Positions 1 through 64,000 of a DNA stretch of 64,000 nucleotides are shown here, one piece after another. Made by a program: the position numbers and the translations under genes. The stretch lies in the NCBI RefSeq assembly GCF_028752835.1, contig NZ_CP087952.1, positions 2,275,041-2,339,040 on the forward strand. Direction: 5' to 3'. The first letter of the stretch is position 1; each line of letters begins with the position of its first letter. The notes beneath the pieces are model-generated. The model was not told the DNA's origin. It did no database searches and saw only the letters and a list, made by a program, of their open reading frames with translations. This stretch comes from Desulfosarcina sp. BuS5. GTDB lineage: Bacteria; Desulfobacterota; Desulfobacteria; Desulfobacterales; BuS5.

Positions 1-1626
1 TCTCCGTTTATGTGTTGTTTCCGAAAGAGGATTGGTTTGATCAAGAAACTGTGAAAGCTGACTGGTTCCGAAAAACTCTCTTACCACAGCCGTAACCGGT
101 TTGGGATTAACAAGGTCATGGGGCATTAATGCATCTACCTCTTGCAGAGTCATCCGCTCTTTAATGGCACGAACCATGCGGACAAGTCCAATACGATACT
201 GATTTTCAAGAAGCTCTCCAACAGCTCTTATTCTTCGGTTACCCAAATGATCAATATCGTCAACGATTCCCTGTGTATCCTTAAGATCAATAAGAGCTTT
301 TGTTGTGCACAGAATATCTTCTTTTCGCAGCACCCTTAAATCAGACAGACTCCCTATTCCGAGACGCTGGTTAATCTTCATGCGGCCTACACCGGAAAGA
401 TCATAATAGGTGGATCTGAAAAACAGCTTGTCAACAAAGTCCTGAGCAACCTCCTGTGTAGCTGGATTTCCAGGTCTGAGTCTTCTGTAAATTTCGATAA
501 GCGCTTCCAGTTTTGACTCGGTTTTGTCCAGCAAAAGAGTCTTTTGCATAGAATCACTGCCTATTACTCCATCAATAACAAGCAGTTCAAATTCATTAAT
601 TCCTGCCGCCCTCAATCGTTCAAGCAGATCATCATTAACCTGGTCATTGGCACGCACGATGGGGATATCAGTTTCCGGATCAAGCAAGGTAGATGCAAAA
701 ACGCTGTCAATAATATCTTCCCTGGAAATCTGAATCATATCTAATTCAGCCGCTTTAATCTGCTTGATAGCTTTCTGGGTAAAGAGACGGCCTTCTTTAA
801 CAAAGACCTCACCCGTTGCGGGATCCTCTACGTCATAAGAGGCTCGCCAACCCTTAAGGCTCTTCAACAGGTCATATTGCCCTTTGATAGATTTATAAAA
901 AAATTCGTCACGAACAATAATCTTTTCTTTATGATAGAAATAAGAAAGGATATCTTCGGTAGTATATCCAAATGCTTTGAAAAGAATAGTAATTGGAAAT
1001 CTGCGTCGTCTGTCTATCCTTATATAAACGACACCTTTAGGGTCTATTTCCATATCGATCCACGAGCCGCGCACGGGAATTATTCTGGCAGAATAGATAA
1101 CCTTCCCGCTTGAATGTGTTTTTCCCTGATCATGGCTGAAAAAAACTCCTGATGATCGATGAAGCTGACTTACAACAGCCCGCTCAGTTCCATTTATTAC
1201 AAATGTACCCTTTTCGGTCATAAGTGGAATAGTTCCGAAATATACCTCCTGCTCCTTAATATCACGGATACTGGAAACCCCTGTTTCAATATCCAGATCA
1301 TATACAACCAGCCTGACAGTAATACTTATCGGTATCTCATATGTCATCCCTCTGCTTATACATTCTTCCACGCTATTCTTTATATCAACAAATCTATACG
1401 AAACAAATTCCAGGGAAGATGTTCCGGTGAGATCATTTATGGGAAATACAGATTGAAATACCGCCTGCATACCGATATCTTCACGCTTTTCGGGTGGCAC
1501 GTTCATTTGCAGAAACCGTTTATAAGATTGCTTCTGCACTCCAATAAGATCAGGTATCTCAATAATCTTAGGAATTTTACCGAAGTTTTTCCTAATCCGT
1601 TTATTTGCCAAAGAGCTTTCCGACAT
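1..1626 (-). CDS. rpoB: RNA polymerase beta subunit, N-terminal part (cut by window edge)
   Basis: Catalytic beta subunit of bacterial RNA polymerase; only the first 542 codons lie in the window and no stop is reached. The reverse-strand translation begins MSESSLANKRIRKNF and runs through the protrusion and beta-lobe domains, with typical RpoB stretches such as EVYFGTIPLMTEKGTF and FVINGTERAVVSQLHRS. The ATG at 1626 is preceded by a GGAG at good spacing. It is the last gene seen in the secE-nusG-rplKAJL operon. The rplL-rpoB spacer, where many bacteria have an attenuator or processing site, holds a palindrome at 1741-1781. Identity is certain; only the extent is truncated. Confidence 0.97.
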   Translation of the reverse strand, partial: MSESSLANKRIRKNFGKIPKIIEIPDLIGVQKQSYKRFLQMNVPPEKREDIGMQAVFQSVFPINDLTGTSSLEFVSYRFVDIKNSVEECISRGMTYEIPISITVRLVVYDLDIETGVSSIRDIKEQEVYFGTIPLMTEKGTFVINGTERAVVSQLHRSSGVFFSHDQGKTHSSGKVIYSARIIPVRGSWIDMEIDPKGVVYIRIDRRRRFPITILFKAFGYTTEDILSYFYHKEKIIVRDEFFYKSIKGQYDLLKSLKGWRASYDVEDPATGEVFVKEGRLFTQKAIKQIKAAELDMIQISREDIIDSVFASTLLDPETDIPIVRANDQVNDDLLERLRAAGINEFELLVIDGVIGSDSMQKTLLLDKTESKLEALIEIYRRLRPGNPATQEVAQDFVDKLFFRSTYYDLSGVGRMKINQRLGIGSLSDLRVLRKEDILCTTKALIDLKDTQGIVDDIDHLGNRRIRAVGELLENQYRIGLVRMVRAIKERMTLQEVDALMPHDLVNPKPVTAVVREFFGTSQLSQFLDQTNPLSETTHKRR

Positions 1627-1740
1627 GGCATCTCCAAAATCAGTTTGGTGAAAGGTTTTCAGAATCCGGATATTGGTTAAAATGCCCGGATTCTTGATCA
1701 AACATTATTTACATGAAACAACTCACAAAAAGAGTTTATA

Positions 1741-1781
1741 TAGTGCCCGAACGAAAATTAGCAGTTTTCGTTCAAAGACTA
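1741..1781. repeat. R2-family palindrome between rplL and rpoB
   Basis: The arms TAGTGCCCGAACGAAAA and TTTTCGTTCAAAGACTA are near-perfect inverted repeats around a 7-base centre. The same arm bounds elements at 23491-23723 and 55471-55677, so this is a minimal copy of that family. It starts 1 base beyond the rplL stop and could fold as an mRNA hairpin ahead of rpoB. Confidence 0.8.
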
Positions 1782-1782
1782 T

Positions 1783-2166
1783 CTATTTTACCTCGATCTG
1801 TGCTCCCGCATCTTCAAGCTGGGACTTGATTTTGTCCGCTTCATCCTTTGCAATACCTTCCTTTACAGGAGCAGGGGCACCGTCCACAAGCGCCTTGGCA
1901 TCTTTAAGTCCAAGGCCGGTAATTGCTCTTACTTCTTTAATTACCTGAATCTTTTTATCACCAAAGGCAGTCAAAATAACATCAAACTCGGTTTTTTCAT
2001 CAGCCTTCTCCGCTCCTCCATCTGCAGGGCCTGCCGCCATCATGGCAACCGGGGCTGCAGCTGAGACACCGAATTTCTCTTCCATCTCCTTAACCATCTC
2101 AGATAGCTCAAGCACCGACATATTAGCTATAAACTCAATCACATCATCTTTTTTTATATCTGCCAT
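1783..2166 (-). CDS. rplL: 50S ribosomal protein L7/L12
   Basis: Stalk protein that recruits translational GTPases to the ribosome. The 127-residue length is normal. The N-terminal dimerisation helix ([16 protein letters not shown]) is followed by an Ala/Gly-rich hinge at about residues 35-55 and the C-terminal domain with [24 protein letters not shown] and a terminal AGAQIEVK. I take the ATG at 2166 because GGAGG sits 9 bases upstream; a TTG two codons earlier is too close to that site. It follows rplJ in the usual order and is bounded downstream by an R2 palindrome. Confidence 0.97.
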
Positions 2167-2224
2167 TATCAATTTCCTCCAAATAGTTAAACAGCATAGT
2201 AATCAGCATTCTTTTTGCCGACGA

Positions 2225-2749
2225 CTAAGCATTAGCTTCTTTTTGATCTTTAATTGCCTGTAATACATTCAACATCTTTATGGGAACATCGTTCAGCGCT
2301 CTGACAAAAGCTGTCGGCACACCGTTAGCAGCCGACAAGAGCATGCCTAACAGAACCTCTCTCGACGGCAAATCAGACAAAGCTTTAATAGCGTTTAAAT
2401 CAAGCACCTTGCCATTCAAAACGCCATTTTTTATTTCAAGTTCGGTATGCTCTTTAATAAATGCAGCTAAAACTTTGGCCGGCGCAACCGGATCGTTATA
2501 ACTGTAAGCTATCGCGCTTGGACCGGTAAAAGAATCCTTTATCAACTCAACTTCCGTATTTTCACAAGCTCTTACAAGAAGCGAATTTTTAACTACCCTA
2601 TATTCTGAATCAACCTCTCTTAACTGCCTTCGTAAGGTATTGAGCTTAGTGACATCAAGTCCTTTATAATCTGTCAAGATTACAACCTGAAATTTTAAAA
2701 ATTTCTCATGCAGATCTTGAACAATCTGTTTCTTTTCTTCCAATTTCAT
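2225..2749 (-). CDS. rplJ: 50S ribosomal protein L10
   Basis: Stalk base protein that binds 23S rRNA and the L7/L12 dimers, and is the usual autoregulator of rplJL translation. Translation from the ATG at 2749 gives 174 residues beginning MKLEEKKQIVQDLHEKF, followed by the typical VILTDYKGLDVTKLNTLRR and YRVVKNSLLVRA. An AAGGAGGT lies about 12 bases upstream; an upstream extension to 2797 lacks family support. The rplA-rplJ spacer is long (about 430 bases), which leaves room for an L10 leader, but I could not fold a consensus leader with confidence. Confidence 0.96.
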   Translation of the reverse strand: MKLEEKKQIVQDLHEKFLKFQVVILTDYKGLDVTKLNTLRRQLREVDSEYRVVKNSLLVRACENTEVELIKDSFTGPSAIAYSYNDPVAPAKVLAAFIKEHTELEIKNGVLNGKVLDLNAIKALSDLPSREVLLGMLLSAANGVPTAFVRALNDVPIKMLNVLQAIKDQKEANA

Positions 2750-2945
2750 GGCCTGAATAACACCTCCTTTCATTAATATACTACAATTGGAGGACAACTC
2801 TTGATTAATTAAGAAAAGGAATAAGTGATTACAACAAATCTCTATTATTTCAGTTCTATACTATCTATGCGGGCCGGTTTTACCGATTAAACACGATATT
2901 TTCAACCAAAAGTGTACCTACGGTCTTTGATAGATCTTATCTTTT

Positions 2946-3058
2946 CAGATAATTAATTTCACAAGAATAGATGGAAAAACCTTAGGTAGGCGTATGAGTA
3001 ATACATTGACCGAAGGTTTTGACCGATAACGCAGTGAAATTAATTTGTGTAAATATAT
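2946..3058. repeat. R1-family interspersed repeat, copy in rplA-rplJ spacer
   Basis: Contains the R1 core GACCGATAACGCAGTGAAAT and the left-end motif TCAGATAATTAATTTCACAAG-like sequence shared with copies at 5639-5742, 42539-42666 and 44073-44184. The outer TATAGATTGTCA ends are degenerate here. The rest of the spacer (2750-2945 and 3059-3176) shows no gene; it could hold the L10 leader. Confidence 0.7.
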
Positions 3059-3176
3059 AAAAACAAAAAAAATCTTAAAGCGCTCTATTATTGGTAAAAT
3101 ATCCCTTAAATTTTGTGCAATAAGATTTTTTCTATTCTGAATATAATTGGCACTTATATTTTTTAATGGAAAACCA

Positions 3177-3881
3177 CTATTTGAATAAATCCTTTATATT
3201 GGCCGTATCTACTTTAATGCCCGGTCCCATAGTTGTTGATATGACAATGCCTTTTATATAGGTCCCCTTGCTTGAAGCCGGTTTAAGGCGAAGTATTGTT
3301 TCTATAAAAGCGGCTATATTCTGAACCAGCTTTTCTACACCAAAAGATACTTTGCCTACAGTCGCATGTACAATTCCGGTTTTTTCCACTCTGAAATCAA
3401 TTTTTCCGGCTTTAAGTTCCTTGACGGCTTTAGCAACATCAAACGTTACGGTCCCTGTTTTTGCATTAGGCATGAGACCTCTTGGCCCTAGAATTCTTCC
3501 AATTTTTCCTACAGAACCCATCATATCCGGTGTGGCAACAGCTTTATCAAAACCAAACCACCCGCCTTTAATTTTTTCAGCCATATCATCATTGCCGACA
3601 AAATCCGCTCCGGCATCAAGAGCTTCTTTCTCTTTCTCACCTTTAGCAAAAACTAAAACTTTAACATCCCTGCCAATTCCATTTGGTAAAACTACTGTTC
3701 CGCGAACCATCTGATCGGCATGTCTGGGATCAACTCCAAGACGGACAGCAATATCAACAGATTCATCAAATTTGGCATAAGACAAATCTATCGAAGACTT
3801 TACGCCTTCATCAAAATTATACCTTGCCTCGGCATCTACTTTTTTTATCGATTCCAAGTACTTTTTACCACGCTTAGGCAT
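3177..3881 (-). CDS. rplA: 50S ribosomal protein L1
   Basis: Large-subunit protein of the L1 stalk, which moves deacylated tRNA from the E site and in many bacteria represses its own operon. The 234-residue length is normal. It begins [16 protein letters not shown] and contains the family signature around [18 protein letters not shown] and [18 protein letters not shown], ending in [19 protein letters not shown]. It lies between rplK and rplJ as expected, but both flanking spacers contain R1 repeats instead of the usual tight packing. Confidence 0.97.
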
Positions 3882-3911
3882 CTTCTCTCAATCACTCCTT
3901 TCCTATAGATT

Positions 3912-4016
3912 TTCCAATAATTAATTACAATGCTAAAGGAAAAAAACCTGAAGGAATCGTACTTGCAGTACGCTGACCTAAGGTTTTGACCGATAACGCA
4001 ATGAAATCATTTAGTT
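3912..4016. repeat. R1-family interspersed repeat, copy in rplK-rplA spacer
   Basis: Carries TTTTGACCGATAACGCA followed by ATGAAATCA, the R1 core with one change, and a GTACTTGCAGTACGCTGACC segment resembling the copy at 44073-44184. The terminal repeats have decayed. It lies within the ribosomal protein operon. Confidence 0.6.
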
Positions 4017-4025
4017 GGAAGTCTA

Positions 4026-4451
4026 TCATTTACCGACTTCTATCCCCATACTTCTTGCAGTACCCTTAATGATTCTACATGCTGCACCCAAATCATTGGC
4101 ATTTAAATCAACCATCTTCATATTGGCAATATCTTCTACCTGTTTTATGGTCACCTTACCGACTCTGTCACGTTTCGGATCAGCAGCGCCTTTAGCTATT
4201 TTTGCCGCCTTTTTAAGTAAAACAGAAGCTGGGGGCGTTTTGGTGATAAAAGTAAAGGTTCTGTCTTGATATACAGTTATAACAACAGGTATTATCATAC
4301 CATCGTTATCTGCAGTTCTAGCATTGAATGCTTTACAGAAATCCATAATATTTACACCATGCTGCCCAAGTGCCGGACCTATTGGAGGGGAAGGGTTGGC
4401 TTTACCCGCCGTAACCTGCAGTTTTATCATTGCAATAATTTTTTTAGCCAT
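4026..4451 (-). CDS. rplK: 50S ribosomal protein L11
   Basis: Binds the GTPase-associated region of 23S rRNA and is needed for stringent-response signalling. The 141-residue length is normal. The N-terminal domain has the invariant proline-rich stretch [20 protein letters not shown] and [12 protein letters not shown], and the C-terminal RNA-binding domain ends with [17 protein letters not shown]. It lies 18 bases after nusG in the conserved nusG-rplK-rplA order. Confidence 0.98.
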
Positions 4452-4469
4452 TTTAATTCTTACTCCTTA

Positions 4470-4997
4470 TCACTTTGTAACCTGTACAAAATCTAACTCT
4501 ACTGGTGTCGCGCGGCCGAATATACTAACCAAAACCTTTATCTTTCCCTTTTCAGAATTTACTTCTTCAACAATTCCTGTAAAACCATTAAAGGGTCCGT
4601 CAATTACACGCACATCATCGCCCGACTCAAAATAGTACTTAGGCTTAGGCTGAAGTTTGCCGACCTCCATCCTATTCAATATATTTTCAGCCTCCACATC
4701 TGAAATAGGTGTAGGGGTCTCTCTGCCACCAAGAAATCCACTGATTTTTGGTGTATTATTGACAATATGCCAAGTCTCCTGATCAAGCTCCATTCTAGCA
4801 AGTATATATCCGGGATAAAACTTTCTGGATGAAGTCTTCCTTTTGCCTTTGACAAGTTCAACAATCTCTTCAGTAGGGAGAAGAACTTTATCAAATTTTT
4901 CAGGGTGAGAAGATGAGGCAATTCGCTCCTTCAAGGCTGTAATAACTTTAGTTTCAAACCCTGAATAAACATGAATAATATACCATTTAAAGGCCAT
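4470..4997 (-). CDS. nusG: Transcription termination/antitermination factor NusG
   Basis: Couples RNA polymerase to the leading ribosome or to Rho. It has 175 residues. The N-terminal NGN domain begins MAFKWYIIHVYSGFETKV and includes FYPGYILARMELD. The C-terminal KOW domain has DDVRVIDGPFNGFTGIVEEV and ends in RATPVELDFVQVTK. A GGAG box precedes the ATG at 4997. It sits between secE and rplK, the standard arrangement, so co-transcription with both is likely. Confidence 0.98.
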   Translation of the reverse strand: MAFKWYIIHVYSGFETKVITALKERIASSSHPEKFDKVLLPTEEIVELVKGKRKTSSRKFYPGYILARMELDQETWHIVNNTPKISGFLGGRETPTPISDVEAENILNRMEVGKLQPKPKYYFESGDDVRVIDGPFNGFTGIVEEVNSEKGKIKVLVSIFGRATPVELDFVQVTK

Positions 4998-5017
4998 TAT
5001 TTTTTCTCCTCATTCTA

Positions 5018-5380
5018 CTAAAGAATAAGACGAATAAGACTTGATAAACCGATATCGATTAACCCAAGAAATAAAGATATTATCAAAACCAGTACTATAA
5101 CCACCACTGACAATCCAACTGTTTGCTTTCTTGTAGGCCAAGTGACCTTTTTAAGTTCAACATTGACTTCCCTTAGAAACTGCAAACCTTTATTCAATTT
5201 TACAGCAAGCTTACCTTCCGAAGGAACTTTTTTAGTCAAAGATCTATTGATAGATATATTCCGCTCTTTTCTTAAAATTGCTGCAGGGTTATTTGTAGCC
5301 TCTGATAATCCAGGCGTAGATCCCTTTTTTTTCTTTTTTGTTTTTACATGTGATGTTTTCTTTTTCTGCAACCGTCCCAT
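5018..5380 (-). CDS. secE: Preprotein translocase subunit SecE
   Basis: Small essential membrane subunit that clamps SecY. At 120 residues it is longer than single-span SecE proteins because of a Lys-rich N-terminal extension (MGRLQKKKTSHVKTKKKKK). The SecE core follows: the amphipathic helix FLREVNVELKKVTWPTRKQT, then one membrane segment at about residues 92-115. The start at 5380 keeps the basic extension; an internal start cannot be excluded. It precedes nusG by 20 bases. Confidence 0.95.
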   Translation of the reverse strand: MGRLQKKKTSHVKTKKKKKGSTPGLSEATNNPAAILRKERNISINRSLTKKVPSEGKLAVKLNKGLQFLREVNVELKKVTWPTRKQTVGLSVVVIVLVLIISLFLGLIDIGLSSLIRLIL

Positions 5381-5501
5381 TATAATTCTAACCTCAATGT
5401 CATTAACTTAAGAAAAATCCACATATATGACAAAACGCTGAAAGGCTATAAGGCCAGGTAACTTGAAAGCTTTCTATCATTTATATACACTTTGGCCTAC
5501 T

Positions 5502-5528
5502 TTAACTCTATAGAATCTATAGAGTTAA
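5502..5528. other. Perfect 12-bp stem hairpin between tRNA-Trp and secE
   Basis: TTAACTCTATAG and CTATAGAGTTAA form a perfect stem around a 3-base loop. On the transcribed strand no T-run follows, so it looks like a processing or stability hairpin rather than an intrinsic terminator. It separates the mature tRNA-Trp from secE within the operon. Confidence 0.6.
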
Positions 5529-5542
5529 GGCGTTAAAAAAAT

Positions 5543-5618
5543 TGGCAGGCCAGGAGGGATTCGAACCCCCAACACCCGGATTTGGAGTCCGGTGCTCTGC
5601 CGTTAGAGCTACTGGCCT
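5543..5618 (-). tRNA. tRNA-Trp (CCA anticodon)
   Basis: The reverse strand folds as a cloverleaf: acceptor AGGCCAG paired with CTGGCCT, anticodon loop CTCCAAA between CCGGA and TCCGG, T-loop TTCGAAT, and a genome-encoded 3' CCA. Anticodon CCA reads UGG. It lies between rpmG and secE, as in many proteobacteria. Confidence 0.97.
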
Positions 5619-5638
5619 GCAAATGCTTCCAAATGATC

Positions 5639-5742
5639 TATAGATTGTCACATAAATAATTTCACTGCGTTATCGGTCGTTGGAGTATTACAATACGCCT
5701 TCCTCCTCTGGCCTTGTGAAATTTATTATCTGACAATCTATA
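5639..5742. repeat. R1-family repeat with intact terminal inverted repeats
   Basis: The 104-bp element begins TATAGATTGTCACATAA and ends TTATCTGACAATCTATA, inverted repeats differing at one position over about 17 bases. Inside, in reverse orientation, is the R1 core ACTGCGTTATCGGTCGTTGG. Its internal sequence matches the copy at 42539-42666. It lies between rpmG and tRNA-Trp; the remaining spacer to 5915 shows no gene. Confidence 0.8.
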
Positions 5743-5915
5743 TTTCCGGAAGTGACTATTTAGAAACTGAACTAAAACTGCTAATTCTCCCAATTTCTGC
5801 GTCAGGCTCAAGTTTTAACCCTCAAAATACTTAATGTATTCAGAAGGTTAAAACTGATTTAAAATTTTATCGTCTTCCGTGACCCTGGAATAAATTTCTT
5901 TTTTTCGTTCTGCCA

Positions 5916-6065
5916 CTATTTCATCTCTTTATGACTAGTATGTTTCCTGCAAAATTTGCAATATTTATTAAATTGCAGCTTATCAGGTGTAGTGCGCTTA
6001 TTCTTAGTGGTAGTATAGTTTCTCTGTTTGCACTCAGTACATGCAAGAGTAGTAATAATTCTCAC
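5916..6065 (-). CDS. rpmG: 50S ribosomal protein L33
   Basis: A 49-residue ribosomal protein too short for most ORF lists. The translation begins (V)[16 protein letters not shown] and continues through [15 protein letters not shown], giving two CxxC pairs (CTEC and CKFC) of the zinc-binding type of L33. The start is GTG at 6065, supported by GAGG 8 bases upstream; no in-frame ATG is available. It sits between tuf and tRNA-Trp-secE, the classical location. Confidence 0.95.
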
Positions 6066-6093
6066 CAGCGGATCCTCTATATAATATTTTTTT

Positions 6094-7287
6094 CTATTCG
6101 ATCACTTCGCTTACAACACCTGCGCCAACGGTACGACCGCCTTCTCTGATGGCAAACCTTAACTCCGCCTCCATCGCTATGGGTGTTATCAACTCAGCCG
6201 TTATCGTCACATTATCACCAGGCATGACCATCTCCACTCCCTCGGGTAATGTCAATATCCCGGTAACATCCGTTGTCCTGAAATAAAACTGCGGACGATA
6301 TCCGCTGAAAAACGGCGTGTGCCTGCCACCTTCCTCTTTGCTCAATATATAAACTTCCGCTTTAAACTTCGTATGCGGCGTAATAGATCCAGGTACAGCT
6401 ACTACCTGACCGCGCTCTACTTCTTCACGCTTTGTGCCTCTTATCAAGACACCTATGTTGTCTCCGGCCTGACCCTGATCAAGAAGCTTCCTGAACATCT
6501 CCACACCAGTGCAGACTGTCTTCAAAGTGTCCCGTATACCTATGATCTCTACATCATCACCTACTTTGATTATTCCACGCTCTACCCTGCCGGTTACTAC
6601 CGTACCGCGACCGGATATACTGAAGACGTCCTCTACGGGCATCAAAAACGGCTTGTCTATGTCTCGCTTAGGCTCCGCTATAAATGTGTCTATAGCATCC
6701 ATTAACTCAAATATACATTTAGCTTCTTCACCGTCAGGATCGTCGCTCTCTAGAGCCTTTAATGCGCTGCCGCGTATTATCGGAGTATCATCTCCAGGAA
6801 AGTCATACTTGTCCAGTAACTCCCGCAACTCAAGCTCCACCAACTCTACAAGCTCTTCATCATCAACCATATCACACTTGTTCAGAAATACCACTATGCT
6901 GGGGACACCCACCTGACGGGCTAACAATATATGCTCCCGGGTCTGAGGCATGGGACCGTCATCAGCCCCGACCACCAGTATAGCCCCGTCCATTTGAGCG
7001 GCTCCGGTTATCATATTCTTTATATAATCAGCATGACCAGGACAATCAACATGGGCATAATGACGGTTCGACGTCTCATACTCAACATGTGCAGTAGCTA
7101 TCGTTATCCCGCGCTCCTTCTCTTCAGGCGCCTTGTCTATCTGATCAAACGGAACAAAATCAGCCAGACCTTTTAGGCCATTATGTTTTGTTATTGCTGC
7201 AGTCAATGTCGTCTTGCCATGATCTATATGCCCTATTGTACCAACATTGACGTGCGGCTTGGTCCTCTCATACTTTTCCTTTGCCAT
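6094..7287 (-). CDS. tuf: Translation elongation factor Tu
   Basis: GTPase that delivers aminoacyl-tRNA to the ribosome. Full length, 397 residues. G1 is [10 protein letters not shown] at about residues 19-28, G3 is [19 protein letters not shown]4 is LNKCDMVDD, and domains II and III follow with the usual [21 protein letters not shown] and the ending [14 protein letters not shown]. It follows four tRNA genes and precedes rpmG, matching the E. coli tufB arrangement, so tRNA processing probably generates its mRNA 5' end. Confidence 0.99.
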
Positions 7288-7449
7288 CTCTAATACCCTC
7301 CATTAAAGTTCTTTAATTTGTGCCCGCCCTCAAATGGCTATTTCCTGGCTGACGCTAAATTCATTTTCCATCAAAATAAGTTTTGTTTAATACTTAAAAT
7401 AAATAAATAAAGAACCTTGAAATAATAAAAATCGTACGACTAATCAAAA

Positions 7450-7526
7450 TGGAGCCCACGACCGGAATCGAACCGGTGAACCTCTTCCTTACCAAGGAAG
7501 CGCTCTACCGACTGAGCTACGTGGGC
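7450..7526 (-). tRNA. tRNA-Thr (GGT anticodon)
   Basis: Cloverleaf with acceptor GCCCACG paired with CGTGGGC, anticodon loop TTGGTAA between CTTCC and GGAAG, T-loop TTCGATT and encoded CCA. It is the last tRNA before tuf, equivalent to thrT in E. coli. Confidence 0.97.
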
Positions 7527-7601
7527 GAAACATAGAACTTATACTATAACTTAAGCTTACTGGTAATCTGTCTGAGAAACTAACAGGCTGAAATAAACAA
7601 A

Positions 7602-7677
<76 letters not shown>

Positions 7678-7846
7678 TTATATAAAAAAACTTATCAAAT
7701 GTTTATATTTCATCCAGTTAAAGCAGAACGAGAAGGCAACTAACAATTACATTCTATCATAAAGTATAGTAAGATTAATGAAGAAAGCCACGTAGTTATA
7801 AACGATCATAATAAAATAATAAATCTCCTACAGAAGACTCGCTTAG

Positions 7847-7931
7847 TGGTGGTGGGGGGAGGATTTGAACCTCCGAAGGCGTCGCCGACAGATTTACAGT
7901 CTGTTCCCTTTGACCACTCGGGAACCCCACC
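7847..7931 (-). tRNA. tRNA-Tyr (GTA anticodon)
   Basis: An 85-base class II tRNA with acceptor GGTGGGG paired with CCCCACC, anticodon stem CAGA with GTA in the loop (CTGTAAA), a long variable arm (CGGCGACGCCTTCG region), T-loop TTCAAAT and encoded CCA. Confidence 0.96.
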
Positions 7932-8042
7932 AATAATATTTTGAAACCTTTCCAAGCAACCCAATTCAATGTCAGGTTTAAATCTTTTTCCTTTTAAACT
8001 TGACTAAGGTTGAGCCTTTTTCAAATACCTCATTTTGATATA

Positions 8043-8118
8043 TGGAGCCAGAGACAGGAGTCGAACCCGCGACATCCTCATTACAAGTGAGGCGCTCTAC
8101 CAACTGAGCTACTCTGGC
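8043..8118 (-). tRNA. tRNA-Thr (TGT anticodon)
   Basis: Cloverleaf with acceptor GCCAGAG paired with CTCTGGC, anticodon loop CTTGTAA (TGT) between CCTCA and TGAGG, T-loop TTCGACT and encoded CCA. It is the first gene of the tRNA-tuf operon, about 60 bases downstream of a strong promoter. Confidence 0.97.
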
Positions 8119-8180
8119 GCAAACGCCATAAGCATATCTATTGACTGAACGAAAACCATACACCTCAATTAAAATTAGAT

Positions 8181-8209
8181 AGTATAATGCCTCTTTTTTA
8201 TTTTATCAA
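8181..8209 (-). promoter_or_regulatory. Sigma-70 promoter of the tRNA-tuf-secE-nusG-rpl operon
   Basis: On the minus strand TTGATA (8209-8204) and TATACT (8186-8181) are separated by exactly 17 bases and lie about 65 bases before the first tRNA. The spacer ends in GAGGCAT, so the discriminator side should be checked. No other gene lies between it and tRNA-Thr. Confidence 0.75.
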
Positions 8210-8497
8210 GTAAAAAATACAAAAAAATAGATTTTTTAGGTTGATCATTGCTTCAACCGCTGAAACAAAAACGGCACAATAAACAAAGAAAATCTAAAAA
8301 GTTCGACACAAATAAACCTCTACTTGATACAGCAAAATTAGCCTATTTCAATTAATTGATTTTCATCAAAATACCTAATCAAGCTATGTATATAAAATAT
8401 ACTGACGCAACTAAAGAAGCAAGCGAAAAATTTCAATGTAAACGAGACGATGCAGTCTTTAATATCGTTGATTTTAATTTCCCTATTAAATTAATAT
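8210..8497. other. AT-rich intergenic stretch, no supported gene
   Basis: Between the operon promoter and the IS4-type element. A 65-codon open frame (8356-8553) runs into the IS left end and has no recognisable similarity or convincing ribosome binding site. I see no RNA gene or repeat here. Confidence 0.5.
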
Positions 8498-8635
8498 CTC
8501 AACTTTCGGGGTTAATATTTCTTAAAGACAACGAATTTAACAGATTGAAATAATTAAAAATATTGATAAAATTTACTATCTATGATATGTGTTTTATCCA
8601 AAAACAAACAAATCAAAGATAGGAGACTTGTCAAA

Positions 8636-10259
8636 ATGAATAATACCCTGATATAGCAACAAGATCAAACCATAAACACTGATAAACTCGGAATTTTTGG
8701 TGAGTACTTTTCCAGGTTAAAAGTTGGAAGCATGCTCAACAAATCAGGTATAAGCAAAACCAAAGGCGCATCTCCTCTGGAATTGTTCTTCATTGTCTTC
8801 AACCTGGCATTTATTGGTAAAAACTTCTTTGAAGGTGTAGTGCGGAATAAAAAAATAGCTGTCGGCAAAGATGCTGTGTATAATTTTTTGAACTCATCCA
8901 CATACAACTGGCGACGTTTCACACTTCTTCTTAGTAGCCGGATTTATTTTCTCATTAAAAATCTTTTGAATGATTCTTACGAAGAAGTTCTCATTTTTGA
9001 TGATTCGACATACGACAGAAGCCGTTCCAAAAAAGTTGAGCTTCTTTCTCGTGTATTTGATCATTCAACCAGCAAATATTTAAAAGGATTCAGGTTGCTG
9101 ACTCTTGGCTGGTCTGACGGGAACAGTTTCCTTGGAATTGATTTTGCCCTGTTGTCATCAGCAAAAGAAAAAAATTGCTACAATGAAATTAATCCCGGTA
9201 TTGATAAACGAACATGTGGCTATCAACGCCGCAAAGAAGCGATAACAAAATCTACAAAGTTATTGGAACCAATGGTCAAAAGTGCCATTAAGATTGGTGT
9301 CCAGGCGAAGTACCTTGCAATGGATAGTTGGTTTTCAATGCCTTCGGTTATCTCAACCCTTCGCAATCATATCCATATTATCTGCATGCTTAAGGACCAC
9401 CCCAACTGGCTCTATGAGTACAATGGGAAGAAACTCCGGTTGAAAGACCTCTATGGCAAGCTAAAGAAAAAAAGTAACCGTTCACGGTTATAGGTTCACA
9501 GTCAACGGTTGAAAAATATAGCAGGTTTCGGTTGATTCGCTTCGCTTAATCCACCCTACAAACTTACGTTGCTCTTGAACCGTAGGGTGGATTAAGGAGC
9601 GTAAGCGACGAATCCACCAAAGTAGCTGTCCCGCCTTACGTTGATGGCCTGAGATTCAATTTATAAACAGGAAATTATGCCGCTTGTAACCGTGAACGGT
9701 TACGAAAAAAAGAGGAAAGGCCAAAATCAAAGCCAGTGTTTTTGTCACATTGTCTGACGGGAACAAAGCAAGAATCATTTTTGTCCCCTGTGACAAAAAA
9801 CGAGGTTGGCTCGCTCTTTTATCAACAGATATTTCCATAGCTGATGAAGAAATAATAAGGCTATACGGCAAACGCTGTGACATTGAAGTATTTTTTAAAA
9901 TGTGCAAGCAATATCTGAAACTGGTCAAAGAAATTCAAATCCGGAACTATGATGGTTTAATCGGACACACTTCCCTGGTAATGGCCAGATACAATATATT
10001 GAGCCTGTTCCAAAGAGAAAGCGTTGCCCAGCGGTCTTTTGGAGATTTATTCAGAGCCTGCAATGAAGAATTGTCCAGCATAACTTTCATTGATGCCCTG
10101 AAGAGGATAATGCAACTGGCCATGGCTGCACTACGCAATGCTCATAATTTATCTGAGAGGGTTATAAACTCCATTCTCGACCTGATAATGGGGGAAGCTA
10201 TTGCATATTTCGGCCTTAATAATAGCCCAATGCCCCAATTGGAGGGGGAATGGAGGTGA
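8636..10259 (+). pseudogene. IS4-family transposase, broken by a nonsense codon and a MITE
   Basis: DDE transposase. The natural start is probably the ATG at 8636 (AGGAGA upstream, reading MNNTLI), but codon 7 is TAG at 8654; the frame then stays open through the ATG at 8732 (GSMLNKSGISKTKG). After KLKKK at about 9473 a 230-bp R3 element intervenes. Removing it with one 8-bp duplication copy joins to RGKAKIKASVFVTLSDGNKA in frame and continues to 10259. The IS4 signature Y(2)R(3)E(6)K is present as YGKRCDIEVFFKMCK, and a first catalytic Asp fits the IFDDSTYDRS stretch. It cannot now make full-length protein. Confidence 0.88.
9474..9703. mobile_element. R3 miniature inverted-repeat element (MITE), copy 1
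   Basis: The 230-bp non-coding element has perfect 16-bp terminal inverted repeats (GTAACCGTTCACGGTT). It is flanked by an 8-bp direct duplication GAAAAAAA at 9466-9473 and 9704-9711. The centre forms a long hairpin from GGTGGATTCGC/TTAATCCACCCTAC-type arms. A second copy lies at 28967-29198. Confidence 0.92.
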
Positions 10260-10281
10260 ATTTGCTCCTCCGAAAGTTGAG

Positions 10282-10438
10282 TATCGATATGATGGGTTTT
10301 GCCTGTCCACCTTTTTTCCACTACCGTTTCAACAGCTTGCAGGCCATCAAGTTCTTCAACCCATTGGTAAAGGGTTTTATGAGAATCGGGTTTGCAAACA
10401 AGAATGAAATCAAGCCCGTTCTGCAAAATCAATTTGCA
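10282..10438 (-). pseudogene. Transposase fragment
   Basis: The minus-strand frame reads LILQNGLDFILVCKPDSHKT then LYQWVEELDGL and EKRWTGKTHHIDT, a recognisable piece of a DDE transposase (the FxFVCKPxSHKTLYEWV style block). It is cut at the IS4-type right end (about 10281) and runs out towards the IS1380-type left end at 10455. Only about 50 codons survive. Confidence 0.6.
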
Positions 10439-10454
10439 TAGCGATTGCTTACAA

Positions 10455-10473
10455 CCTAAGTTGAGCGATTTCC
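10455..10473 (+). repeat. Left terminal repeat of the IS1380-type element
   Basis: CCTAAGTTGAGCGATTTCC here matches the ends of a 165-bp element at 33074-33238, whose terminal repeats are CCTAAATTGAGCGATTC and GAATCGCTCAACTTAGG. Both share an internal TTCACCCAAYGGGTGA palindrome (10551-10566 here). A matching right end after 12120 was not found. Confidence 0.6.
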
Positions 10474-10734
10474 AACATCAATGAGAGATAATTTTTCCAT
10501 AAAAGTCTTAATTATCAAAAAGTTATCAATTTATTAAGTTCATTTTTTTATTCACCCAACGGGTGATGTAATTTTTTTCCCATATAGTGCAATTATTTTT
10601 AAATTACTTCCTGGCAACTCACTGAAAATTAAGCTAAATTTTATATTTTAGGCTTGCACTTTTTTTCTTTTGTGATATATTGTTGTATCAAATACTGGAG
10701 AATGAATTTAATTCATAATTGAAGAGAAATTAAC

Positions 10735-12120
10735 ATGAAAAAAGCCCGCAGTTCACAAAGAATAAACAAAATTGATACGACGACTGACACTATTACTGGC
10801 AGGGGAGGCTTGGTATTGTTTAGCCGCTATCTTGAGATGACTGGTATTTTGGACATTCTGAATACGAAATTTGGATTTATGCGTAAAAGCTCTAAAGGAC
10901 TCTCCGTTTGGATTTTGTTCAAGCAAATTTTTTGTTTCTTTTTTGATGGAACATCTCGCCATTTGACATACTTTGATCAATTAAAAAATGACAAAGGTTA
11001 TGCAGGTGCAATAGAAACAACAACTTCACAGATGGCATCATCTCACATGATTAAGCGATTTTTTCAAACTTTTGGTTGGTGGTTTGCCAATCACTTCCGC
11101 TGGGTGCTTCGTACGATGTTTATTTGGCGCTTAAACATCATAAAGCCCGATGAAATAGTACTATATATTGATTCGATGGTGATGGACAATGATGACGCCA
11201 AAAAACGACAAGGTGTTCAGCCCACCTACAAAAAAAAGAAAGGGTTTCATCCCCTACAGATCATCTGGAACGGCAAAATTGTTGATGCCATCTTCAGGGG
11301 CGGAAGCAAAAATGGCAACTTTGGCGATACCGTTGTCAACATGATAATTGGCCTGGTGAATCTTATTCGTAGCGACTACAGTAAAACTGTAACGATAATC
11401 CTGCGTTGCGATAGTGGCTTTTTTGACAAAAAAAATTTTGCAGCCTTTGATGAACTCAATATTGGATTTATTGCCAGTGGGAAAATGTATGCTGGGGTCA
11501 AACAACAGGCCAGCAATGCGGCAAATTCCGATTGGGACTCATATAATATCAAAGAGCAGACGTGGTCATTTTTAGAGTTCGGTTTTCGGTGCGACAAATG
11601 GAAACGTTTTTATCGGACATTTTACACTCGCTGTCTTTATGAAGGTAAACAAATACTGCTTGATTTTGCCCGCCCGGACAATGTCATTCTTACCAATATC
11701 GGTATTAATGATAAAGTGCTGAAAAATTGCACCGAAGAGAGACGGCAGTACTGGCTCATCCCCGAGGCGATTATCAACAGCTATCATCAGTGTGGCGCAG
11801 ATGAACTTGCTCATCGAGGATTCAAAGATTTTGATTTCGAGCAATTACCCTTTAAAAAATTTGGTCCAAATTCCGCATTTTACTACTGCATGCTGATTTC
11901 TTTTTTCCTGTTTGAAACCTTCAAAGAAGACGTGACAGCAGAAGTAATACCTATAAGAAGTTATGCCACATCTGTACGCCGCAAGATAGTCGATATAGGA
12001 GCTAAAATTGTAAAAAAAAGTCATATGATCACTTTAAAGCTATCTCAATCTGTTATGCAAGCCATTAAGTTTGATAAACTATGGGCCAATTGCCAGAATC
12101 CATCTCCCATCCTGATTTAA
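10735..12120 (+). CDS. IS1380-family transposase
   Basis: A 461-residue DDE transposase of normal length for the IS1380 family, apparently intact. It begins MKKARSSQRINKIDTTTDTI and shows IVLYIDSMVMDNDDAKKRQG (first Asp), TIILRCDSGFFDKKNFAAFD (second Asp) and, near the C-terminus, ADELAHRGFKDFDFEQLPF (Glu region), followed by ANSAFYYCML-like family sequence. Upstream, TTGCAC and TATATT 16 bases apart could be its promoter, with a GAAGAG ribosome site. The left terminal repeat lies 280 bases upstream; the right end seems lost. Confidence 0.85.
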   Translation: MKKARSSQRINKIDTTTDTITGRGGLVLFSRYLEMTGILDILNTKFGFMRKSSKGLSVWILFKQIFCFFFDGTSRHLTYFDQLKNDKGYAGAIETTTSQMASSHMIKRFFQTFGWWFANHFRWVLRTMFIWRLNIIKPDEIVLYIDSMVMDNDDAKKRQGVQPTYKKKKGFHPLQIIWNGKIVDAIFRGGSKNGNFGDTVVNMIIGLVNLIRSDYSKTVTIILRCDSGFFDKKNFAAFDELNIGFIASGKMYAGVKQQASNAANSDWDSYNIKEQTWSFLEFGFRCDKWKRFYRTFYTRCLYEGKQILLDFARPDNVILTNIGINDKVLKNCTEERRQYWLIPEAIINSYHQCGADELAHRGFKDFDFEQLPFKKFGPNSAFYYCMLISFFLFETFKEDVTAEVIPIRSYATSVRRKIVDIGAKIVKKSHMITLKLSQSVMQAIKFDKLWANCQNPSPILI

Positions 12121-12951
12121 AATTCATTTCTCCATTTCCAATATACAATAATAATTGAACAACCTATGGTGAGCTATACTCAAAATTTAGCATGAATGCC
12201 GCTAAATTCAAAAAAAAGTGCCTGATTGTTGCAATTTTCGAATTTTTTCAAGTCTTGCTGAAATAATACGCCATCCGTTTACCGAAAAAAATATTTTGGC
12301 TTAAAAACGATGCTCAAGTGGAGTGTTTTACATTATAGAATACGATTCGATCTTAAAACCGCTCAATTTAGGTGTTTGTGTTTCTGCCATAAGCAGACTC
12401 GTTGCATGGCTGGACTCTCCTATGCAACGCCGGGATTTCGCTTATGCTGGATATCCTGTTACCGTTCTTTTACCCAAGGAAACATCCGGATCTCCCAAGT
12501 TCCCGAGCTACCCCTCTGAGAACATGCCCTGGTCTAAGACCCCGGTGGTGTCCTGAATACTTGCCTTAGCATATTCAGGACTGCTGCCTTCCGCTGCATC
12601 CAAAGCGTCGGCTTTCTCCGCCAAAGGCGAATTATCCAATGACCACAACTATACATTTTTCGGGGCTCAATACAGAGCCTGCAATCTTGCTCTATCCAGC
12701 TTCAGACTCCCGTTACCGGTTTTGCCTGTGGACTTCGCTACTGACCTGCTGGTTAGTCTTTAGTCAGATGGGACTATCTTAACATCAATGCCAGAGCAAG
12801 CCCTGCAGAGATGAAGGAAACAGACTGTTTCCCGAGCACCCACTTGGTAACAATATCGAGTTTCAAAGACCTTGTGTCTTATCCCAACGATTCGGATTTA
12901 TCTTGGCACGAGTATGCTCTTGTTCGACAAAAATTTTTACATTTTAGTATG
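12121..12951. other. Non-coding region, possible structured-RNA or group II intron remnant
   Basis: No convincing gene. From about 12330 to 12930 the minus strand is more GC-rich than its surroundings and contains segments such as CTCGGGAACTTGGGAGATCC and GGAGAGTCCAGCCATGCAAC, which recall the RNA part of bacterial group II introns upstream of the maturase gene. No reverse transcriptase is present. Small plus-strand frames at 12310-12556 look like translations of this structured sequence. The assignment is tentative. Confidence 0.25.
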
Positions 12952-13602
12952 TTACGGGGTTATTTTCCATAGTTCTGCTATTTTACCAATAGCGACGAAA
13001 CTATCTCCTTCATGAAACACATCATCTGCTTTCGGTATGTAATGATAATTTTTGTCTCCGTGCCTACGCATTGCTATGACTTGAATACCAAAAGTGCTCG
13101 TAAGGTTTAGTTCTTTAAGGGTTTTTCCAACCCATTGTTTGACTGAAAACTCTTTCACTGCCACAGTTTTGTCAAATGTTAGATATTCAATAAATCCCGG
13201 CATCGCTATACGGCTTGCTATTTGTTTTGCCGCCATATACTCAGGAATAACTACTTCGTCAGCCCCTATTTTGTGTAGTAATTTTTCATGATCTTTATGA
13301 ATTGCTTTCACCCAGACTCTCGGTACACCCAACTCCTTCAAGTACATAGTAATCATTATGCTTGCAGCAATAGAATCACCAACGCTGATTAAGACGTGCT
13401 GCAAATCATGAATACGAATTTGTCTCAGTGCCTCCCTGTTCATGGCATCAGCTTGGTAGACCTGTGTGAGAATGTTCTGGGCAGATTTCACTTTATCCAG
13501 ATCATTGTCCACACCTAAGACTTCATCTCCAAGAGAAATTAAGTATTGGCCAAACTTCAAACCAAATTTACCTAAACCTATGATACCGATTTGTAATTTC
13601 AT
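12952..13602 (-). CDS. ktrA: Ktr/Trk potassium uptake regulatory subunit (RCK protein)
   Basis: Cytoplasmic gating ring subunit of a K+ transporter. From the ATG at 13602 the protein begins MKLQIGIIGLGKFGLKFGQ, with the Rossmann GxGxxG at residues 9-14, an acidic residue ending strand 2 (VDND), and a C-terminal RCK_C domain (VGKTLKELNLTSTFGIQVIA through FVAIGKIAELWKI). An alternative ATG at 13617 overlaps the upstream stop codon as TAATG, so the two genes are translationally coupled either way. About 216 residues is typical for KtrA. Confidence 0.93.
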   Translation of the reverse strand: MKLQIGIIGLGKFGLKFGQYLISLGDEVLGVDNDLDKVKSAQNILTQVYQADAMNREALRQIRIHDLQHVLISVGDSIAASIMITMYLKELGVPRVWVKAIHKDHEKLLHKIGADEVVIPEYMAAKQIASRIAMPGFIEYLTFDKTVAVKEFSVKQWVGKTLKELNLTSTFGIQVIAMRRHGDKNYHYIPKADDVFHEGDSFVAIGKIAELWKITP

Positions 13603-13616
13603 ATATGCACCCAACA

Positions 13617-14978
13617 TTAACCGATAGATAGTTTTTCTTCCGGCCTTGAGTATACAAGTTTTGTTCTAAATGATTGCAACGATCCTAAAAGGACAAGAGG
13701 ACCGAGGCGGCCTACAAACATCAAAAAAATGACAATAATTTTGCCAATTGGTGACAGGTTGGCTGTCAGTCCAGCGCTCAACCCAACTGTACCGAATGCC
13801 GAGACTGCTTCAAATAAAATTTCAAGAAAGTACCCTCTATCCTGTGCATGGGGTATATCTCCGCCTTCGGTGAAATCCAGGGCGATGACACATCCGAAAA
13901 TGATTACCAACGAGAAAAACAAAAGTGTTAATGATTTGTTTATTGATTCTTTATCGACAGCATAGTTTCCAATAACAACCTGTTCTCTTCCTTTGATCTG
14001 GTTCCAAATAAATCCTGAAAGGGCACGAAATGTGGTAACCTTGATCCCCCCAGCACAGGAACCTGGTGCTCCACCAACAAACATTAAAAAAATCATGAAA
14101 ACGAGGGAGGCATTTGTCATGCTGGATATATCCAGACTATTAAAGCCAGCTGTTCTGCATGTTACAGACTGAAAGAGAGACGTTAGTGCCGCTTCATGAA
14201 ATGGTAAATATTTTTTATAGCTTATAAATTCCGCGAAATAGAGATACAGCCAGCCGATCCCAACGAGAAAAAAAGAAGTCTTAATAACTATTTCAAAATG
14301 CCAACTACTTTTTATCCCACGGCCCTTTCTTTTCAAAAGTGACCATAGAATGGATTTTCCCTCAACGATTACGGCAAAGCCGACTCCCCCTAAAATAATA
14401 AGGGCCATAAACGTCAGGTTGACAGGCCAATCACCTTTGAAGCGAGTCAGGCTGTCTGAGTATAACGAAAAGCCCGCATTGCAGAAAGCGGAAATTGAAT
14501 GAAATAGGGCGGAAAATGGTGAAAAATTGTACGGTTCCAAGACAATAAGTATAAGCGCCCCAATAACCTCAATGCTTAAAGTTACAGCTATTAGTTGAAC
14601 AAGAAATTTCCCTAAATGAAATTTTGAGTCATAAAGGAGATTTTGTCCGACTGTAATACGATCCGTGAGGGATACCTTTTTTTTCACCAAGTAAAAGGCA
14701 AAGCTGGAAAACGTCATTATGCCAAGTCCGCCAAGCTGGATGAGAAACAGAAGGATTGTCTGGCCAGTTTGAGTAAATATGTTGCCCGTGTCGACAACGG
14801 TCAACCCCGTTACGCAGATAGCTGATGTCGCCGTAAAAAACGCGTCAATCCATGAAATTTCAGTTGATTGATTGCTAAACGATCCATGCAGAAGAATAGT
14901 TCCGGCGATTATTGCCGCTATAAAAAAAATAATGGGCAATGATATTGGGGCGAAGAGTTTATTAATATTTTTATTCAT
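13617..14978 (-). CDS. ktrB: Ktr/Trk potassium uptake channel subunit
   Basis: Integral membrane K+ translocating subunit. I place the start at the ATG at 14978 (MNKNINKLFAPISLPIIFF), because the extra 53 codons upstream are basic, non-conserved and read through a GC-rich spacer. About 453 residues and eight-plus membrane spans fit KtrB. Four pore-loop glycine motifs are visible: AICVTGLTVVDT, SAFCNAGFSLYS, VTCRTAGFNSLD and AFGTVGLSAGLT. It couples with ktrA through a TAATG junction. Sodium dependence cannot be judged from sequence alone. Confidence 0.93.
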   Translation of the reverse strand: MNKNINKLFAPISLPIIFFIAAIIAGTILLHGSFSNQSTEISWIDAFFTATSAICVTGLTVVDTGNIFTQTGQTILLFLIQLGGLGIMTFSSFAFYLVKKKVSLTDRITVGQNLLYDSKFHLGKFLVQLIAVTLSIEVIGALILIVLEPYNFSPFSALFHSISAFCNAGFSLYSDSLTRFKGDWPVNLTFMALIILGGVGFAVIVEGKSILWSLLKRKGRGIKSSWHFEIVIKTSFFLVGIGWLYLYFAEFISYKKYLPFHEAALTSLFQSVTCRTAGFNSLDISSMTNASLVFMIFLMFVGGAPGSCAGGIKVTTFRALSGFIWNQIKGREQVVIGNYAVDKESINKSLTLLFFSLVIIFGCVIALDFTEGGDIPHAQDRGYFLEILFEAVSAFGTVGLSAGLTANLSPIGKIIVIFLMFVGRLGPLVLLGSLQSFRTKLVYSRPEEKLSIG

Positions 14979-15872
14979 AGGATGTAAATCGAACGATGAA
15001 CTCACCGGCCGCCAACATGCGGAAAAAAGCCTTCCGCAAACGACAACATTTATGCGGAAGAGAGCGTTTAAAAAAAAACGCCGCGGTTGGCGGTCGGGTA
15101 TAGTGTTTTGTTGTAAACCCCTCCCTGGTCGCGACAACCTGCTTTTTGTAAAGCAACCGGATTTGAGGAAGCGTAATTAAACGCTTGCAAATAATGCAAA
15201 GTTGACGAACACACCGCTGTTTGCCGGCGCTTGCAGCATAACCAGTTAAAACAATAAGCAACGCCTTTAGAAATAGTTACAGAAAGCGAGACGAAATGCA
15301 ACCGGATGCTGGAATAATGACAATAAAAAAACGATTGCCAAAGCGAAAACTGCTGTTTTCAGCATTCTGCAACAATGTTTGTTGATGCGATATGTTGATT
15401 TTACCAAAAAAGCCACAAAAAGCAAGGCGGGATGTCGCCGGGTGCTGAAACAGTGAAACCTGTAAAATGCTTGCCGAGTCTGACGTCCAAAAAAGCAACA
15501 AAAAACGCCGGCAAAAGCGATAACCGGCAAATGCCGGCAACGGCTGTTATCAAAACAGACAGTGAAAAATAAAACTCAAAATTAAGCCTGCGAGAAGGTT
15601 TACAACGAATAGCGTTTTATCAATCGTCCCGGTGTAGGCAAAGACTGTCAAGTTGCAAAACTCTAAAATCCGAAAACAATATTTTCGTTGTTTAACATAA
15701 AGGGATGATTGATAAAATGTTATTGAACTGAGCCGATGGATTTTTGCTTACACGTTGATTCTCTATGGGGATTATATAACGGACTGGATATAATTTGTAA
15801 ACTTGAAAAGGTGTTTTATGTTATTCGAGCGTTTTGTCATGTAAAACATTAACCTGGTTTTGATTAAATTTG
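14979..15872. other. Long spacer without a supported gene
   Basis: Roughly 900 bases between ktrB and the IS1-type end. Overlapping minus-strand open frames at 14971-15540 are rich in Cys, Phe and Arg, overlap each other in different frames, and resemble nothing known. The sequence contains many short GCCGG- and GCAAAA-type near-repeats, suggesting decayed repetitive DNA. No terminator, tRNA or promoter is clear. Confidence 0.4.
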
Positions 15873-15943
15873 GGTAGTCCCTACAAAACAATGCAGGTGA
15901 TTAAAAAGTGTCTCTGAAAACATGAATAAAAAAGATTTTTACT
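15873..15943 (+). repeat. IS1-type left end (fragment)
   Basis: Starts GGTAGTCCCTACAAAACAAT and is the same sequence as the first 71 bases of the complete element at 30835-32056. It is interrupted by the IS4-type end at 15944. An inverted copy lies on the other side of that cluster at 18531-18628. Confidence 0.85.
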
Positions 15944-17261
15944 CAGTAGTGTCCGGTTAGGTTTTTGCATAACCTGTTAAAAATGGTGAAAAAAAATGAC
16001 CAAACCTGAATTTTTTACTTGACAAGCAAAGAAAAATTTTTGTGACAATTTGTAATATTATCAATTATTGCAAGGAGTTACAAGATGCCGTACAGTTTCA
16101 AACCGTCTCTGAAAAAATTTTATTCACCATCATTTTTTAAATTATCTCATCCGTTTATAAAAACTGCTTCTGAGGCTCCACCTCTGACTTCCAAAGGAGA
16201 TAGGCCATTAAAAATGACTTTCGAAGATCAACTCAATGCACTAATTTTTTTTCATCTTGAAGAACATGTATCAGCTCGCCATCTCATCCAAATGCTCAAA
16301 GAGGATGATTTCGCTCGTGAAAACATTGCTCCTGAAAATGGAATCAGCAGAAGCAGTTTTTCTGAAGCCATTAATAATAGAGGGCTCGAGCAATTAAAAT
16401 ATGTATTTGAAAAACTTAGTATTGAAGCTTCTAATGTACTGCCTGATCAGCATGCTGACCTCGGCAATCTTGTTGCATTTGATGGTTCATTCATTGATGC
16501 CGTACTCTCAATGACCTGGGCTGACTATCGAAAAGGGGCAAACAAAGCTAAGGTACATCTTGGCTTTAATTTAAATCAGGGCATTCCAGCTAAAATTTTT
16601 CTTACCGCCGGCAAAGGAGCTGAAAGACCGTTTGTCAATCAATTGCTATCTCCCGGGCAAACTGGTGTAGGTGATCGAGGTTACCAAAAACATGCCCTTT
16701 TTGATTTGCTGCAGGCTGAAGGCAAAAGCTTTGTAATTCGGATAAAGGCCGGTACAACCAAAACGCTTATCAAAGAACATGAGGTTAACCCTGACAGTAT
16801 TGTTTTTTATGATGCCGATGTTCTGTTAGGTACTGTGGAAAACAATAATCAAACTGAAAAATCTGTCCGCCTTGTAGGTTATCGTGTAAATGGTGTTGAT
16901 TACTGGGTAGCAACGGATTGTAGGGACTTGACCGCAGAGCAAATCGCTCAGATTTATAAACTCAGATGGAACATCGAAATTTTTTTTGCATGGTGGAAAC
17001 GCCATCTTCGAGTGTACCACCTCATTGCAAGGAGTGAATACGGGCTAATGGTCCAAATCCTTAGAGGACTCATTACTTACCTGCTTCTTGCAATTTATTG
17101 CCATAAAAATCATGGCGAACCTGTTAGTATCAAAAGGGTTAGGCAGTTAAGGATACAAATTCAAAATGAGCTTCGTGATTCCGGTAGCTCTACAGAGTCA
17201 TTTTTTTTCAAAGAACAAAAACATTGCCAGCTACACGCAAAAACCTAACCGGACATTACTG
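15944..17261 (+). mobile_element. IS4-family insertion sequence A
   Basis: Ends CAGTAGTGTCCGGTTAGGTT at 15944 and AACCTAACCGGACATTACTG at 17242-17261 are inverted repeats with one mismatch over 20 bases, enclosing one transposase gene. A second related element abuts directly at 17262 without its own left end. Confidence 0.85.
16085..17248 (+). CDS. IS4-family transposase (element A)
   Basis: A 387-residue DDE transposase, intact. An N-terminal DUF4372-like block (LKMTFEDQLNALIFFHLEE) is followed by a catalytic core: VAFDGSFIDAVLS (first Asp), GVGDRGYQKH (second Asp) and the IS4 signature YKLRWNIEIFFAWWK, that is Y(2)R(3)E(6)K. AAGGAG lies 6-10 bases before the ATG. The C-terminus runs into the terminal repeat (HAKT). 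By eye about two-thirds of residues match the adjacent transposase B. Confidence 0.92.
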   Translation: MPYSFKPSLKKFYSPSFFKLSHPFIKTASEAPPLTSKGDRPLKMTFEDQLNALIFFHLEEHVSARHLIQMLKEDDFARENIAPENGISRSSFSEAINNRGLEQLKYVFEKLSIEASNVLPDQHADLGNLVAFDGSFIDAVLSMTWADYRKGANKAKVHLGFNLNQGIPAKIFLTAGKGAERPFVNQLLSPGQTGVGDRGYQKHALFDLLQAEGKSFVIRIKAGTTKTLIKEHEVNPDSIVFYDADVLLGTVENNNQTEKSVRLVGYRVNGVDYWVATDCRDLTAEQIAQIYKLRWNIEIFFAWWKRHLRVYHLIARSEYGLMVQILRGLITYLLLAIYCHKNHGEPVSIKRVRQLRIQIQNELRDSGSSTESFFFKEQKHCQLHAKT

Positions 17262-18530
17262 AAAAAAATTAGAAAAATGTTCATTTTTTACTTGACAAAC
17301 TAAATAAAAAATTTTTGTTGTTTTGTTATAAAATATAATTATAACAAGGAGTTAAGGCAAAAATGGGCATATTCAATATCCCAAAAAAGAATTTTAATCC
17401 CCAATCTCATGCTCGATTTCTCAAACCTTTGCAAAAGATTTTTCCTGACACGCCACAGCTTAAATCCCGAGGTCACAAGCCATTGAAAATGACTTTTGAA
17501 GATCAGCTTCACGCACTGATATTTTTCCATCTACAAGAACATGAATCAGCTCGTGATCTTATTCAACACCTTAAAGAGGACGATTTTGCCAAAAAATGTG
17601 TCGCTCCAGATGGAGGAATCAGTCGTAGCAGTTTTTCCGAAATTATCAATTCTCGAGGACTTGAACAGCTTGAGTATGTTTTTCAAGCTCTTTGCAGCCA
17701 GGCACAAAATGCTTTACCATCAAATTATTCAGATCTCGGTGAACTCGTTTCCATTGATGGATCTTTAATTGATGCAGTTCTGTCCATGTACTGGGCTGAT
17801 TACAGAAAAGGCGCTAAAAAAGCAAAAGGCCATTTCGGCTTTGATGTCAATCGCAAGATTCCTATAAAAATTCATCTGACAAATGGAAATGGCGCTGAAC
17901 GCCCCTTTGTCAGGTCTATCCTTACAAAAGGCCAAACAGGAATCATGGATCGGGGGTATCAATCACATAAGGATTTTGATCTTCTTCAGGATGAAAAAAA
18001 ACATTTTGTTTGCCGCATCAAAGCGAAAACAACAAGAACTATTATCAAAGAGCAGCCTGTTGATCCCGACAGCTATATTTTTTATGATGCTGTGGTTCTT
18101 CTTGGCACTCCTGGGGTAAACCAGACCAGAAAGCCGGTTCGACTGGTTGGTTATAAAATTGCCGGTGTCAAATATTTTGTGGCAACTGATCGTTATGATC
18201 TTACAGCCGAGCAGGTTGCAACCGTTTATAAGCTTAGATGGGATATCGAAACTTTTTTCAAATGGTGGAAGAAACATTTAAAAGTGTACCACTTGATTGC
18301 TCACAGTAGATATGGCCTGATGGTTCAAATCCTTGCGGGGTTAATAACCTACCTGCTTATGGCCATATACTGCCATGAACAGTTTAATGAACCTGTATCA
18401 ATAAAGAGGATTCGTCAGCTTAGAAATACCATCCAGAACGAATTACGTACTGACGAAAAAAACGTATGGTCTAATAATCTGATTATCAAAGAGCAAATGC
18501 TATATGCAAAAACTTAACCGGACACTACTG
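17262..18530 (+). mobile_element. IS4-family insertion sequence B, left end missing
   Basis: Shares the subterminal TTTTTTACTTGACAA region and a right end AACTTAACCGGACACTACTG with element A, but its left terminal repeat is absent: element A's right end is joined directly to B's subterminal sequence. The A-B pair is bounded by one intact outer terminal repeat on each side. Confidence 0.8.
17363..18517 (+). CDS. IS4-family transposase (element B)
   Basis: A 384-residue paralogue of the neighbouring transposase, intact. It keeps VSIDGSLIDAVLS, GIMDRGYQSHKDFD and the signature YKLRWDIETFFKWWK. The start ATG at 17363 follows AAGGAG by 8 bases. Protein divergence from A is too large for a recent tandem duplication, so two related elements probably recombined or inserted side by side. 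Confidence 0.92.
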   Translation: MGIFNIPKKNFNPQSHARFLKPLQKIFPDTPQLKSRGHKPLKMTFEDQLHALIFFHLQEHESARDLIQHLKEDDFAKKCVAPDGGISRSSFSEIINSRGLEQLEYVFQALCSQAQNALPSNYSDLGELVSIDGSLIDAVLSMYWADYRKGAKKAKGHFGFDVNRKIPIKIHLTNGNGAERPFVRSILTKGQTGIMDRGYQSHKDFDLLQDEKKHFVCRIKAKTTRTIIKEQPVDPDSYIFYDAVVLLGTPGVNQTRKPVRLVGYKIAGVKYFVATDRYDLTAEQVATVYKLRWDIETFFKWWKKHLKVYHLIAHSRYGLMVQILAGLITYLLMAIYCHEQFNEPVSIKRIRQLRNTIQNELRTDEKNVWSNNLIIKEQMLYAKT

Positions 18531-18628
18531 TTTTAGTCTATAACAATCTTAATTTTTAGTAAAAATCTTTTTTATTCATGTTTTCAGAGGCACTTTTTAA
18601 TCACCTGCATTGTTTTGTAGGGACTACC
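18531..18628 (-). repeat. IS1-type left end (fragment, inverted)
   Basis: The reverse complement reads GGTAGTCCCTACAAAACAAT and continues through GATTTTTACTAAAAATTAAG to TAGACTAAAA, the same left end seen at 30835. With the copy at 15873 it forms an inverted pair around the IS4 cluster; both are left ends, so this is not a simple IS1 insertion. Confidence 0.85.
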
Positions 18629-18667
18629 GAACAACGCATATATTAATAAACGCAATTTGTGGCCATT

Positions 18668-20302
18668 TCATGTCACTTTCTTGACTTGCGCCCGCATCCG
18701 TTTAAGGCCATGGGCATACCGGGACATGGTTTCAGATAGTACACCTCTGGGTATCATTATCTCTATTAACTGAAAACGTCCCAGCGTGGCGGCAGCCCGT
18801 GAGAGCGCATCATATAATTCTCTGCGTGTTTTTACACGAATCCCGTCACCGCCGAGGCCCTCCGCCATATGAGCAAAGTGCCAGTCATCCAGATCATTAA
18901 ATCCTGATTCGGGCTGGAAAGTCCGCAACATTTCCCAACTGCAGTTATTAAATAACAAAACAACAGGATCCCATCCATAACGTCTGCAGTTGCCAAGCTC
19001 CCAGCCGGTCATGCGGAAAGCGCCGTCTCCAACCAGAATTAAAGGTCGTCTGCCGGTGGCTGCCTGCAGGCCCAACCCGGCCGGAACGCCAAAACCCATA
19101 GTTGCGTAATAGCCCGGAGCCACCAGATCTGTATTCTCTATATCAAAAGCAGTAAACATACAATCCCCCACATCTGTAGCCATCGGCATGCGCCCTGCCC
19201 GGCCCATGAGGTCATTCACCGCCTTGGCAATATCGGTGGGAGTAACAGGCTGCTCATCTGCCTCAAGGCCGCATGGATATACCGGCTTTGGGGTAGACTC
19301 TGTGTCGTGACGACCTTTGATTCGTTCCAGCAAAGCATCGACTAAAGAATTTAAAGGAATATGGGGGTAGATATGATACCCGATGATTACTTTACCATCA
19401 AAAGTCTGGATACTCTTACGCAAATTTATCTGTTTTTCGGATACGCCCAGATTAGTATCCGAGAGAATGAAACCAAGCAACATCAATGTATCGGAATCTT
19501 CAACCAGGCGGGTGATTTCGGGCTTACCCGCTATGCCGAGGTATGTGCCCAGCAGCGGAGCGTCTACGTCGGCCAGTAAACCGCGCCCCATAAAACCTGT
19601 GACAACCGGCAGGCCGAGTTTACGGGCCATGACGGCCACCTTCTCTTCCAGGTTGTAACGGCGGATTTCCACCCCTACCATTAATACCGGTGATTTTGCT
19701 TTATCCAAACGTTCCAGGATTTCATCCACACAAGCTTCCAAAGCTTCAGGATCATGAGGAGCGGGAAGCATTGGAGAGACTGCCTGGCATGGCTCAAAAA
19801 CCATATCCCGCGGCAACTCTATATATACCGGACGAGAATGGATCCGGCAATTGCAAAGCACCCTGGCAATATCCCCGGGAGCACGCAGGGGATCGTCAAG
19901 TTTGACCTGATCACATGTCACCTCTTTATAGATCTGGAACTGGGAATCGAGAGTTTTAGCCTGATGGTGCAGTAATAGGCCGATATGGCTTTCGCCCGCT
20001 CCCGGACCTCCTGAAATTACAACCACAGGCGATTTTTCCGCATAGGCGGATGCTACCGGGTTGACCATATTCAAAGCTCCGGCCCCGTAAGTAACACATG
20101 CTGCTGAAGGAGCACATTTATACCGCGCGGCAGCATCGGCCGCAAATCCTACTCCCGGTTCATGGCTCATTGTATATAGAGGAAGGATTTTTGATTCTTC
20201 GATAACTTTAAAAAAAGAAAGGACAAAATCCCCGGGAATACCAAATATTTCTTCAACGCCGTGATCTTTCAAAGCATACAGCAATGCTTCTGCGATATTC
20301 AT
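18668..20302 (-). CDS. Thiamine-pyrophosphate-dependent 2-keto-acid decarboxylase (indole-/phenylpyruvate type)
   Basis: Decarboxylates an aromatic or branched 2-keto acid to the aldehyde. It has 544 residues with the three TPP-enzyme domains. The catalytic Glu is in SHEPGVGFAADAAARY (about residue 48), a paired His motif LLHHQAKT matches the pyruvate/indolepyruvate decarboxylase branch, and the TPP/Mg motif starts at VGDGAFRMTGWELGN and ends with FNN. Gene order beside moaA gives no pathway clue. The paired His argues for a decarboxylase over acetolactate synthase; the substrate is an inference. The product could serve amino-acid catabolism through aldehyde oxidoreductases or auxin-like synthesis. 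Confidence 0.8.
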   Translation of the reverse strand: MNIAEALLYALKDHGVEEIFGIPGDFVLSFFKVIEESKILPLYTMSHEPGVGFAADAAARYKCAPSAACVTYGAGALNMVNPVASAYAEKSPVVVISGGPGAGESHIGLLLHHQAKTLDSQFQIYKEVTCDQVKLDDPLRAPGDIARVLCNCRIHSRPVYIELPRDMVFEPCQAVSPMLPAPHDPEALEACVDEILERLDKAKSPVLMVGVEIRRYNLEEKVAVMARKLGLPVVTGFMGRGLLADVDAPLLGTYLGIAGKPEITRLVEDSDTLMLLGFILSDTNLGVSEKQINLRKSIQTFDGKVIIGYHIYPHIPLNSLVDALLERIKGRHDTESTPKPVYPCGLEADEQPVTPTDIAKAVNDLMGRAGRMPMATDVGDCMFTAFDIENTDLVAPGYYATMGFGVPAGLGLQAATGRRPLILVGDGAFRMTGWELGNCRRYGWDPVVLLFNNCSWEMLRTFQPESGFNDLDDWHFAHMAEGLGGDGIRVKTRRELYDALSRAAATLGRFQLIEIMIPRGVLSETMSRYAHGLKRMRAQVKKVT

Positions 20303-20378
20303 TATTACCTCCCCCCAATGCTCATTCAGTGCTCATTCAGCACTCGTTCAGACGGCCATCAGGCAAAGCGCTCCTCCC

Positions 20379-21359
20379 CTACCCGCCGATTGCCTGCATT
20401 TGTCCGGCAATCCCCGCAGCGCCGTCAGCAGTCAGATGATGTTCAAATGATTTAAAAAAAACCGTTTTTAAAAAAATATCTGCGATCTCCTGATCCGATG
20501 CCCCTGATCGCAAAGGAGTTTTAAGATCCACCTGGCGATCCGATAACAGGCACGGTCTTAAATGTCCGCTGGCGGTTAATCTCAGCCTGTTACAAGTGCT
20601 GCAGAAATGATTGCTGATGGGGCTTATAAAACCAATTTCTCCTGCAGCACCTTTATACTTATAACGCATCACGGGACCGTCATTAATTCCGTTTTCAACA
20701 GGAATCATTTCTCCTATCCCACCAAGACGGGCTTTTATTTCAGGATAAAGGAGTCGTTTTTTCACATCAATTATATCTGTTCCGATGGGCATGTATTCTA
20801 TAAAACGGATATGAAAAGGATTATCAAGGGTTAACCTTGCAAAAGCCGTTAATTCATCATCATTAATTCCGGGAAGGACCACCACGTTTAATTTGACCGG
20901 ATTGAATCCCTTTTTCAGCGCCAGGTTAATCCCTTCCCGGACCAGGTTAAAGTGATCGCGACCGGTAATTTCTTTAAATTTTTCTTTGTGCAAGGTATCA
21001 ATGCTGATATTAATTCTTTTGATACCGGCATCTTTTATCCTGTTTATGTTCTTTTTCAGCATAACACCGTTGGTTGTTAAAGAAACGTCGGAAAGGCCGT
21101 CCAGGCCCATCAATTTAGATAAAAACCCGTAGACCCCTTTTCTTGCAAGAGGTTCTCCTCCGGTAATTCGGACTTTGGATATGCCAAGGCGGATACCTGT
21201 TTTTATAATCCGGAGTATCTCTTCATACCTTAAAATTTCCTTATGAGGCAACTTTGCGCCGCCTCCGTAGGGGGCACAATATATGCATTTAAGGTTGCAA
21301 TAATCCGTAATAGAGACCCGTAGGTAATTAATTATCCGTTTATAGCGATCAATCAACAT
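20379..21359 (-). CDS. moaA: GTP 3',8-cyclase, molybdenum cofactor biosynthesis
   Basis: Radical SAM enzyme for the first step of molybdopterin synthesis. The N-terminal cluster motif is CNLKCIYC (CxxxCxxC) at about residues 21-28, GGEPL follows, and the C-terminal second cluster lies in CSTCNRLRLTASGHLRPCL. The chain ends in GG, the conserved MoaA C-terminal tail. At 326 residues it is normal length. The start ATG at 21359 overlaps the end of gpgS by 7 bases. No other moa gene is in the window. Confidence 0.95.
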   Translation of the reverse strand: MLIDRYKRIINYLRVSITDYCNLKCIYCAPYGGGAKLPHKEILRYEEILRIIKTGIRLGISKVRITGGEPLARKGVYGFLSKLMGLDGLSDVSLTTNGVMLKKNINRIKDAGIKRINISIDTLHKEKFKEITGRDHFNLVREGINLALKKGFNPVKLNVVVLPGINDDELTAFARLTLDNPFHIRFIEYMPIGTDIIDVKKRLLYPEIKARLGGIGEMIPVENGINDGPVMRYKYKGAAGEIGFISPISNHFCSTCNRLRLTASGHLRPCLLSDRQVDLKTPLRSGASDQEIADIFLKTVFFKSFEHHLTADGAAGIAGQMQAIGG

Positions 21360-22327
21360 ATCTTAAATTTTTCCCGATACTGCTGAATCTCTATCATGGG
21401 CGGCCTTTCAAGCCCTTCAAAACTATAGATACCAGCTTTATAATCATCTTTAACAAGGTTGTACTGAATCATTTCATTGAATATTTTCTGTTTAATATCG
21501 AGAAGCCCAAGCTTTTTGAGTCGATGAAAAAAAGTTTTAAGAATAACAAACGACATCCTTCCCAGGGCTTTTGTATCCTGATTTCTGTGAACCCGTTTTT
21601 CAAGATCCACCTGTGCAATAACATCAAGCCCCCACTTCTCATAAATATCGAGAATCATGCTTGTTTCGACTCCGTATCCTATGGGAAACGGTATTTTATC
21701 AAGTAATTCCCTGTAACCGGCATATTCTCCTGACAAGGGCTGTATAATCTGCGTCAATTCCGGAAAAAAAAGGGAAAAAAGAGGCCGCACCACAAGTTCC
21801 GTGACCCTGCCACCGCCGGTTGCCCGCGTGGTATTTCGCTCGGTGGTGATCGGCCTGTCATAAAATGCTTTGGAATATTTAATATCTTCATTAAGTATAA
21901 GCGGACCTAAAAGAGCGTAAACGAATCTATGGTGAATATTTTTAATATCAGCATCAATGTAGACAATAATATCGCCCTTTGTAACGTATAAAGCCTTCCA
22001 AAGGTTCTCTCCCTTGCCCTTGTACTTTTCCAGGTCGGGCAAAATGTCATCGGCATTATATACGTCCGCCCCGTATGACGAAGCTATATCAACAGTTTTA
22101 TCTTCAGAGCCGGAATCTATGACTACTATTTCATCAAGCAGCGGATACCTCATCATAAGTTCCGACTTCATGATAATTATCTCTTTTGCGATTGTATTTT
22201 CTTCATTAAGAGTCGGTAGGCATAAAGATATTGTTAAATTTCTTTTCTCTTTCTCTTTGACCAGGGCATTCAGATCCCTGAACTCGGAAAAATGAAAGGT
22301 TTTGTCTTTCAGCCAGTTACTATTCAT
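21353..22327 (-). CDS. gpgS: Glucosyl-3-phosphoglycerate synthase
   Basis: GT-A fold glycosyltransferase (family GT81 type) making glucosyl-3-phosphoglycerate, precursor of the compatible solute glucosylglycerate. Motifs: LCLPTLNEENTIAKEI near the N-terminus, VVIDSGSEDKTVDIA, the DxD-type IDADIKN, and QPLSGEYAGYRELLDKIPF with GYGVETSMILDIYEKWG. The start is set at the ATG at 22327 (MNSNWLKDKTFHFSEF); the 4-codon longer form is less natural. It overlaps the upstream peptidase stop by 8 bases. The phosphatase partner GpgP is not seen here. Confidence 0.88.
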   Translation of the reverse strand: MNSNWLKDKTFHFSEFRDLNALVKEKEKRNLTISLCLPTLNEENTIAKEIIIMKSELMMRYPLLDEIVVIDSGSEDKTVDIASSYGADVYNADDILPDLEKYKGKGENLWKALYVTKGDIIVYIDADIKNIHHRFVYALLGPLILNEDIKYSKAFYDRPITTERNTTRATGGGRVTELVVRPLFSLFFPELTQIIQPLSGEYAGYRELLDKIPFPIGYGVETSMILDIYEKWGLDVIAQVDLEKRVHRNQDTKALGRMSFVILKTFFHRLKKLGLLDIKQKIFNEMIQYNLVKDDYKAGIYSFEGLERPPMIEIQQYREKFKIC

Positions 22328-23477
22328 CACAAACACCACTATCGATAGCCATAATTACACCTATAATCTGGGCAATCCCTTTAAACATAGGTTCAATTAG
22401 CATACTGCTTTTTTCAAGGTGATAGTTTTTTCCTTTTGTAATACCAAGAGTAACCGCAGGTATGTTGCGTGCCAGAAAGATGGATAACTCCGACACACTA
22501 GGTTCACTTACCGGCTTTATTCCAAGTTTTTCCATTACTGCGACTGTATTTTTTACAAGGGGATGATTATACTTTAATCTGGAGGCCGACAGGTTGCTTA
22601 TAGCTTTAAGTTTAAGGCCAACACCGTATTCATGGCTGACACCGTTTATAATATCCGATATTTCGTTCATCATGGACTTGACCATTGCATCGGATGTGCT
22701 CTGTATCTCAAAGCCTAATTTACCATCATAGGCTATCAAGCCGTGCTTGATACCGCCGGAGATCTTGCCGAAGATCACCCTGGATCTGGGCCTTTGTGGC
22801 AAACGCATTTTTAAAATTTGATTCATAACCTCGTTTATGACCAGAATGGCATTCGGTTTAAAACGATAATCCCAGCTTGTATTTGAAGAGATATTACAAT
22901 CCAGATTACATCTTATCATTCCATCAGAATAATAATTGAGTCTCCCGAGCTCGCATCCTTCAACACATACGGCCCCCCTGATCGGTGACGGCCATGCTTT
23001 TAACAGATGCCTGATTCCGCGCAGATTACCCTTCCCTATTGACTGTACAACACCTGCCAGGACAATATCCGATTCAAAGCAAAGGTGTAATTTGCGAAAA
23101 ATTTCGGGCAATGATGCGAGGACTCCCACGCTGACTGAATTATCAAGAATACCGGCACCGGTTATGTACTTTTCCTTGATATTATAATTATGCTCAACCT
23201 GCTTTCCGAAAAAAGTATCCAGATGCGCAACAATAAAAATAGGGGGCTTGGCAGGGTCTGTTCCCCTGATAATGCCGATGGGATTCCGGTAATCGTCAGT
23301 GGTACATTCATCCACATGGAAATCTGCGAGCCTCTCCATAAAAAATTTTGCGCGATCCTGCTCCTTGAAAGTCGGAGCCGGGATCTGGCCGATCAATACT
23401 ATATTGGTAATTATTGTTTCCCTGATTGATCTTATTTCATCAACAAACGAAGGGAGTTTTCCAAGGTAATTATCCAT
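22320..23477 (-). CDS. M20/M42-type metallopeptidase-like protein
   Basis: A 385-residue zinc peptidase-like protein. It shows IFIVAHLDTFFG (first metal His-x-Asp), AGILDNSVSVGVLASL (bridging Asp region) and VCVEGCELGRL in place of the usual catalytic Glu-Glu region; a late THIGK-like LGITKGKNYHLEKSS carries a His. The architecture fits PepT/M20 family hydrolases, but the metal ligands are not all canonical and the substrate is unknown. Translationally coupled to gpgS. An R2 element ends 13 bases upstream of the ATG and probably separates it from cobA-hemD. Confidence 0.65.
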   Translation of the reverse strand: MDNYLGKLPSFVDEIRSIRETIITNIVLIGQIPAPTFKEQDRAKFFMERLADFHVDECTTDDYRNPIGIIRGTDPAKPPIFIVAHLDTFFGKQVEHNYNIKEKYITGAGILDNSVSVGVLASLPEIFRKLHLCFESDIVLAGVVQSIGKGNLRGIRHLLKAWPSPIRGAVCVEGCELGRLNYYSDGMIRCNLDCNISSNTSWDYRFKPNAILVINEVMNQILKMRLPQRPRSRVIFGKISGGIKHGLIAYDGKLGFEIQSTSDAMVKSMMNEISDIINGVSHEYGVGLKLKAISNLSASRLKYNHPLVKNTVAVMEKLGIKPVSEPSVSELSIFLARNIPAVTLGITKGKNYHLEKSSMLIEPMFKGIAQIIGVIMAIDSGVCDE

Positions 23478-23490
23478 CTCGGCGCCTATG

Positions 23491-23723
23491 TAGTGCTTGA
23501 ACGAAAAGCTGAAATTACGATATTTCCGGTAGATTAAGGATGTTTTCCAAATCGAAGTTTTTAAGCCATTAGCTTTTAGCGATTAGCTTTTCAAATCAAA
23601 CAAATAGTTCCTTGAGCCAATAGCTAACGGCTAAATGCTAACAGCTTTTCGAAAATCTTCGTTTCTTTAATAATGTTTAAATATCCGAAATAGTATCTGT
23701 TTTTAGTTTTCGTTCAAGCACTA
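23491..23723. mobile_element. R2-family inverted-repeat element (MITE-like), 233 bp
   Basis: Perfect 17-bp ends: TAGTGCTTGAACGAAAA at 23491 and TTTTCGTTCAAGCACTA ending 23723. The interior is non-coding, with several nested AGC(T)TTTTAGC-type repeats and TTTCGAAAATCTTCGTTTC, which is shared with the copy at 55471. The right end overlaps the cobA-hemD stop codon. Confidence 0.85.
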
Positions 23724-25237
23724 TGATAATGTTTTAAAATAGCTTCACATAATCCCTTTATGGTAAATGATTCGGCAACGATATTAACATCAAAGCCAAG
23801 TTCCTTTGCCGTTTCTGCGGTTATTGGGCCTATGCAGGCCGTTAAAACTCCCTGCAGTAAAAAATCGATTTCATCTCCAGGAAGCATTGCGTAAAAATTT
23901 TTTACTGTTGAAGAACTGGTAAAAGTAACAATATCAACTTTTCCATCCCGAAGATTTTTAATAAGAAATTCCTCTCCGCTGCGATCCTGAATGGTAGCAT
24001 ATGCGGTTACCTCATCAACGGCAGCTCCCATGGCTGCCAGCTCTACAGGTAGTATCGGCCGAGCTTCCTTTGCCCGGGGCAGCAGAATCTTCTTTCCCTT
24101 TAACTCCTGCCCCTCAAAAGCTTTCACAACCGACTCTGCCCTGTAACTTTCCGGCATAATATCGCTTTTTATACCAAAACCCAACAGTCGATCCCTGGTA
24201 ACAGGGCCGATCACAGCAGTTTTTATATCTCCAAGTCCCCGCACATCCAGCTTGTGATGATTAAAAAGCCGGTCAAAAAAGAAATCAACGCCGTTTACAC
24301 TTGTAAAAATCAACCAATCATACTCCGCAATATTTTCAATAGCTGCATCCAAAGGTTCAAAATCATCAGGAGGAACAACCTCGATGGCGGGAGATTCAAG
24401 GCAATCAGCACCAAGTTTCGATAAAAGCCTTACAAGATCGCCGGCCTGTTTTCTTGAACGGGTTATTACGACTCTCTTTCCCATTAGCGGCCTGTTTTCA
24501 AACCATTGCATGGTTTCTCTTAATCGCACGACACCCCCAACAATAATTATTGCAGGAGACTTCAATCCCGCGTCTTTAACAAGTTTTACGATGCTATCAA
24601 GTCTTCCTGCAACAGTAACCTGAGCAGGTGTTGTCCCCCATCGGACAAGAGCTATGGGAGTATCCGGACTCATACCATTATCAATCAGTTGTGCAACAAT
24701 CCTGGGAAGATTTCTAACCCCCATTAAAAAAACGATTGTCCCGATACCTCTGGCAAGCGCAGCCCAGTCAATGGAAGAATCTTCCTTGGCAGGATCTTCG
24801 TGACCGGTCACAAATGCAAGCGTAGATGTATATCGACGATGGGTTAAAGGAATGCCGGCATAGGCCGGAGCGGCTATGGCCGAGGTGACGCCGGGAACAA
24901 TCTCGAAAGATATGTTCTCCTTTATCAAAACTTCCGCTTCTTCCGCTCCACGACCGAATATAAATGGATCACCGCCTTTGAGACGTGCTACATTCAACCC
25001 TGATTTCGCTTTTTTAACTATCAGTTCATTAATTTTATTTTGGCTTAAAGTATGGTCTCCCCCTTTTTTGCCCACATATAAAATTTCTGCATTTTCATCG
25101 GCATGTTTCAAAAGTTGCGGCGAAGCAAGATAATCGTAAATAATAACATCCGCTTTTTTTATAGCCTCCAGGCCCTTAACCGTAATCAGTCCGGGATCGC
25201 CCGGGCCCGCGCCGACAAGTAATACCTTACCATTCAT
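23714..25237 (-). CDS. cobA-hemD: Fused uroporphyrinogen-III C-methyltransferase / uroporphyrinogen-III synthase
   Basis: Bifunctional enzyme: residues about 1-245 are the SAM-dependent methyltransferase making precorrin-2 (LVGAGPGDPGLITVKG, ARLKGGDPFIFGRGAEE, PGVTSAIAAPAYAGIPLTHR), and residues about 250-507 are HemD (RVVITRSRKQAGDLVRLL, DWLIFTSVNGVDFFF, TFTSSSTVKNF). This fusion is common in Desulfobacterota and Firmicutes and supports siroheme/cobamide synthesis. I use the ATG at 25237, 2 bases after the hemC stop. The last codons (HSA then TGA) are read from the end of the R2 element, so the original C-terminus may be altered. Confidence 0.94.
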   Translation of the reverse strand: MNGKVLLVGAGPGDPGLITVKGLEAIKKADVIIYDYLASPQLLKHADENAEILYVGKKGGDHTLSQNKINELIVKKAKSGLNVARLKGGDPFIFGRGAEEAEVLIKENISFEIVPGVTSAIAAPAYAGIPLTHRRYTSTLAFVTGHEDPAKEDSSIDWAALARGIGTIVFLMGVRNLPRIVAQLIDNGMSPDTPIALVRWGTTPAQVTVAGRLDSIVKLVKDAGLKSPAIIIVGGVVRLRETMQWFENRPLMGKRVVITRSRKQAGDLVRLLSKLGADCLESPAIEVVPPDDFEPLDAAIENIAEYDWLIFTSVNGVDFFFDRLFNHHKLDVRGLGDIKTAVIGPVTRDRLLGFGIKSDIMPESYRAESVVKAFEGQELKGKKILLPRAKEARPILPVELAAMGAAVDEVTAYATIQDRSGEEFLIKNLRDGKVDIVTFTSSSTVKNFYAMLPGDEIDFLLQGVLTACIGPITAETAKELGFDVNIVAESFTIKGLCEAILKHYHSA

Positions 25238-25239
25238 AA

Positions 25240-26169
25240 TCAATATCTGTCTTTCACGTTATCAAGTATCCTTTTGGCTCCCTTTAACAGGAGACGCTCC
25301 GCCAGTTCTATTCCTATATCTTCCGAAGACTCTTCCGGTCCGTCCAGAGATTCCCTGATTAATTCTTTACCTTCAATATCCGCAACAAGGCCGCATAAAG
25401 AAAAAGAATGATCTTTAACTGCTCCGTAAGCAGCTATGGGCACCTGGCACCCGCCCTCCAGACGATTGGAAAAAGCGCGTTCACCCATAACAACAGTCCT
25501 TGAATCGGCATCTTCCAAAAGCGAAATTAATGATGCTGTAAATCTATCGCCTGCTCTTGTTTCAATACAAAGAGCGCCTTGCCCCACCGCCGGCAGCATA
25601 ATATCCATATCAAGATATTCCGTTATCCTGTTTTCCAGGTTCAACCGTTTTACACCTGCTGCAGCCAGAATTATTCCATCCATATTCTCCGTCTCAAGCT
25701 TCCTGAGACGCGTATCAAGATTGCCCCTTAAAGGCACAATTTCAATTTCAGGTCTGGCATACAACAACTGGGCGGATCTACGAAGACTGCTTGTGCCGAT
25801 GCGGGCTCCTCTGCTAAAAGATGATAAGGGCTCTCCTTTATAGGAAATCAGGACATCTCTAGGGTTTTCACGCTCCGGAACCGCGCCGATACAAAGCCCG
25901 CCCGGAATTTCAGCCGGCATATCCTTCATGCTGTGTACGGCAAGATCAATTTTACCGCTTAAAAGAGCCTCTTCTATCTCTTTGACAAAAAGCCCCTTGC
26001 CGCCAACCTTTGCAAGCGGGACATCAAGGATTTTATCACCCTTTGTTTTAATTATTTCAAGTTCTACCAGGATTGAAGGGTCTTTTTTTTCAATCTCCGA
26101 CTTTACCCAGTTGGCCTGCCAAAGAGCAAGTTTGCTGCCCCTTGTTCCTATTTTGAGGCTTTTCCCCAT
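25240..26169 (-). CDS. hemC: Hydroxymethylbilane synthase (porphobilinogen deaminase)
   Basis: Polymerises four porphobilinogens in tetrapyrrole synthesis. From the ATG at 26169 the chain is 309 residues, beginning MGKSLKIGTRGSKLALWQAN. It contains LFVKEIEEALLSGKIDLAVHSMKD-type sequence, PRDVLIS, GTSSLRRSAQLL and NLDTRLRKL. The dipyrromethane cofactor Cys is in RLEGGCQVPIAAYG. The ATG overlaps the stop of the FmdB-like gene as TAATG, so the longer frame upstream is not used. It is followed by cobA-hemD, giving a three-gene operon. Confidence 0.95.
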   Translation of the reverse strand: MGKSLKIGTRGSKLALWQANWVKSEIEKKDPSILVELEIIKTKGDKILDVPLAKVGGKGLFVKEIEEALLSGKIDLAVHSMKDMPAEIPGGLCIGAVPERENPRDVLISYKGEPLSSFSRGARIGTSSLRRSAQLLYARPEIEIVPLRGNLDTRLRKLETENMDGIILAAAGVKRLNLENRITEYLDMDIMLPAVGQGALCIETRAGDRFTASLISLLEDADSRTVVMGERAFSNRLEGGCQVPIAAYGAVKDHSFSLCGLVADIEGKELIRESLDGPEESSEDIGIELAERLLLKGAKRILDNVKDRY

Positions 26170-26402
26170 TAGTGGCCGCAACCTGAACAGCTTGTCGCGG
26201 CGCACCCTCCGCAGGACGATGACGAAGCAGAAGTCTTTAATGTTTCACCGCCGTTACCCTTACTGAGAAATCCACACCTGGACATGAGCTTGTTCACCTT
26301 GCTGCTTTTGCATGACGGGCACTCATCAGGCTGATCGTTTCCAAAAACAAGATATTCAAAGTCATGATCACAATCATTACAATGATATTCATAAATCGGC
26401 AT
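26169..26402 (-). CDS. FmdB-family zinc ribbon protein
   Basis: A 77-residue putative regulatory zinc ribbon. It starts MPIYEYHCNDCDHDFEYLV, with CxxC pairs CNDC and CPSC forming the ribbon, and ends in a Ser/Cys-rich tail (SCGGCAATSCSGCGH). The ATG at 26402 is the family start; the frame opens 5 codons earlier. It is coupled to hemC by a TAATG overlap. The function of the family is poorly known; it often accompanies tetrapyrrole, formamidase or sulfur genes. Confidence 0.85.
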   Translation of the reverse strand: MPIYEYHCNDCDHDFEYLVFGNDQPDECPSCKSSKVNKLMSRCGFLSKGNGGETLKTSASSSSCGGCAATSCSGCGH

Positions 26403-26692
26403 TGACGTTTTCCTCATAAATAACTCAAAAATTGTTTAAAACATACCTACTACGATCTTAAAATAAATTTTTAACATGTATTATTATCTAATGCAAGAGT
26501 GGGAATGATCCATAGCGGTTTTGCCGACCAACTCCCCTTCTTTAAAAATAATTTAAAAATCGACATTGACATAAGATAATGTATATCATATTAAGTGCCT
26601 AATCAAAAATGATTTACCATTGGTTAACTTGTTCTGAGCGCGTAAAATGTGATTTATTTATAAGTGAGCTCCAAGTTAACAAAAAATTACAT

Positions 26693-26769
26693 GCGCCCGT
26701 AGCTCAGCTGGATAGAGTGCCGGACTACGAATCCGTAGGTCGCCCGTTCGAATCGGGCCGGGCGTACCA
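26693..26769 (+). tRNA. tRNA-Arg (ACG anticodon)
   Basis: Cloverleaf with acceptor GCGCCCG against CGGGCGT (a G-T closing pair), anticodon loop CTACGAA (ACG) between CGGA and TCCG, T-loop TTCGAAT, and encoded CCA. It stands alone on the plus strand and is followed by a terminator and an integrase stub, so it is a probable former integration site. The 290 bases before it (26403-26692) show no gene. Confidence 0.96.
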
Positions 26770-26778
26770 TTAAAATCG

Positions 26779-26806
26779 AGGGATTAGCCGATTAATCCCT
26801 TTTTTT
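26779..26806 (+). terminator. Intrinsic terminator of tRNA-Arg
   Basis: AGGGATTA and TAATCCCT form the stem around GCCGAT, followed directly by a run of seven T. It starts 10 bases after the tRNA. Confidence 0.85.
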
Positions 26807-26821
26807 GTTGTGATGCTACCA

Positions 26822-26977
26822 TTATCCTACAGATTTCCCAAAAGCTGTCTTTTCCAATCTTGCCGCTGACTCCTGATTTACAGGCTTCATCAAATGGGTA
26901 TAAAAATTCAGTGTCATGGTCGGGGTAGAATGCCCAAATTGAGATTGAATATATTTTATATCTTCTCCTTAGTTTAA
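26822..26977 (-). pseudogene. Tyrosine recombinase (integrase), C-terminal remnant
   Basis: The minus-strand frame GEDIKYIQSQFGHSTPTMTL followed by NFYTHLMK and ARLEKTAFGKSVG is the C-terminal catalytic block of phage/island integrases: the QFGHS box with its His, then the Tyr nucleophile in NFYTHL. The frame is closed upstream by TAA at about 26978, so only about 50 codons remain. It converges on tRNA-Arg, the arrangement of an island integrase at a tRNA attachment site. Confidence 0.8.
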
Positions 26978-27064
26978 TAATAAGCTTTGAGTATATCTGC
27001 CTTCAATCATGCAATGTAAAAATCCTGGAAAGTGGTTATAGATACCTATAAAGGCTGAAAAAAA

Positions 27065-28744
27065 ATGAGTTTCGAAAATTTAGATTTGATAGACGAGTTA
27101 TTACAAGCAGTTAATGAACTAGGATTTATTGAACCAACGCCCATCCAGACAGATGCAATTCCTGAAATTATTGGAGGGGAGAGGGATCTTGTAGGACTTG
27201 CCCAGACCGGAACAGGGAAAACAGCAGCTTTTGGTTTGCCCATGATCCAGCTAATTGATTTTGATCTGAAACATACTCAAGGGGTGGTGATTTGCCCCAC
27301 CAGGGAACTCTGTTTGCAGATTTCAGCTGATATTAAAAAATTATGCAAATATGTAAACAATGCAAAGGTTGCTGCCGTTTATGGCGGCGCCAGCATTGAA
27401 ACACAGAGGAATCAGATCAAAAAAGGTGCTCAGATTATTGTGGCAACACCAGGTAGATTACTTGATCTTATTAATAAAAAAATAGCAAAGCTTTATCAAG
27501 TCTCATATCTGGTTCTTGATGAAGCGGATGAAATGCTAAATATGGGATTTCAGGAAGATATAGATGCCATTCTTAAAAATACGCCGGCTCAGAAAAGAAC
27601 CTGGCTGTTTTCAGCAACAATGCCCCATGAAGTTGCAAAAATTGCAAAAAAATATATGAAAAATCCGGTTGAGATAACCATAGGAAAGAAAAATAGTGGG
27701 GCGGAAAATATTGCGCATGTTAATTATATCGTTAAAGAAAAAGACAGGTATCAGGCGTTAAAACGAATTATTGATTATTACCCGGATATTTATGGCCTTG
27801 TGTTTTGTCGCACGCGAAAAGATACACAGGAAGTAGCAGAAAAACTGATCAAAGATAACTATAATGCGGACGCCCTTCATGGTGACCTTTCCCAGGGAGT
27901 ACGCGACAAAGTCATGGGCAGATTTAAAACCAAATCCCTTCAGATTCTTATTGCAACAGATGTTGCTGCTCGCGGGATAGATGTTCAGAATATAACCCAT
28001 GTCATAAACTATAAACTCCCCGATGAGGCGCAAAACTATACTCACAGGAGCGGCAGAACTGCAAGAGCGGGGAAATCAGGAACCTCCATAGCCATTATCA
28101 ACTCCAGGGAAAAAAGCAAACTTCAGTTTATACAAAAAAAGGCAGGAGTTAAATTTAATTATGCAAAAGTCCCGGAAGGATATGCAATTTGTGAGAAACA
28201 GCTCTATTTCATGATTAACAAAATGGTAGAAGTTAAAGTGGATCATAAAGCAATCGGACGTTTCCTGCCGCCAGTATATAATACATTAAGCGACCTTACA
28301 AAAGAAGAGCTCATTCAAAAGTTTGTTTCAATTGAATTTAACCGCTTTCTTTACTATTATAAAGGTTCCAAAGATATAAATGTATCATTGACAACAAAAA
28401 AAGATGCTCATCGTCCTGCAAAAAAAAGACGACAACAAAAAGGTTTAGAACCTGGAAAATCGAAACGGTTTTTTCTAAATAAAGGATCCAAGGACAATCT
28501 ACAAAAAGGCGCTGTTATAAGAACTCTATGCAGCAGAGCTGGAATTAGCTCTGAAAATATTGGTGCAATAGAAATCATGCGGGAATGTTCTTTTTTTGAA
28601 GTTGAAACAAATGTTGCGGATAACGTGTTAAAATCAATGAAAGATGCAAAAATAGACGGCCGAAAGATTCAGGTTGAATATGCCGAAAATAAGAAATCGC
28701 AAACCAAACGATCTAAAAAAAGTAAAAAGAGAAAAAAACGTTAA
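27065..28744 (+). CDS. deaD: DEAD-box ATP-dependent RNA helicase
   Basis: RNA helicase of the DeaD/CshA/DbpA type, 559 residues. Helicase motifs in order: Q motif EPTPIQTDAIPEI, Walker A AQTGTGKTAAFG, VATPGRLLDL, DEADEMLNMGF, SATMP, LVFCRTRKDTQEV, ATDVAARGIDVQ and HRSGRTARAG. A DbpA-type RNA-binding domain follows (about residues 470-540, RTLCSRAGISSENIGAIEI), and a very basic tail ends in KKSKKRKKR. It probably acts in ribosome assembly or cold adaptation. Monocistronic in appearance. Confidence 0.93.
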   Translation: MSFENLDLIDELLQAVNELGFIEPTPIQTDAIPEIIGGERDLVGLAQTGTGKTAAFGLPMIQLIDFDLKHTQGVVICPTRELCLQISADIKKLCKYVNNAKVAAVYGGASIETQRNQIKKGAQIIVATPGRLLDLINKKIAKLYQVSYLVLDEADEMLNMGFQEDIDAILKNTPAQKRTWLFSATMPHEVAKIAKKYMKNPVEITIGKKNSGAENIAHVNYIVKEKDRYQALKRIIDYYPDIYGLVFCRTRKDTQEVAEKLIKDNYNADALHGDLSQGVRDKVMGRFKTKSLQILIATDVAARGIDVQNITHVINYKLPDEAQNYTHRSGRTARAGKSGTSIAIINSREKSKLQFIQKKAGVKFNYAKVPEGYAICEKQLYFMINKMVEVKVDHKAIGRFLPPVYNTLSDLTKEELIQKFVSIEFNRFLYYYKGSKDINVSLTTKKDAHRPAKKRRQQKGLEPGKSKRFFLNKGSKDNLQKGAVIRTLCSRAGISSENIGAIEIMRECSFFEVETNVADNVLKSMKDAKIDGRKIQVEYAENKKSQTKRSKKSKKRKKR

Positions 28745-28765
28745 AATACAAGATTTGTTAATTAT

Positions 28766-28827
28766 GGATTTTCAAATAATTACCCTATTTTAAAATTTGA
28801 CACAAGGCCATAGGGATGAAGGCCACG
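28766..28827. repeat. R1-family repeat, half copy
   Basis: AATAATTACCCTATTTTAAA and the following ATTTGACACAAGGCCA match the left half of the R1 copy at 42539-42666. The core GACCGATAACGC half is missing. It lies after deaD. Confidence 0.55.
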
Positions 28828-28966
28828 GTAAATTTGTTCTATTTTTTAAGCTTTTGCTGCGCAACGGCTATTCCTCATCATTTTTAAATAATCCAAGACC
28901 ATACGCGGGGTCATTAATATTGGTTTGTTTTTCTTTGTCACATCCCCTTGAACCATTTCCTTTTTC

Positions 28967-29198
28967 GTAACCGTTCACGGTTATAGATTCACAGTTGACG
29001 GTTGAAAAATACAGCAGGTTTCGGTGGATTCGCTTCGCTTAATCCACCCTACAAACTTACGTTGCTATCTTGAACCATAGGGTGGATTAAGGAGCGTAAG
29101 CGACGAATCCACCAAAGTAGCTGTCCCGCCTTACGTTGATGGCCTGAGATTCAATTTATAAACAGAAAATTATGCCGCTTGCAACCGTGAACGGTTAC
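28967..29198. mobile_element. R3 miniature inverted-repeat element (MITE), copy 2
   Basis: The 232-bp element has the same 16-bp ends (GTAACCGTTCACGGTT) as the copy at 9474, and only scattered substitutions plus a 2-base indel inside. An 8-bp target duplication CCTTTTTC flanks it at 28959-28966 and 29199-29206. It sits between deaD and the DUF4143 ATPase without disrupting either. Confidence 0.92.
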
Positions 29199-29330
29199 CC
29201 TTTTTCTTTGGACATGACAGATAACTATAATCATTTGTTTAGGGAAGCTTTGAATTGACAAAACAGTACTATTCATGATATTTAATTTTCAATATTCAAT
29301 TTACATAGTGTCTATTATAATTAAACGGGT

Positions 29331-30530
29331 ATGATTAAAAGGGCTCTTGAAAATAAACTGAAAAAAGCGGCAACACAGTATCCTGTTGTCACTATAACCG
29401 GGCCGCGACAGTCAGGAAAGACAACCCTGGTTCGTGCAGTTTTTAAGGATTACGATTATGTATCTCTGGAAGATCCGGAATTTCGTTCTTTTGCCCTTGA
29501 AGATCCGCGCGGTTTCCTGCAGCAATTTAGAAAAAATGTCATTTTTGACGAAGTTCAGCGGACACCTGAACTTTTTTCCTATATCCAGACAATAGTGGAT
29601 GAAAAAGACAGAACAGGGCAATTCATTCTCACTGGTTCTCAAAACTTTCTTTTATTAGATAGTATCAGTCAGACCCTGGCCGGCCGTTGTGCCATTTTGC
29701 ATTTATTACCATTCTCTCGGGATGAACTTGCCGGGATTCCATCTTTGCCGGTGAATCAGATAGGCCTAACCCTTCCGATTGACCGGAAAATTCCGGATGT
29801 AGACCTGCATAGTCAATTGTTCCATGGGTTCTATCCACGTATTCATGATAAAAAACTTGATCCTCAGGATTGGCTGAAAAATTATTATCAGACATATCTT
29901 GAACGTGACGTTCGTGAAATAATTAATGTTGGTGACCTGGAAACATTTCGCAGGTTTACTGCTCTTTGCGCCGGCCGCACCGGACAGCTATTGAATTTTT
30001 CTAATCTCGCATCGGATTGTGGTATTACCCATACAACAGCAAGGCGCTGGTTATCTGTTTTGGAAGCAAGTTTTCTCGTCGTTCTCCTCAGACCACATTA
30101 TCAGAATTTCCGGAAAAGGCTGGTTAAGGCTCCTAAACTCTATTTTTTAGATACAGGCCTGCTTTGTTACCTGTTGCGCATCAGGGAACCTGATGAGTTA
30201 GCATTCCACTCTGCCCGAGGCGCTATTTTTGAGACCTTTGTAGTTTCAGAACTTTATAAAAGGGCTTTTAACGCGGGACAGGATCCTGATTGTTTTTTCT
30301 GGCGGGACTCAGCCGGGCATGAAGTTGATCTAATTGTTGATCTGGGCAGCACATTGGTGTCCATAGAAATAAAATCAGGAGCCACAATAAGTAAAGATTT
30401 TTTTAAGGGTCTTAATTATTGGCAAAATCTCACCGAAACTAAAGTCAAAAGTAGGGCGGCATTAATATATGGGGGCAATAATTCTATGATACGCAATAAA
30501 ATTAACGTATATGCCTGGTGGAACTTTTGA
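29331..30530 (+). CDS. ATPase with DUF4143 domain (AAA_14 family)
   Basis: A 399-residue P-loop ATPase. Walker A is GPRQSGKTTLV (about residues 24-34), Walker B is NVIFDEVQRTPE, and LTGSQNFLLL is the sensor region. The C-terminal DUF4143 part has SNLASDCGITHTTARRWL (a winged-helix-like segment) and a PD-(D/E)XK-like core DSAGHEVDLIVD with SIEIKSG. Such proteins are abundant in mobile or accessory regions and their role is unknown; toxin-antitoxin or defence functions have been suggested for relatives. No operon partner. Confidence 0.88.
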   Translation: MIKRALENKLKKAATQYPVVTITGPRQSGKTTLVRAVFKDYDYVSLEDPEFRSFALEDPRGFLQQFRKNVIFDEVQRTPELFSYIQTIVDEKDRTGQFILTGSQNFLLLDSISQTLAGRCAILHLLPFSRDELAGIPSLPVNQIGLTLPIDRKIPDVDLHSQLFHGFYPRIHDKKLDPQDWLKNYYQTYLERDVREIINVGDLETFRRFTALCAGRTGQLLNFSNLASDCGITHTTARRWLSVLEASFLVVLLRPHYQNFRKRLVKAPKLYFLDTGLLCYLLRIREPDELAFHSARGAIFETFVVSELYKRAFNAGQDPDCFFWRDSAGHEVDLIVDLGSTLVSIEIKSGATISKDFFKGLNYWQNLTETKVKSRAALIYGGNNSMIRNKINVYAWWNF

Positions 30531-30670
30531 AGGACGTCCATTTCTCGTCCCCACTCCGGAGCATGGGAACCAGGCAATAAAAACTCTTCAAATACGGAGA
30601 GTACACCCTGAGTAATGCTGAACTTTCCGTCCTCCAAATCATATATTTCAGCTTTTATTTTTTTGCCGGC
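30531..30670 (-). pseudogene. Unidentified gene fragment
   Basis: The minus strand reads AGKKIKAEIYDLEDGKFSIT then QGVLSVFEEFLLPGSHAPEW with codon-like composition but no start, family or natural end; it runs into the 3' end of the DUF4143 gene. It may be the 3' part of a gene lost during rearrangement next to the IS1-type element. Function unknown. Confidence 0.3.
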
Positions 30671-30694
30671 ACAATAAATTTTTTTTCAAACAGA

Positions 30695-30834
30695 TCATCT
30701 TTGAGTCAAAATATTTTTATGAAGCCTGTGAAACTGTTCTACAAGAGACTTGGCAAAAGGGGTGAGACTGGAACCGCCTCCTGATGCTCCTCCCACGTTA
30801 CGGATAAGCATCTGCTTGCCGATACGCTCTTCCG
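30695..30834 (-). pseudogene. ModE-like regulator fragment truncated by an IS1-type element
   Basis: The minus-strand frame EERIGKQMLIRNVGGASGGG then SSLTPFAKSLVEQFHRLHKN, ending TGA at 30695, matches the end of the LysR-like N-terminal domain of molybdate regulators (RxxGGxxGGGxxLTxxG...L...). The 5' part stops exactly at the IS1-type end at 30835 and is not found on the far side of the element. Confidence 0.6.
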
Positions 30835-32056
30835 GGTAGTCCCTACAAAACAATGCAGGTGATTAAAAAGTGTCTCTGAAAACATGAATAAAAAAGATTT
30901 TTACTAAAAATTAAGATTGCTATAGACTAAAAGCAATATATTTTGTAGAGCACGGTTAAAACTCTATTCAAAGGATCGCAACCATGCAAAATACAGCAAA
31001 TACAGCCCTAACACTTTTTTGTCCCGGGAAAAGCTGCAAATGTTATCAATCAACCGAGAACAAAATCACCAAGGATGGAGTTTACATAACAAAATCCGAT
31101 TTTGAGCCAAGACAAATGTTTTACTGCAATGGTGGCAAACATAGATTCTCAGAAACAGGATATTCCGATCTTTTTGGAAAGCATGGCAGTTTTAAAGAAT
31201 ATGAGCAAACGGCAAAGCTAAACTCTTACGGCCTTGGCACTGATGCAATTGCCGATGTACTTCAAAAAGATCGAAGGACAATTGAACAACGGCAAAAAGC
31301 TATTGGGCAAAAAGGCCAGCAATTTCACCTATTTCTTTGTTTTACTATCGGACTTACCATTGTATTTTTCCAGATGGATGAACTATGGTCTTACCTTAAA
31401 AATAAAAGTCAACAATTATGGGTTTTTATCGCTCTTGAATCAACAACAAAATTCTGGATCGGTTTCGAGTTGGGTTCAAGAACAACTTACACTGCAAACC
31501 GTTTAGTAAAGGGCGTTAAAAAGTTGGGCAAATGGGGAAAAGATAATATATTAAAGGTCGCTGCAGATAAATTAGCGGCTTACAAAAATACGCTCGAAAA
31601 CATTATGTCTGAAATTCCTTATGCTTACCTGCAAATTGTTAAGCGCCGAATAAAGCGTCGGCTTGTAACAGTTAAAAAATATTTTGTAAAAGGTACTGTA
31701 AAAGATTTCCCCGGAAAAAGCCAAAACACCTCATTTATTGAGAGACTGAACCTTACCCTAAGGCAACATATCTCCTATCTTCAGAGAAAAACCCTGGGGT
31801 ATTGCAAGAACAAGTTGAATTTTAGTAATGTAATGTGGATTAACTTATTCAACTATAATTACATACAATTTCATAAGAGTTTACGAATACGAATTAACAA
31901 TGAAAACGAGAAATTTATAAAAAAGTATAACCATAATACACCGGCAATGCAGATGGGACTTACGAATTCTCCACTAAACTGGAGATATCTCATTACAGTC
32001 CCAATACCTTGTAAGTAGCTGATTTTTCGAACCTGCATTGTTTTGTAGGGACTACC
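30835..32056 (+). mobile_element. Complete IS1-family element
   Basis: The ends GGTAGTCCCTACAAAACAAT and ATTGTTTTGTAGGGACTACC are perfect inverted repeats, with a few more matching bases inside (GCAGGT/ACCTGC). They enclose one transposase gene. No flush target duplication is evident; the left side abuts a truncated ModE-like gene. Left-end fragments of the same element occur at 15873, 18531 (inverted) and 32983. Confidence 0.9.
30984..32018 (+). CDS. IS1-family transposase
   Basis: A 344-residue transposase. An N-terminal zinc-finger-like section (CPGKSCKCYQSTENK, YCNGGKHRFSETG) and a helix-turn-helix (LGTDAIADVLQKDRRTIEQR) precede the DDE core with FFQMDELWSYLKNKSQQLW, matching IS1 InsB. 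A central Asp fits VAADKLAAYKNTL and the Glu fits SFIERLNLTLRQ. As a single long frame it does not need the classical IS1 frameshift. Apparently intact. Confidence 0.9.
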   Translation: MQNTANTALTLFCPGKSCKCYQSTENKITKDGVYITKSDFEPRQMFYCNGGKHRFSETGYSDLFGKHGSFKEYEQTAKLNSYGLGTDAIADVLQKDRRTIEQRQKAIGQKGQQFHLFLCFTIGLTIVFFQMDELWSYLKNKSQQLWVFIALESTTKFWIGFELGSRTTYTANRLVKGVKKLGKWGKDNILKVAADKLAAYKNTLENIMSEIPYAYLQIVKRRIKRRLVTVKKYFVKGTVKDFPGKSQNTSFIERLNLTLRQHISYLQRKTLGYCKNKLNFSNVMWINLFNYNYIQFHKSLRIRINNENEKFIKKYNHNTPAMQMGLTNSPLNWRYLITVPIPCK

Positions 32057-32172
32057 GGTTTTCCGGTTTATATTGTCAGCTTTAATCTATCGAGTTGATG
32101 AACTAAAATTACTGAATCATTATTGATAGTTTTACATTGTTTTAATTCCCTTTATTCGGGAAAGGAGGTTTT

Positions 32173-32457
32173 ATGGGTGCTCTTTCTCAGGTAGAAAAAA
32201 TATCACAAAAATATTCTGTATCTGCTGAAGAATTTATTCGTTCCGGCGCAATTACGAACCTTAAAGAAAAAAAACGATTGCTTCAGATCGAACGTTTCGA
32301 AATTTTGTCCAGATACCGGGCTTCAAGCGTAGAAGAATTAAATCAGAAGGTTGCGGAAGGCGATGCGCCGGAACATCCCGGGTGGGAAGATTTGATTGAA
32401 GTTAAGAATATAGAAATGGAAATTAACGAGATAGAAAATGATATCAGAATATTATAA
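32173..32457 (+). CDS. Small helical protein, putative antitoxin partner of the TumE-like protein
   Basis: A 94-residue predicted all-helical acidic protein with no family I can name. It starts at an ATG with AAGGAGG 5 bases upstream. Its end overlaps the start of the next gene by 20 bases, implying translational coupling. The first part (SQVEKISQKYSVSAEEFIRS) resembles a short DNA-binding or coiled segment. Position upstream of a DUF6516 gene suggests the antitoxin role; this is inference. Confidence 0.55.
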   Translation: MGALSQVEKISQKYSVSAEEFIRSGAITNLKEKKRLLQIERFEILSRYRASSVEELNQKVAEGDAPEHPGWEDLIEVKNIEMEINEIENDIRIL

Positions 32458-32842
32458 GCGGATAAAAGGGAATGTTGAGCGCAAGTTTTCTGATATTTTG
32501 GAATCTGCTGAATTAATTAAGGGAACAGCCGGTAGAATTCTTAAGCTGCGGCTTCATTTGATTGATAATACTTTTGTAGATATCTGGTATTCACCTGATG
32601 GCAGCTATTCATATCACTGGGAGCAACGAAATATCAGAGATGCTATCTATCGTCATGACAACGCTCCTCATAAGAAATGGCGAAATGTCTCAACATTTCC
32701 CAAGCATTGTCATGATGGCAGCCAGCTAAATGTTACTGAAAGTTTTCTTCCGGATAATTATGAAAATGCGGTTGAAGAGTTTCTTCGATTGGTCAGGGAG
32801 CAAATGGTTGCCGAACAGATAGCAATAAAAAAAGACAGATAA
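32438..32842 (+). CDS. TumE-like toxin (DUF6516 family)
   Basis: A 134-residue protein whose central part, LRLHLIDNTFVDIWYS, YSYHWEQR, YRHDNAPHKKW and TFPKHCHDG, follows the DUF6516/TumE pattern (YSYHWQ...RWDNAPHH...FPHHKH). Members are toxins of two-gene TA modules paired with a small regulator; the conserved Asp/His residues may be catalytic. It overlaps the upstream small gene. The module sits beside IS1-type ends and a broken gene, typical of a mobile accessory cluster. Confidence 0.65.
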   Translation: MISEYYKRIKGNVERKFSDILESAELIKGTAGRILKLRLHLIDNTFVDIWYSPDGSYSYHWEQRNIRDAIYRHDNAPHKKWRNVSTFPKHCHDGSQLNVTESFLPDNYENAVEEFLRLVREQMVAEQIAIKKDR

Positions 32843-32856
32843 AGCCAGATGATTAA

Positions 32857-32982
32857 ATGGAAATCAAAAAAGATACAAAAGTAAAAGTTCAATATCGTCC
32901 AGAACTTGGAACAGGAGCGGTTCTCCAAGTGGCGGAAGCTCCCGCTGGCGAATATAATGTTGATGTTGTTTTTGAAAAAGAC
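32857..32982 (+). pseudogene. 5' fragment of an unknown gene cut by an IS1-type end
   Basis: The ATG at 32857 opens MEIKKDTKVKVQYRPELGTG then AVLQVAEAPAGEYNVDVVFE, which weakly recalls the N-terminal beta domain of some SNF2/HepA-type helicases. At 32983 the IS1-type end begins and the frame stops 16 codons later. The rest of the gene is not recognisable downstream. Confidence 0.45.
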
Positions 32983-33073
32983 GGTAGTCCCTACAAAATA
33001 ATGCAGGTGATTAAAAAGTGTCTCTGAAAACATGAATAAAAAAGATTTTTACTAAAAATTAAGATTGCTATAG
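32983..33073 (+). repeat. IS1-type left end, 91 bp fragment
   Basis: Identical, apart from one base, to the first 91 bases of the complete element at 30835. It ends abruptly at the IS1380-like element at 33074; no IS1-type right end follows. Confidence 0.85.
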
Positions 33074-33238
33074 CCTAAATTGAGCGATTCTTAAACCCAA
33101 AGGTAACTTATATAACTGAAATTATAAGAGATTATTGCAATTACCATTTTCACCCAATGGGTGAAAATGGATTTTAAAATAAATCTTACAAAATCAGTAT
33201 GTTATACATATTTCCAGAAAGGAATCGCTCAACTTAGG
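33074..33238. mobile_element. 165-bp MITE with IS1380-type ends
   Basis: Terminal repeats CCTAAATTGAGCGATTC and GAATCGCTCAACTTAGG are inverted with one mismatch over 17 bases and match the left end of the IS1380-type element at 10455. The interior TTCACCCAATGGGTGAA is shared with that element's leader. It has no coding capacity, so it is probably a deletion derivative mobilised in trans. Confidence 0.8.
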
Positions 33239-33632
33239 TTCCAGTTATTTTATAGATGAGATTTTTGGTCTTGATCCAGTAAAAGTTGAATTTGAATTTT
33301 ATTGTGTTATGGTAGCCCGGCTTGCTTATGAGTATTTTTTAAAAGAATTAGGGGGGCAGTATTATAATAAAGTTGATGGCAATAAATGTACCCTCCAAAA
33401 AATGCGTACGCTTCTATTTGAAAAAAGAAACTGTAAAATTGAGCAGGATCATTCCGGCAACTTAATATTGACTCTTTTGGACTGGCAAAAAAAAGGGACT
33501 ATTGAAGATCATGTCTCAAAAATGCTTTTATCCTTAAAAGAAAAAGGTAAAAATAAAACCTTGTGGTGGAATAATCGTAGTGTTTTTCTGCGCGCTAAAA
33601 ATCAGTACGATTTTTTAAAAAGTGTCCAATAA
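33239..33632 (+). pseudogene. Unidentified gene remnant downstream of the MITE
   Basis: The frame is open from the MITE edge: SSYFIDEIFGLDPVKVEFEF, then an in-frame ATG at 33309, continuing to LRAKNQYDFLKSVQ at 33632. Because it reads through the element boundary, the start at 33309 is doubtful and this is more likely a 3' remnant, possibly of the same gene as 32857-32982. No family recognised. Confidence 0.4.
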
Positions 33633-33762
33633 AGTCGTCGGCAAAATGTCCACCATACAGCTCAGATTTCGTCTGAATATAACTTGATAAATGTACAGAA
33701 AAAAAATGGTTGCTTAATTTTGGTTACACTCAAATCAAATTAAGAAAGAGTTGATCTATAGC

Positions 33763-33790
33763 TTGACAGAGACCCCCGTGTTTAGATAAT
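33763..33790 (+). promoter_or_regulatory. Putative sigma-70 promoter for elbB-recC
   Basis: TTGACA and GATAAT separated by 16 bases lie about 75 bases upstream of the elbB start. The rest of the 33633-33863 spacer has no gene. Confidence 0.55.
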
Positions 33791-33863
33791 TAAGGATGAA
33801 GATTGGCCATGGGGCCTTTTGGGATCGGCTTTATGAACAGTTAAAAAAAAAGGAGAATGAATA

Positions 33864-34517
33864 ATGGGTAAGAAGGTCGGTGTACTGTTATCCGGATGTG
33901 GCGTTTTTGACGGCGCTGAAATTCATGAGTCTGTATTAACACTGTTAAATCTCGACAAGGCCGGAGCTGAAATTGTATGCATGGCTCCTGATATGGAATT
34001 CCCGGTGGTTAACCATATCACCCAGGAGGCAACTGGAGAAAAAAGAAATATTCTTTTGGAATCTGCAAGAATTGCAAGGGGTGAGATCAAAAATTTAAAG
34101 GATGTACAGGCATCCGACCTGGATGCTCTGATTATGCCCGGCGGCATGGGCGCTGCCAAAAATCTAAGCGACTTTGCGGATAAAGGCACGGATGCCGTTG
34201 TTCTTCCGGAGGTACAACGGATTTTGCAGGATATGCTTTCGGCCGGAAAGCCTGTCGGTGCTATCTGTATCGCCCCGGCCACTTTGACAAAAGCGCTGGG
34301 GGACAAAAATCCTGAAGTAACAATAGGTAACGATATGAACACCGCCTCAGCCCTCGAATCTATGGGCGCCAGGCATTTTAACTGCAATGTAGATATGGTG
34401 CATGTTGATGAAAAAAACAAAATTGTAACCACACCGGCCTATATGCTGGGGCCCGGCATTAAGGATATTGCTGCTGGAATAGAAAAACTGGTTAACAAGA
34501 TAGTATCCATGGCCTGA
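33864..34517 (+). CDS. elbB: ElbB/ES1-family glyoxalase-like protein (DJ-1/PfpI superfamily)
   Basis: A 217-residue class I glutamine-amidotransferase-like fold. It begins MGKKVGVLLSGCGVFDGAEI, with IMPGGMGAAKNLSDFA and the nucleophile-elbow Cys in GAICIAPATL, ending in the ElbB-typical TTPAYMLGPGIKDIAAGIEK. E. coli ElbB has weak glyoxalase activity and its real role is unclear. AAGGAGAA precedes the ATG. Its TGA overlaps the recC ATG (ATGA), so the two are translationally coupled. Confidence 0.92.
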   Translation: MGKKVGVLLSGCGVFDGAEIHESVLTLLNLDKAGAEIVCMAPDMEFPVVNHITQEATGEKRNILLESARIARGEIKNLKDVQASDLDALIMPGGMGAAKNLSDFADKGTDAVVLPEVQRILQDMLSAGKPVGAICIAPATLTKALGDKNPEVTIGNDMNTASALESMGARHFNCNVDMVHVDEKNKIVTTPAYMLGPGIKDIAAGIEKLVNKIVSMA

Positions 34518-37500
34518 TGACGGTAAATGGTTTTAATCTTTTTACAGGCAACCGCCTTGAAAGCCTGGCTGAAGCATTAGCCGAATCAATTTCCGAGCCA
34601 CCGGCTTCTCCTTTTGCTCCGGAAGTTATTGTTCTGCAAAGCAGGGGGATGGAGCGGTGGTTATCTATGCAAATTGCGCAGCAAAAAGGGATTAGCGCAA
34701 ATTTTTCCTTTTCCTTTCCGAATACTTTTCTGCACAATTTATACCGCGAGATCATACCTGATATTCCTGAAGTCTCCCCTTTTGACGCAGACATATTAAC
34801 TTTTACCATTATGAAGCTTCTCCCTGGATGTCTCGCTTCACCAGTTTTTGAAAGCCTTGCCGGATATCTGGGTGATAAAAACGATTCCTTGAAACTTTTT
34901 CAGATTTCAAAAAAAATAGCGGATCTTTTTGAGCAATATATTATTTTTCGGCCTGAAATGATAATAAAATGGGAAAAAGGGGATGAGGATATCTGGCAGG
35001 CACAATTATGGGAAAAAGTAGTTGGGGAAAAAAATATATTGCATCCGGCCCGGCTTCGGGAAATCATGCTAAAATGGTTAAGGGACAGATCCGCTTCCAC
35101 CGAAAAGCTTCCCCAAAGGGTATCCGTCTTCGGAATATCCTATCTCCCTGAATTTCATATGCATATATTTGCAGCGCTCTCTTATGTAATAGAGATTAAC
35201 ATGTATGTTCTAAATCCTTGCCGGGAATACTGGGGAGACATCCTTTCCGATGTTGAAATAAACAGGGTCAAGAAAAAATATGTAAACACCGATAAAACAA
35301 CAAACGAACTGCACCTGAGGAAGGGAAACAGCCTCCTTGCATCTTTAGGGAAACAGGGAAAAGATTTTTTCGAGTTCATCAATGAAATAGACTGTAATAT
35401 ATCCGAACAATTTTATGAATCAGCATGCGCCGGTATGCTTGCACATATCCAAAACGACATTCTTTGGATGCGCGAAACAAAATTTAAGGAAAAACAAGAG
35501 CATATCAACCCGAAAAATGACAAATCGATCCGGATACATTCCTGCCACAGCCCAATGCGGGAGGTTGAGGTACTCCATGATAATCTGCTTGATATGTTTG
35601 CAGAAAACAGTAATCTATTACCGAATGATATTATTGTTATGGCGCCCGATATCGAGTTGTATGCGCCTTATATCCAGGCTGTCTTCAACTCCCGGATTGA
35701 TAACCGCATACCATTTTCCATAGCAGACAGAAGCGCCGCGAAAGAGAGCGGCGTTATCGACGCCTTTATTTCCATACTCGATTTAAAGGAGAGCAGGTTT
35801 GGTATAAACCAGGTGCTTGATCTTCTGGAATCTCCCGGGATTAAAAAAAAATTCTGCCCGGGAAAATCGGATATGGAGATTATCGAAACCTGGACCAGGG
35901 AGACAAACATAAGGTGGGGTATTGATAAAGAAAGCAAGGTAAAACTTAACCTGCCCGCATTCTCCGAAAATACATGGAAGAACGGTCTGGACAGGCTTCT
36001 TTTAGGTTATGCCATGCCTGGTTATAAAAAAAAAATGTTCTCAGGAATACTCCCCTACGATAATATTGAAGGGGAAAACGTAAAGGTTCTCGGCAGTTTC
36101 CTCGATTTTTGCGAAACCCTCTTCTCTTGTGCCGAAGGCTTTAATAAAAATAAAACCTTAAGCGCCTGGAGCATATATCTTAACAATATCATAGATGAGT
36201 TCTTTCTTCTTGATGATGATGATGAATTCGAGATACAGGTAGTCAGACGTATTATCAATGATCTTCAGATAAGTGCGGATATTTCGGGTTTTAACAAAAA
36301 AATAAGCATCGATGTTCTAAAATCGCATATTACAGGGTCGCTCGCTAATAAGAGTTTTGGCTCGGGTTTCATTTCCGGAGGCGTGACCTTCTGTTCAATG
36401 CTGCCCATGAGAAGCATTCCCTTTAAAGTTATATCTCTTATAGGGATGAACCATGACGCCTTTCCCAAGGATACACAGCATCTTAGCTTTGATCTTATTG
36501 CAAAACAACCGAAACCCCTGGACAGATCTAGGCGCAACGACGATAAGTATCTATTTCTCGAAGCATTAATTTCGGCCCGGGAGAGACTATATATCAGCTA
36601 CATAGGGCAGAGCATTCAAGATAACAGCATTATCCCTCCCTCCGTGCTTGTGAGTGAACTCATAGACTACCTGGAAAAAAACTTTGCAGCGTCCGGCGGA
36701 AAAATAGAAAACAAGGTTGTGATAAAACATAGACTTCATGCTTTTTCTCTCGATTATTTCAAAAACAGCGATGATCTGTTCAGTTATTCCAGGGAAAATT
36801 ATAATGCTGCCAAAGCGTTATATATGATGAAAAAGCAGAATCCACCCCCGTTTTTATCCACCCGGCTTGCTAAATCTGATAATCCGCCTGATGATCTACC
36901 TGATAATTTAATGAATATCGCAATCAAAGACTTATTCGATTTTTTCAGTCATCCTGTTAAATATTTTCTGAATAAACGTTTCGGAATATATCTTTCAGAG
37001 GAAATTCAGGCTCAAGACGAGAGAGAAAATTTTAATCTTGATGGTCTGGATAGATATATTTTAGGATACACCCTCGTAAAAGAAAGCCTCTCGGGAATGG
37101 ATCCGGATGACTATCTGCCGGTGCAAAAAGCCGAAGGCCGGCTGCCGCACGGGAATGTCGGTGATTACCTCTACATGAAGTTGAGCGCCGATGCCCTGGA
37201 ATTTGTAAAAAGAATTAAAAAGCACACCAAAACAAGCAGGCTTGATCCTGTTGAATTCTCTCTTGATATTAAAGGCTGTAACCTTTACGGAAAACTTGAT
37301 GATGTTTATGACCACGGAATTGTAAAAAGCAGATATGGATCGGCAAGGTCAAAAGATCTTTTAATATCCTGGCTGTCCCATCTCGTCTTCTGCTCTTTAA
37401 GCGCTTCAGAAAAAAACAAAGAATCTTCCTGCGTCAGTTTTCTTGTATGCAAAGATGCAGTCTGGGAGTTTACCCCTCCTGAACAGAGCAACAATATTCT

Positions 37501-37804
37501 CTATGAGCTGATATCCATCTTTTCCGGGGGATTATCCGGACCTGTCAAATTTTTTCCTGAATCATCCCTGGAATATGCGAAAAAACTTCTGCAGAAAAAC
37601 AAATCACCTGAAGCAGCCCTGAATTCTGCCAGGCGCATTTGGACAGGGGATGAATACAAAAAAGGAGAGGCTGAAAATCTGTATAACAGCCTTTGCTTTG
37701 GAAGATCTCACATCAGTACCGAGTCTCCTGTTGACGAAGAATTCCAGGCTATTTCAGAAACAATTTTTACACCTGCCTTTAAATGTATTAAGCAAGTCTA
37801 TTAA
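34517..37804 (+). CDS. recC: Exodeoxyribonuclease V gamma subunit (RecC)
   Basis: Scaffold and Chi-recognition subunit of the RecBCD double-strand-break repair nuclease, 1095 residues. It starts MTVNGFNLFTGNRLESLAEA and includes the RecC signatures VIVLQSRGMERWLSMQIA, FSFPNTFLH, VFGISYLPEFHM, SIRIHSCHSPMREVEVLHD, DIIVMAPDIE and FKVISLIGMNHDAFP. Members normally sit before recB and recD; here a thioesterase follows and neither partner is in the window, so the complex must be completed by genes elsewhere or this copy is orphaned. Full length with no frameshift. Confidence 0.94.
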   Translation: MTVNGFNLFTGNRLESLAEALAESISEPPASPFAPEVIVLQSRGMERWLSMQIAQQKGISANFSFSFPNTFLHNLYREIIPDIPEVSPFDADILTFTIMKLLPGCLASPVFESLAGYLGDKNDSLKLFQISKKIADLFEQYIIFRPEMIIKWEKGDEDIWQAQLWEKVVGEKNILHPARLREIMLKWLRDRSASTEKLPQRVSVFGISYLPEFHMHIFAALSYVIEINMYVLNPCREYWGDILSDVEINRVKKKYVNTDKTTNELHLRKGNSLLASLGKQGKDFFEFINEIDCNISEQFYESACAGMLAHIQNDILWMRETKFKEKQEHINPKNDKSIRIHSCHSPMREVEVLHDNLLDMFAENSNLLPNDIIVMAPDIELYAPYIQAVFNSRIDNRIPFSIADRSAAKESGVIDAFISILDLKESRFGINQVLDLLESPGIKKKFCPGKSDMEIIETWTRETNIRWGIDKESKVKLNLPAFSENTWKNGLDRLLLGYAMPGYKKKMFSGILPYDNIEGENVKVLGSFLDFCETLFSCAEGFNKNKTLSAWSIYLNNIIDEFFLLDDDDEFEIQVVRRIINDLQISADISGFNKKISIDVLKSHITGSLANKSFGSGFISGGVTFCSMLPMRSIPFKVISLIGMNHDAFPKDTQHLSFDLIAKQPKPLDRSRRNDDKYLFLEALISARERLYISYIGQSIQDNSIIPPSVLVSELIDYLEKNFAASGGKIENKVVIKHRLHAFSLDYFKNSDDLFSYSRENYNAAKALYMMKKQNPPPFLSTRLAKSDNPPDDLPDNLMNIAIKDLFDFFSHPVKYFLNKRFGIYLSEEIQAQDERENFNLDGLDRYILGYTLVKESLSGMDPDDYLPVQKAEGRLPHGNVGDYLYMKLSADALEFVKRIKKHTKTSRLDPVEFSLDIKGCNLYGKLDDVYDHGIVKSRYGSARSKDLLISWLSHLVFCSLSASEKNKESSCVSFLVCKDAVWEFTPPEQSNNILYELISIFSGGLSGPVKFFPESSLEYAKKLLQKNKSPEAALNSARRIWTGDEYKKGEAENLYNSLCFGRSHISTESPVDEEFQAISETIFTPAFKCIKQVY

Positions 37805-37822
37805 TCAGTAGAAGGGGCCATT

Positions 37823-38317
37823 ATGATTGGGAAAAAGGTCAAGGAGAGCAGTGTAACCATTTCGCTTGTTACACTGCCCCAGGATGCCAACCCTGCCGGT
37901 ATGGTGCATGGCGGCGTGATTATGTATCATATTGACAATGCCGCCGGCGTGACTGCCATGCGACATACCCGGGAAAATGCAGTTACAGCCTCCATCGACC
38001 GGCTCGATTTTCATAATCCGGTTTTTGTGGGGAATCTTCTGATCATCAAGGCCGGCTTGAATCGGGTAGGCAAAACTTCAATGGAAGTCGGTGTCCGTGT
38101 TGAGGCGGAAAATCTTTTTACCGGCAAAGTTACTCATACCGCTTCTGCGTATTTAACTTTTGTGGCCCTGGATAAAGATCGCCGGCCGATGAAAGTACCG
38201 CCTCTGATTCTGGAAACTGATGATGAAAAAAGGCGCAATCGCCAGGCTTTAGACAGGCATAAGTTAAGAATTGCGGAAAAGAAAAAAACAAGACGGAATT
38301 ATGACATCAACACATGA
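37823..38317 (+). CDS. Hotdog-fold acyl-CoA thioesterase (YciA/BFIT type)
   Basis: A 164-residue cytosolic thioesterase that hydrolyses acyl-CoA esters. The signature NPAGMVHGGVIMYHIDNAAG gives the HGG turn and catalytic Asp of the acyl-CoA hydrolase family, with VTASIDRLDFHNPVFVGNLL next. A Lys/Arg-rich tail (KKRRNRQALDRHKLR style) extends the C-terminus. It lies 18 bases after recC with AGAAGGGGC upstream, so it may be co-transcribed, although no functional link is evident. Confidence 0.85.
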   Translation: MIGKKVKESSVTISLVTLPQDANPAGMVHGGVIMYHIDNAAGVTAMRHTRENAVTASIDRLDFHNPVFVGNLLIIKAGLNRVGKTSMEVGVRVEAENLFTGKVTHTASAYLTFVALDKDRRPMKVPPLILETDDEKRRNRQALDRHKLRIAEKKKTRRNYDINT

Positions 38318-38401
38318 TGCTCGGACATCCACATAGCAATAAAGTCAGCGCCCTTACGGGCGCAACACAAAAAAGTTACACAAATTAATATGGCTATCCC
38401 C

Positions 38402-38662
38402 AGGCCGCCCTGAAAGGGCTAAACATATCAGCCCGGAGCAACGCCCCGGAAAAAGATTATATATTCCCCAAAAGCCCTGAAAGGGCAATACATAGTGAAG
38501 TGCTAAAGAAAGAAGACGAAATGAGGAGCGTGTAAAGACAACCTGAAGATAAGATGCCGAAAAATAAATATATGTCACGCCCTTTCAGGGCTGATTGATT
38601 ATGGAATATTAGAATCCCAGAGCGTTGCCCTGGGCTGGTATGTATAGCCCTTTCAGGGCTGA
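38402..38662. repeat. Inverted array of GCCCTGAAAGGGC palindromic modules
   Basis: A 45-base module (CGCCCTGAAAGGGCTAAACA, then CAGCCCGGAGCAACGCC) at 38402-38446 recurs inverted at 38619-38662. Two further GCCCTGAAAGGGC-type palindromes lie between, near 38472 and 38579. The whole 38318-38902 spacer contains no convincing gene. Short frames in 38625-38913 look spurious. Confidence 0.65.
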
Positions 38663-38902
38663 TAATCGAATAACTTTTTCATATTGCACCCGAACAATTA
38701 AAGGAAAAGTGAATAGTTCACCTATGGGTATGAACTCACGGGAACCCAAGTCATGTCATCAGCCATCAGCATACTATTTTGTTTGGCTTTTACTGTCTCA
38801 ACTATTGCTGCCAGCACCACACAATGCCAATACGACGAGACCTCCACCGCCTCACCCGTGTTGAACGATCGGATGGAACAAATATGACCGCCTGGAGGCA
38901 TA

Positions 38903-40741
38903 ATGAATAACATTAACGAACAACTTGTCGGAAAAAAGAAAAACAGCAGATGGGCAATTCGTCCACTGGTTCCTGGAGAAGTTTACACGAACCGCGAGGA
39001 ACATCTGGAATATCTTTACAATGCAGCTCTTGACGCCATAGGCCGCAGGACCATGTCCACCGTCCTTTTAGGCCAGCGCCGCATGGGCAAAACAGAGATA
39101 TTCAAGCGTGTAGTAAACCGCCTTTTTTTCGAGCAGGATCATCTGGATCCAAAAGCGGTTATTCCTGTCTATTACAGCTTTAAAGATGAGCCGCTTGACA
39201 GGTGGGAATTTGCTATAGGATATACGGAAAATTTTCTTCGCTGGTATGCTGCGTTTCGATTAAGAGAGCCCCAAATTCTTTCCACGAAAAATCTTGACCT
39301 TGACGATCTTTCTGAATTGATCAGGCTGCGTCTTGATGTGCCTGAGGGCTTGTCAGGCGCTCTAAAGTTCATAGAGTCTCTTCAGAAGAAGAAGGTCACA
39401 ATACCTGAAGATGAGGCCGTTACACTACCACGGCGAGTTTCCGACTGGGACGAAAGTACGATTATAATGTTCCTGGACGAATTCCAGAATACCCGTCTTC
39501 CCCAATACAACTTCAGCATAGTCGGTTTTATGCAGGAAGCGGTAGAATCTCCTACATGTCCCCATTTTGTAACCGGCTCTGCCATGAGCATCCTGGCAAG
39601 AGAGATACTTGGTCGGGGGTCGCTTTTCGGAAGGTTTCGCAGCCATCCGATTGAACCGATGACCAACTATTGGGGGGCGCAGTTGGCGTTCAAGGCTTCC
39701 CTCTATCATAAAGCTCACATAGAAAAAAAAATGCTGCCCGTAGTAGCAGACCGCTGCGGGGGAAATCCATTTTATATTACAGCAGTAATCCAGCAGGCAG
39801 CAGAACAGGGCAAACCGATTATCAGCGAAGAGTCACTTAACGAAATCCTCGCTGTAGACCTTTCTTCCGGTTTTATATGGGCTGAACTGAATGACCAGGT
39901 AACAAAGTGGATAGAAAGAATTAATGAATATGGAATTACTAAGTGGGTTCTCTATCTTTCTGCTTTGGAAGAAGGAGATCGGCTTGATCTTGATAGAATT
40001 CAGAAAGAACTTGCAGAGCGTGAAGGAAAACACGTACCCATGGAGACTATCAGGGATGTATTGATAAAGCTTTCCAGGGGTGATCTTCTCCAGTACATGG
40101 AACTTGGCGGATGGTTCAGAAAGATAGATGATCCGATCCTGCTTGAGTTTTTAAAGGTGTGGGGCAGAATTGAGGTGGAGGGTCATGATCGTGCCAGGGT
40201 TCAGAAAGAGCTTGTTCGGCATTATCAAACCCTTGACAAACGAATTAATGACCACCTTGGATATCTCGCTGAAGTATATATGGCGCAGGTCTTATGGAAC
40301 GGCCAGAGAAAAACTCTGGCCGGCCGGTTTTTTCACAGCAATGAAGATGTGACATTGCCCTGGCGTTTCATATATATAAGACATCGCACCAGACTTGGAG
40401 CGGCAAAAGAGATGGAGATTGATGTCGAAGCGGCAGCGGCAAAGGAGCACTGGATATGTGAAAGCAAGTGGTGGCATGGTCGGAAGGTTGGTCATGCTGA
40501 TGTGGAATCACTCCTGCGAAAGGCCGAAGCCCTGCGGGAGGCGGAAGGCGAAGGTCTTGAGACGATGAGAGTCTGGTTTTTTGCTCATGATGGTTTTACA
40601 AAAAAAGCAGAAGGCCTAATGAAGAAAAAGGATATGCTCTGGTCTGTAAGAGATGATCTTGACGGTCTGCTTGAGTCTGTGGGGTTGCGTCGTTTGCCGA
40701 ACATAGTAAACAAAAAGGGAATTGAGGAGAGCGTAAGTTGA
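38903..40741 (+). CDS. P-loop ATPase with C-terminal PD-(D/E)XK-like nuclease motif, copy 1
   Basis: A 612-residue protein of unassigned function. Walker A is GQRRMGKT (57-64), Walker B is IIMFLDE (187-193), and HFVTGSAMSIL (221-231) is a sensor-like segment. A winged-helix-like middle (about 340-415) leads to a C-terminal domain with Glu457, Asp507 and Glu520-x-Lys522 (EIDVE...CESKWW), spaced as in restriction-endonuclease-like folds. The plan resembles archaeal-type ATPase/DUF234 proteins. GGAGG precedes the ATG by 5 bases. It overlaps copy 2 by 4 bases. A defence or DNA-processing role is inferred, not shown. Confidence 0.8.
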   Translation: MNNINEQLVGKKKNSRWAIRPLVPGEVYTNREEHLEYLYNAALDAIGRRTMSTVLLGQRRMGKTEIFKRVVNRLFFEQDHLDPKAVIPVYYSFKDEPLDRWEFAIGYTENFLRWYAAFRLREPQILSTKNLDLDDLSELIRLRLDVPEGLSGALKFIESLQKKKVTIPEDEAVTLPRRVSDWDESTIIMFLDEFQNTRLPQYNFSIVGFMQEAVESPTCPHFVTGSAMSILAREILGRGSLFGRFRSHPIEPMTNYWGAQLAFKASLYHKAHIEKKMLPVVADRCGGNPFYITAVIQQAAEQGKPIISEESLNEILAVDLSSGFIWAELNDQVTKWIERINEYGITKWVLYLSALEEGDRLDLDRIQKELAEREGKHVPMETIRDVLIKLSRGDLLQYMELGGWFRKIDDPILLEFLKVWGRIEVEGHDRARVQKELVRHYQTLDKRINDHLGYLAEVYMAQVLWNGQRKTLAGRFFHSNEDVTLPWRFIYIRHRTRLGAAKEMEIDVEAAAAKEHWICESKWWHGRKVGHADVESLLRKAEALREAEGEGLETMRVWFFAHDGFTKKAEGLMKKKDMLWSVRDDLDGLLESVGLRRLPNIVNKKGIEESVS

Positions 40742-42543
40742 ATTCTTTTAACGAACAACTTGTCACAAAAAAGAAAAACAGCAGATGGGCAATTCGTCCG
40801 TTGGTTCCTGGAGAAGTTTACACGAACCGCGAGGAACATCTGGAATATCTTTACAATGCAGCTCTTGACGCCATAGGCCGCAGGACCATGTCCACCGTGC
40901 TTTTAGGCCAGCGCCGCATGGGCAAGACAGAAATTTTCAAGCGTGTAGTAAATCGTCTCTTTTTCGAGCAGGATCATCTGGATCCAAATGCGGTTATTCC
41001 TGTCTATTACAGCTTTAAAGATGAGCCGCTTGACAGGTGGGAATTTGCTATAGGATATACGGAAAATTTTCTTCGCTGGTATGCTGCGTTTCGATTAAGA
41101 GAGCCTTCTATTCTGTCTCCTGACTCAGTAAGCAGGGATGGCCTTTCGGAAATGATTAAAGCACGTCTTGAAGTTCCTGAAGGGCTTGCAGGCGCTCTCA
41201 ATTTCATGCGGTTCCTCCAGGAAAAGGATGTAACTACGCCTGAAGACAAAGCTGTGACTCTTCCCCGGAGGGTTTCTGACTGGGACGAGAGTACCATTGT
41301 CATGTTCCTGGACGAATTCCAGAACACCCGTCTTCCCCAATACAATTTCAGCATTGTCGGTTTTATGCAGGAAGCGGTAGAATCTCCTACATGTCCCCAT
41401 TTTGTCACGGGCTCTGCCATGAGCATCCTGGCAAGAGAGATACTTGGTCGGGGGTCGCTTTTCGGAAGGTTTCGCAGCCATCCGATTGAACCGATGACCA
41501 ACTATTGGGGGGCGCGGTTGGCGTTCAAGGCTTCCCTCTATCATAAAGCTCACATAGAAAAAAAAATGCTGCCCGTAGTAGCAGACCGCTGCGGGGGAAA
41601 TCCATTTTATATTACAGCGGTAATCCAGCAGGCAGCAGAACAGGGCAAACCGATTATCAGCGAAGAGTCACTTAATGAAATCCTCGCAGTAGACCTTTCT
41701 TCCGGTTTTATATGGGCTGAATTGAACGACCAGGTAACAAAGTGGATAGAGCGGATCAATGAATATGGAATAACAAAGTGGGTCTTATATCTTTCCGCTT
41801 TAGAAGAAGGAGACCGGCTTGATCTTGATAGAATCCGGAAAAAGCTTGTTGAGCGTGAAGGAAAACACGTACCCATGGAGACTATCAGGGATGTATTGAT
41901 AAAACTCTCCAGAGGTGATCTTCTCCAATACATGGAACTTGGCGGATGGTTCAGAAAAATAGACGATCCGATCCTGCTTGAGTTTTTAAAGGTGTGGGGC
42001 AGAATTGAGGTTGAGGGTCATGATCGTGCCAAAGTCCAAAAAGAACTTATTCGGCATTATCAAACCCTTGACAGACGGATTAATGATCACCTTGGATATC
42101 TCGCTGAAGTATATATGGCGCAGGTTTTATGGAACGGCCAGAGAAAAACTCTGGCCGGCAGGTTTTTCCACAGCAATGAAGATGTGACATTACCATGGCG
42201 TTTCATATATATAAGACATCGAACCAGACTTGGAGCGGCAAAAGAGATGGAGATTGATGTCGAAGCGGCAGCGGCAAAGGAACACTGGATATGTGAAAGC
42301 AAATGGTGGCATGGTCGGAAGGTTGGTCATGCTGAGGTGGAATCACTCCTGCAAAAGGCCGAAGCCTTACGGGAGGCGGAAGGCGAAGGTCTTGAGACGA
42401 TGAGGGTCTGGTTTTTTGCTCATGATGGTTTTACAGAAAAAGCAGAAGACCTAATGAAGAAAAAAAATGTGCTCTGGTCAGTAAGGGAAGATCTGGACGG
42501 TCTGCTTGAGTCTGTTGGGTTGCGTCGTTTGCCGAACATATAG
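40738..42543 (+). CDS. P-loop ATPase with C-terminal PD-(D/E)XK-like nuclease motif, copy 2
   Basis: A 601-residue tandem paralogue of the preceding gene, starting at a TTG that overlaps its stop region (TTGA). About nine in ten residues match, and all key motifs (GQRRMGKT, VMFLDEFQNT, EIDVE, CESKWW) are kept. Differences concentrate in residues about 124-172, between near-identical flanks. The protein ends LRRLPNI because the TAG stop comes from the R1 repeat at 42539; copy 1 has 12 more residues there. The pair may form hetero-oligomers with distinct specificities; that is inference. Confidence 0.8.
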   Translation: MNSFNEQLVTKKKNSRWAIRPLVPGEVYTNREEHLEYLYNAALDAIGRRTMSTVLLGQRRMGKTEIFKRVVNRLFFEQDHLDPNAVIPVYYSFKDEPLDRWEFAIGYTENFLRWYAAFRLREPSILSPDSVSRDGLSEMIKARLEVPEGLAGALNFMRFLQEKDVTTPEDKAVTLPRRVSDWDESTIVMFLDEFQNTRLPQYNFSIVGFMQEAVESPTCPHFVTGSAMSILAREILGRGSLFGRFRSHPIEPMTNYWGARLAFKASLYHKAHIEKKMLPVVADRCGGNPFYITAVIQQAAEQGKPIISEESLNEILAVDLSSGFIWAELNDQVTKWIERINEYGITKWVLYLSALEEGDRLDLDRIRKKLVEREGKHVPMETIRDVLIKLSRGDLLQYMELGGWFRKIDDPILLEFLKVWGRIEVEGHDRAKVQKELIRHYQTLDRRINDHLGYLAEVYMAQVLWNGQRKTLAGRFFHSNEDVTLPWRFIYIRHRTRLGAAKEMEIDVEAAAAKEHWICESKWWHGRKVGHAEVESLLQKAEALREAEGEGLETMRVWFFAHDGFTEKAEDLMKKKNVLWSVREDLDGLLESVGLRRLPNI

Positions 42544-42666
42544 ATTGTCAGATAATTACCCGATTTTAAAATTTGGCACAAGGCCAGAGGGGGTATGGGT
42601 TCAAAATCTTGAACCCATACTCCAACGACCGATAACGCAGTAAAATTATTTATGTGACAATCTATA
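42539..42666. repeat. R1-family repeat with intact ends, overlapping a stop codon
   Basis: The 128-bp element runs from TATAGATTGTCAGATAATTA to AATTATTTATGTGACAATCTATA-type ends, terminal inverted repeats of about 17 bases. It contains the R1 core CCAACGACCGATAACGCAG and a GGGTATGGGTTC/GAACCCATAC hairpin. Its first TAG is the stop of the second ATPase gene. Confidence 0.85.
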
Positions 42667-42711
42667 GTAGCCAAGGAGGACAATGATAAAATTATCCTCC
42701 TTGTATGAAAT

Positions 42712-43587
42712 TTACAGCAGATTTTCCTGACGCAGGCGGTTAATGATCTCGGTTGTTGATTTGCTGCGGTCCATAGTATAAAAATGAAGACCTGCAACTC
42801 CGTTTTTCAGCAAGCCCCGGCATTGCTCAACAGCGAAATCTATACCAAAATTTAATACATCATCCTTATCAGCTTTAGCCAGTTCATCAAGCTTGCCCTG
42901 CAAGTCATCCGCGATGGTAGTTCCGCAAACCTTGGAGAGTATTTTAGTCATTTTAACCGTATAGATCGGCATAATACCCGGAATAATGGGAATATTAATT
43001 CCGGCGGCCCTGCATTTTTTAATATATTCAAAAAAATAGTTATTATCATAGCAATACTGAGCAATAACATATTCAGCGCCGTTTTTTTCCTTGAGTTTCA
43101 AAAATTCAATATCTTTTTCAAGGCTTTCCGCCTCAATGTGCCCCTCAGGATATCCTGCGCATCCGAGGGTAAAATCGTAACGTTCTTTAATAAAACCTAG
43201 CATTTCCGAAGCATAGGAAAAACTGTCGGGATGGGGGGTATAATTATCATCCCTGGGTTTATCCCCGCGAATAACAAAAATTGTTTCAACACCGATACCT
43301 TTATATTTATCCAAAACTTCCGTAATCTCATCAGGTCCAAGCCCGAGACCGGCTATATATGCTACAGTAGGCAGCTTTTTATCCATTATATTTTTAACTG
43401 TCTGATATGACCCATCCCGGTTTGAACCGCCTGCTCCAAATGTTACAGACATATAATCGGGTTTAAGCTCGGCAAGCTTATCTATGATTGCGCCAAACTT
43501 TCCGGCTGCCTTTTCATCCCTTGGTGGAAAAAACTCCATCGAGATAACAGGTTTTTTACTGTTTTCGTACAAACTTGAAACACGCAT
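42712..43587 (-). CDS. metF: Methylenetetrahydrofolate reductase
   Basis: Flavoprotein reducing 5,10-methylene-THF to 5-methyl-THF, for methionine synthesis and, in Wood-Ljungdahl organisms, C1 metabolism. About 291 residues from the ATG at 43587 (MRVSSLYENSKKPVISMEFF), chosen because GGAGG lies 10 bases upstream. Family features: EFFPPRD, SVTFGAGGSNRDGSYQTVKN, VIRGDKPRDD and GCAGYPEGH, with the late AAGINIPIIPGIMPI. It is the short bacterial type without a regulatory domain. Monocistronic, convergent with the ATPase pair. Confidence 0.95.
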   Translation of the reverse strand: MRVSSLYENSKKPVISMEFFPPRDEKAAGKFGAIIDKLAELKPDYMSVTFGAGGSNRDGSYQTVKNIMDKKLPTVAYIAGLGLGPDEITEVLDKYKGIGVETIFVIRGDKPRDDNYTPHPDSFSYASEMLGFIKERYDFTLGCAGYPEGHIEAESLEKDIEFLKLKEKNGAEYVIAQYCYDNNYFFEYIKKCRAAGINIPIIPGIMPIYTVKMTKILSKVCGTTIADDLQGKLDELAKADKDDVLNFGIDFAVEQCRGLLKNGVAGLHFYTMDRSKSTTEIINRLRQENLL

Positions 43588-43773
43588 AATTTCATTACCT
43601 CCAATCATTCTTTTAGAAATGTAGATAAAATAAAATAACTTCCACGTTCATCAGGCTATGGCCTGAATGCCATTATATATTTATGGAAAAATCTCTCCGG
43701 ATTGCTTACCATGTAAAATAAATCCGGGCAATAAATAAACAATTATAAGAGCAACAGTAAAAAAGAGTATTAA

Positions 43774-43933
43774 GGGAACTTCCAAAAAATAATGTACCCA
43801 CCCTGCTTGCTCTTTTGCCCGTCTTCTACGTTGTAATAACAGGCACATAGCTCTCGCTATGCACCTGCCATCACGCCTTGAAGACGAACAAAAGTTCTGC
43901 ACGATATAGGTATATTATTTTATTCCAGTTCCC
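43774..43933. repeat. R4-family inverted-repeat element, copy 1
   Basis: Begins GGGAACTTCCAAAAAATAAT and ends ATTATTTTATTCCAGTTCCC, imperfect inverted ends of about 20 bases. The interior has GTCTTCTACGTTG and ATCACGCCTTGAAGAC, another inverted pair. A second copy lies at 50869-51026. The rest of the 43588-44219 spacer holds an R1 copy; a hydrophobic minus-strand frame near 43681-43770 is too short to call. Confidence 0.8.
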
Positions 43934-44072
43934 TAAGTCCAAACGGCTCAGGGCCGGATGGGATAACGATTAATTATTGAAGGTTCTGGCATGATGATTT
44001 CCAAATGCGGTTACCCTGAATTGGGGAAATGGTTATTGTTGACTTTCCCATTTGATTTTAATATATATTTTT

Positions 44073-44184
44073 GAATAAGTAATTTCATAAGGATGGAGGG
44101 GTAACTGGTGAAGGCGTACCGGTAGTACGTCGACCGAAGGTTTTGACCGATAACGCAGTGAAATTCTTTATATGACAATCTATA
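44073..44184. repeat. R1-family repeat, copy upstream of psd
   Basis: Contains TTTTGACCGATAACGCAGTG and the right end TATATGACAATCTATA of the R1 family; the left end has decayed to TAATTTCATAAGGATGGAGG. A GGCGTACCGGTAGTACGTCG hairpin replaces the centre of other copies. It ends 35 bases before psd. Confidence 0.75.
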
Positions 44185-44219
44185 TAATATTTTTGAACAA
44201 AATCTCAAGGCAGAGTTAG

Positions 44220-44891
44220 ATGAAAAAATTTTCCTGGCCCGATCCGCCGGGGCAGACTGCATTTCCCATAGCCAGAGCAGGATATCCTTTTATTTTTGCC
44301 GCCGCTTTTGTAACAGTGATTTTCGCGCTCCTTGGACTCGTCATTCCGGCTGTTGGCGGATTATTGGCTGCAAGTTGCATATGCTGTTTTTTCAGGGATC
44401 CGGACAGGGTGATACCAAACAAACTCAGGGCTGTTGTTTCACCTGCCGACGGCAAGATTGTTAAAGCCGAACTAATTGAAAAAAATCGTTTTACAGAAGA
44501 AAATTGTATAAAAATAAGTATCTTTATGTCGGTTTTTAATGTTCATGTTAACCGAATCCCTTATGCCGGCAAAATAACCGATATTTGTTACTATCCTGGG
44601 AAATTTTTTTCCGCCAATCTGGATAAGGCATCAAAAAATAATGAACATAATGCAATTTTTATTGAGACTGACAATGGTCATTCAATCTGTTTTGTCCAGA
44701 TAGCCGGACTAATTGCAAGACGTATTATTTGCGGTCTGCAGCAGGGAGATACCGTAGATCGCGGACAACGGTTCGGCATCATATGTTTCGGATCACGGCT
44801 GGATGTTTATCTTCCGGCAGATTCGGATATCAGCGTCTCTACCGGGGATAAAGTTAAAGCAGGCGCTTCCATTCTGGGGTTTTTATCATGA
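44220..44891 (+). CDS. psd: Phosphatidylserine decarboxylase proenzyme (short type)
   Basis: Makes phosphatidylethanolamine. The 223-residue length and the layout (membrane hairpin at about residues 18-60, then RDPDRVIPNKLRAVVSPADG) match the short, archaeal-type PSD. MSVFNVHVNRIPYAG is the family core, and FGSRLDVYLP near residue 192 contains the Gly-Ser autocleavage site that generates the pyruvoyl group. It overlaps pssA by 4 bases (ATGA), giving a two-gene phosphatidylethanolamine operon. Confidence 0.95.
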   Translation: MKKFSWPDPPGQTAFPIARAGYPFIFAAAFVTVIFALLGLVIPAVGGLLAASCICCFFRDPDRVIPNKLRAVVSPADGKIVKAELIEKNRFTEENCIKISIFMSVFNVHVNRIPYAGKITDICYYPGKFFSANLDKASKNNEHNAIFIETDNGHSICFVQIAGLIARRIICGLQQGDTVDRGQRFGIICFGSRLDVYLPADSDISVSTGDKVKAGASILGFLS

Positions 44892-45670
44892 AACATAATA
44901 ATACCGAAAAATCCATACCAAAGAGGCCGCGCCGGGGCATTTATATTCTGCCTAACTTTTTTACATCCATGAATATCTTCTGTGGATTTTATGCCATAAT
45001 ATCTTCAATAAACGGCAGATTTACGGCAGCCGGAGTCTCTATTCTCATAGCTGTTGTTTTCGATTCATTGGACGGAAAGATCGCCAGGGCAACAAATACT
45101 ACAAGCAAATTCGGGGTTGAGTACGATTCCCTGGCCGACCTCATTTCTTTTGGCCTTGCTCCAGGCCTCATGATATACCTTTGGGCACTGAAACCCTTAG
45201 GCCGAATAGGGTGGCTGGCTGCTTTCCTCTTCCTTATATGCGGCGCTCTCAGGCTTGCACGATTCAACACACAAACAGGAAGTGTAGACAGCAACCATTT
45301 TGTTGGTCTTCCGATACCTGCAGGAGCAGGTATGAATGCCGTTATTGTTTTATTCTGCCACAGGTTCGGAATGAATAATAGTGTAAATCCGATATTAATA
45401 TTTATAATTATGAATACCCTTTCTTTCTTGATGGTAAGCACCATTAAATATAATAGTTTTAAAAAACCGGAGCTGTTCAAAAAAATGAATTTCAATGTTC
45501 TGGTGGGGGCTGTCATTATATTTATTTTTATTGCGGCTGAACCGTCGATTGCACTTTTTCTTATGGGGCTTATTTATGTTATTTCGGGACCCATTGGCTC
45601 TCTTAAACATCTTAAAAATGCAAAACATAATACAACAAATACACCCAAACCAGATAAAAAAAAAGCCTGA
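44888..45670 (+). CDS. pssA: CDP-diacylglycerol-serine O-phosphatidyltransferase
   Basis: Integral membrane enzyme joining CDP-diacylglycerol and serine. The CDP-alcohol phosphotransferase motif DG(x2)AR(x8)G(x3)D(x3)D is exact: DGKIAR, then FGVEYDSLAD. The 260-residue chain has 6-8 hydrophobic spans and a Lys-rich cytosolic tail (HNTTNTPKPDKKKA). The start overlaps psd. A large stem-loop follows the stop. Confidence 0.95.
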   Translation: MKHNNTEKSIPKRPRRGIYILPNFFTSMNIFCGFYAIISSINGRFTAAGVSILIAVVFDSLDGKIARATNTTSKFGVEYDSLADLISFGLAPGLMIYLWALKPLGRIGWLAAFLFLICGALRLARFNTQTGSVDSNHFVGLPIPAGAGMNAVIVLFCHRFGMNNSVNPILIFIIMNTLSFLMVSTIKYNSFKKPELFKKMNFNVLVGAVIIFIFIAAEPSIALFLMGLIYVISGPIGSLKHLKNAKHNTTNTPKPDKKKA

Positions 45671-45718
45671 GGATCGGAGATTAAATAATATTGTTCAAGT
45701 TATTTAATTTACGATCCT
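45670..45718 (+). terminator. Stem-loop after pssA, probable terminator or mRNA end
   Basis: AGGATCG/CGATCCT and ATTAAATAA/TTATTTAAT form a two-part stem starting at the last base of the pssA stop. No T-run follows, so termination strength is uncertain. Confidence 0.5.
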
Positions 45719-45744
45719 AACCATATTTAATATATACTAACTTT

Positions 45745-45783
45745 ATCCATTGTGCTTTTTCGCATGCTCAATGGATATTTTTT
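45745..45783 (+). terminator. Intrinsic-terminator-like hairpin upstream of leuB
   Basis: ATCCATTGTGC pairs with GCATGCTCAATGGAT (a small internal bulge) and is followed by ATTTTTT. It lies just 22 bases before the leuB ATG, so it is either the true terminator of psd-pssA or a leader attenuator for the leuB operon. Confidence 0.65.
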
Positions 45784-45804
45784 ATGAGGGTATTAAAAAT
45801 TATG

Positions 45805-46869
45805 TCAAAAAAATATTCAATTGCTGTTATTCCGGGCGACGGCACCGGACCGGAAGTTATTAATGAAGGCATCAAGGTACTGGAGGCTGTTGCAAAAAAA
45901 TTTGAATTCACCATTGATTTCACGAATTACGACTTGGGTGGGGAAAGGTACAAAGCCACCGGTGAAATATTTCCTGATACCGCTGCCGAAGGCCTTACCG
46001 CGGCTGATGCCATATACCTGGGAGCAATAGGCCATCCTGATGTAAAACCGGGTATTCTTGAAAAAGGCCTACTTTTGAAACTAAGATTCGACTTTGATCA
46101 ATATATTAACCTGAGGCCGGTTAAACTCTATGAAGGTGTCGAAACCCCCTTAAAAAACAAATCACCCGATGACATAGATTTTGTTGTGGTGCGTGAAAAT
46201 ACTGAAGGTCTCTATGCCGGAGCAGGAGGCTGTTTAAAACGCGGCACACCGGATGAGGTTGCAATCCAGTCTTCGATAAATACCCGTAAAGGTGTGGAAA
46301 GATGCATCAGGTTCGCATTTGAGTATTGCAGAAGCCGGAACAAGGCAAAAAAACTGACTCTTTGCGGAAAGACCAATGTCCTTACATACGCTTTTGATCT
46401 CTGGGAGCGGACTTTTTATGAAGTAGGAAAAGAATACCCGGACATTCAAACCGATTATGCTCATGTTGACGCCATATGTATGTGGATGGTAAAGAACCCG
46501 GAATGGTTTGATGTTATTGTTACAGATAACATGTTTGGAGATATTATAACCGATCTGGCCGCAATGATACAGGGTGGCATGGGAATTGCCGCCGGAGGCA
46601 ATATCAATCCCGAGGGCGTCTCCATGTTTGAACCAATCGGCGGATCGGCCCCCAAATATACAGGAAAGCAGATAATCAATCCCATCGCGGCAATTTCCGC
46701 AGCTCAGATTATGCTTGCAACCCTTGGCGAAAAAAAAGCCTCCCAGACGGTTGAAAAGGCGGTAATCAAGGTGCTGCGTGATGATCTGGATGATATCGCT
46801 GCCGGAAAAATGGGATACACCACAAGTGAAGTAGGAGATCTTGTGGCGGAATATATTATTGCCAATTAG
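45805..46869 (+). CDS. leuB: 3-isopropylmalate dehydrogenase-type beta-decarboxylating dehydrogenase
   Basis: NAD-dependent 3-isopropylmalate oxidation in leucine synthesis, or a close paralogue. 354 residues from MSKKYSIAVIPGDGTGPEVI (ATG at 45805); the seven upstream codons run from the terminator hairpin. Motifs: LLLKLRFDFDQYINLRPVKL, VVRENTEGLYAG, the divalent-metal segment VTDNMFGDIITDLAAMIQGG and FEPIGGSAPKYTGK. The gene leads an operon with asd next, so amino-acid biosynthesis fits. Isocitrate or tartrate-type relatives differ mainly in substrate loop residues, so specificity is likely but not proven. Confidence 0.85.
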   Translation, partial: SKKYSIAVIPGDGTGPEVINEGIKVLEAVAKKFEFTIDFTNYDLGGERYKATGEIFPDTAAEGLTAADAIYLGAIGHPDVKPGILEKGLLLKLRFDFDQYINLRPVKLYEGVETPLKNKSPDDIDFVVVRENTEGLYAGAGGCLKRGTPDEVAIQSSINTRKGVERCIRFAFEYCRSRNKAKKLTLCGKTNVLTYAFDLWERTFYEVGKEYPDIQTDYAHVDAICMWMVKNPEWFDVIVTDNMFGDIITDLAAMIQGGMGIAAGGNINPEGVSMFEPIGGSAPKYTGKQIINPIAAISAAQIMLATLGEKKASQTVEKAVIKVLRDDLDDIAAGKMGYTTSEVGDLVAEYIIAN

Positions 46870-46886
46870 AGTTGGAGACATTAACC

Positions 46887-47909
46887 ATGGATGAAAAAAA
46901 ATTCAATGTCGCAGTGGCAGGTGCGACCGGCGTTGTCGGCAATCAGATGATCACCTGCCTTGAGGAAAGGGAGTTCCCTGTAAAATCGATTAAATTCCTG
47001 GCTTCCCACAGATCCGCCGGGCGTAAGCTGGAGTTTAAGGATCAGGAAATAACAGTTGAAGAATTAAAAGAGGATTCTTTTAGGGGAATTGATATAGCAA
47101 TATTTTCAGCCGGAGGGGGGCCCAGTAAAAAGTTTGCGCCCTGCGCCGCAAAAGATGGATGTATTGTAGTAGACAACTCAAGCGCGTGGAGAATGGACAC
47201 TGAGGTTCCGCTATTGATTCCGGAAGTAAACCCTGATGACATAAAAAATTACACCAATAAAGGTATAATCGCAAATCCCAACTGCTCAACAATCCAGATG
47301 CTGGTCGCTCTTTACCCGATTTATAAAAAATGCGGCATCAAGAGAATTGTGGTTTCCACATATCAGGCTGTATCAGGCACCGGATTAAAGGCGATTGAAG
47401 AACTATCCGATCAGACCAGAGCGATGCTGAATTTTCAGGATTATGAAAAAAAAGTCTATCCTCACCAAATCGCCTTTAACTGTCTTCCGCATATAGATGT
47501 TTTTCTGGAAAACGGTTACACTAGGGAAGAGATGAAAATGGTCCTGGAAACCAGAAAAATTTTCGGAGATAACAATATAGGAGTAACTGCCACGACTGTA
47601 CGAGTCCCGGTCTTTTATAGTCATTCCGAATCGATAAATATAGAAACCCTTGAGCATATTTCTGCTGACGAAGTAAAAACGCTGCTCTCAAATGCACCTG
47701 GAATAAAAGTATTGGACGACCCGGAAAAAAATCTTTATCCTCTTGCTATTGAAGCCGCAGGAACCGACCTGACCTATGTCGGGCGTATAAGAGAGGACGA
47801 GTCGATCCCCAATGGAATCAATTTATGGGTAGTGGCTGATAATATCAGAAAAGGAGCCGCCACCAATGCAGTTCAGATAGCAGAATTACTTGCCAAAGAT
47901 TATTTATAA
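46887..47909 (+). CDS. asd: Aspartate-semialdehyde dehydrogenase
   Basis: Makes aspartate semialdehyde for lysine, threonine and methionine. 340 residues from MDEKKFNVAVAGATGVVGNQ (ATG 46887); the frame opens 5 codons earlier without support. Nucleotide motif GATGVVG, IFSAGGGPSKKFAP, DNSSAWRMD, the active-site Cys in IIANPNCSTIQM, and VSTYQAVSGTG. It is 15 bases before greA and 17 after leuB. Confidence 0.96.
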   Translation: MDEKKFNVAVAGATGVVGNQMITCLEEREFPVKSIKFLASHRSAGRKLEFKDQEITVEELKEDSFRGIDIAIFSAGGGPSKKFAPCAAKDGCIVVDNSSAWRMDTEVPLLIPEVNPDDIKNYTNKGIIANPNCSTIQMLVALYPIYKKCGIKRIVVSTYQAVSGTGLKAIEELSDQTRAMLNFQDYEKKVYPHQIAFNCLPHIDVFLENGYTREEMKMVLETRKIFGDNNIGVTATTVRVPVFYSHSESINIETLEHISADEVKTLLSNAPGIKVLDDPEKNLYPLAIEAAGTDLTYVGRIREDESIPNGINLWVVADNIRKGAATNAVQIAELLAKDYL

Positions 47910-47923
47910 GGGAGTGACACAGT

Positions 47924-48391
47924 TTGGAAAAAACACCGATTACAATGCGAGGCTATGAAACACTGAAAAAGGAACTGGAACATCTTAAGAGAGTTGAAAG
48001 GCCTGCAAATATCAAGGCTATAGAGGAAGCACGCGCTCATGGAGACCTGTCTGAAAATGCAGAATTTGAAGCAGCAAAAAATAGACAAAGTTTTATAGAA
48101 GGACGGATAGGCGAACTGGGATATAAGTTAGCCAGCGCCGATATAATCAACCCGGATGAACTTCCAAAGGACAGGGCTGTGTTTGGCTGCACGGTTCTGC
48201 TTGAAAATATTGATACCGGCGAAGAAATTAAATATCAGCTTGTGGGCCCGGACGAATCTGATATTGAGAAAAAACGCATATCTGTCAGTTCGCCCCTAGG
48301 GCAGGCAATGATAGGCAAGGAACCTGGGGACGAGGTAAAGCTAAACGCTCCGGGCGGTAAAAGATTGTATGAACTTATAGAAATACTTTAA
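47924..48391 (+). CDS. greA: Transcript cleavage factor GreA
   Basis: Rescues backtracked RNA polymerase. 155 residues, starting at TTG with GGGAGTG upstream: (M)EKTPITMRGYETLKKELE. The coiled-coil tip has the acidic pair in HGDLSENAEFEAAKNRQ, and the C-terminal FKBP-like domain runs through VFGCTVLLENIDTGEE to PGGKRLYELIEIL. It sits between asd and rpoZ. Confidence 0.96.
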   Translation: MEKTPITMRGYETLKKELEHLKRVERPANIKAIEEARAHGDLSENAEFEAAKNRQSFIEGRIGELGYKLASADIINPDELPKDRAVFGCTVLLENIDTGEEIKYQLVGPDESDIEKKRISVSSPLGQAMIGKEPGDEVKLNAPGGKRLYELIEIL

Positions 48392-48403
48392 ATGGAGGCA
48401 CTT

Positions 48404-48724
48404 GTGGCACGAATAACTATGGAAGATTGCCTGAAACGGGTCCAAAACCGGTTTCAACTGGTTAATATGGTGGCAAAACGTGTAAGGCAGATCCGTGATG
48501 GAGCGGAATACCTTATATATTCACCTAAAAATGAAGACGTTGTTACATGTCTTAGAGAAATTGCAGCCGGCAAAATAAAACTCAAAAAAGAAAAAGTTCA
48601 ACTCGCTGAACCTGTAAAAAAAGAAAAAGCTCAACTCGCTGAACCTGTAAAAGAACAAAAAGATAAACTTGATGAACCTGTAAAAGAAAACCAAGATCAA
48701 CTCGCTGAACCTGATGCATCATAG
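48404..48724 (+). CDS. rpoZ: RNA polymerase omega subunit with a repeated C-terminal tail
   Basis: Omega subunit assisting RNA polymerase assembly. The GTG start at 48404, with GGAGG 5 bases upstream, gives VARITMEDCLKRVQNRFQLV, the standard omega N-terminus. The tail after about residue 60 is unusual: four imperfect repeats of about 11 residues with consensus (K/E)(K/Q)(x)QLAEPVK. It overlaps the next gene by 11 bases. The core identity is certain; the repeat tail makes it longer than typical omega. Confidence 0.92.
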   Translation: MARITMEDCLKRVQNRFQLVNMVAKRVRQIRDGAEYLIYSPKNEDVVTCLREIAAGKIKLKKEKVQLAEPVKKEKAQLAEPVKEQKDKLDEPVKENQDQLAEPDAS

Positions 48725-49442
48725 CTATCCATACAAGGCGATAAAACGATATGTGGGTAAAGCCCTGCATCATTATGATATGATAGCGGATGGTGACAAA
48801 ATCCTGGTTGGACTTTCCGGTGGTATTGACAGTTTCACTCTTTTGTGGATATTAAATGAACGAAAAAAACGAATACTGATAGATTATGACCTGATTGCAG
48901 TTTTTGTCGATCCGGGTTTTGATGATCAATTTGGTAAAAAACTTGAAACATATTGCAAAGCAAATGAATTTCATCTAATAATTGATCGTACAGATCATGG
49001 ACTCCAGGCACACAGTACCGAAAACAGGGAAAATCCCTGTTTTTTATGTTCCAGGCTGCGCAGAAAACGTCTTTTTGAAATAGCCGATAAATACGGATGT
49101 AAAAAGATCGCTTTAGGGCACCATAAAGATGATATTATCGAAACTTTTTTTATGAACATATGTTATTCAGGCGAAATCGGAACCATGGTTCCATCACAAT
49201 CCTTTTTTAAAGGTAAATTTCAAATTATCAGACCCCTTGCGTTTATAGAACAGGAAACAATAAATCGTTTTGCAAAAGAAACAGGTTTTCCGATTTTAAC
49301 TAATCCATGCCCAAGTGCGAACAGCTCCAAACGTAGTAAAATCAAGAGCCTCTTAACAGAGCTTTATAAAAGCAACAAAAAAATCAAAGGCAATATTTTC
49401 AACTCCATGAGCAATGTCAACACAGAGTATTTATTAATATGA
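48714..49442 (+). CDS. ttcA: TtcA-family tRNA thiolation protein
   Basis: PP-loop ATPase of the tRNA 2-thiocytidine synthetase family, 242 residues. The P-loop motif LVGLSGGIDSFTLLW is at about residues 32-46. CFLCSRLRRKRLFEIA carries the CxxC typical of the group, and ALGHHKDDIIETFFMNICYSG is the second family block. It is shorter than E. coli TtcA and the third cluster Cys probably lies in TNPCPSANSS. It overlaps rpoZ and then folE2 (4 bases). Confidence 0.85.
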   Translation: MHHSYPYKAIKRYVGKALHHYDMIADGDKILVGLSGGIDSFTLLWILNERKKRILIDYDLIAVFVDPGFDDQFGKKLETYCKANEFHLIIDRTDHGLQAHSTENRENPCFLCSRLRRKRLFEIADKYGCKKIALGHHKDDIIETFFMNICYSGEIGTMVPSQSFFKGKFQIIRPLAFIEQETINRFAKETGFPILTNPCPSANSSKRSKIKSLLTELYKSNKKIKGNIFNSMSNVNTEYLLI

Positions 49443-50209
49443 TTGATATACAAAACCAGTTTGATGACCGAAACATCCCTATCGACAAGGTAGGTATTAA
49501 AAATCTCCGTTACCCGATCACCGTTTTAGATAAAGGCAGCGGTTTTCAACATACTGTGGCTTTAATTAATATGTATGTTGATTTGCCGAACAATTATAAA
49601 GGCACCCACATGAGCAGGTTTGTAAAACTGCTTCACCTGCTGCAACCGGAGGTCTCTTTAAAAAAAATATCAAGTATTTTAGATCAGATGAAAAAACAGT
49701 TGAATGCAGCTTCAGCGCACATAGAGGTTACCTTTCCTTATTTTATAAAAAAATACGCGCCTGTCAGCAACCTCCCCGGTTTAATGGACTATACCTGTAA
49801 AATTACCGGAGCAAGCGGCCCGGATGAGAAAATTGATCTTGTTTCAGAAGTTATTGTCCCGATCTCGTCTGTCTGCCCATGTTCAAAGGAAATAAGTGAC
49901 GCAGGAGCGCATAATCAGCGCGGCAAAGTAGAGTTGCGCACAAGGTTCAAAAAATTTATCTGGCTGGAGGATATGATAAAGCTTGTGGAGCAGGCAGCCT
50001 CATGTGAAGTCTATTCAGTTTTAAAACGGGTTGATGAAAAAGCCGTAACCGAAAAAGGGTATAACAACCCAAAATTTGTAGAAGATATTGTCAGGGATAT
50101 CGCATTAAAACTAAAAGCCGATAATAATATAATATGGTTTTCAGTAAGCGCTGAAAATTTTGAATCTATTCACAACCATAGCGCTTATGCCCAGATTATA
50201 AGTAGTTAA
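49439..50209 (+). CDS. folE2: GTP cyclohydrolase FolE2
   Basis: Type IB GTP cyclohydrolase that opens folate or queuosine precursor synthesis without needing zinc. 256 residues. Signatures: DKVGIKNLRYPITVLDKG, GTHMSRFVKLLH, the active-site region VIVPISSVCPCSKEIS and HNQRGKVELRTRF. It overlaps ttcA by 4 bases, and its stop overlaps a TAATGGAG that provides the next gene's ribosome site. Confidence 0.95.
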   Translation: MIDIQNQFDDRNIPIDKVGIKNLRYPITVLDKGSGFQHTVALINMYVDLPNNYKGTHMSRFVKLLHLLQPEVSLKKISSILDQMKKQLNAASAHIEVTFPYFIKKYAPVSNLPGLMDYTCKITGASGPDEKIDLVSEVIVPISSVCPCSKEISDAGAHNQRGKVELRTRFKKFIWLEDMIKLVEQAASCEVYSVLKRVDEKAVTEKGYNNPKFVEDIVRDIALKLKADNNIIWFSVSAENFESIHNHSAYAQIISS

Positions 50210-50223
50210 TGGAGAGTATAAAT

Positions 50224-50868
50224 ATGAAGTATTTTATTTTTATTTTTATTTTAATGTTTCTATTTCTTTTATCAGCAACAGTTCAGGCTGAAACCAGGTA
50301 TATCAGCAATATAATTAAAGTAACCTTGAGGACAGGACCCGGGATAGACCACAAAATTGTCAAAATGATCAAATCAGGGCAGAATGTTAAAATTCAAGAG
50401 CAAGGCGAGGAGTGGTCAAAAGTCCAAACGCCAAACGGAAAAGAAGGATGGGTGTTAAATCGCTTTCTTACTGCGAAAGAGCCCGATTTTATAGCTTTGG
50501 CAAAACTTAAAAAAAAGTATAATGCCATAAAAGTCCAGCTACCGGCAATAAGTGAAGAGAATAAACAACTTAAAGAACAAAACGTACAATTCAAACAGGA
50601 TCTTGGCAAGCATCAATCCGAATTGAATAAGCTCTCCAGGGAATATGACAAACTAAAAGATGATTCCGCAGGGTATCTGAACCTGAAGGCCAAATATGAG
50701 AAAACCGTCGCCAAGCTGGCGGAACAGTCCAACAAAGCAGAAAGGCTTGAAAAAGAATTGCTCCATAAATACATCACGGCCGGGTTAACCGGCGCAGCTA
50801 TCTTGTTGCTGGGATTCATAATAGGCTTCAGCACCAAACGTCAACGTAAAAGGACATCGCTCCTGTAA
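50224..50868 (+). CDS. SH3-domain membrane protein (TIGR04211/YgiM-like)
   Basis: 214 residues from the ATG at 50224. A signal peptide or N-terminal hydrophobic stretch (IFIFILMFLFLLSATVQA, residues 4-21) leads to a bacterial SH3 domain (VTLRTGPGIDHKIVKMIKSG, WVLNRFLT). A long coiled coil (about 95-180) follows, then a C-terminal membrane helix (ITAGLTGAAILLLGFIIGF) and a basic tail. The pattern matches YgiM. It probably faces the periplasm and is anchored to the membrane. An R4 element begins at the base after the stop. Confidence 0.8.
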   Translation: MKYFIFIFILMFLFLLSATVQAETRYISNIIKVTLRTGPGIDHKIVKMIKSGQNVKIQEQGEEWSKVQTPNGKEGWVLNRFLTAKEPDFIALAKLKKKYNAIKVQLPAISEENKQLKEQNVQFKQDLGKHQSELNKLSREYDKLKDDSAGYLNLKAKYEKTVAKLAEQSNKAERLEKELLHKYITAGLTGAAILLLGFIIGFSTKRQRKRTSLL

Positions 50869-51026
50869 GGGAACTTCCAAGAAATAATCTACGCATCCTG
50901 CTTGCCCTTTTGTCCGTCTTCTACGTTGCGGTAACAGTTGTATAGTTCACTATGCAACTGTTATCACGCCTTGAAGACGAACAAAAAATCTGCACGATAT
51001 GCGTAGATTATTTCCTTCCAGTTTCC
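50869..51026. repeat. R4-family inverted-repeat element, copy 2
   Basis: Begins GGGAACTTCCAAGAAATAAT immediately after the upstream stop codon and ends AGATTATTTCCTTCCAGTTTCC; the two ends pair over about 25 bases with a few mismatches (ATCTACGCAT against ATGCGTAGAT). The interior matches copy 1 at 43774, including GTCTTCTACGTTG and TCACGCCTTGAAGAC. Confidence 0.85.
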
Positions 51027-51095
51027 TAAAAAGATGATAATCGTTCACGATTGTTGACTTTATATCCCTTGTACAAAAACGATTAAGGCCACAAA

Positions 51096-52523
51096 ATGAA
51101 ATTTGAACCTGTTATCGGACTCGAAGTTCACGCCCAGCTAAAAACAAAAACAAAAATTTTCTGCAGTTGTTCAACCGCCTTCGGCTCACCCCCCAACACC
51201 CATGTTTGCCCGGTTTGTCTAGGGATGCCCGGCACCCTGCCCGTCTTAAACAAAAAGGTTATAGAATACGCTCTGCTGATGGCCCTGGCAACCAAATGCA
51301 GTATCAACCGGGTGAACAGGTTTGCGCGTAAAAATTATTACTATCCGGACCTTCCCAAAGGGTACCAGATCTCTCAATACGAGCTACCTATTGCCGAACA
51401 CGGATATTTGGATATAGAAGTCAATGGTAATAGTAAAAGAATAGGCATCACCAGAATACATATGGAAGAAGACGCCGGAAAGCTCAGCCATGATCCCCAC
51501 AGGCCCTTGAGCATGATCGATTTTAACAGAACAGGAGTTCCATTAATCGAGATAGTGAGCGAGCCTGATATGAGATCTTCTGAAGAAGCCGGAGCCTACC
51601 TTAGACAATTGCATGCTATCCTCCGTTATCTCGACATTTGTGACGGAAACATGGAGGAAGGAAGTTTCAGATGTGACGCCAATATTTCAATCCGACCAAA
51701 GGGTGAGACAGAATTAGGCACCCGAACCGAGTTGAAAAATCTAAACTCATTTAAAAATGTAGAAAAATCGATAGAATATGAAATATTCAGACAGAAAGAT
51801 ATACTTCTTGATGAAGGCAGAATTGTTCAGGAAACGAGGCTTTGGAATGCTGATACCAACAGAAGCACATCCATGCGCAGCAAAGAGGAAGCAAACGATT
51901 ACCGATATTTTCCGGATCCCGACCTGGTTCCTGTTAATATTGATGAAACATGGATCGATGCTTTAAAAAAGGATCTTCCCGAACTGCCTGAAGAAAAAAA
52001 AGAACGCTTTAAAACCGAATACGGACTCCCTTCCACAGATGCCGAAGTTTTAACATCATCCCGCGATATGGCGGACTACTTTGATGAATGCGTTAAACTA
52101 TTTAACCAGCCGAAACAGATCGGCAACTGGATAATGGGATCATTGCTCGGCCTGTTGAATGCGGATAATAAAACTATTTCCGAATCTACTGTTTCCCCTC
52201 ACCATTTAACAGGTATGCTTAAATTAATAGACAAGGGCTTGATCAGCGGCAAGATCGCCAAAAAAGTCTTTGATGAGATGGCAAAAACAGGAAAACAGCC
52301 CAAACAGATAGTTGAAGAAAAGGGACTCGTTCAGGTTACGGACAGATCGGAGATAGAAAACATAGTAGTAAAAATAGTATCTGATAACCCAAAAGAAGCC
52401 GAGGCTTATAAAAACGGGAAAACCAAAATTTTAGGATTTTTTGTCGGTCAGATCATGAAGGAGACCAGGGGAAAAGCTAATCCTCAAATAGTCAATGAAA
52501 TACTAAAAGAAAAATTAAAATAG
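51096..52523 (+). CDS. gatB: Aspartyl/glutamyl-tRNA amidotransferase subunit B
   Basis: Kinase subunit of GatCAB that amidates Glu-tRNA(Gln) and Asp-tRNA(Asn). 475 residues, full length: [20 protein letters not shown], the Cys cluster CSCS and [42 protein letters not shown], the family signature [10 protein letters not shown] and a C-terminal tail domain ending [10 protein letters not shown]. It is preceded by an R4 element and no gatA/gatC is nearby. Confidence 0.97.
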
Positions 52524-52553
52524 TGTTTAAACAAAATAACATGGAGGCACAAC

Positions 52554-53336
52554 ATGGGATATAACACAGTAATTTTTGAAAAAGAAAATAATATCGCTGT
52601 TATAACTTTAAACAAACCGAAAAGCATGAATTCCATCAGCAATGAACTGATGAGCGAACTCAACAGCGTTCTCGACCTGATAGCTGCAGATAATGAAATA
52701 GCAGTCGTAATCCTTACCGGAAGCGAAAAAGTATTTGCAGCAGGCGCCGACATAAAGGAAATAGGCCAGATAAATACTCCCGTTAAAGCCCACGTATTTG
52801 TCGAAACTATTCAGTCGCTCTTTAACAAGCTGGAACGTCTGCCACAGCCGGTTATAGCTGCAGTGAGCGGGCTGGCTCTGGGTGGAGGGTGCGAAATGTG
52901 CATGTCCTGTGATATAAGAATCGCCGCTGATAATGCCTTATTCGGCCAGCCTGAAATCAAGATCGGCGTTATTCCCGGAGCAGGCGGGACCCAGAGACTG
53001 CCGAGACTGGTCGGTGTAGGAAGAGCCAAAGAACTCCTTTATACAGGAGACCCGATCAAAGCTGAAGAAGCATACCGCATAGGCCTTGTAAACAAGGTTG
53101 TTCCCCTTGCATCCTTGATGGATGAAGCCAGGGCCCTGGCATCAAAAATCGCCAAACAGCCCGGATATGCATTAAAAACAACCAAAATAGTGGTAAATGA
53201 TGGAATAAATATGGATCTTCGCTCTGCCAATGCTTATGAATCACGCAGTTTTGAACAGCTTTTTGCCACAGAAGATCAACAGGAAGGTATGAAAGCCTTT
53301 ATTGAAAAAAGGAAGGCGGTTTTTACAGGTAAATAA
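52554..53336 (+). CDS. Enoyl-CoA hydratase (crotonase family)
   Basis: A 260-residue crotonase that hydrates enoyl-CoA in beta-oxidation-like pathways. The oxyanion-hole segments are KVFAAGADIKEIG and ALGGGCEMCMSCDIRIAA; the two catalytic Glu are in CEM and PEIKIGVIPGAGGTQRL. GGAGG lies 8 bases before the ATG. It is 30 bases from gatB, so read-through is possible. Substrate length cannot be judged. A 28-bp palindrome follows the stop. Confidence 0.93.
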   Translation: MGYNTVIFEKENNIAVITLNKPKSMNSISNELMSELNSVLDLIAADNEIAVVILTGSEKVFAAGADIKEIGQINTPVKAHVFVETIQSLFNKLERLPQPVIAAVSGLALGGGCEMCMSCDIRIAADNALFGQPEIKIGVIPGAGGTQRLPRLVGVGRAKELLYTGDPIKAEEAYRIGLVNKVVPLASLMDEARALASKIAKQPGYALKTTKIVVNDGINMDLRSANAYESRSFEQLFATEDQQEGMKAFIEKRKAVFTGK

Positions 53337-53342
53337 TAGTCT

Positions 53343-53370
53343 GTAGAGACAAGGCATGCCTTGTCTCTAC
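53343..53370. repeat. Perfect 28-bp palindrome
   Basis: GTAGAGACAAGGCA followed by its exact reverse complement TGCCTTGTCTCTAC. It starts 6 bases after the crotonase stop and is not followed by a T-run. Probably a short dispersed repeat that folds as an mRNA 3' hairpin. Confidence 0.8.
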
Positions 53371-53435
53371 CACCAAGCATAGAATTACATTATTTCGCCA
53401 GCAATTAAACTGCTTGCAAGTGAGATCCTCAAAGA

Positions 53436-54038
53436 ATGGAATATATTGAAACCGAAGTAAAATTCCATTTAACAGATGTAGAACCTGTCCGCAACACCAT
53501 TATCAATCTGGGAGCCGACAGCAAGGGCAGAGTATTTGAAACAAACCTCAGGTATGAAAATAAAAACAATGATCTAATCAAAAACAAATCCCTGCTACGG
53601 CTACGCAAAGACACTAAAACGACTCTTACCTTCAAATCCGGACTTGAGTCGGAAGATAATGAATTCAAAAGTTTAAGGGAGCTTGAAGTAGAGGTCAGCG
53701 AATTTAACAGGATGAAACTTATCCTGGAAGCCATTGGATTTCACCAGGAGCAAATATATGAAAAATACAGGGAAACATTGATATTAAACGGCGCAACCCT
53801 CTGTATCGACGCTATGCCTTTTGGTAATTTTCTTGAAATTGAAGGAGAAAAGCATGTTATTACCAATCTGGCAAAAAAGATTGGTCTTGACTGGTCTGAA
53901 AGAATTACTCTTAATTATCTTGAACTCTTTGAAAGATTAAAAAAGGAGTTGAACCTCCCCTTTTCTGATGTAACATTCACCAATTTTGAACCAATCGAGA
54001 TTGATTTAAAAAATTATCCGCACCTTTTTCACAACTAA
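53436..54038 (+). CDS. cyaB: CYTH-domain protein (class IV adenylate cyclase-like)
   Basis: 200 residues, single CYTH (triphosphate tunnel) domain. The start MEYIETEVKFHL contains the ExExK triphosphate-binding motif (residues 5-9). LLRLRKDTKTTLTFKS follows with basic tunnel residues, and LEVEVSEFNRMKLILEAIGF and DAMPFGNFLEIEGE complete it. Members include class IV adenylate cyclases and thiamine triphosphatases; substrate not assignable. It is 3 bases before the EEP protein. Confidence 0.8.
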   Translation: MEYIETEVKFHLTDVEPVRNTIINLGADSKGRVFETNLRYENKNNDLIKNKSLLRLRKDTKTTLTFKSGLESEDNEFKSLRELEVEVSEFNRMKLILEAIGFHQEQIYEKYRETLILNGATLCIDAMPFGNFLEIEGEKHVITNLAKKIGLDWSERITLNYLELFERLKKELNLPFSDVTFTNFEPIEIDLKNYPHLFHN

Positions 54039-54041
54039 ATC

Positions 54042-54845
54042 ATGAGCACCCCGGACATCAGCACAAACACAAAATATACCGGCGAACATGTTTCAGTTTT
54101 AACGTTAAACCTGCGATTCGGCCTGGCAGATGATGTTGACAACAGCTGGGATAACAGAAAAAAAACGCTGCCCCTGCTTTTAAAAAAAAACAAAACCGAT
54201 TTCATTGGAGTGCAGGAGGCTAATAATTTTCAGATTGACTTTATTGATAATTTTTTAACAGATTATGATTATATCGGAAAAAGAAGCCCCGCGCCTTTTT
54301 TCTGGCAAAACAACATTATATTCTATAAAAAAACATGGAAATGCATATACTATGAGCATCGTTTCCTGAGCCCAACTCCAAATGTGCCCAGCCGTTTCAG
54401 AAAAAGCCGCTGGCCAAGGCAAGCTACAATCGGAATGTTTAAAAAAAAGGATAAAATACTTATATGCGCCGCTACCCATTTCGATTTTGATGAATCCGTG
54501 CAAAACCGGAGCGCCCGGCTGATAATGGAAAGAATATCCCTGCTCCCTTCAGGTGCGCCTGCCGTCCTGATGGGGGATTTTAATGCCACCCCGTACAGCA
54601 AATGTCATAAATTATTTACCGGCCGGAATAATAAATTAAAAAAACCATTTTTTAAAGATATTTTCAATGAACCGTTTCCCGCCACCCACCATGGTTTTAC
54701 AGGAAGCAAGGACGGCGATTACATCGACTGGATTCTCTATCGCGGCGGCATTACACCAATCGAAAAAATGGTAATTTATGACACCATTAACGGAAAGTAC
54801 CCATCCGATCACTACCCTGTATGTGCATCTTTTAAATGGACATAA
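54042..54845 (+). CDS. Endonuclease/exonuclease/phosphatase family protein
   Basis: 267-residue EEP-fold metal-dependent hydrolase. Motifs: VLTLNLRFG, the catalytic Glu in IGVQEANNF, the metal site VLMGDFNATPYS, and the final SDHYPVCASF with catalytic Asp-His. No signal peptide, so cytosolic. It follows the CYTH gene closely and overlaps the frame of the next gene; no pathway link is evident. Substrate could be a nucleic acid or a phosphodiester. Confidence 0.85.
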   Translation: MSTPDISTNTKYTGEHVSVLTLNLRFGLADDVDNSWDNRKKTLPLLLKKNKTDFIGVQEANNFQIDFIDNFLTDYDYIGKRSPAPFFWQNNIIFYKKTWKCIYYEHRFLSPTPNVPSRFRKSRWPRQATIGMFKKKDKILICAATHFDFDESVQNRSARLIMERISLLPSGAPAVLMGDFNATPYSKCHKLFTGRNNKLKKPFFKDIFNEPFPATHHGFTGSKDGDYIDWILYRGGITPIEKMVIYDTINGKYPSDHYPVCASFKWT

Positions 54846-54856
54846 GGAGTAAAATC

Positions 54857-55324
54857 ATGACCACTCAAAAGCTTAAGGTAAAGGTTATACCAAAAGAAAA
54901 GGCTGTATTCTGGCTTGACAAGAACGGCCGCTGGCACAACAAGGACGGAGCATTTGAACATAGAAAGATAATAAATTTCTTTCATTCCGCCATAAAAAAA
55001 GACAAAGACGGTTACTATCTTGGCCAGGATCTCGACACTCATACGGAAAAAGTCTATTTTAAATATGAAGAAACAGCCCTTTTTGTTTTTGATATAATAA
55101 AAAATGAAGACGAAGTTATTCTTGTATTAAATACAAAAAAAAGAATCCGGCTGGAACCTGAAAAGCTGTTCATCAAAAACGACAGCTTATACATGAATGC
55201 GGGAGAAGAACTGATCAAGTTCGACGATCGCAGCATGATGAAAATATCGGATATGCTGGAATTCGATGAAGGCAGGTATTTTATAAAAATCAAGGATGAA
55301 AAATATCTGATTTCTAAATCATAG
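54857..55324 (+). CDS. DUF1285-like protein of unknown function
   Basis: 155 residues from the ATG at 54857, with AAGGAG 7 bases upstream. The frame opens earlier at 54836, inside the EEP gene. DKNGRWHNKDGAFEHRKIIN, FHSAIKKDKDGYYLGQDL and HTEKVYFKYEET follow the DUF1285 pattern, which has an unclear role. No signal or membrane segment. Likely last gene of the CYTH-EEP group. Confidence 0.55.
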   Translation: MTTQKLKVKVIPKEKAVFWLDKNGRWHNKDGAFEHRKIINFFHSAIKKDKDGYYLGQDLDTHTEKVYFKYEETALFVFDIIKNEDEVILVLNTKKRIRLEPEKLFIKNDSLYMNAGEELIKFDDRSMMKISDMLEFDEGRYFIKIKDEKYLISKS

Positions 55325-55470
55325 CCAAAAATATAAGTCAAGACCCTGTATTGCTGTGTGACACTTATATTCCGTGGTTTTTGTTTTATTGGTTCCGAGA
55401 GCCTCTGTCTACTTTGGAACAGGCGGACAGGCTTCTTTTTGAGGAGGCCATGAAACGGTCCAATAATAAC
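55325..55470 (+). other. Spacer with a possible gene tail
   Basis: A plus-strand frame WFREPLSTLEQADRLLFEEA then MKRSNNN, stop at about 55473, looks like the 3' end of a gene but has no identifiable start or family. It directly precedes an R2 element, whose TAG may provide its stop. Reported as possible decay only. Confidence 0.3.
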
Positions 55471-55677
55471 TAGTGTCTGAACGGAAACCCTAAAAAATTT
55501 GCTAAAATAGATAGTTATCGAGCATTTCCGAAATGAAGATTTTCAGAAATCGAGTTGTTTGAGCCGGATTTCATGGAAACTTGCTGTTTTTTCACAAAAA
55601 GCCAAAATCTTCGTTTCAAAAAATAGCAATAATATTTTGTTAAAACAATGAGTTCAATAGTTTCCGTTCAGGCACTA
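55471..55677. mobile_element. R2-family inverted-repeat element, 207 bp
   Basis: Ends TAGTGTCTGAACGGAAAC and GTTTCCGTTCAGGCACTA are inverted with one mismatch over 18 bases. The subterminal AAAATCTTCGTTTC is shared with the copy at 23491-23723. No coding capacity. The following 55678-55933 spacer has no gene and includes the recombinase leader. Confidence 0.85.
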
Positions 55678-55933
55678 ACTATTCCATGGCTGCCAGGCTG
55701 CTTGAAATATCGCGGCAAATAGTAGCCTGGCACCTTAAATAGCTCTCTTTTACTCCATTCCTCCATTTTTTTCCTCGCATACCTTTCAATACCGAATCCA
55801 AAAGGGTGTAATATCCCGTAACACCGCCTTATTCATCTTAATTTTCAAAGAGTTATCAACCGAAGGCATAAATTTTCTCACAAAACATTACACACTTCTG
55901 ACTTCAAATGTCAGGTCGGAAAAGGAGAACAGC

Positions 55934-56710
55934 ATGAAAGTGGTGGGATACATCAGGGTAAGCACAGAGACGCAGGTCAAAGAAGGACAGGGCCTAAAGA
56001 TCCAGAAAAAACAAATAAAAAAGTATTGCATGACGCATAAGCTGAAATTAATAGGCATTTATGAAGACAGAGGCATATCCGGAGCCAAAGCTGATGAAGA
56101 AAACCTGACAATAGACAGGGAAGGTCTGCAGAATATGCTGATCGACATCCCGCGCATTAGCGCTGGTTATGTTGTTGTCCTTAATACGTCAAGATTGTGG
56201 CGTTCGGACCTGGTCAAGGTTCTCATTCAAAGAGAGCTAAAAAAGCATAAAGTTGATGTAAAAGCCGTAGACCAGCCCAGCTATTCAATCTATTCACAGA
56301 ACGACCCTTCACGGTTTCTTATCAACGGCATGATGGAGCTTTTAGACCAATATCAACGTCTGGAGATAGCACTTAAGATGAAACGCGGCAAGCTGAACAA
56401 AGCCGAAAGCGGGGGATTCGCGGGGGGGCAGAGGGCATTGGGTTACAAACTTGTTATCGTTGATAATAAACCGGATATTGCAATCGATCATGAAGAGGCA
56501 AAAACGATTTCTTTGATAAAAAATCTGAAAAGACACGGCCTGTCTTTGAAGGCTATAGCAGCTCATTGTAATAACAACAAAATTCCGACAAAAAGGGGAG
56601 GCAAGTGGCATGCCTCGACCATTCAATATATTCTAAACAACAGGCTGTATAAAGGAGCGCTTGAGTATGGCTCCATAAAAATCAAGAGACCGGAGCTTGC
56701 AATAGAGTAA
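55934..56710 (+). CDS. Serine recombinase (resolvase plus recombinase domain)
   Basis: 258 residues. The resolvase domain starts MKVVGYIRVSTETQVKEGQG with catalytic Ser10 and Arg8; GIYEDRGISGAK and LNTSRLWRSDL complete the active-site arginines. A short recombinase domain follows (GGQRALGYKLVI, LKAIAAHCNNNKIPTKRGGK, HASTIQYILNNRLYKG). Large serine recombinases are usually over 400 residues, so the zinc and coiled-coil C-terminus is absent, though the stop is clean. AAAGGAGAA precedes the ATG. It probably belongs to a lost element. Confidence 0.85.
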   Translation: MKVVGYIRVSTETQVKEGQGLKIQKKQIKKYCMTHKLKLIGIYEDRGISGAKADEENLTIDREGLQNMLIDIPRISAGYVVVLNTSRLWRSDLVKVLIQRELKKHKVDVKAVDQPSYSIYSQNDPSRFLINGMMELLDQYQRLEIALKMKRGKLNKAESGGFAGGQRALGYKLVIVDNKPDIAIDHEEAKTISLIKNLKRHGLSLKAIAAHCNNNKIPTKRGGKWHASTIQYILNNRLYKGALEYGSIKIKRPELAIE

Positions 56711-57075
56711 TTTTGTACAAAATGCTCCGACATTTTGTGTGAAGCAAATACGCTTGGTTCAGTTATAGATATCGGCATGCTTCATAAAAACTTTAATTTT
56801 AAAATCAATAAAAATATAATTTCAAAACAATACGCAATACTTGCGCCATGGGCAAAATACTTTTGAATTAAAAATATACAATGTAATATTAAGCTGTTAT
56901 GAGTAGTATTTTGTTTTATTGTATATTCATTATAAGTAGTTTTACAGCAAAAAACTGATAGTCTAATGGGTTCTTGAAGAATACAAAAGGGCAGTTCTCC
57001 GATGTTGATACAGATCGAACTATTCCGTGCATTTTTATATGAAATGTCGGCACATTTCATACAGAAACCTGTAAC
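56711..57075. other. AT-rich spacer bounded by two similar hairpins
   Basis: ACAAAATG CTCCGA CATTTTGT (56717-56738) follows the recombinase stop, and TATGAAATG TCGGCA CATTTCATA (57038-57061) precedes the chemosensory gene. No supported gene lies between them; a 92-codon minus-strand frame has biased, non-coding-like composition. Confidence 0.5.
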
Positions 57076-57156
57076 TTGAACGGCATACGGTTTAAAAGGG
57101 TACGTTTATTCAGTTCCTTAGCTGTCAGTCTTAACGATAAATTATTACTGGGAAAA

Positions 57157-59256
57157 ATGAACTTAACACATATTGTTTCCTATAGCCGCTTGCGCAGTTT
57201 GATCAGCAACCCAACAAAAAGATGCCGGAAAATAATTTCAGACATACGAAATTCCAAATCCGCGTCATCAGACGCCGCCGGCTGCGCTGTAAAGAATTTT
57301 TTTCCTTTAAAACAGGGAATGAATAAGCAGCAAAAAATTTTGCTGCCTTTTGTGCCTGTCCTGCGTAAACAGCAAAAAGATTTAACCGAACTGTCAGGCA
57401 ATACAGAGAATGAGTTTCTTTCAATAGGAACCAGACTTCAGGATTTTTCATCCCGTGCAAAATCTCTGGCAGAGCAATCGACTCACATTGCGGGATTATT
57501 TGACGGAAACAGGGAGGACAATTCCCTTGACCGTGCCGGGCGAGTTTCAGAAGAAACCCTGGCGATTTTGAAGATGTTTGACGCTGAGACGATAGAAGCA
57601 ACCTCAAGGATAAACTTAATTGCCGCAAAGATTAAGAGGCTTTCTAAACATAAAAGAGATTTTGATATAATTTCGCGAACTCTTCGCGTACTGGGAATAA
57701 ATATCAAGATCCAGGGCGCACAAATAAGTGAAGGGAGCGATAATTCATTTTTTCTGGCTGATGGAATCAGCAAACTTTCCATAAAAACAAACATCATTGT
57801 TAACAAATTGTTTAGCTGTTTAAAGAGAGCAGATGCCTCTATATTGCCGATTGCCGGTCGAATCGACCAATATCTGCAAAAAGACCGCAGTCAAATTGCA
57901 CAGACTGAAAAAAGGATAAACAATGCTCTCGGCAAACTCAAAGGTATGTTTGATCTCTCAACCGGTCTGTCAGCAAAGATTGCTCTACGTTCCTCCGAAA
58001 TCTCAAAAAGAGTGAGTACGGTTGTCATATCCATGCAATTTCATGATATTTCACGGCAAATAATGGAACATGTAGCCGAAGCCATGGAAGATATTTGCAA
58101 AAAGATTGAGGGATATCCCGCGTCCGACAACGGCTGCGGGCAGCATTTGGCGGCATACACATCAAAGGTTGCGACCGTTCAGATGTCTCAGATAGATCTT
58201 GTGGCGTATGAAATGGAAGATGCGGAAAAAAAAATGATTACGGCTCTTAAGGAAATCGCCAGGCGCACCGCAGATCAGTCTGAAGAAATTTCAAAGGCAT
58301 CAGGCGCAGGTGAAACAGAATCGGACGATTCGATTATCGTTCAATTCAGCAGTGAAATATCCGCCGTCATATCCTCCCTTTCGGAAAAAACGGACATTAA
58401 TCGCTATATCCTTGAAGAGGTGAAAGCAGTTTCAAAAACTGTAAAAGAGATGTCCTCTTTTATTAAAGATGTGGAAAATATTGCCGAAGGCATAAAACTC
58501 CTTGCATTAAACGCACAGATAAAAGCTGAACATATAGGGGAAAGCGCCCTTGCCTTGGGTACTCTTGCCCGTGAAGTTCGAGATATTTCAATCCAATCGA
58601 ACAAGGTTGTCGGTAAAATATCAACAGGCATTAAGACAATTCTGAAAACATCAGACGATCTGCAAACCCGTATCGGCAGTATTTTTGCCGATGGTATAAG
58701 GGACGCGGAAAATTTAAAGCAGAGAGCCGCCGAAGCCGGAAACGGTTTAAATGCCCTGAACAGGGAAATGGTGAAAAATAATTCCGGGCTTAACAAAAAA
58801 AGCCGGGAGCTTGCGCTCGATATTTCCGCCCTCACATCCGGAATTCAATTTTCTCGAAAAGTGGTTAAGTGTATCGGACATATCAAAGAAACCATGCGGG
58901 CTTTAATTGAAACGGCCGGGCAATATAATCTTGAAACAAAAGCGGAGCTTAATGAACCGGCTTTGGACGGATTAAACAACCGCTATACCATGGAAAGCGA
59001 GCGTATAGCCCATGAGAAGGCCTTCGGTTCTTCACCAATGGAATCTGGTGATGAGACAAACTTGCAGGCAGCAAAATTTTGCAGGGGCAAAGCTTCTGCC
59101 GGATCTGTTCAGGATACTGATCAGAATACAGAGATTGACAATGTAGAGCTGTTTGAAAATTTTGATATGCCGGACGAACAGAATGAGAAAGTTGAAATTT
59201 TCGATCAAAAGAAAAAAGATGATGATGACCTTGGGGATAATATTGAACTTTTTTGA
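57157..59256 (+). CDS. Soluble methyl-accepting chemotaxis-like signalling protein
   Basis: About 699 residues, no membrane helices, mostly helical. A central and C-terminal coiled coil has IAEGIKLLALNAQIKAEHIG, aligning with the tip of MCP signalling domains (IxxQTNLLALNAAIEAARAGE), followed by LAREVRDISIQSNKVVG. Several HDI/HAMP-like segments (VSTVVISMQFHDISRQIMEH) precede it. The acidic tail repeats NVELF, KVEIF and NIELF, the last being the C-terminus. The start is uncertain: ATG 57157 (GGGAAAA upstream) or a TTG at 57076. It heads the STAS-CheY-CheA-CheR group. Confidence 0.75.
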   Translation: MNLTHIVSYSRLRSLISNPTKRCRKIISDIRNSKSASSDAAGCAVKNFFPLKQGMNKQQKILLPFVPVLRKQQKDLTELSGNTENEFLSIGTRLQDFSSRAKSLAEQSTHIAGLFDGNREDNSLDRAGRVSEETLAILKMFDAETIEATSRINLIAAKIKRLSKHKRDFDIISRTLRVLGINIKIQGAQISEGSDNSFFLADGISKLSIKTNIIVNKLFSCLKRADASILPIAGRIDQYLQKDRSQIAQTEKRINNALGKLKGMFDLSTGLSAKIALRSSEISKRVSTVVISMQFHDISRQIMEHVAEAMEDICKKIEGYPASDNGCGQHLAAYTSKVATVQMSQIDLVAYEMEDAEKKMITALKEIARRTADQSEEISKASGAGETESDDSIIVQFSSEISAVISSLSEKTDINRYILEEVKAVSKTVKEMSSFIKDVENIAEGIKLLALNAQIKAEHIGESALALGTLAREVRDISIQSNKVVGKISTGIKTILKTSDDLQTRIGSIFADGIRDAENLKQRAAEAGNGLNALNREMVKNNSGLNKKSRELALDISALTSGIQFSRKVVKCIGHIKETMRALIETAGQYNLETKAELNEPALDGLNNRYTMESERIAHEKAFGSSPMESGDETNLQAAKFCRGKASAGSVQDTDQNTEIDNVELFENFDMPDEQNEKVEIFDQKKKDDDDLGDNIELF

Positions 59257-59279
59257 GTTTGTTGAGCGGAGGAAAAAAG

Positions 59280-59588
59280 ATGCCTTTTGAAACAAGTCAA
59301 ACAGAACAAGGAGCGATCTTGTCTTTAAAAGACGAAGTAACTGTTGCTGAAGCGGCAGAGCTAAAGGACGCGCTGGTAAAATTAATAAAAGAAGAAAGCT
59401 GTTTTGCTCTGGATGCCGGGCAGACAACAGAACTGGATACATCGATCATTCAGTTGCTCTTTTCCGCTTTCAAGGCTGCGAAAGAGCAGGGAGTGGAAAT
59501 GCCGCTGACCGGGCGGGCGGAGGCCTTTAAAAACGCAATGGAGCGAACGGGAATTTTGGCCGACCAATTTTCCACAGGAGAACAATGA
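59280..59588 (+). CDS. STAS-domain protein (anti-anti-sigma-like)
   Basis: 102 residues from the ATG at 59280, with GGAGG 7 bases upstream. It has a single STAS domain: VTVAEAAELKDALVKLIKEE, then CFALDAGQTTELDTSIIQLL, where the Ser of the DTS motif matches the phosphorylatable position of SpoIIAA-like proteins. In chemosensory clusters such proteins modulate CheA scaffolds. The TGA overlaps the cheY ATG. Confidence 0.82.
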   Translation: MPFETSQTEQGAILSLKDEVTVAEAAELKDALVKLIKEESCFALDAGQTTELDTSIIQLLFSAFKAAKEQGVEMPLTGRAEAFKNAMERTGILADQFSTGEQ

Positions 59589-59953
59589 TGGCAAAAATAA
59601 TAATGACAGCCGATGACTCGGCAAGCATAAGACAGATGGTGAGCTTTACGCTTAAAGATGCAGGCTATGAAGTGGTTGAGGCGGTTGACGGCAAAGACGC
59701 GCTTAACAAACTCAATGGCGCAAAAGTTAACATGCTGATAACCGACCTCAACATGCCGAATATGGACGGAATCTCGCTTATCAAACAGGTGCGGGCTGAA
59801 CCTGAATTCAAGTTTATTCCAATCATAATGCTGACTACTGAATCACAGGCCGAGAAAAAACAGGAAGGAAAAGCCGCCGGCGCTACAGGCTGGATTGTAA
59901 AACCTTTTAAACCGGAGCAGTTGATAGCGGTAATTAAAAAGGTGCTTCGGTAA
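59585..59953 (+). CDS. cheY: CheY-like response regulator
   Basis: Single receiver domain of 121-122 residues. The acidic pocket is TADDSASIR (Asp9-Asp10 from the second Met), the phosphoacceptor Asp53 is in MLITDLNMPNMDG, Thr is in IIMLTTESQ, and Lys is in WIVKPFKPEQL. It starts at ATGATG overlapping the STAS stop and precedes cheA. Stand-alone CheY with CheA makes it the likely output regulator. Confidence 0.95.
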   Translation: MMAKIIMTADDSASIRQMVSFTLKDAGYEVVEAVDGKDALNKLNGAKVNMLITDLNMPNMDGISLIKQVRAEPEFKFIPIIMLTTESQAEKKQEGKAAGATGWIVKPFKPEQLIAVIKKVLR

Positions 59954-60014
59954 AAAAAAATTTCGATTGTAGATTTACATGAACAAGCCTGAATCAAAAG
60001 GGAGCATGAAAACA

Positions 60015-62129
60015 ATGAGCCAGTCAAATATACACGCAGAAACTTATCGCCTGGAGGCCCTGGAACTTTTGTCCGATGTGGAAGAAGCGATCCTGGATGT
60101 TGAACAGGACTCCGGGAATGCGGAACATGTTAACCGTCTTTTCCGCGCCATGCATACTATTAAAGGTTCCGGCGCCATGTTCGGTTTCGATGATATAGCG
60201 GATTTTACACACCACGCCGAGACCGTGCTTGACAAGGTGCGGGAAAGCGCCGTCCCTGTCAACAAAGATCTTATTGATTTGATTCTAGCATCAAGCGATC
60301 AGATCAGAGCCATGCTTCAAGCGACGGACGGCGGAGCGCCTGTTGACATTTCACGTTCCGAACAGATCGTTGCCGGATTAAAAGCCCTGCTGCATAATCG
60401 GGACGATGCGAATGCGTTCTCCCCTGAAAATATGGAAACTTCCGACGCTGCCGGAAGCATGGAAAGTAAAAAAATTACCTGCCGTATCAGATTTCGTCCC
60501 GGACCCTCCATTTTCGCAACAGGCATGGATCCTGCGCTGCTTCTGGATGAATTGAGGGACTTTGGGAATTGTATTGTAACAGCTCAGACCGAAAATATCC
60601 CGGCTCTCTATGATCTGGACCCTGAACAATGCTACATTTTCTGGGATATGGTTCTTTCGACAGACCGAAGCATCGACGATATCAGGGACGTTTTCATCTT
60701 TGTTGATGATGAAAGTGAAATAAAGATCGACGAGATTACATGCGATGCGAATATGGAAAAAGATCGGAAACGGCTGGGTGAAATTCTGGTTGAACGAGGT
60801 GATGTCACTAAAGAAACTGTGGACAGGGCGCTGAACAACCAGAAGCAGATAGGCGAACTGCTTGTAGAGTCTGGAGCGGTTTCCAGGGAGAGAGTAGCTT
60901 CGGCCTTGAGCGAGCAGCAAATCATTGAAAAACGCAAGGCACCAGCCAGTTCCGGTAGCGTCCGCGTTCCTGCCGACCGGCTCGATAATCTTATTAATCT
61001 TGTCGGCGAGCTTGTTATCACCCAGGCCCGGCTTACCCAGGTATCCGCCGGCATAAACGATCCCAAACTTGCCGCTCCGGTTGAAGAAGTGGAACGTCTT
61101 GCAGGTGAACTTCGAGACTGCGTTCTCAATATCCGCATGCTTCCTATAGGCACGACATTCAGTAAGTTCAGGCGGCTTGTGCGTGATCTCTCCTCCGAAC
61201 TGGGCAAGGAGATCGAATTAAAGACCGAAGGCGCCGAGACTGAACTGGATAAAACGGTTATTGAGCGCCTGGACAACCCGCTGGTGCATCTTATCAGAAA
61301 CAGCATAGATCACGGCATAGAATCTCCGGAAGAACGCGAAGTTTCAGGTAAATCACGAAAAGGAGCAATCCGCCTTGCCGCCGAGCACAAGGGCGCAGAT
61401 GTGGTTATTACCATAGAGGATGACGGGAGGGGCCTGGATGCTGAAGTCATCAAATCAAAGGCCATTGAGAAGGGATTGATAGAAACCGGCGATAGTTTAA
61501 TCGAATCGGAGATATTCAAACTTGTTTTTACTCCCGGATTTTCCACGAACACGGAGGTTACCAGCGTCTCCGGGCGGGGTGTGGGTATGGACGTTGTAAA
61601 ACGCGAAATCGAGGCCCTTCGCGGATCAATCGAAATTTTCAGTGAGAAGGGAGAAGGGACTGCAGTCAGACTTTCTTTGCCCCTTACTCTGGCCATCATA
61701 GACGGTCTTCTCGTGAAAGCCGGTAAAAGCCGGTTTGTTCTGCCCCTTTCCGTGGTAGAGGAATGCATGGAACTGACCAAAGACCATGTTGCCAATGCCC
61801 ACGGCCGTCATCTGATTTCCGTTAGGGGAGAACTTGTGCCCTATATACGCCTGCGCGATATATTCGCTGTATCCGGCGGGCCAGCGCCCCTGGAGCAGAT
61901 GGTGGTCGTTAAATCTGAAAACATGCGGGTTGGAATCGTGGTGGATGAGATAATCGGAAGCCATCAGACCGTCATTAAATCGCTCGGCAGGATGTATCAG
62001 GATGCCGAGGGTGTTTCAGGAGGAACTATTCTTGGCGACGGGGGTATTGCCCTGATAGTGGATGTCCCGAAAATAATTCAATGCGCAGAGGAAGAAGAAA
62101 AAGCACCTAAAGTATATTTAAGTACTTAA
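60015..62129 (+). CDS. cheA: Chemotaxis histidine kinase CheA
   Basis: 704 residues from the ATG at 60015 (MSQSNIHAETYRLEALELLS), with GGGAG about 10 bases upstream; in-frame ATGs at 59979 and 60006 are alternatives. P1 carries the phosphoacceptor His47 in AMHTIKGSGAMFGFDDIA. A middle segment has two GspE-N-like repeats (RLGEILVERGDVTKETVDRA and IGELLVESGAVSRERV). The dimerisation helix LDNLINLVGELVITQARL, N-box HLIRNSIDHGIE, G-box DDGRGLD and a CheW-like C-terminus follow. Its last codons (KVYLST) come from the flanking repeat at 62106. Confidence 0.95.
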   Translation: MSQSNIHAETYRLEALELLSDVEEAILDVEQDSGNAEHVNRLFRAMHTIKGSGAMFGFDDIADFTHHAETVLDKVRESAVPVNKDLIDLILASSDQIRAMLQATDGGAPVDISRSEQIVAGLKALLHNRDDANAFSPENMETSDAAGSMESKKITCRIRFRPGPSIFATGMDPALLLDELRDFGNCIVTAQTENIPALYDLDPEQCYIFWDMVLSTDRSIDDIRDVFIFVDDESEIKIDEITCDANMEKDRKRLGEILVERGDVTKETVDRALNNQKQIGELLVESGAVSRERVASALSEQQIIEKRKAPASSGSVRVPADRLDNLINLVGELVITQARLTQVSAGINDPKLAAPVEEVERLAGELRDCVLNIRMLPIGTTFSKFRRLVRDLSSELGKEIELKTEGAETELDKTVIERLDNPLVHLIRNSIDHGIESPEEREVSGKSRKGAIRLAAEHKGADVVITIEDDGRGLDAEVIKSKAIEKGLIETGDSLIESEIFKLVFTPGFSTNTEVTSVSGRGVGMDVVKREIEALRGSIEIFSEKGEGTAVRLSLPLTLAIIDGLLVKAGKSRFVLPLSVVEECMELTKDHVANAHGRHLISVRGELVPYIRLRDIFAVSGGPAPLEQMVVVKSENMRVGIVVDEIIGSHQTVIKSLGRMYQDAEGVSGGTILGDGGIALIVDVPKIIQCAEEEEKAPKVYLST

Positions 62130-62148
62130 AGTATTTAAAGTACTTAAA

Positions 62149-62289
62149 GTGCCTAAAGCAAGTGAAACGCAATATTGGCCTGAAGTAGTTGCAGAGGCAA
62201 AAACGTTGCCCTGGGAGCAGGTAAAAACAGAGCGCGAAGAATGTGGTGAATTACTGGCCATTTTTACTTCGATTTCTAAAAAACTTTAG
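62149..62289 (+). pseudogene. Four-helix-bundle protein C-terminal fragment
   Basis: The frame SETQYWPEVVAEAKTLPWEQ then ECGELLAIFTSISKKL, stop TAG at 62289, matches the end of the four-helix bundle family (TIGR02436-like, related to proteins encoded in 23S rRNA intervening sequences). The N-terminal half is absent. Flanking inverted TTTAAAGT-type repeats surround it on both sides (62106-62150 and 62281-62320). Confidence 0.6.
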
Positions 62290-62329
62290 ACACTTTAAAT
62301 ACTTTAGACATTTTAGGCGCTTTTTTATC

Positions 62330-62935
62330 ATGGCTTTCACATATTTTTTCAGAGACATGCAGACCCTGGAAGCGATTCGCGATTATGCGCTTCCGGCGTT
62401 AAAATCACGCAGGTATATCAATATCTGGGATGCCGGGTGTGCGATGGGGCAGGAGCCATATTCTCTTGCTATGGTTTTAAGGGAAAACATGGTACGGATG
62501 ATTTTCAGAAATGTAAAAATATATGCAACGGATATCGACGGCAGCAATCTGTTCGGGAAAATAATAAGGGACGGCAAGTATCCGGGTGAGCAGGTCAGGA
62601 GAATTCCAAAAGAGATCTTCGCCAAATACTTTTCTCCGAACGGGAAACCGGACCATTTCATAATCGCCGATGAGATAAGAAAATCCGTTGAATATCAAAA
62701 ACACGACCTGCTGACCCTGAGACCTGTGCGGAATAATTTCGGGCTGATTGTCTGTAAAAATGTTCTACTGCATTTTAAGGAAGCGGAAAGGATTAACGTC
62801 ATCAACATGTTTCATGAAGCACTTTCCGAAGGCGGTTTTTTAGCAGTCGAACAGACGCAGAAGATACCTGAAAAGATGAAAGATTTATTTGAGCCTGTCG
62901 CAGCGAATGTGCAGTTGTTCCGGAAAAAAGGATAA
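62330..62935 (+). CDS. cheR: CheR-type methyltransferase lacking the N-terminal domain
   Basis: About 201 residues from the ATG at 62330 (MAFTYFFRDMQTLEAIRDYA). It has a SAM-binding CheR fold: INIWDAGCAMGQEPYSLAMV is motif I, ATDIDGSNL is the acidic loop, VEYQKHDLL, FGLIVCKNVLLHF and GGFLAVEQTQKI complete it. The N-terminal helical domain of typical CheR is missing; the longer upstream frame reads through repeat DNA. Methylates receptor glutamates. Gene order CheA-CheR suggests one chemosensory unit. Confidence 0.82.
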   Translation: MAFTYFFRDMQTLEAIRDYALPALKSRRYINIWDAGCAMGQEPYSLAMVLRENMVRMIFRNVKIYATDIDGSNLFGKIIRDGKYPGEQVRRIPKEIFAKYFSPNGKPDHFIIADEIRKSVEYQKHDLLTLRPVRNNFGLIVCKNVLLHFKEAERINVINMFHEALSEGGFLAVEQTQKIPEKMKDLFEPVAANVQLFRKKG

Positions 62936-62975
62936 AAGATTATGACTTCAAGGATCAAGGCGATATTTCCTTGAA

Positions 62976-63113
62976 ATGTTTAAAAAGTCTTTTAATACAA
63001 TCATAGCCGACAGGGTGCGATATACAGCCGCTGAGTTCTGGAAAAAAATGGGGTTTGTCTACGGGGAAGATGGAAATTATGTTTATCGTAACAGGAGGCT
63101 TGAAACCAAATAG
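62976..63113 (+). pseudogene. Possible GNAT acetyltransferase C-terminal fragment
   Basis: A 45-codon frame MFKKSFNTIIADRVRYTAAE then FWKKMGFVYGEDGNYVYRNR fits the end of a GNAT acyltransferase (FWxKMGF...GNYxYR). No acetyl-CoA P-loop motif precedes it, so it is a remnant or a chance small frame. Confidence 0.4.
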
Positions 63114-63301
63114 AAAATCTATAAAGGAGGTGATACGGAAAAATATAAGCAGTGGCGGTTTTTGAGCGATGAAATTGAAAGAGGATAAAACTGAAGGAGT
63201 TTTGAGCAATGGCGGAAAAAATTGAGAACAATAATTCAGAAGAAACACAAAATGGAAAGAAAAGAAACAAAATCAAAAACAATTCTAAAAAGGAGGAAAT
63301 C

Positions 63302-64000
63302 ATGGCGGACTCAAAGATGAACGCAAGTGTGCTCAATGAGTTTGAAACTTTGTTTGAAAGTATTAAAAAGGGCCGTTTGGATGCCAGGGCGGATCTGGGC
63401 GATACAACCGGTGCTGACAGGGAAATGCTTGAAGGCGTGAACGAAATGCTTGACGCAGTAATCGGCCCGTTGAACGTGACGGCCGAGTATGTAGACCGTA
63501 TTAGCAAGGGCGACATCCCGGAAAAGATCACGGATGATTATAAAGGCGATTTCAATGAGGTCAAAAACAACCTGAACCAGTGCATTGATGCTATTAACCT
63601 CGTGGTTTCTGATGGTCTGCTGCTGGTTGAGGCGACGCAGGAAGGCAAGCTGGACACGCGCACTGATGCAAGCGGGCACGCGGGTGCCTTCCGCGAGATT
63701 ATCGAAGGGTTCAATAAATCCATGGACGCCGTTATCGCTCCTTTGAACGTAATGGCCGAGTATATGGTCCGCATCGGCAAGGGCGATATCCCGGAGAAGA
63801 TCACGGATGATTATAAGGGTGATTTTAATGAGGTCAAGAACAACCTGAACCAGTGCATTGATGCTATTAACCTCGTGGTTTCTGATGGTCTGCTGCTGGT
63901 TGAGGCGACGCAGGAAGGCAAGCTGGACACGCGCACTGATGCAAGCGGGCACGCGGGTGCCTTCCGCGAGATTATCGAAGGGTTCAATAAATCCATGGAC
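63302..64000 (+). CDS. Poly-HAMP methyl-accepting chemotaxis receptor (truncated by window end)
   Basis: The ATG at 63302 follows AGGAGG by 5 bases; an upstream in-frame ATG at 63209 would add a Lys-rich 31-residue leader. The protein starts MADSKMNASVLNEFETLFES and runs into tandem HAMP modules (GDIPEKITDDYKGDFNEVKN, DLGDTTGADREMLEGVNEML). The module of 91 codons is repeated at 63511 and 63784 with nearly identical DNA. No membrane segment precedes it, so it is a cytoplasmic poly-HAMP receptor; its signalling tip is outside the window. Confidence 0.85.
   Translation, partial: MADSKMNASVLNEFETLFESIKKGRLDARADLGDTTGADREMLEGVNEMLDAVIGPLNVTAEYVDRISKGDIPEKITDDYKGDFNEVKNNLNQCIDAINLVVSDGLLLVEATQEGKLDTRTDASGHAGAFREIIEGFNKSMDAVIAPLNVMAEYMVRIGKGDIPEKITDDYKGDFNEVKNNLNQCIDAINLVVSDGLLLVEATQEGKLDTRTDASGHAGAFREIIEGFNKSMD

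Follow-up and report, generated by a model that had tools for sequence, protein, structure and literature searches.

Related mobile elements

Two papers describe IS66-family elements with 8-bp repeats (PMC3281130, PMC12898284), and bacterial MITEs are described, in PMC3189936 (MITEPsy1/2), as short, gene-free elements with inverted ends that are presumed to be mobilized in trans. The repeat family analyzed here, R3, resembles both. Like the ISBst12-like group of IS66, as presented for ISDge4 in PMC12898284, it has 8-bp duplications and short tips that start with GTA. We also examined the sequences of the plasmid IS66 elements ISAva2 and ISH10, which have GTA-starting tips and perfect 8-bp repeats. 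R3 differs from these ISBst12-like elements (ISDge4, ISAva2, ISH10) in being gene-free and in having a different tip, GTAACCGTTCACGG, while its proposed resident partner differs from them in carrying an extra DruA/DUF4338 gene.

REP populations are usually treated as products of RAYTs. The core of R3 is like a REPIN, or GTAG doublet with its RAYT, in that it consists of two opposed GTAG palindromes that are matched at a resident RAYT; unlike in the usual REPIN, doublets of the R3 type lie mostly inside MITEs with other ends. In A. variabilis GTAG-15, according to PMC3733652, a larger inverted repeat regularly encloses the REP dimers, so the nesting itself has precedent. That text ties the outer palindromes of GTAG-15 to neither a transposase nor a target duplication, whereas the outer arms of R3 are bordered by 8-bp duplications and share their tip with a resident IS. 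In the literature searched, we found neither an IS66-type MITE described as having a REPIN core, nor a mention of either tip sequence, nor a combination of DruA or DUF4338 with IS66. Most likely, in our view, R3 is a MITE that an IS66-family transposase mobilizes in trans, with a captured REPIN copied as a passenger.

Structure and setting of the insertion at 28967-29198

The window is the whole analyzed stretch of 64,000 nucleotides from the genome of Desulfosarcina sp. BuS5 (4.18 Mb, two contigs). The R3 copy under study has the following features, in window coordinates:

28959..28966, no strand: left target duplication CCTTTTTC
28967..29198, + strand: R3 element, 232 bp, best read as an IS66-type MITE
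28967..28983, + strand: left terminal repeat GTAACCGTTCACGGTTA, a near-palindrome by itself
29023..29052, - strand: REP unit 1, 30 bp, GTAGGGTGGATTAAGCGAAGCGAATCCACC, the same as REPs at the RAYT locus
29077..29113, + strand: REP unit 2, 37 bp, 35 of 37 positions matching the REP downstream of the RAYT
29182..29198, - strand: right terminal repeat, one mismatch in 17 bases against the left repeat
29199..29206, no strand: right target duplication CCTTTTTC

The original prediction of 8-bp duplicates around a 232-bp copy was borne out by the two CCTTTTTC sequences at 28959-28966 and 29199-29206, and so was the near identity of this copy to one at 9474, with 222 of 230 aligned bases matching. Its description as the second copy is accurate for the window, while genome-wide there are 19 R3 loci. 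The tag of REP unit 2 is mutated in this copy and reads ATAG in place of GTAG.

The insertion lies between two same-strand genes, for a DEAD-box helicase (27065-28744) and a DUF4143 ATPase (29331-30530), and its fold is far more stable than those of shuffled sequences (z about -7). Such a setting might suggest that the host retains the copy for a function of its own, as a transcript hairpin between the two genes, and that its mobility is past. We regard this as very improbable, given that an Rfam search returned no family match and that R3 copies are scattered with duplications, one of them inside a repeated open frame. This last copy is the other one in the window:

9466..9473, no strand: left target duplication GAAAAAAA
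9474..9703, + strand: R3 copy, 230 bp, located in an open frame that recurs elsewhere in the genome
9704..9711, no strand: right target duplication GAAAAAAA

The 9474 copy has an empty site in the same genome, a paralogous stretch (L164) with a single GAAAAAAA that aligns without gaps to the joined flanks of the copy over 620 bp, at 95.8% identity. This indicates that R3 is a real insertion, consisting of 230 bp plus an 8-bp duplication. The open frame broken by the insertion gave no family in a Pfam search; it may be transposase-like.

The R3 family in the genome

A DNA search of the whole genome with R3 gave 47 matches, and the 19 R3 loci comprise 17 near-full copies, one interrupted copy (L108), and one truncated copy (L019). 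The near-full copies have the traits of MITEs: they are 209-232 bp long and gene-free, with inverted tips and a target duplication of fixed length (8 bp). They are on average 97.9% identical to each other in pairwise comparisons (range 95.2-100%). The duplication is perfect in 12 of the 17, and the remaining five match at three to six of the eight positions. Judging from its ends and duplication, R3 belongs most plausibly to the MITEs of IS66 type, with a REPIN as its core. One of its copies, at C1 3889015, lies inside a 45-kb stretch (C1:3849532-3894064) with 13 Y1_Tnp matches, many of them in 338-aa frames, which makes this stretch a dense array of tyrosine transposase genes.

A longer relative of R3, with the REP pair plus about 75 bp of extra sequence on one side, is found in the genome of a sister species (G002, locus L324). 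Two loci of the BuS5 genome, L020 and L021, contain part of this extra sequence without IS66 tips, and L020 is 85% identical to the longer relative over 208 bp. Based on this relative and the partial matches to it, R3 appears to have arisen from an older composite by shortening.

A resident IS66 element with the same tips

Searching the genome with GTAACCGTTCACGGTTA at up to two mismatches yielded 106 matches, compared to none for the reversed control. Paired matches outline R3, a MITE family of about 222 bp (L101-L104, perfect duplications in two of four), and a longer IS66 element; among the matches listed, there is no other tip pair at IS-like spacing. The longer element has the tips GTAACCGTTCACGGGTA and GTAACCGTTCACGGGCA and is found in eight regions, in three of which it measures 2818 bp:

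L091 663-2991 (C1:950874-953691), with L092-L098: resident IS66 element, eight copies

The transposase of this element belongs to the IS66 family (PF03050; NF033517 at 266.6 bits, cut-off 180), and the full 483-aa protein is encoded, at 100% identity, in four of the eight copies. Next to the transposase gene, the element also encodes a DruA/DUF4338 protein (PF14236), with the full frame in seven of the eight copies, while TnpA and TnpB were not identified among the larger open frames. A search of viral contigs for the resident transposase provided no lead.

The original prediction had proposed a search for a full-length IS with the same ends, and this element is one, since its terminal 14 bp (GTAACCGTTCACGG) are identical to those of R3. 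It is thus a resident autonomous element with the same ends over 14 bp only, and R3 has the 8-bp duplication and GTAA tip of IS66 elements. When the ends are compared by eye, R3 and the resident element differ from base 15 on, and nothing past base 14 was seen to be common to both. Since only the outer 14 bp are common, R3 is not a simple internal deletion of the resident IS66, and the lack of internal IS66 sequence in R3 leads us to propose only that the resident transposase is used in trans. From these sequence comparisons, we infer that the resident IS66 transposase acts on R3, a link that is weakened by the restriction of the common sequence to the outer 14 bp and by the presence of an 8-bp duplication (GAATATTA) at only one of the eight IS copies.

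A larger IS66 family of the genome (16 matches at 176 bits) was rejected as the partner of R3, as it has no bounding tip pair: four of its loci plus one related 482-aa locus, scanned at up to four mismatches, had scattered weak tip matches only. At L110 404-421 (C1 about 3802804), an isolated 18-bp palindrome, GTAACCGTGAACGGTTAC, lies between ATATTAAA and ATATTGAA; it resembles what would remain of a MITE that collapsed to a single tip within its duplication.

Tips and transposases in other genomes

A scan of 84,980 species genomes for pairs of tips at a distance of 180-210 bp gave 97 stretches. The 80 stretches that were examined hold 84 elements; the 8-bp duplication is perfect in 51 of them and matches at seven or eight positions in 63. 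Counted from record names, these 84 elements come from 29 assemblies, all of them MAGs, labeled as planctomycetes, Desulfobacterales and other deltaproteobacteria, Nitrospirae, Nitrospinae, Bacteroidia, and one cyanobacterium; the rarer labels carry a real risk of misbinning, which is less of a concern for the Pirellulaceae records, whose contigs measure 0.1-1.2 Mb. The cores of these foreign same-tip MITEs are unrelated to the R3 core, and GGTGGAT/ATCCACC is absent from those examined (near-identical cores were skipped). Among the genomes searched, the REP-bearing form is restricted to the genus of BuS5. The tip identifies a group of MITEs that several lineages hold in abundance and that was not found in the literature searched. 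The original prediction that the transposase may be widespread is likely true, as the 14-bp tip is present in many genomes; the reason given for it, the arms of the R3 core, was not supported.

In 15 genomes chosen for having matches, exact tip counts range from 3 to 433, and ten of the 15 have any IS66 match. The Planctomycetaceae MAG Ncb351_bin65 (G041, L189) contains 433 exact 14-bp tips in 3.5 Mb, and a search of this assembly for an IS66 gene found none. Many of these MITEs (L190, L196, L216, L263, L323, and others) have the tip extended by degenerate repeats, e.g., CGGTTNACNGTT, which are possibly extra binding sites. L317 and L318 were considered as large tip-bounded transposons and rejected for want of a matching duplication; we read them as separate MITE ends, and the frames inside them are presumably ordinary chromosomal genes, judging by their look.

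Within the phylum of BuS5 (297 genomes), at least one exact tip is present in 24 genomes and at least two in 16, compared to 7 and 1 for the reversed control. Close relatives of the resident transposase (E up to 1e-40) are present in four of the 297, BuS5 included, and two of the other three contain a single exact tip each, a number that does not exceed chance. Tip and close relative thus show little overlap across these 297 genomes (24 vs 4), and this rarity of finding them together, along with the five of 17 R3 copies without a perfect duplication, further weakens the link between IS66 and R3. The poor overlap may be explained by gaps in MAG assemblies at repeated IS copies.

The enzyme that moves R3 could instead belong to another transposase family, or be an absent IS66 with ends nearer to GTAACCGTTCACGGTTA. 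The divergence of R3 and the resident IS from base 15 is in keeping with this, as are the many tip-rich genomes in which no close relative of the resident transposase was found. In addition, the 222-bp MITE family and unpaired tips continue GGTTT or GGTTG, so there may once have been an IS with GGTT tips. However, the only coding elements found between such tips, in the BuS5 genome and in G043, encode IS66 transposases. In a Bacteroidia-labeled MAG, such tips (one altered) enclose an IS66 transposase with 62.7% identity to the resident one, and more distant IS66 relatives (about 29%) adjoin the related tips GTAAGCGATCACGGG and GTAACTGATCACAGG. On balance, we consider a different enzyme unlikely and favor an IS66-family transposase acting in trans. 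For an IS66 transposition assay, R3 offers a clear tip along with a candidate partner.

Target preference

The original prediction also proposed a preference for A-tracts, to be checked by comparing all genomic copies. The BuS5 genome agrees: among the 12 perfect R3 duplications, ten have at least four A's or four T's in a row, compared to about 14% expected. The expected fraction (0.12-0.15) comes from 8-mers drawn from the R3 copies' own flanks in three distance ranges, and not one of 20,000 draws came up to the observed fraction. The same comparison for same-tip elements of other genomes (perfect duplications in 51, or 47 once repeats were removed) gave a run fraction of 0.36, compared to 0.07-0.09 expected. 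The GC-rich subset of 31 of these elements has a run fraction of 0.26, compared to 0.04-0.05 expected, and its total A+T is not significantly different from that of the nearest flanks (p 0.14). A or T also predominates at the second base outside the duplication, in each of the three groups. Other genomes have some GC-rich duplications, CCGGCCGC being an example, and A-run targeting is a preference only, with no absolute rule.

The REP pair core, its RAYT, and a second MITE

The arms of the R3 core (TTAATCCACCC) are GTAG-type REP units in inverted orientation, i.e., a REPIN. A RAYT gene is located at about C1:2505759-2506278 (NF047646 at 195.4 bits, cut-off 80); a single REP precedes it and a REP pair follows it. 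REP1 of R3 is identical at 30 of 30 positions to two of the REPs at this locus, and REP2 matches the longer type at 35 of 37. R3 therefore has what defines a REPIN, namely two opposed GTAG palindromes and a cognate RAYT that is flanked by the same REPs. The original prediction took the central TTAATCCACCC arms as informative about the R3 transposase, which did not hold, since they are REPs of the RAYT system and separate from the ends. For the same reason, we rejected the core as part of the transposase signal.

As the genome has a RAYT with cognate REPs, one could propose that the RAYT moves the whole of R3, with the REP doublet active and the outer arms as passengers. This is extremely improbable, because all intact R3 copies have their boundaries at the GTAACC tips, with 8-bp duplications, and not at the REPs, and because same-tip elements with unrelated, REP-less cores show the same duplication elsewhere.

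To count REP units, we searched the genome with GTAGGGTGGATTAAG at up to one mismatch, which gave 73 units (reversed control, 0): 38 in R3, 21 near an end of a second MITE, M2, three at the RAYT locus, and 11 elsewhere. The M2 assignment means a REP within 260 bp of an M2 end, and several of these units rest on a single recognized end. R3 is the main carrier of REP in this genome. Altogether, 59 of the 73 units lie in or beside MITEs with non-REP ends, so REP copy number alone would be misleading.

M2 is unrelated to R3 and has the ends CAGAAATTTACAAACT (L327-L347, C1:95297-95496, and others). Seven distinct elements of 137-373 bp were outlined, after one row was dropped as an alternative right end of the first element. 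Perfect 5- or 6-bp duplications are found in six of them and none in the seventh. One of the seven, of 137 bp, has no REP and by eye shares only end regions with the other M2 elements, so the capture is not visible as a simple insertion. We recognized no partner IS for M2 from paired ends at IS-like spacing, and a clean version of R3 or M2 without the REP pair was sought and not found. Thus, related REP pairs are present on two MITE families that have different ends and duplication lengths.

The ends, the duplications, the empty site, the same-tip IS, the REP-RAYT identity, and the census can be read directly from the sequence. In the mechanism that we propose, an IS66-family (DDE) transposase would recognize the 14-bp tip GTAACCGTTCACGG, prefer A/T-run targets, and leave an 8-bp duplication. 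A REPIN, which is a pair of REP hairpins from the system of the RAYT (an HUH tyrosine transposase), would have been captured inside R3 and then copied at each MITE transposition. The MITE-borne REPs would have been multiplied in this way, and most REP units in the genome would be MITE passengers. It is possible, though less likely than not, that REPs spread by a second route, as cargo of unrelated gene-free transposons (R3 with 8-bp and M2 with 5-bp duplications), in which case a genome could be rich in REPs without a correspondingly active RAYT. Going further, the RAYT, as a single-strand enzyme, might favor hairpin-forming MITEs as targets, and REP capture would then be recurrent.

Only the 11 REP units outside R3, the M2 neighborhoods, and the RAYT locus might bear on independent, RAYT-driven spread. 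They lie at C1:271803, 1603040, 2483783, 2497772, and 3131719 and at L020 and L021, and the REP pair of L020 is enclosed by another inverted repeat, GGCTACC..GGTAGCC.

Follow-up and report, generated by a model that had tools for sequence, protein, structure and literature searches.

Tandem ATPase-nuclease genes of Desulfosarcina sp. BuS5 and a family with exchangeable, putatively specificity-setting cassettes

Introduction

The ATPase_2/STAND proteins of the MNS clade (SSO1545, 2fna; PABY2304, 2qen; PF01637) share with the proteins described here a common fold, a GxRRxGKT Walker A, a DE-x-Q Walker B and the GGNPF motif. ORC/Cdc6 and the DnaA-clade initiators fall in the same ATPase superclass, and the HsdS target-recognition domains of type I restriction systems resemble them in being discrete specificity cassettes recombined between conserved segments. 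A STAND-like ATPase joined to a nuclease-like effector, in large diversified families, is also the plan of the NLR/Avs receptors, and in known STAND receptors specificity is usually assigned to long C-terminal repeats. Other diversifying conflict systems have been described (PMC7159879, PMC10907252), and the STAND NTPases that are DGR targets in multicellular bacteria (PMC10907252) are, like the present proteins, diversified STAND-type conflict proteins.

Here, we analyse two tandem genes (A and B) in a 64,000-nucleotide stretch of the Desulfosarcina sp. BuS5 genome (hereafter the window, whose positions are used throughout). To the MNS-clade plan their family adds a PD-(D/E)XK nuclease and an exchangeable helical cassette, and it stays below the Pfam cut-off. 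In contrast to the NLR/Avs receptors, the effector is C-terminal and what varies is a small insertion within the ATPase domain; the order is ATPase followed by nuclease, with no long C-terminal repeat sensor and no repeat matched in Pfam. The helical insertion takes (by topology) the position that the initiator-specific motif has in ORC/Cdc6, but it is hypervariable and exchangeable, and the protein ends in a nuclease. Unlike HsdS, the family represents another protein class, with cassette, ATPase and nuclease on one polypeptide and without a methyltransferase partner, and it differs from the DGR targets by whole-cassette recombination, with every codon position changed and no adenine-biased point mutation. 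A search of the open-access literature (subscription papers being outside its scope) found no description of this ATPase-nuclease family.

Results

A tandem pair with one divergent block

The features referred to below, all on the forward strand, are the following (V1, V2 and V3 being the segments that vary or exchange).

38903..40741, +, gene A: 612 aa, ATG start, AAA+/STAND-type ATPase with a C-terminal PD-(D/E)XK nuclease domain (predicted)
39071..39094, +, Walker A of gene A: residues 57-64, GQRRMGKT, 7 of the 8 residues tested and each invariant (80/80)
39269..39436, +, V1 of gene A: residues 123-178, of the type common to homologues L011 and L108 (from identity and trees)
39464..39481, +, Walker B of gene A: residues 188-193, D192 and E193 kept in 80/80
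39656..39835, +, V2 of gene A: residues 252-311, almost unchanged between A and B but exchanged among relatives
40196..40702, +, V3 of gene A: residues 432-600, predicted PD-(D/E)XK nuclease domain, exchanged among relatives
40415..40468, +, nuclease active-site stretch of gene A: residues 505-522, E-x-D ... E-S-K (from conservation and AF2 strands)
40738..42543, +, gene B: 601 aa, TTG start, paralogue in tandem with A
41104..41271, +, V1 of gene B: residues 123-178, of the type common to L005, L006, L008 and L003 (from identity and trees)
42031..42537, +, V3 of gene B: predicted PD-(D/E)XK nuclease domain

A and B are the only full copies in this genome (n = 2). As a sequence-only reading of the window had noticed, the two open reading frames (38903-40741 and 40738-42543) overlap by four bases (TTGA, shared by the stop of A and the start of B) and encode nearly the same protein: 601 residues align without gaps, with 41 differences (93.2% identity). 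Judged from this overlap, translation of the two genes is probably coupled, and its shortness suggests that both proteins are made together, as two V1 specificities on one scaffold. A MITE-like unit of ~128 bp (42539-42666; 20-nt ends, 90% complementary) runs with its left end over the stop codon of B, which there lacks the last 11 residues of A.

The same reading described the differences as sparse except around residues 124-172, and the counts agree: residues 11-600 contain 37 differences, of which 21 lie inside 124-175, and in 20,000 draws from a uniform null the densest 52-residue window held at most 13. In the DNA, 65 substitutions lie within codons 121-180, and third positions are changed in 39 of these 60 codons, versus ~3 substitutions per 20 codons and ~10% of third positions elsewhere; the DNA flanking the block is 90-100% identical. 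Since the silent sites are saturated between near-identical flanks, the block must have a history older than, and separate from, the rest of the gene. It is therefore not explained by amino-acid tolerance, as a patch that merely tolerated change would not have saturated its silent sites.

Predicted folds and active sites

The full-length AlphaFold2 (AF2) model, built with 57 homologues, reached a pLDDT of 88.8. Its N-terminal two thirds are modelled as an archaeal-type AAA+/STAND ATPase, with PABY2304 (2qen, E 3e-11) and SSO1545 (2fna, E 3e-10) as best structure matches, followed by ORC/Cdc6, the NLR NRC2, Apaf-1 and MalT. Pfam returned ATPase_2 and AAA_14 under the curated cut-offs (PF01637 at 24.4 bits, 33.2 being needed) and NCBIfam no meaningful family match, so that the ATPase_2/STAND kinship rests on the fold and on the profile match to 2fna; 2fna and 1y88 were retrieved independently, by sequence, with the family HMM. 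The motifs read from the letters (Walker A GQRRMGKT, Walker B FLDEFQ) are sound, as G57, R59-T64, D192 and E193 are each present in 80/80 homologues. R244 is likewise present in 80/80, and the STAND-like fold also holds a sensor region and a conserved GxP-type motif (G286-G287-N288-P289, in GGNPF).

For the C-terminal region, the stretch EIDVE...CESKW had been called PD-(D/E)XK-like and a fold check proposed. Modelled alone, the last 179 residues (AF2 pLDDT 94.2) adopt a predicted PD-(D/E)XK fold with an alpha-beta-beta-beta-alpha-beta core, for which Foldseek returned AF1548, EndoMS, MspJI, AspBHI and Can2/Cdn1 (and, weakly, LmuA), and the active site lies on strands 505-512 and 515-522. Among homologues E457 is kept in 78/78, D507 in 74/75 and K522 in 75/75, and position 520 is E in 44 and Q in 31 (E/Q, 75/75). 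Both A and B retain all the catalytic residues checked (including D507, E520 and K522), and proteins of this type would be predicted to cleave DNA.

V1 is an old and discrete module

Mapping of the variable residues, which the sequence-only reading had proposed, placed V1 on two helices (133-143 and 148-161 in the AF2 model) that separate alpha2 from the Walker B strand of the ATPase. Judged by topology and general background, this would be the position of the ORC/Cdc6 initiator-specific motif.

Within residues 124-175, A is 98% identical (aa) to L011, from another genome and species, versus 60% to B, and its other segments are 69-96% identical to L011; B in turn is 96, 96, 94 and 85% identical to L005, L006, L008 and L003, respectively. 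Outside V1, A and B are each other's closest relatives. The trees (in which several paralogues with a common locus label were collapsed to one, the window rows being unaffected) show the same: V1 DNA rejects an A+B clade (AU p = 7e-48), and the backbone DNA rejects both A grouped with L108, which is the same gene as L011 (AU p 0.012), and B grouped with its V1 type (p 1e-6).

V1 is the most variable region across the whole family. Within a V1 type, the median omega is 0.094 in the block versus 0.078 in the backbone, so V1 is constrained about as strongly as the scaffold and is not a relaxed loop; a relaxed or fast-evolving loop was ruled out by this equality together with the saturated silent sites. 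Between types, pN is 0.26-0.46 and pS 0.56-0.83, that is, pN lies far above that of the scaffold, in a comparison blurred by silent-site saturation. On sequence evidence, the V1 types are thus best described as old, discrete and constrained, at a strength of statement limited by that same saturation. DGR hypermutation was likewise rejected, as the block mismatches spread over all base pairs (53% involving A) and have no direction.

The proposal that gene conversion keeps the rest of the pair constant is supported by flanks homogenised within the genome and by the separate history of the block; the accompanying view of a surface now diverging is not. The block had been thought to diverge fast in this pair, and it is instead a saturated allele type found in other species (omega ~0.09 versus 0.08). 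It does behave as a specificity-like module, as supposed.

Cassettes and nuclease modules are reshuffled between copies

When the 80 homologues were clustered at 70% identity, the backbone fell into 3 groups, V1 into 55 types, V2 into 26 and the nuclease into 29. Of the 56 pairs whose backbones are at least 88% identical, 35 have V1 identities below 70% and 11 have identities of 90% or more, and all four combinations of like or unlike V1 and V3 occurred. V2 (252-311) and the nuclease module (432-600) also reassort among relatives, and the correlation between V1 and V2 over pairs is weak (Spearman 0.20).

The genome G118 holds six copies in 14 kb (one frameshifted; spacers mostly ~50 bases) and three further copies within 7 kb elsewhere. 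In its array, copy 3 combines the V1 of copy 2 with the V2 and V3 of copy 1, with boundaries sharp at 60-base resolution, which on its sequence makes it a clear recombinant; adjacent co-encoded copies with identical V1 types also exist. At a glnE-flanked locus found in three species, one differs from its sister species by a replaced V1 (43%) and V2 (67-68%), in proteins that are otherwise 85-97% identical (except for residues 81-121, 66%).

A tandem pair (L170) from a family only ~25% identical shows the same arrangement: DNA identity is mostly 90-100% in the upstream flank, falls to 50-87% in the corresponding block and is 100% over more than 1,100 bases downstream. Other pairs of the ~25%-identical group dip in identity at the matching position. 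One position has thus been diversified in two long-separated branches, and this recurrence is the strongest reason to think that V1 does something specific.

Pairing had been regarded as central, and a block variable across unpaired copies as evidence against that idea. Just this variation was found, and it runs through the whole family, whether the copies are single or in arrays. The A/B pair is the minimal example of this wider pattern and not a special two-component module.

Distribution and genomic context

In the order of the window genome, the family was detected in 23 of the 389 sampled genomes (E <= 1e-60); a phylum-wide sample yielded close copies beyond the window genome only in G133, a genome that the order sample had already shown. 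Copy numbers in carriers often range from several to ~20 (distant relatives counted). Among the carriers are Desulfonema magnum, Candidatus Thiomargarita nelsonii, Parabeggiatoa, Desulfobacterales MAGs and one Anaerolineales. The family is present in distant phyla, in unrelated genomic contexts. Fragmented metagenome assemblies, in which contigs often end in family genes, supplied many of the homologues; this weakness is absent from G118 (complete, one contig) and from the window genome (two contigs).

No family match was found among the plasmids, phages and viral contigs searched; cargo of phages or plasmids was ruled out on this ground, and, with no such carrier, there is no direct link to an invader. 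A fixed operon partner was also discarded, as the neighbour genes of family loci (antisense shadows ignored) include no constant one.

The pair had been placed in a spacer-rich accessory stretch, a description that suits the upstream region (IS1-type transposase, TumE-like toxin, DUF4143 ATPase) but not the immediate neighbours, which are housekeeping genes (RecC-like, thioesterase, MTHFR). Upstream, an AAA_14/DUF4143 ATPase gene (29331-30530; match to the PADLOC candidate PDC-S01, E 1.7e-112) lies near the IS1-type transposase (30984-32018). The second gene of a pair at 32173-32842 encodes a TumE-like toxin (PF20126), and the pair is probably a toxin-antitoxin system. A group II intron match (D1-D4-6) occupies 12530-12777 on the minus strand. 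Between the thioesterase gene and A lies an intergenic element (38357-38692) that has imperfect terminal inverted repeats of 22 nt (CGGGCGCAAC...) and contains GCCCTGAAAGGGC palindromes. In an empty-site comparison with G001 (same genus), the window gene order stops at MTHFR and no clean boundary was seen.

Defence-family matches were few both among the 137 neighbour and the 146 control proteins, the former not being clearly richer; with no clear enrichment, a defence role is one that we infer. PADLOC models gave only weak local matches to A and B (best, PDC-S01 over residues 45-75). An MmeI-like type IIG restriction-methyltransferase gene of G118 (L126:7715-10426) is located between tandem-array copies, and HsdR and PDC-S09 nucleotidyltransferase genes stand beside another array. 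The spacers of the former array (L126:5850-5910, 12240-12298, 14090-14142 and 15930-15987) carry related palindromes (GCCAAACTGAAAGTTTGGC, GCCGAATTGAAAGATTGGC) directly 5' of start codons. As a cis target tracking the V1 type these palindromes were ruled out in G118, where they track array position; as they do not covary with V1 type, they give no hint of V1 reading nearby DNA.

Discussion

We reason, with a probability of about one half, that V1 is an exchangeable specificity cassette on an ATP-switched nuclease, diversified by recombination and seated at the position of the ORC/Cdc6 initiator-specific motif. Each protein would be such a nuclease, composed of an ORC/STAND-like ATPase (probably ATP-oligomerising) and a C-terminal PD-(D/E)XK domain. 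Because of its place at the initiator-specific motif, V1 (~123-178) most likely touches the trigger, either invading DNA or an invader/non-self protein, and would thereby set specificity; recognition would then lead to ATP-dependent assembly and to DNA cutting. V1, V2 and V3 are reshuffled between copies by homologous recombination, so that a genome would hold a repertoire of trigger/nuclease combinations. A and B would constitute a minimal two-allele repertoire, probably co-translated, with two V1 types on a near-identical scaffold and nuclease.

Cassette-like diversity could also arise without any selection on specificity, if the paralogues split long ago, gene conversion went on evening out the segments still alike, and V1, V2 and V3 were simply too diverged for conversion and persisted as recombination-limited islands that keep an old orthology. 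The grouping of flanks by genome and of V1 by type is what concerted evolution with escaped islands predicts, and the status of V1 as the family's most variable region fits as well. Such islands should nonetheless not move whole between neighbours, as V1 did, nor should V1 and V3 so often be unlinked; the within-type constraint on V1 resembles that of the scaffold, the between-type pN (0.26-0.46) far exceeds the scaffold's (blurred, again, by silent-site saturation), and a family 25% identical is diversified at this very position. Whole-cassette moves and recurrence are not well explained by islands, an account that we judge rather unlikely.

We find it improbable that V1, V2 and the nuclease are subunit interfaces which diverged to stop the co-assembly of co-resident copies. 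The many copies per genome (up to ~20) and the two patches of the ATPase domain that vary along with the nuclease speak for it, but A and B differ in V1 only (V2 and V3 being near-identical), V1 and V2 are weakly correlated (Spearman 0.20) and the adjacent co-encoded copies of G118 can have identical V1 types. Slightly more improbable still is a selfish or domesticated homing-type gene, an ATPase-nuclease that spreads itself and whose V1 sets the insertion or cleavage target. A high copy number, a patchy distribution, unrelated contexts and distant phyla would be expected of it, and so would scarcity outside certain genomes (23/389 in the order). Against it, no terminal repeats bounding the A/B pair, common boundaries or clean empty site were identified, many copies are tandem or at stable loci (e.g., the glnE locus in three species), and plasmids and phages searched lack the family.

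Returning to V1 as a specificity cassette, the combination of a nuclease with a STAND-like ATPase, the arrays, the allele diversity and the restriction and PDC-S09 nucleotidyltransferase genes in or beside arrays suggest defence, and a role in sensing invaders or in telling self from non-self is plausible. In filamentous or giant bacteria the role may just as well be self/non-self recognition. Thiomargarita is rich in AAA ATPases of unknown function (PMC4853749), and filamentous gliding bacteria exchange genes by transfer (PMC6390638). We tentatively suggest, and consider possible while leaning slightly to doubt, that these genes form an undescribed prokaryotic repertoire of tandem STAND/ORC-like ATPase-nucleases, in which ancient cassette types reshuffled with nucleases sense invaders or non-self, mainly in large-genome and filamentous sulfur-cycle bacteria.

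In proteins of the A/B type, diversification appears to lie in a ~55-residue insertion, placed like the ORC/Cdc6 initiator motif and exchanged as a unit on a near-invariant ATPase-nuclease scaffold. The natural pairs that differ nearly only in V1 (A/B and L170) are ready swap experiments on how a STAND protein reads its trigger. The families, tandem arrays and cassette swapping seen in sulfur-cycle relatives are as expected of a repertoire that diversifies recognition, possibly in immunity.
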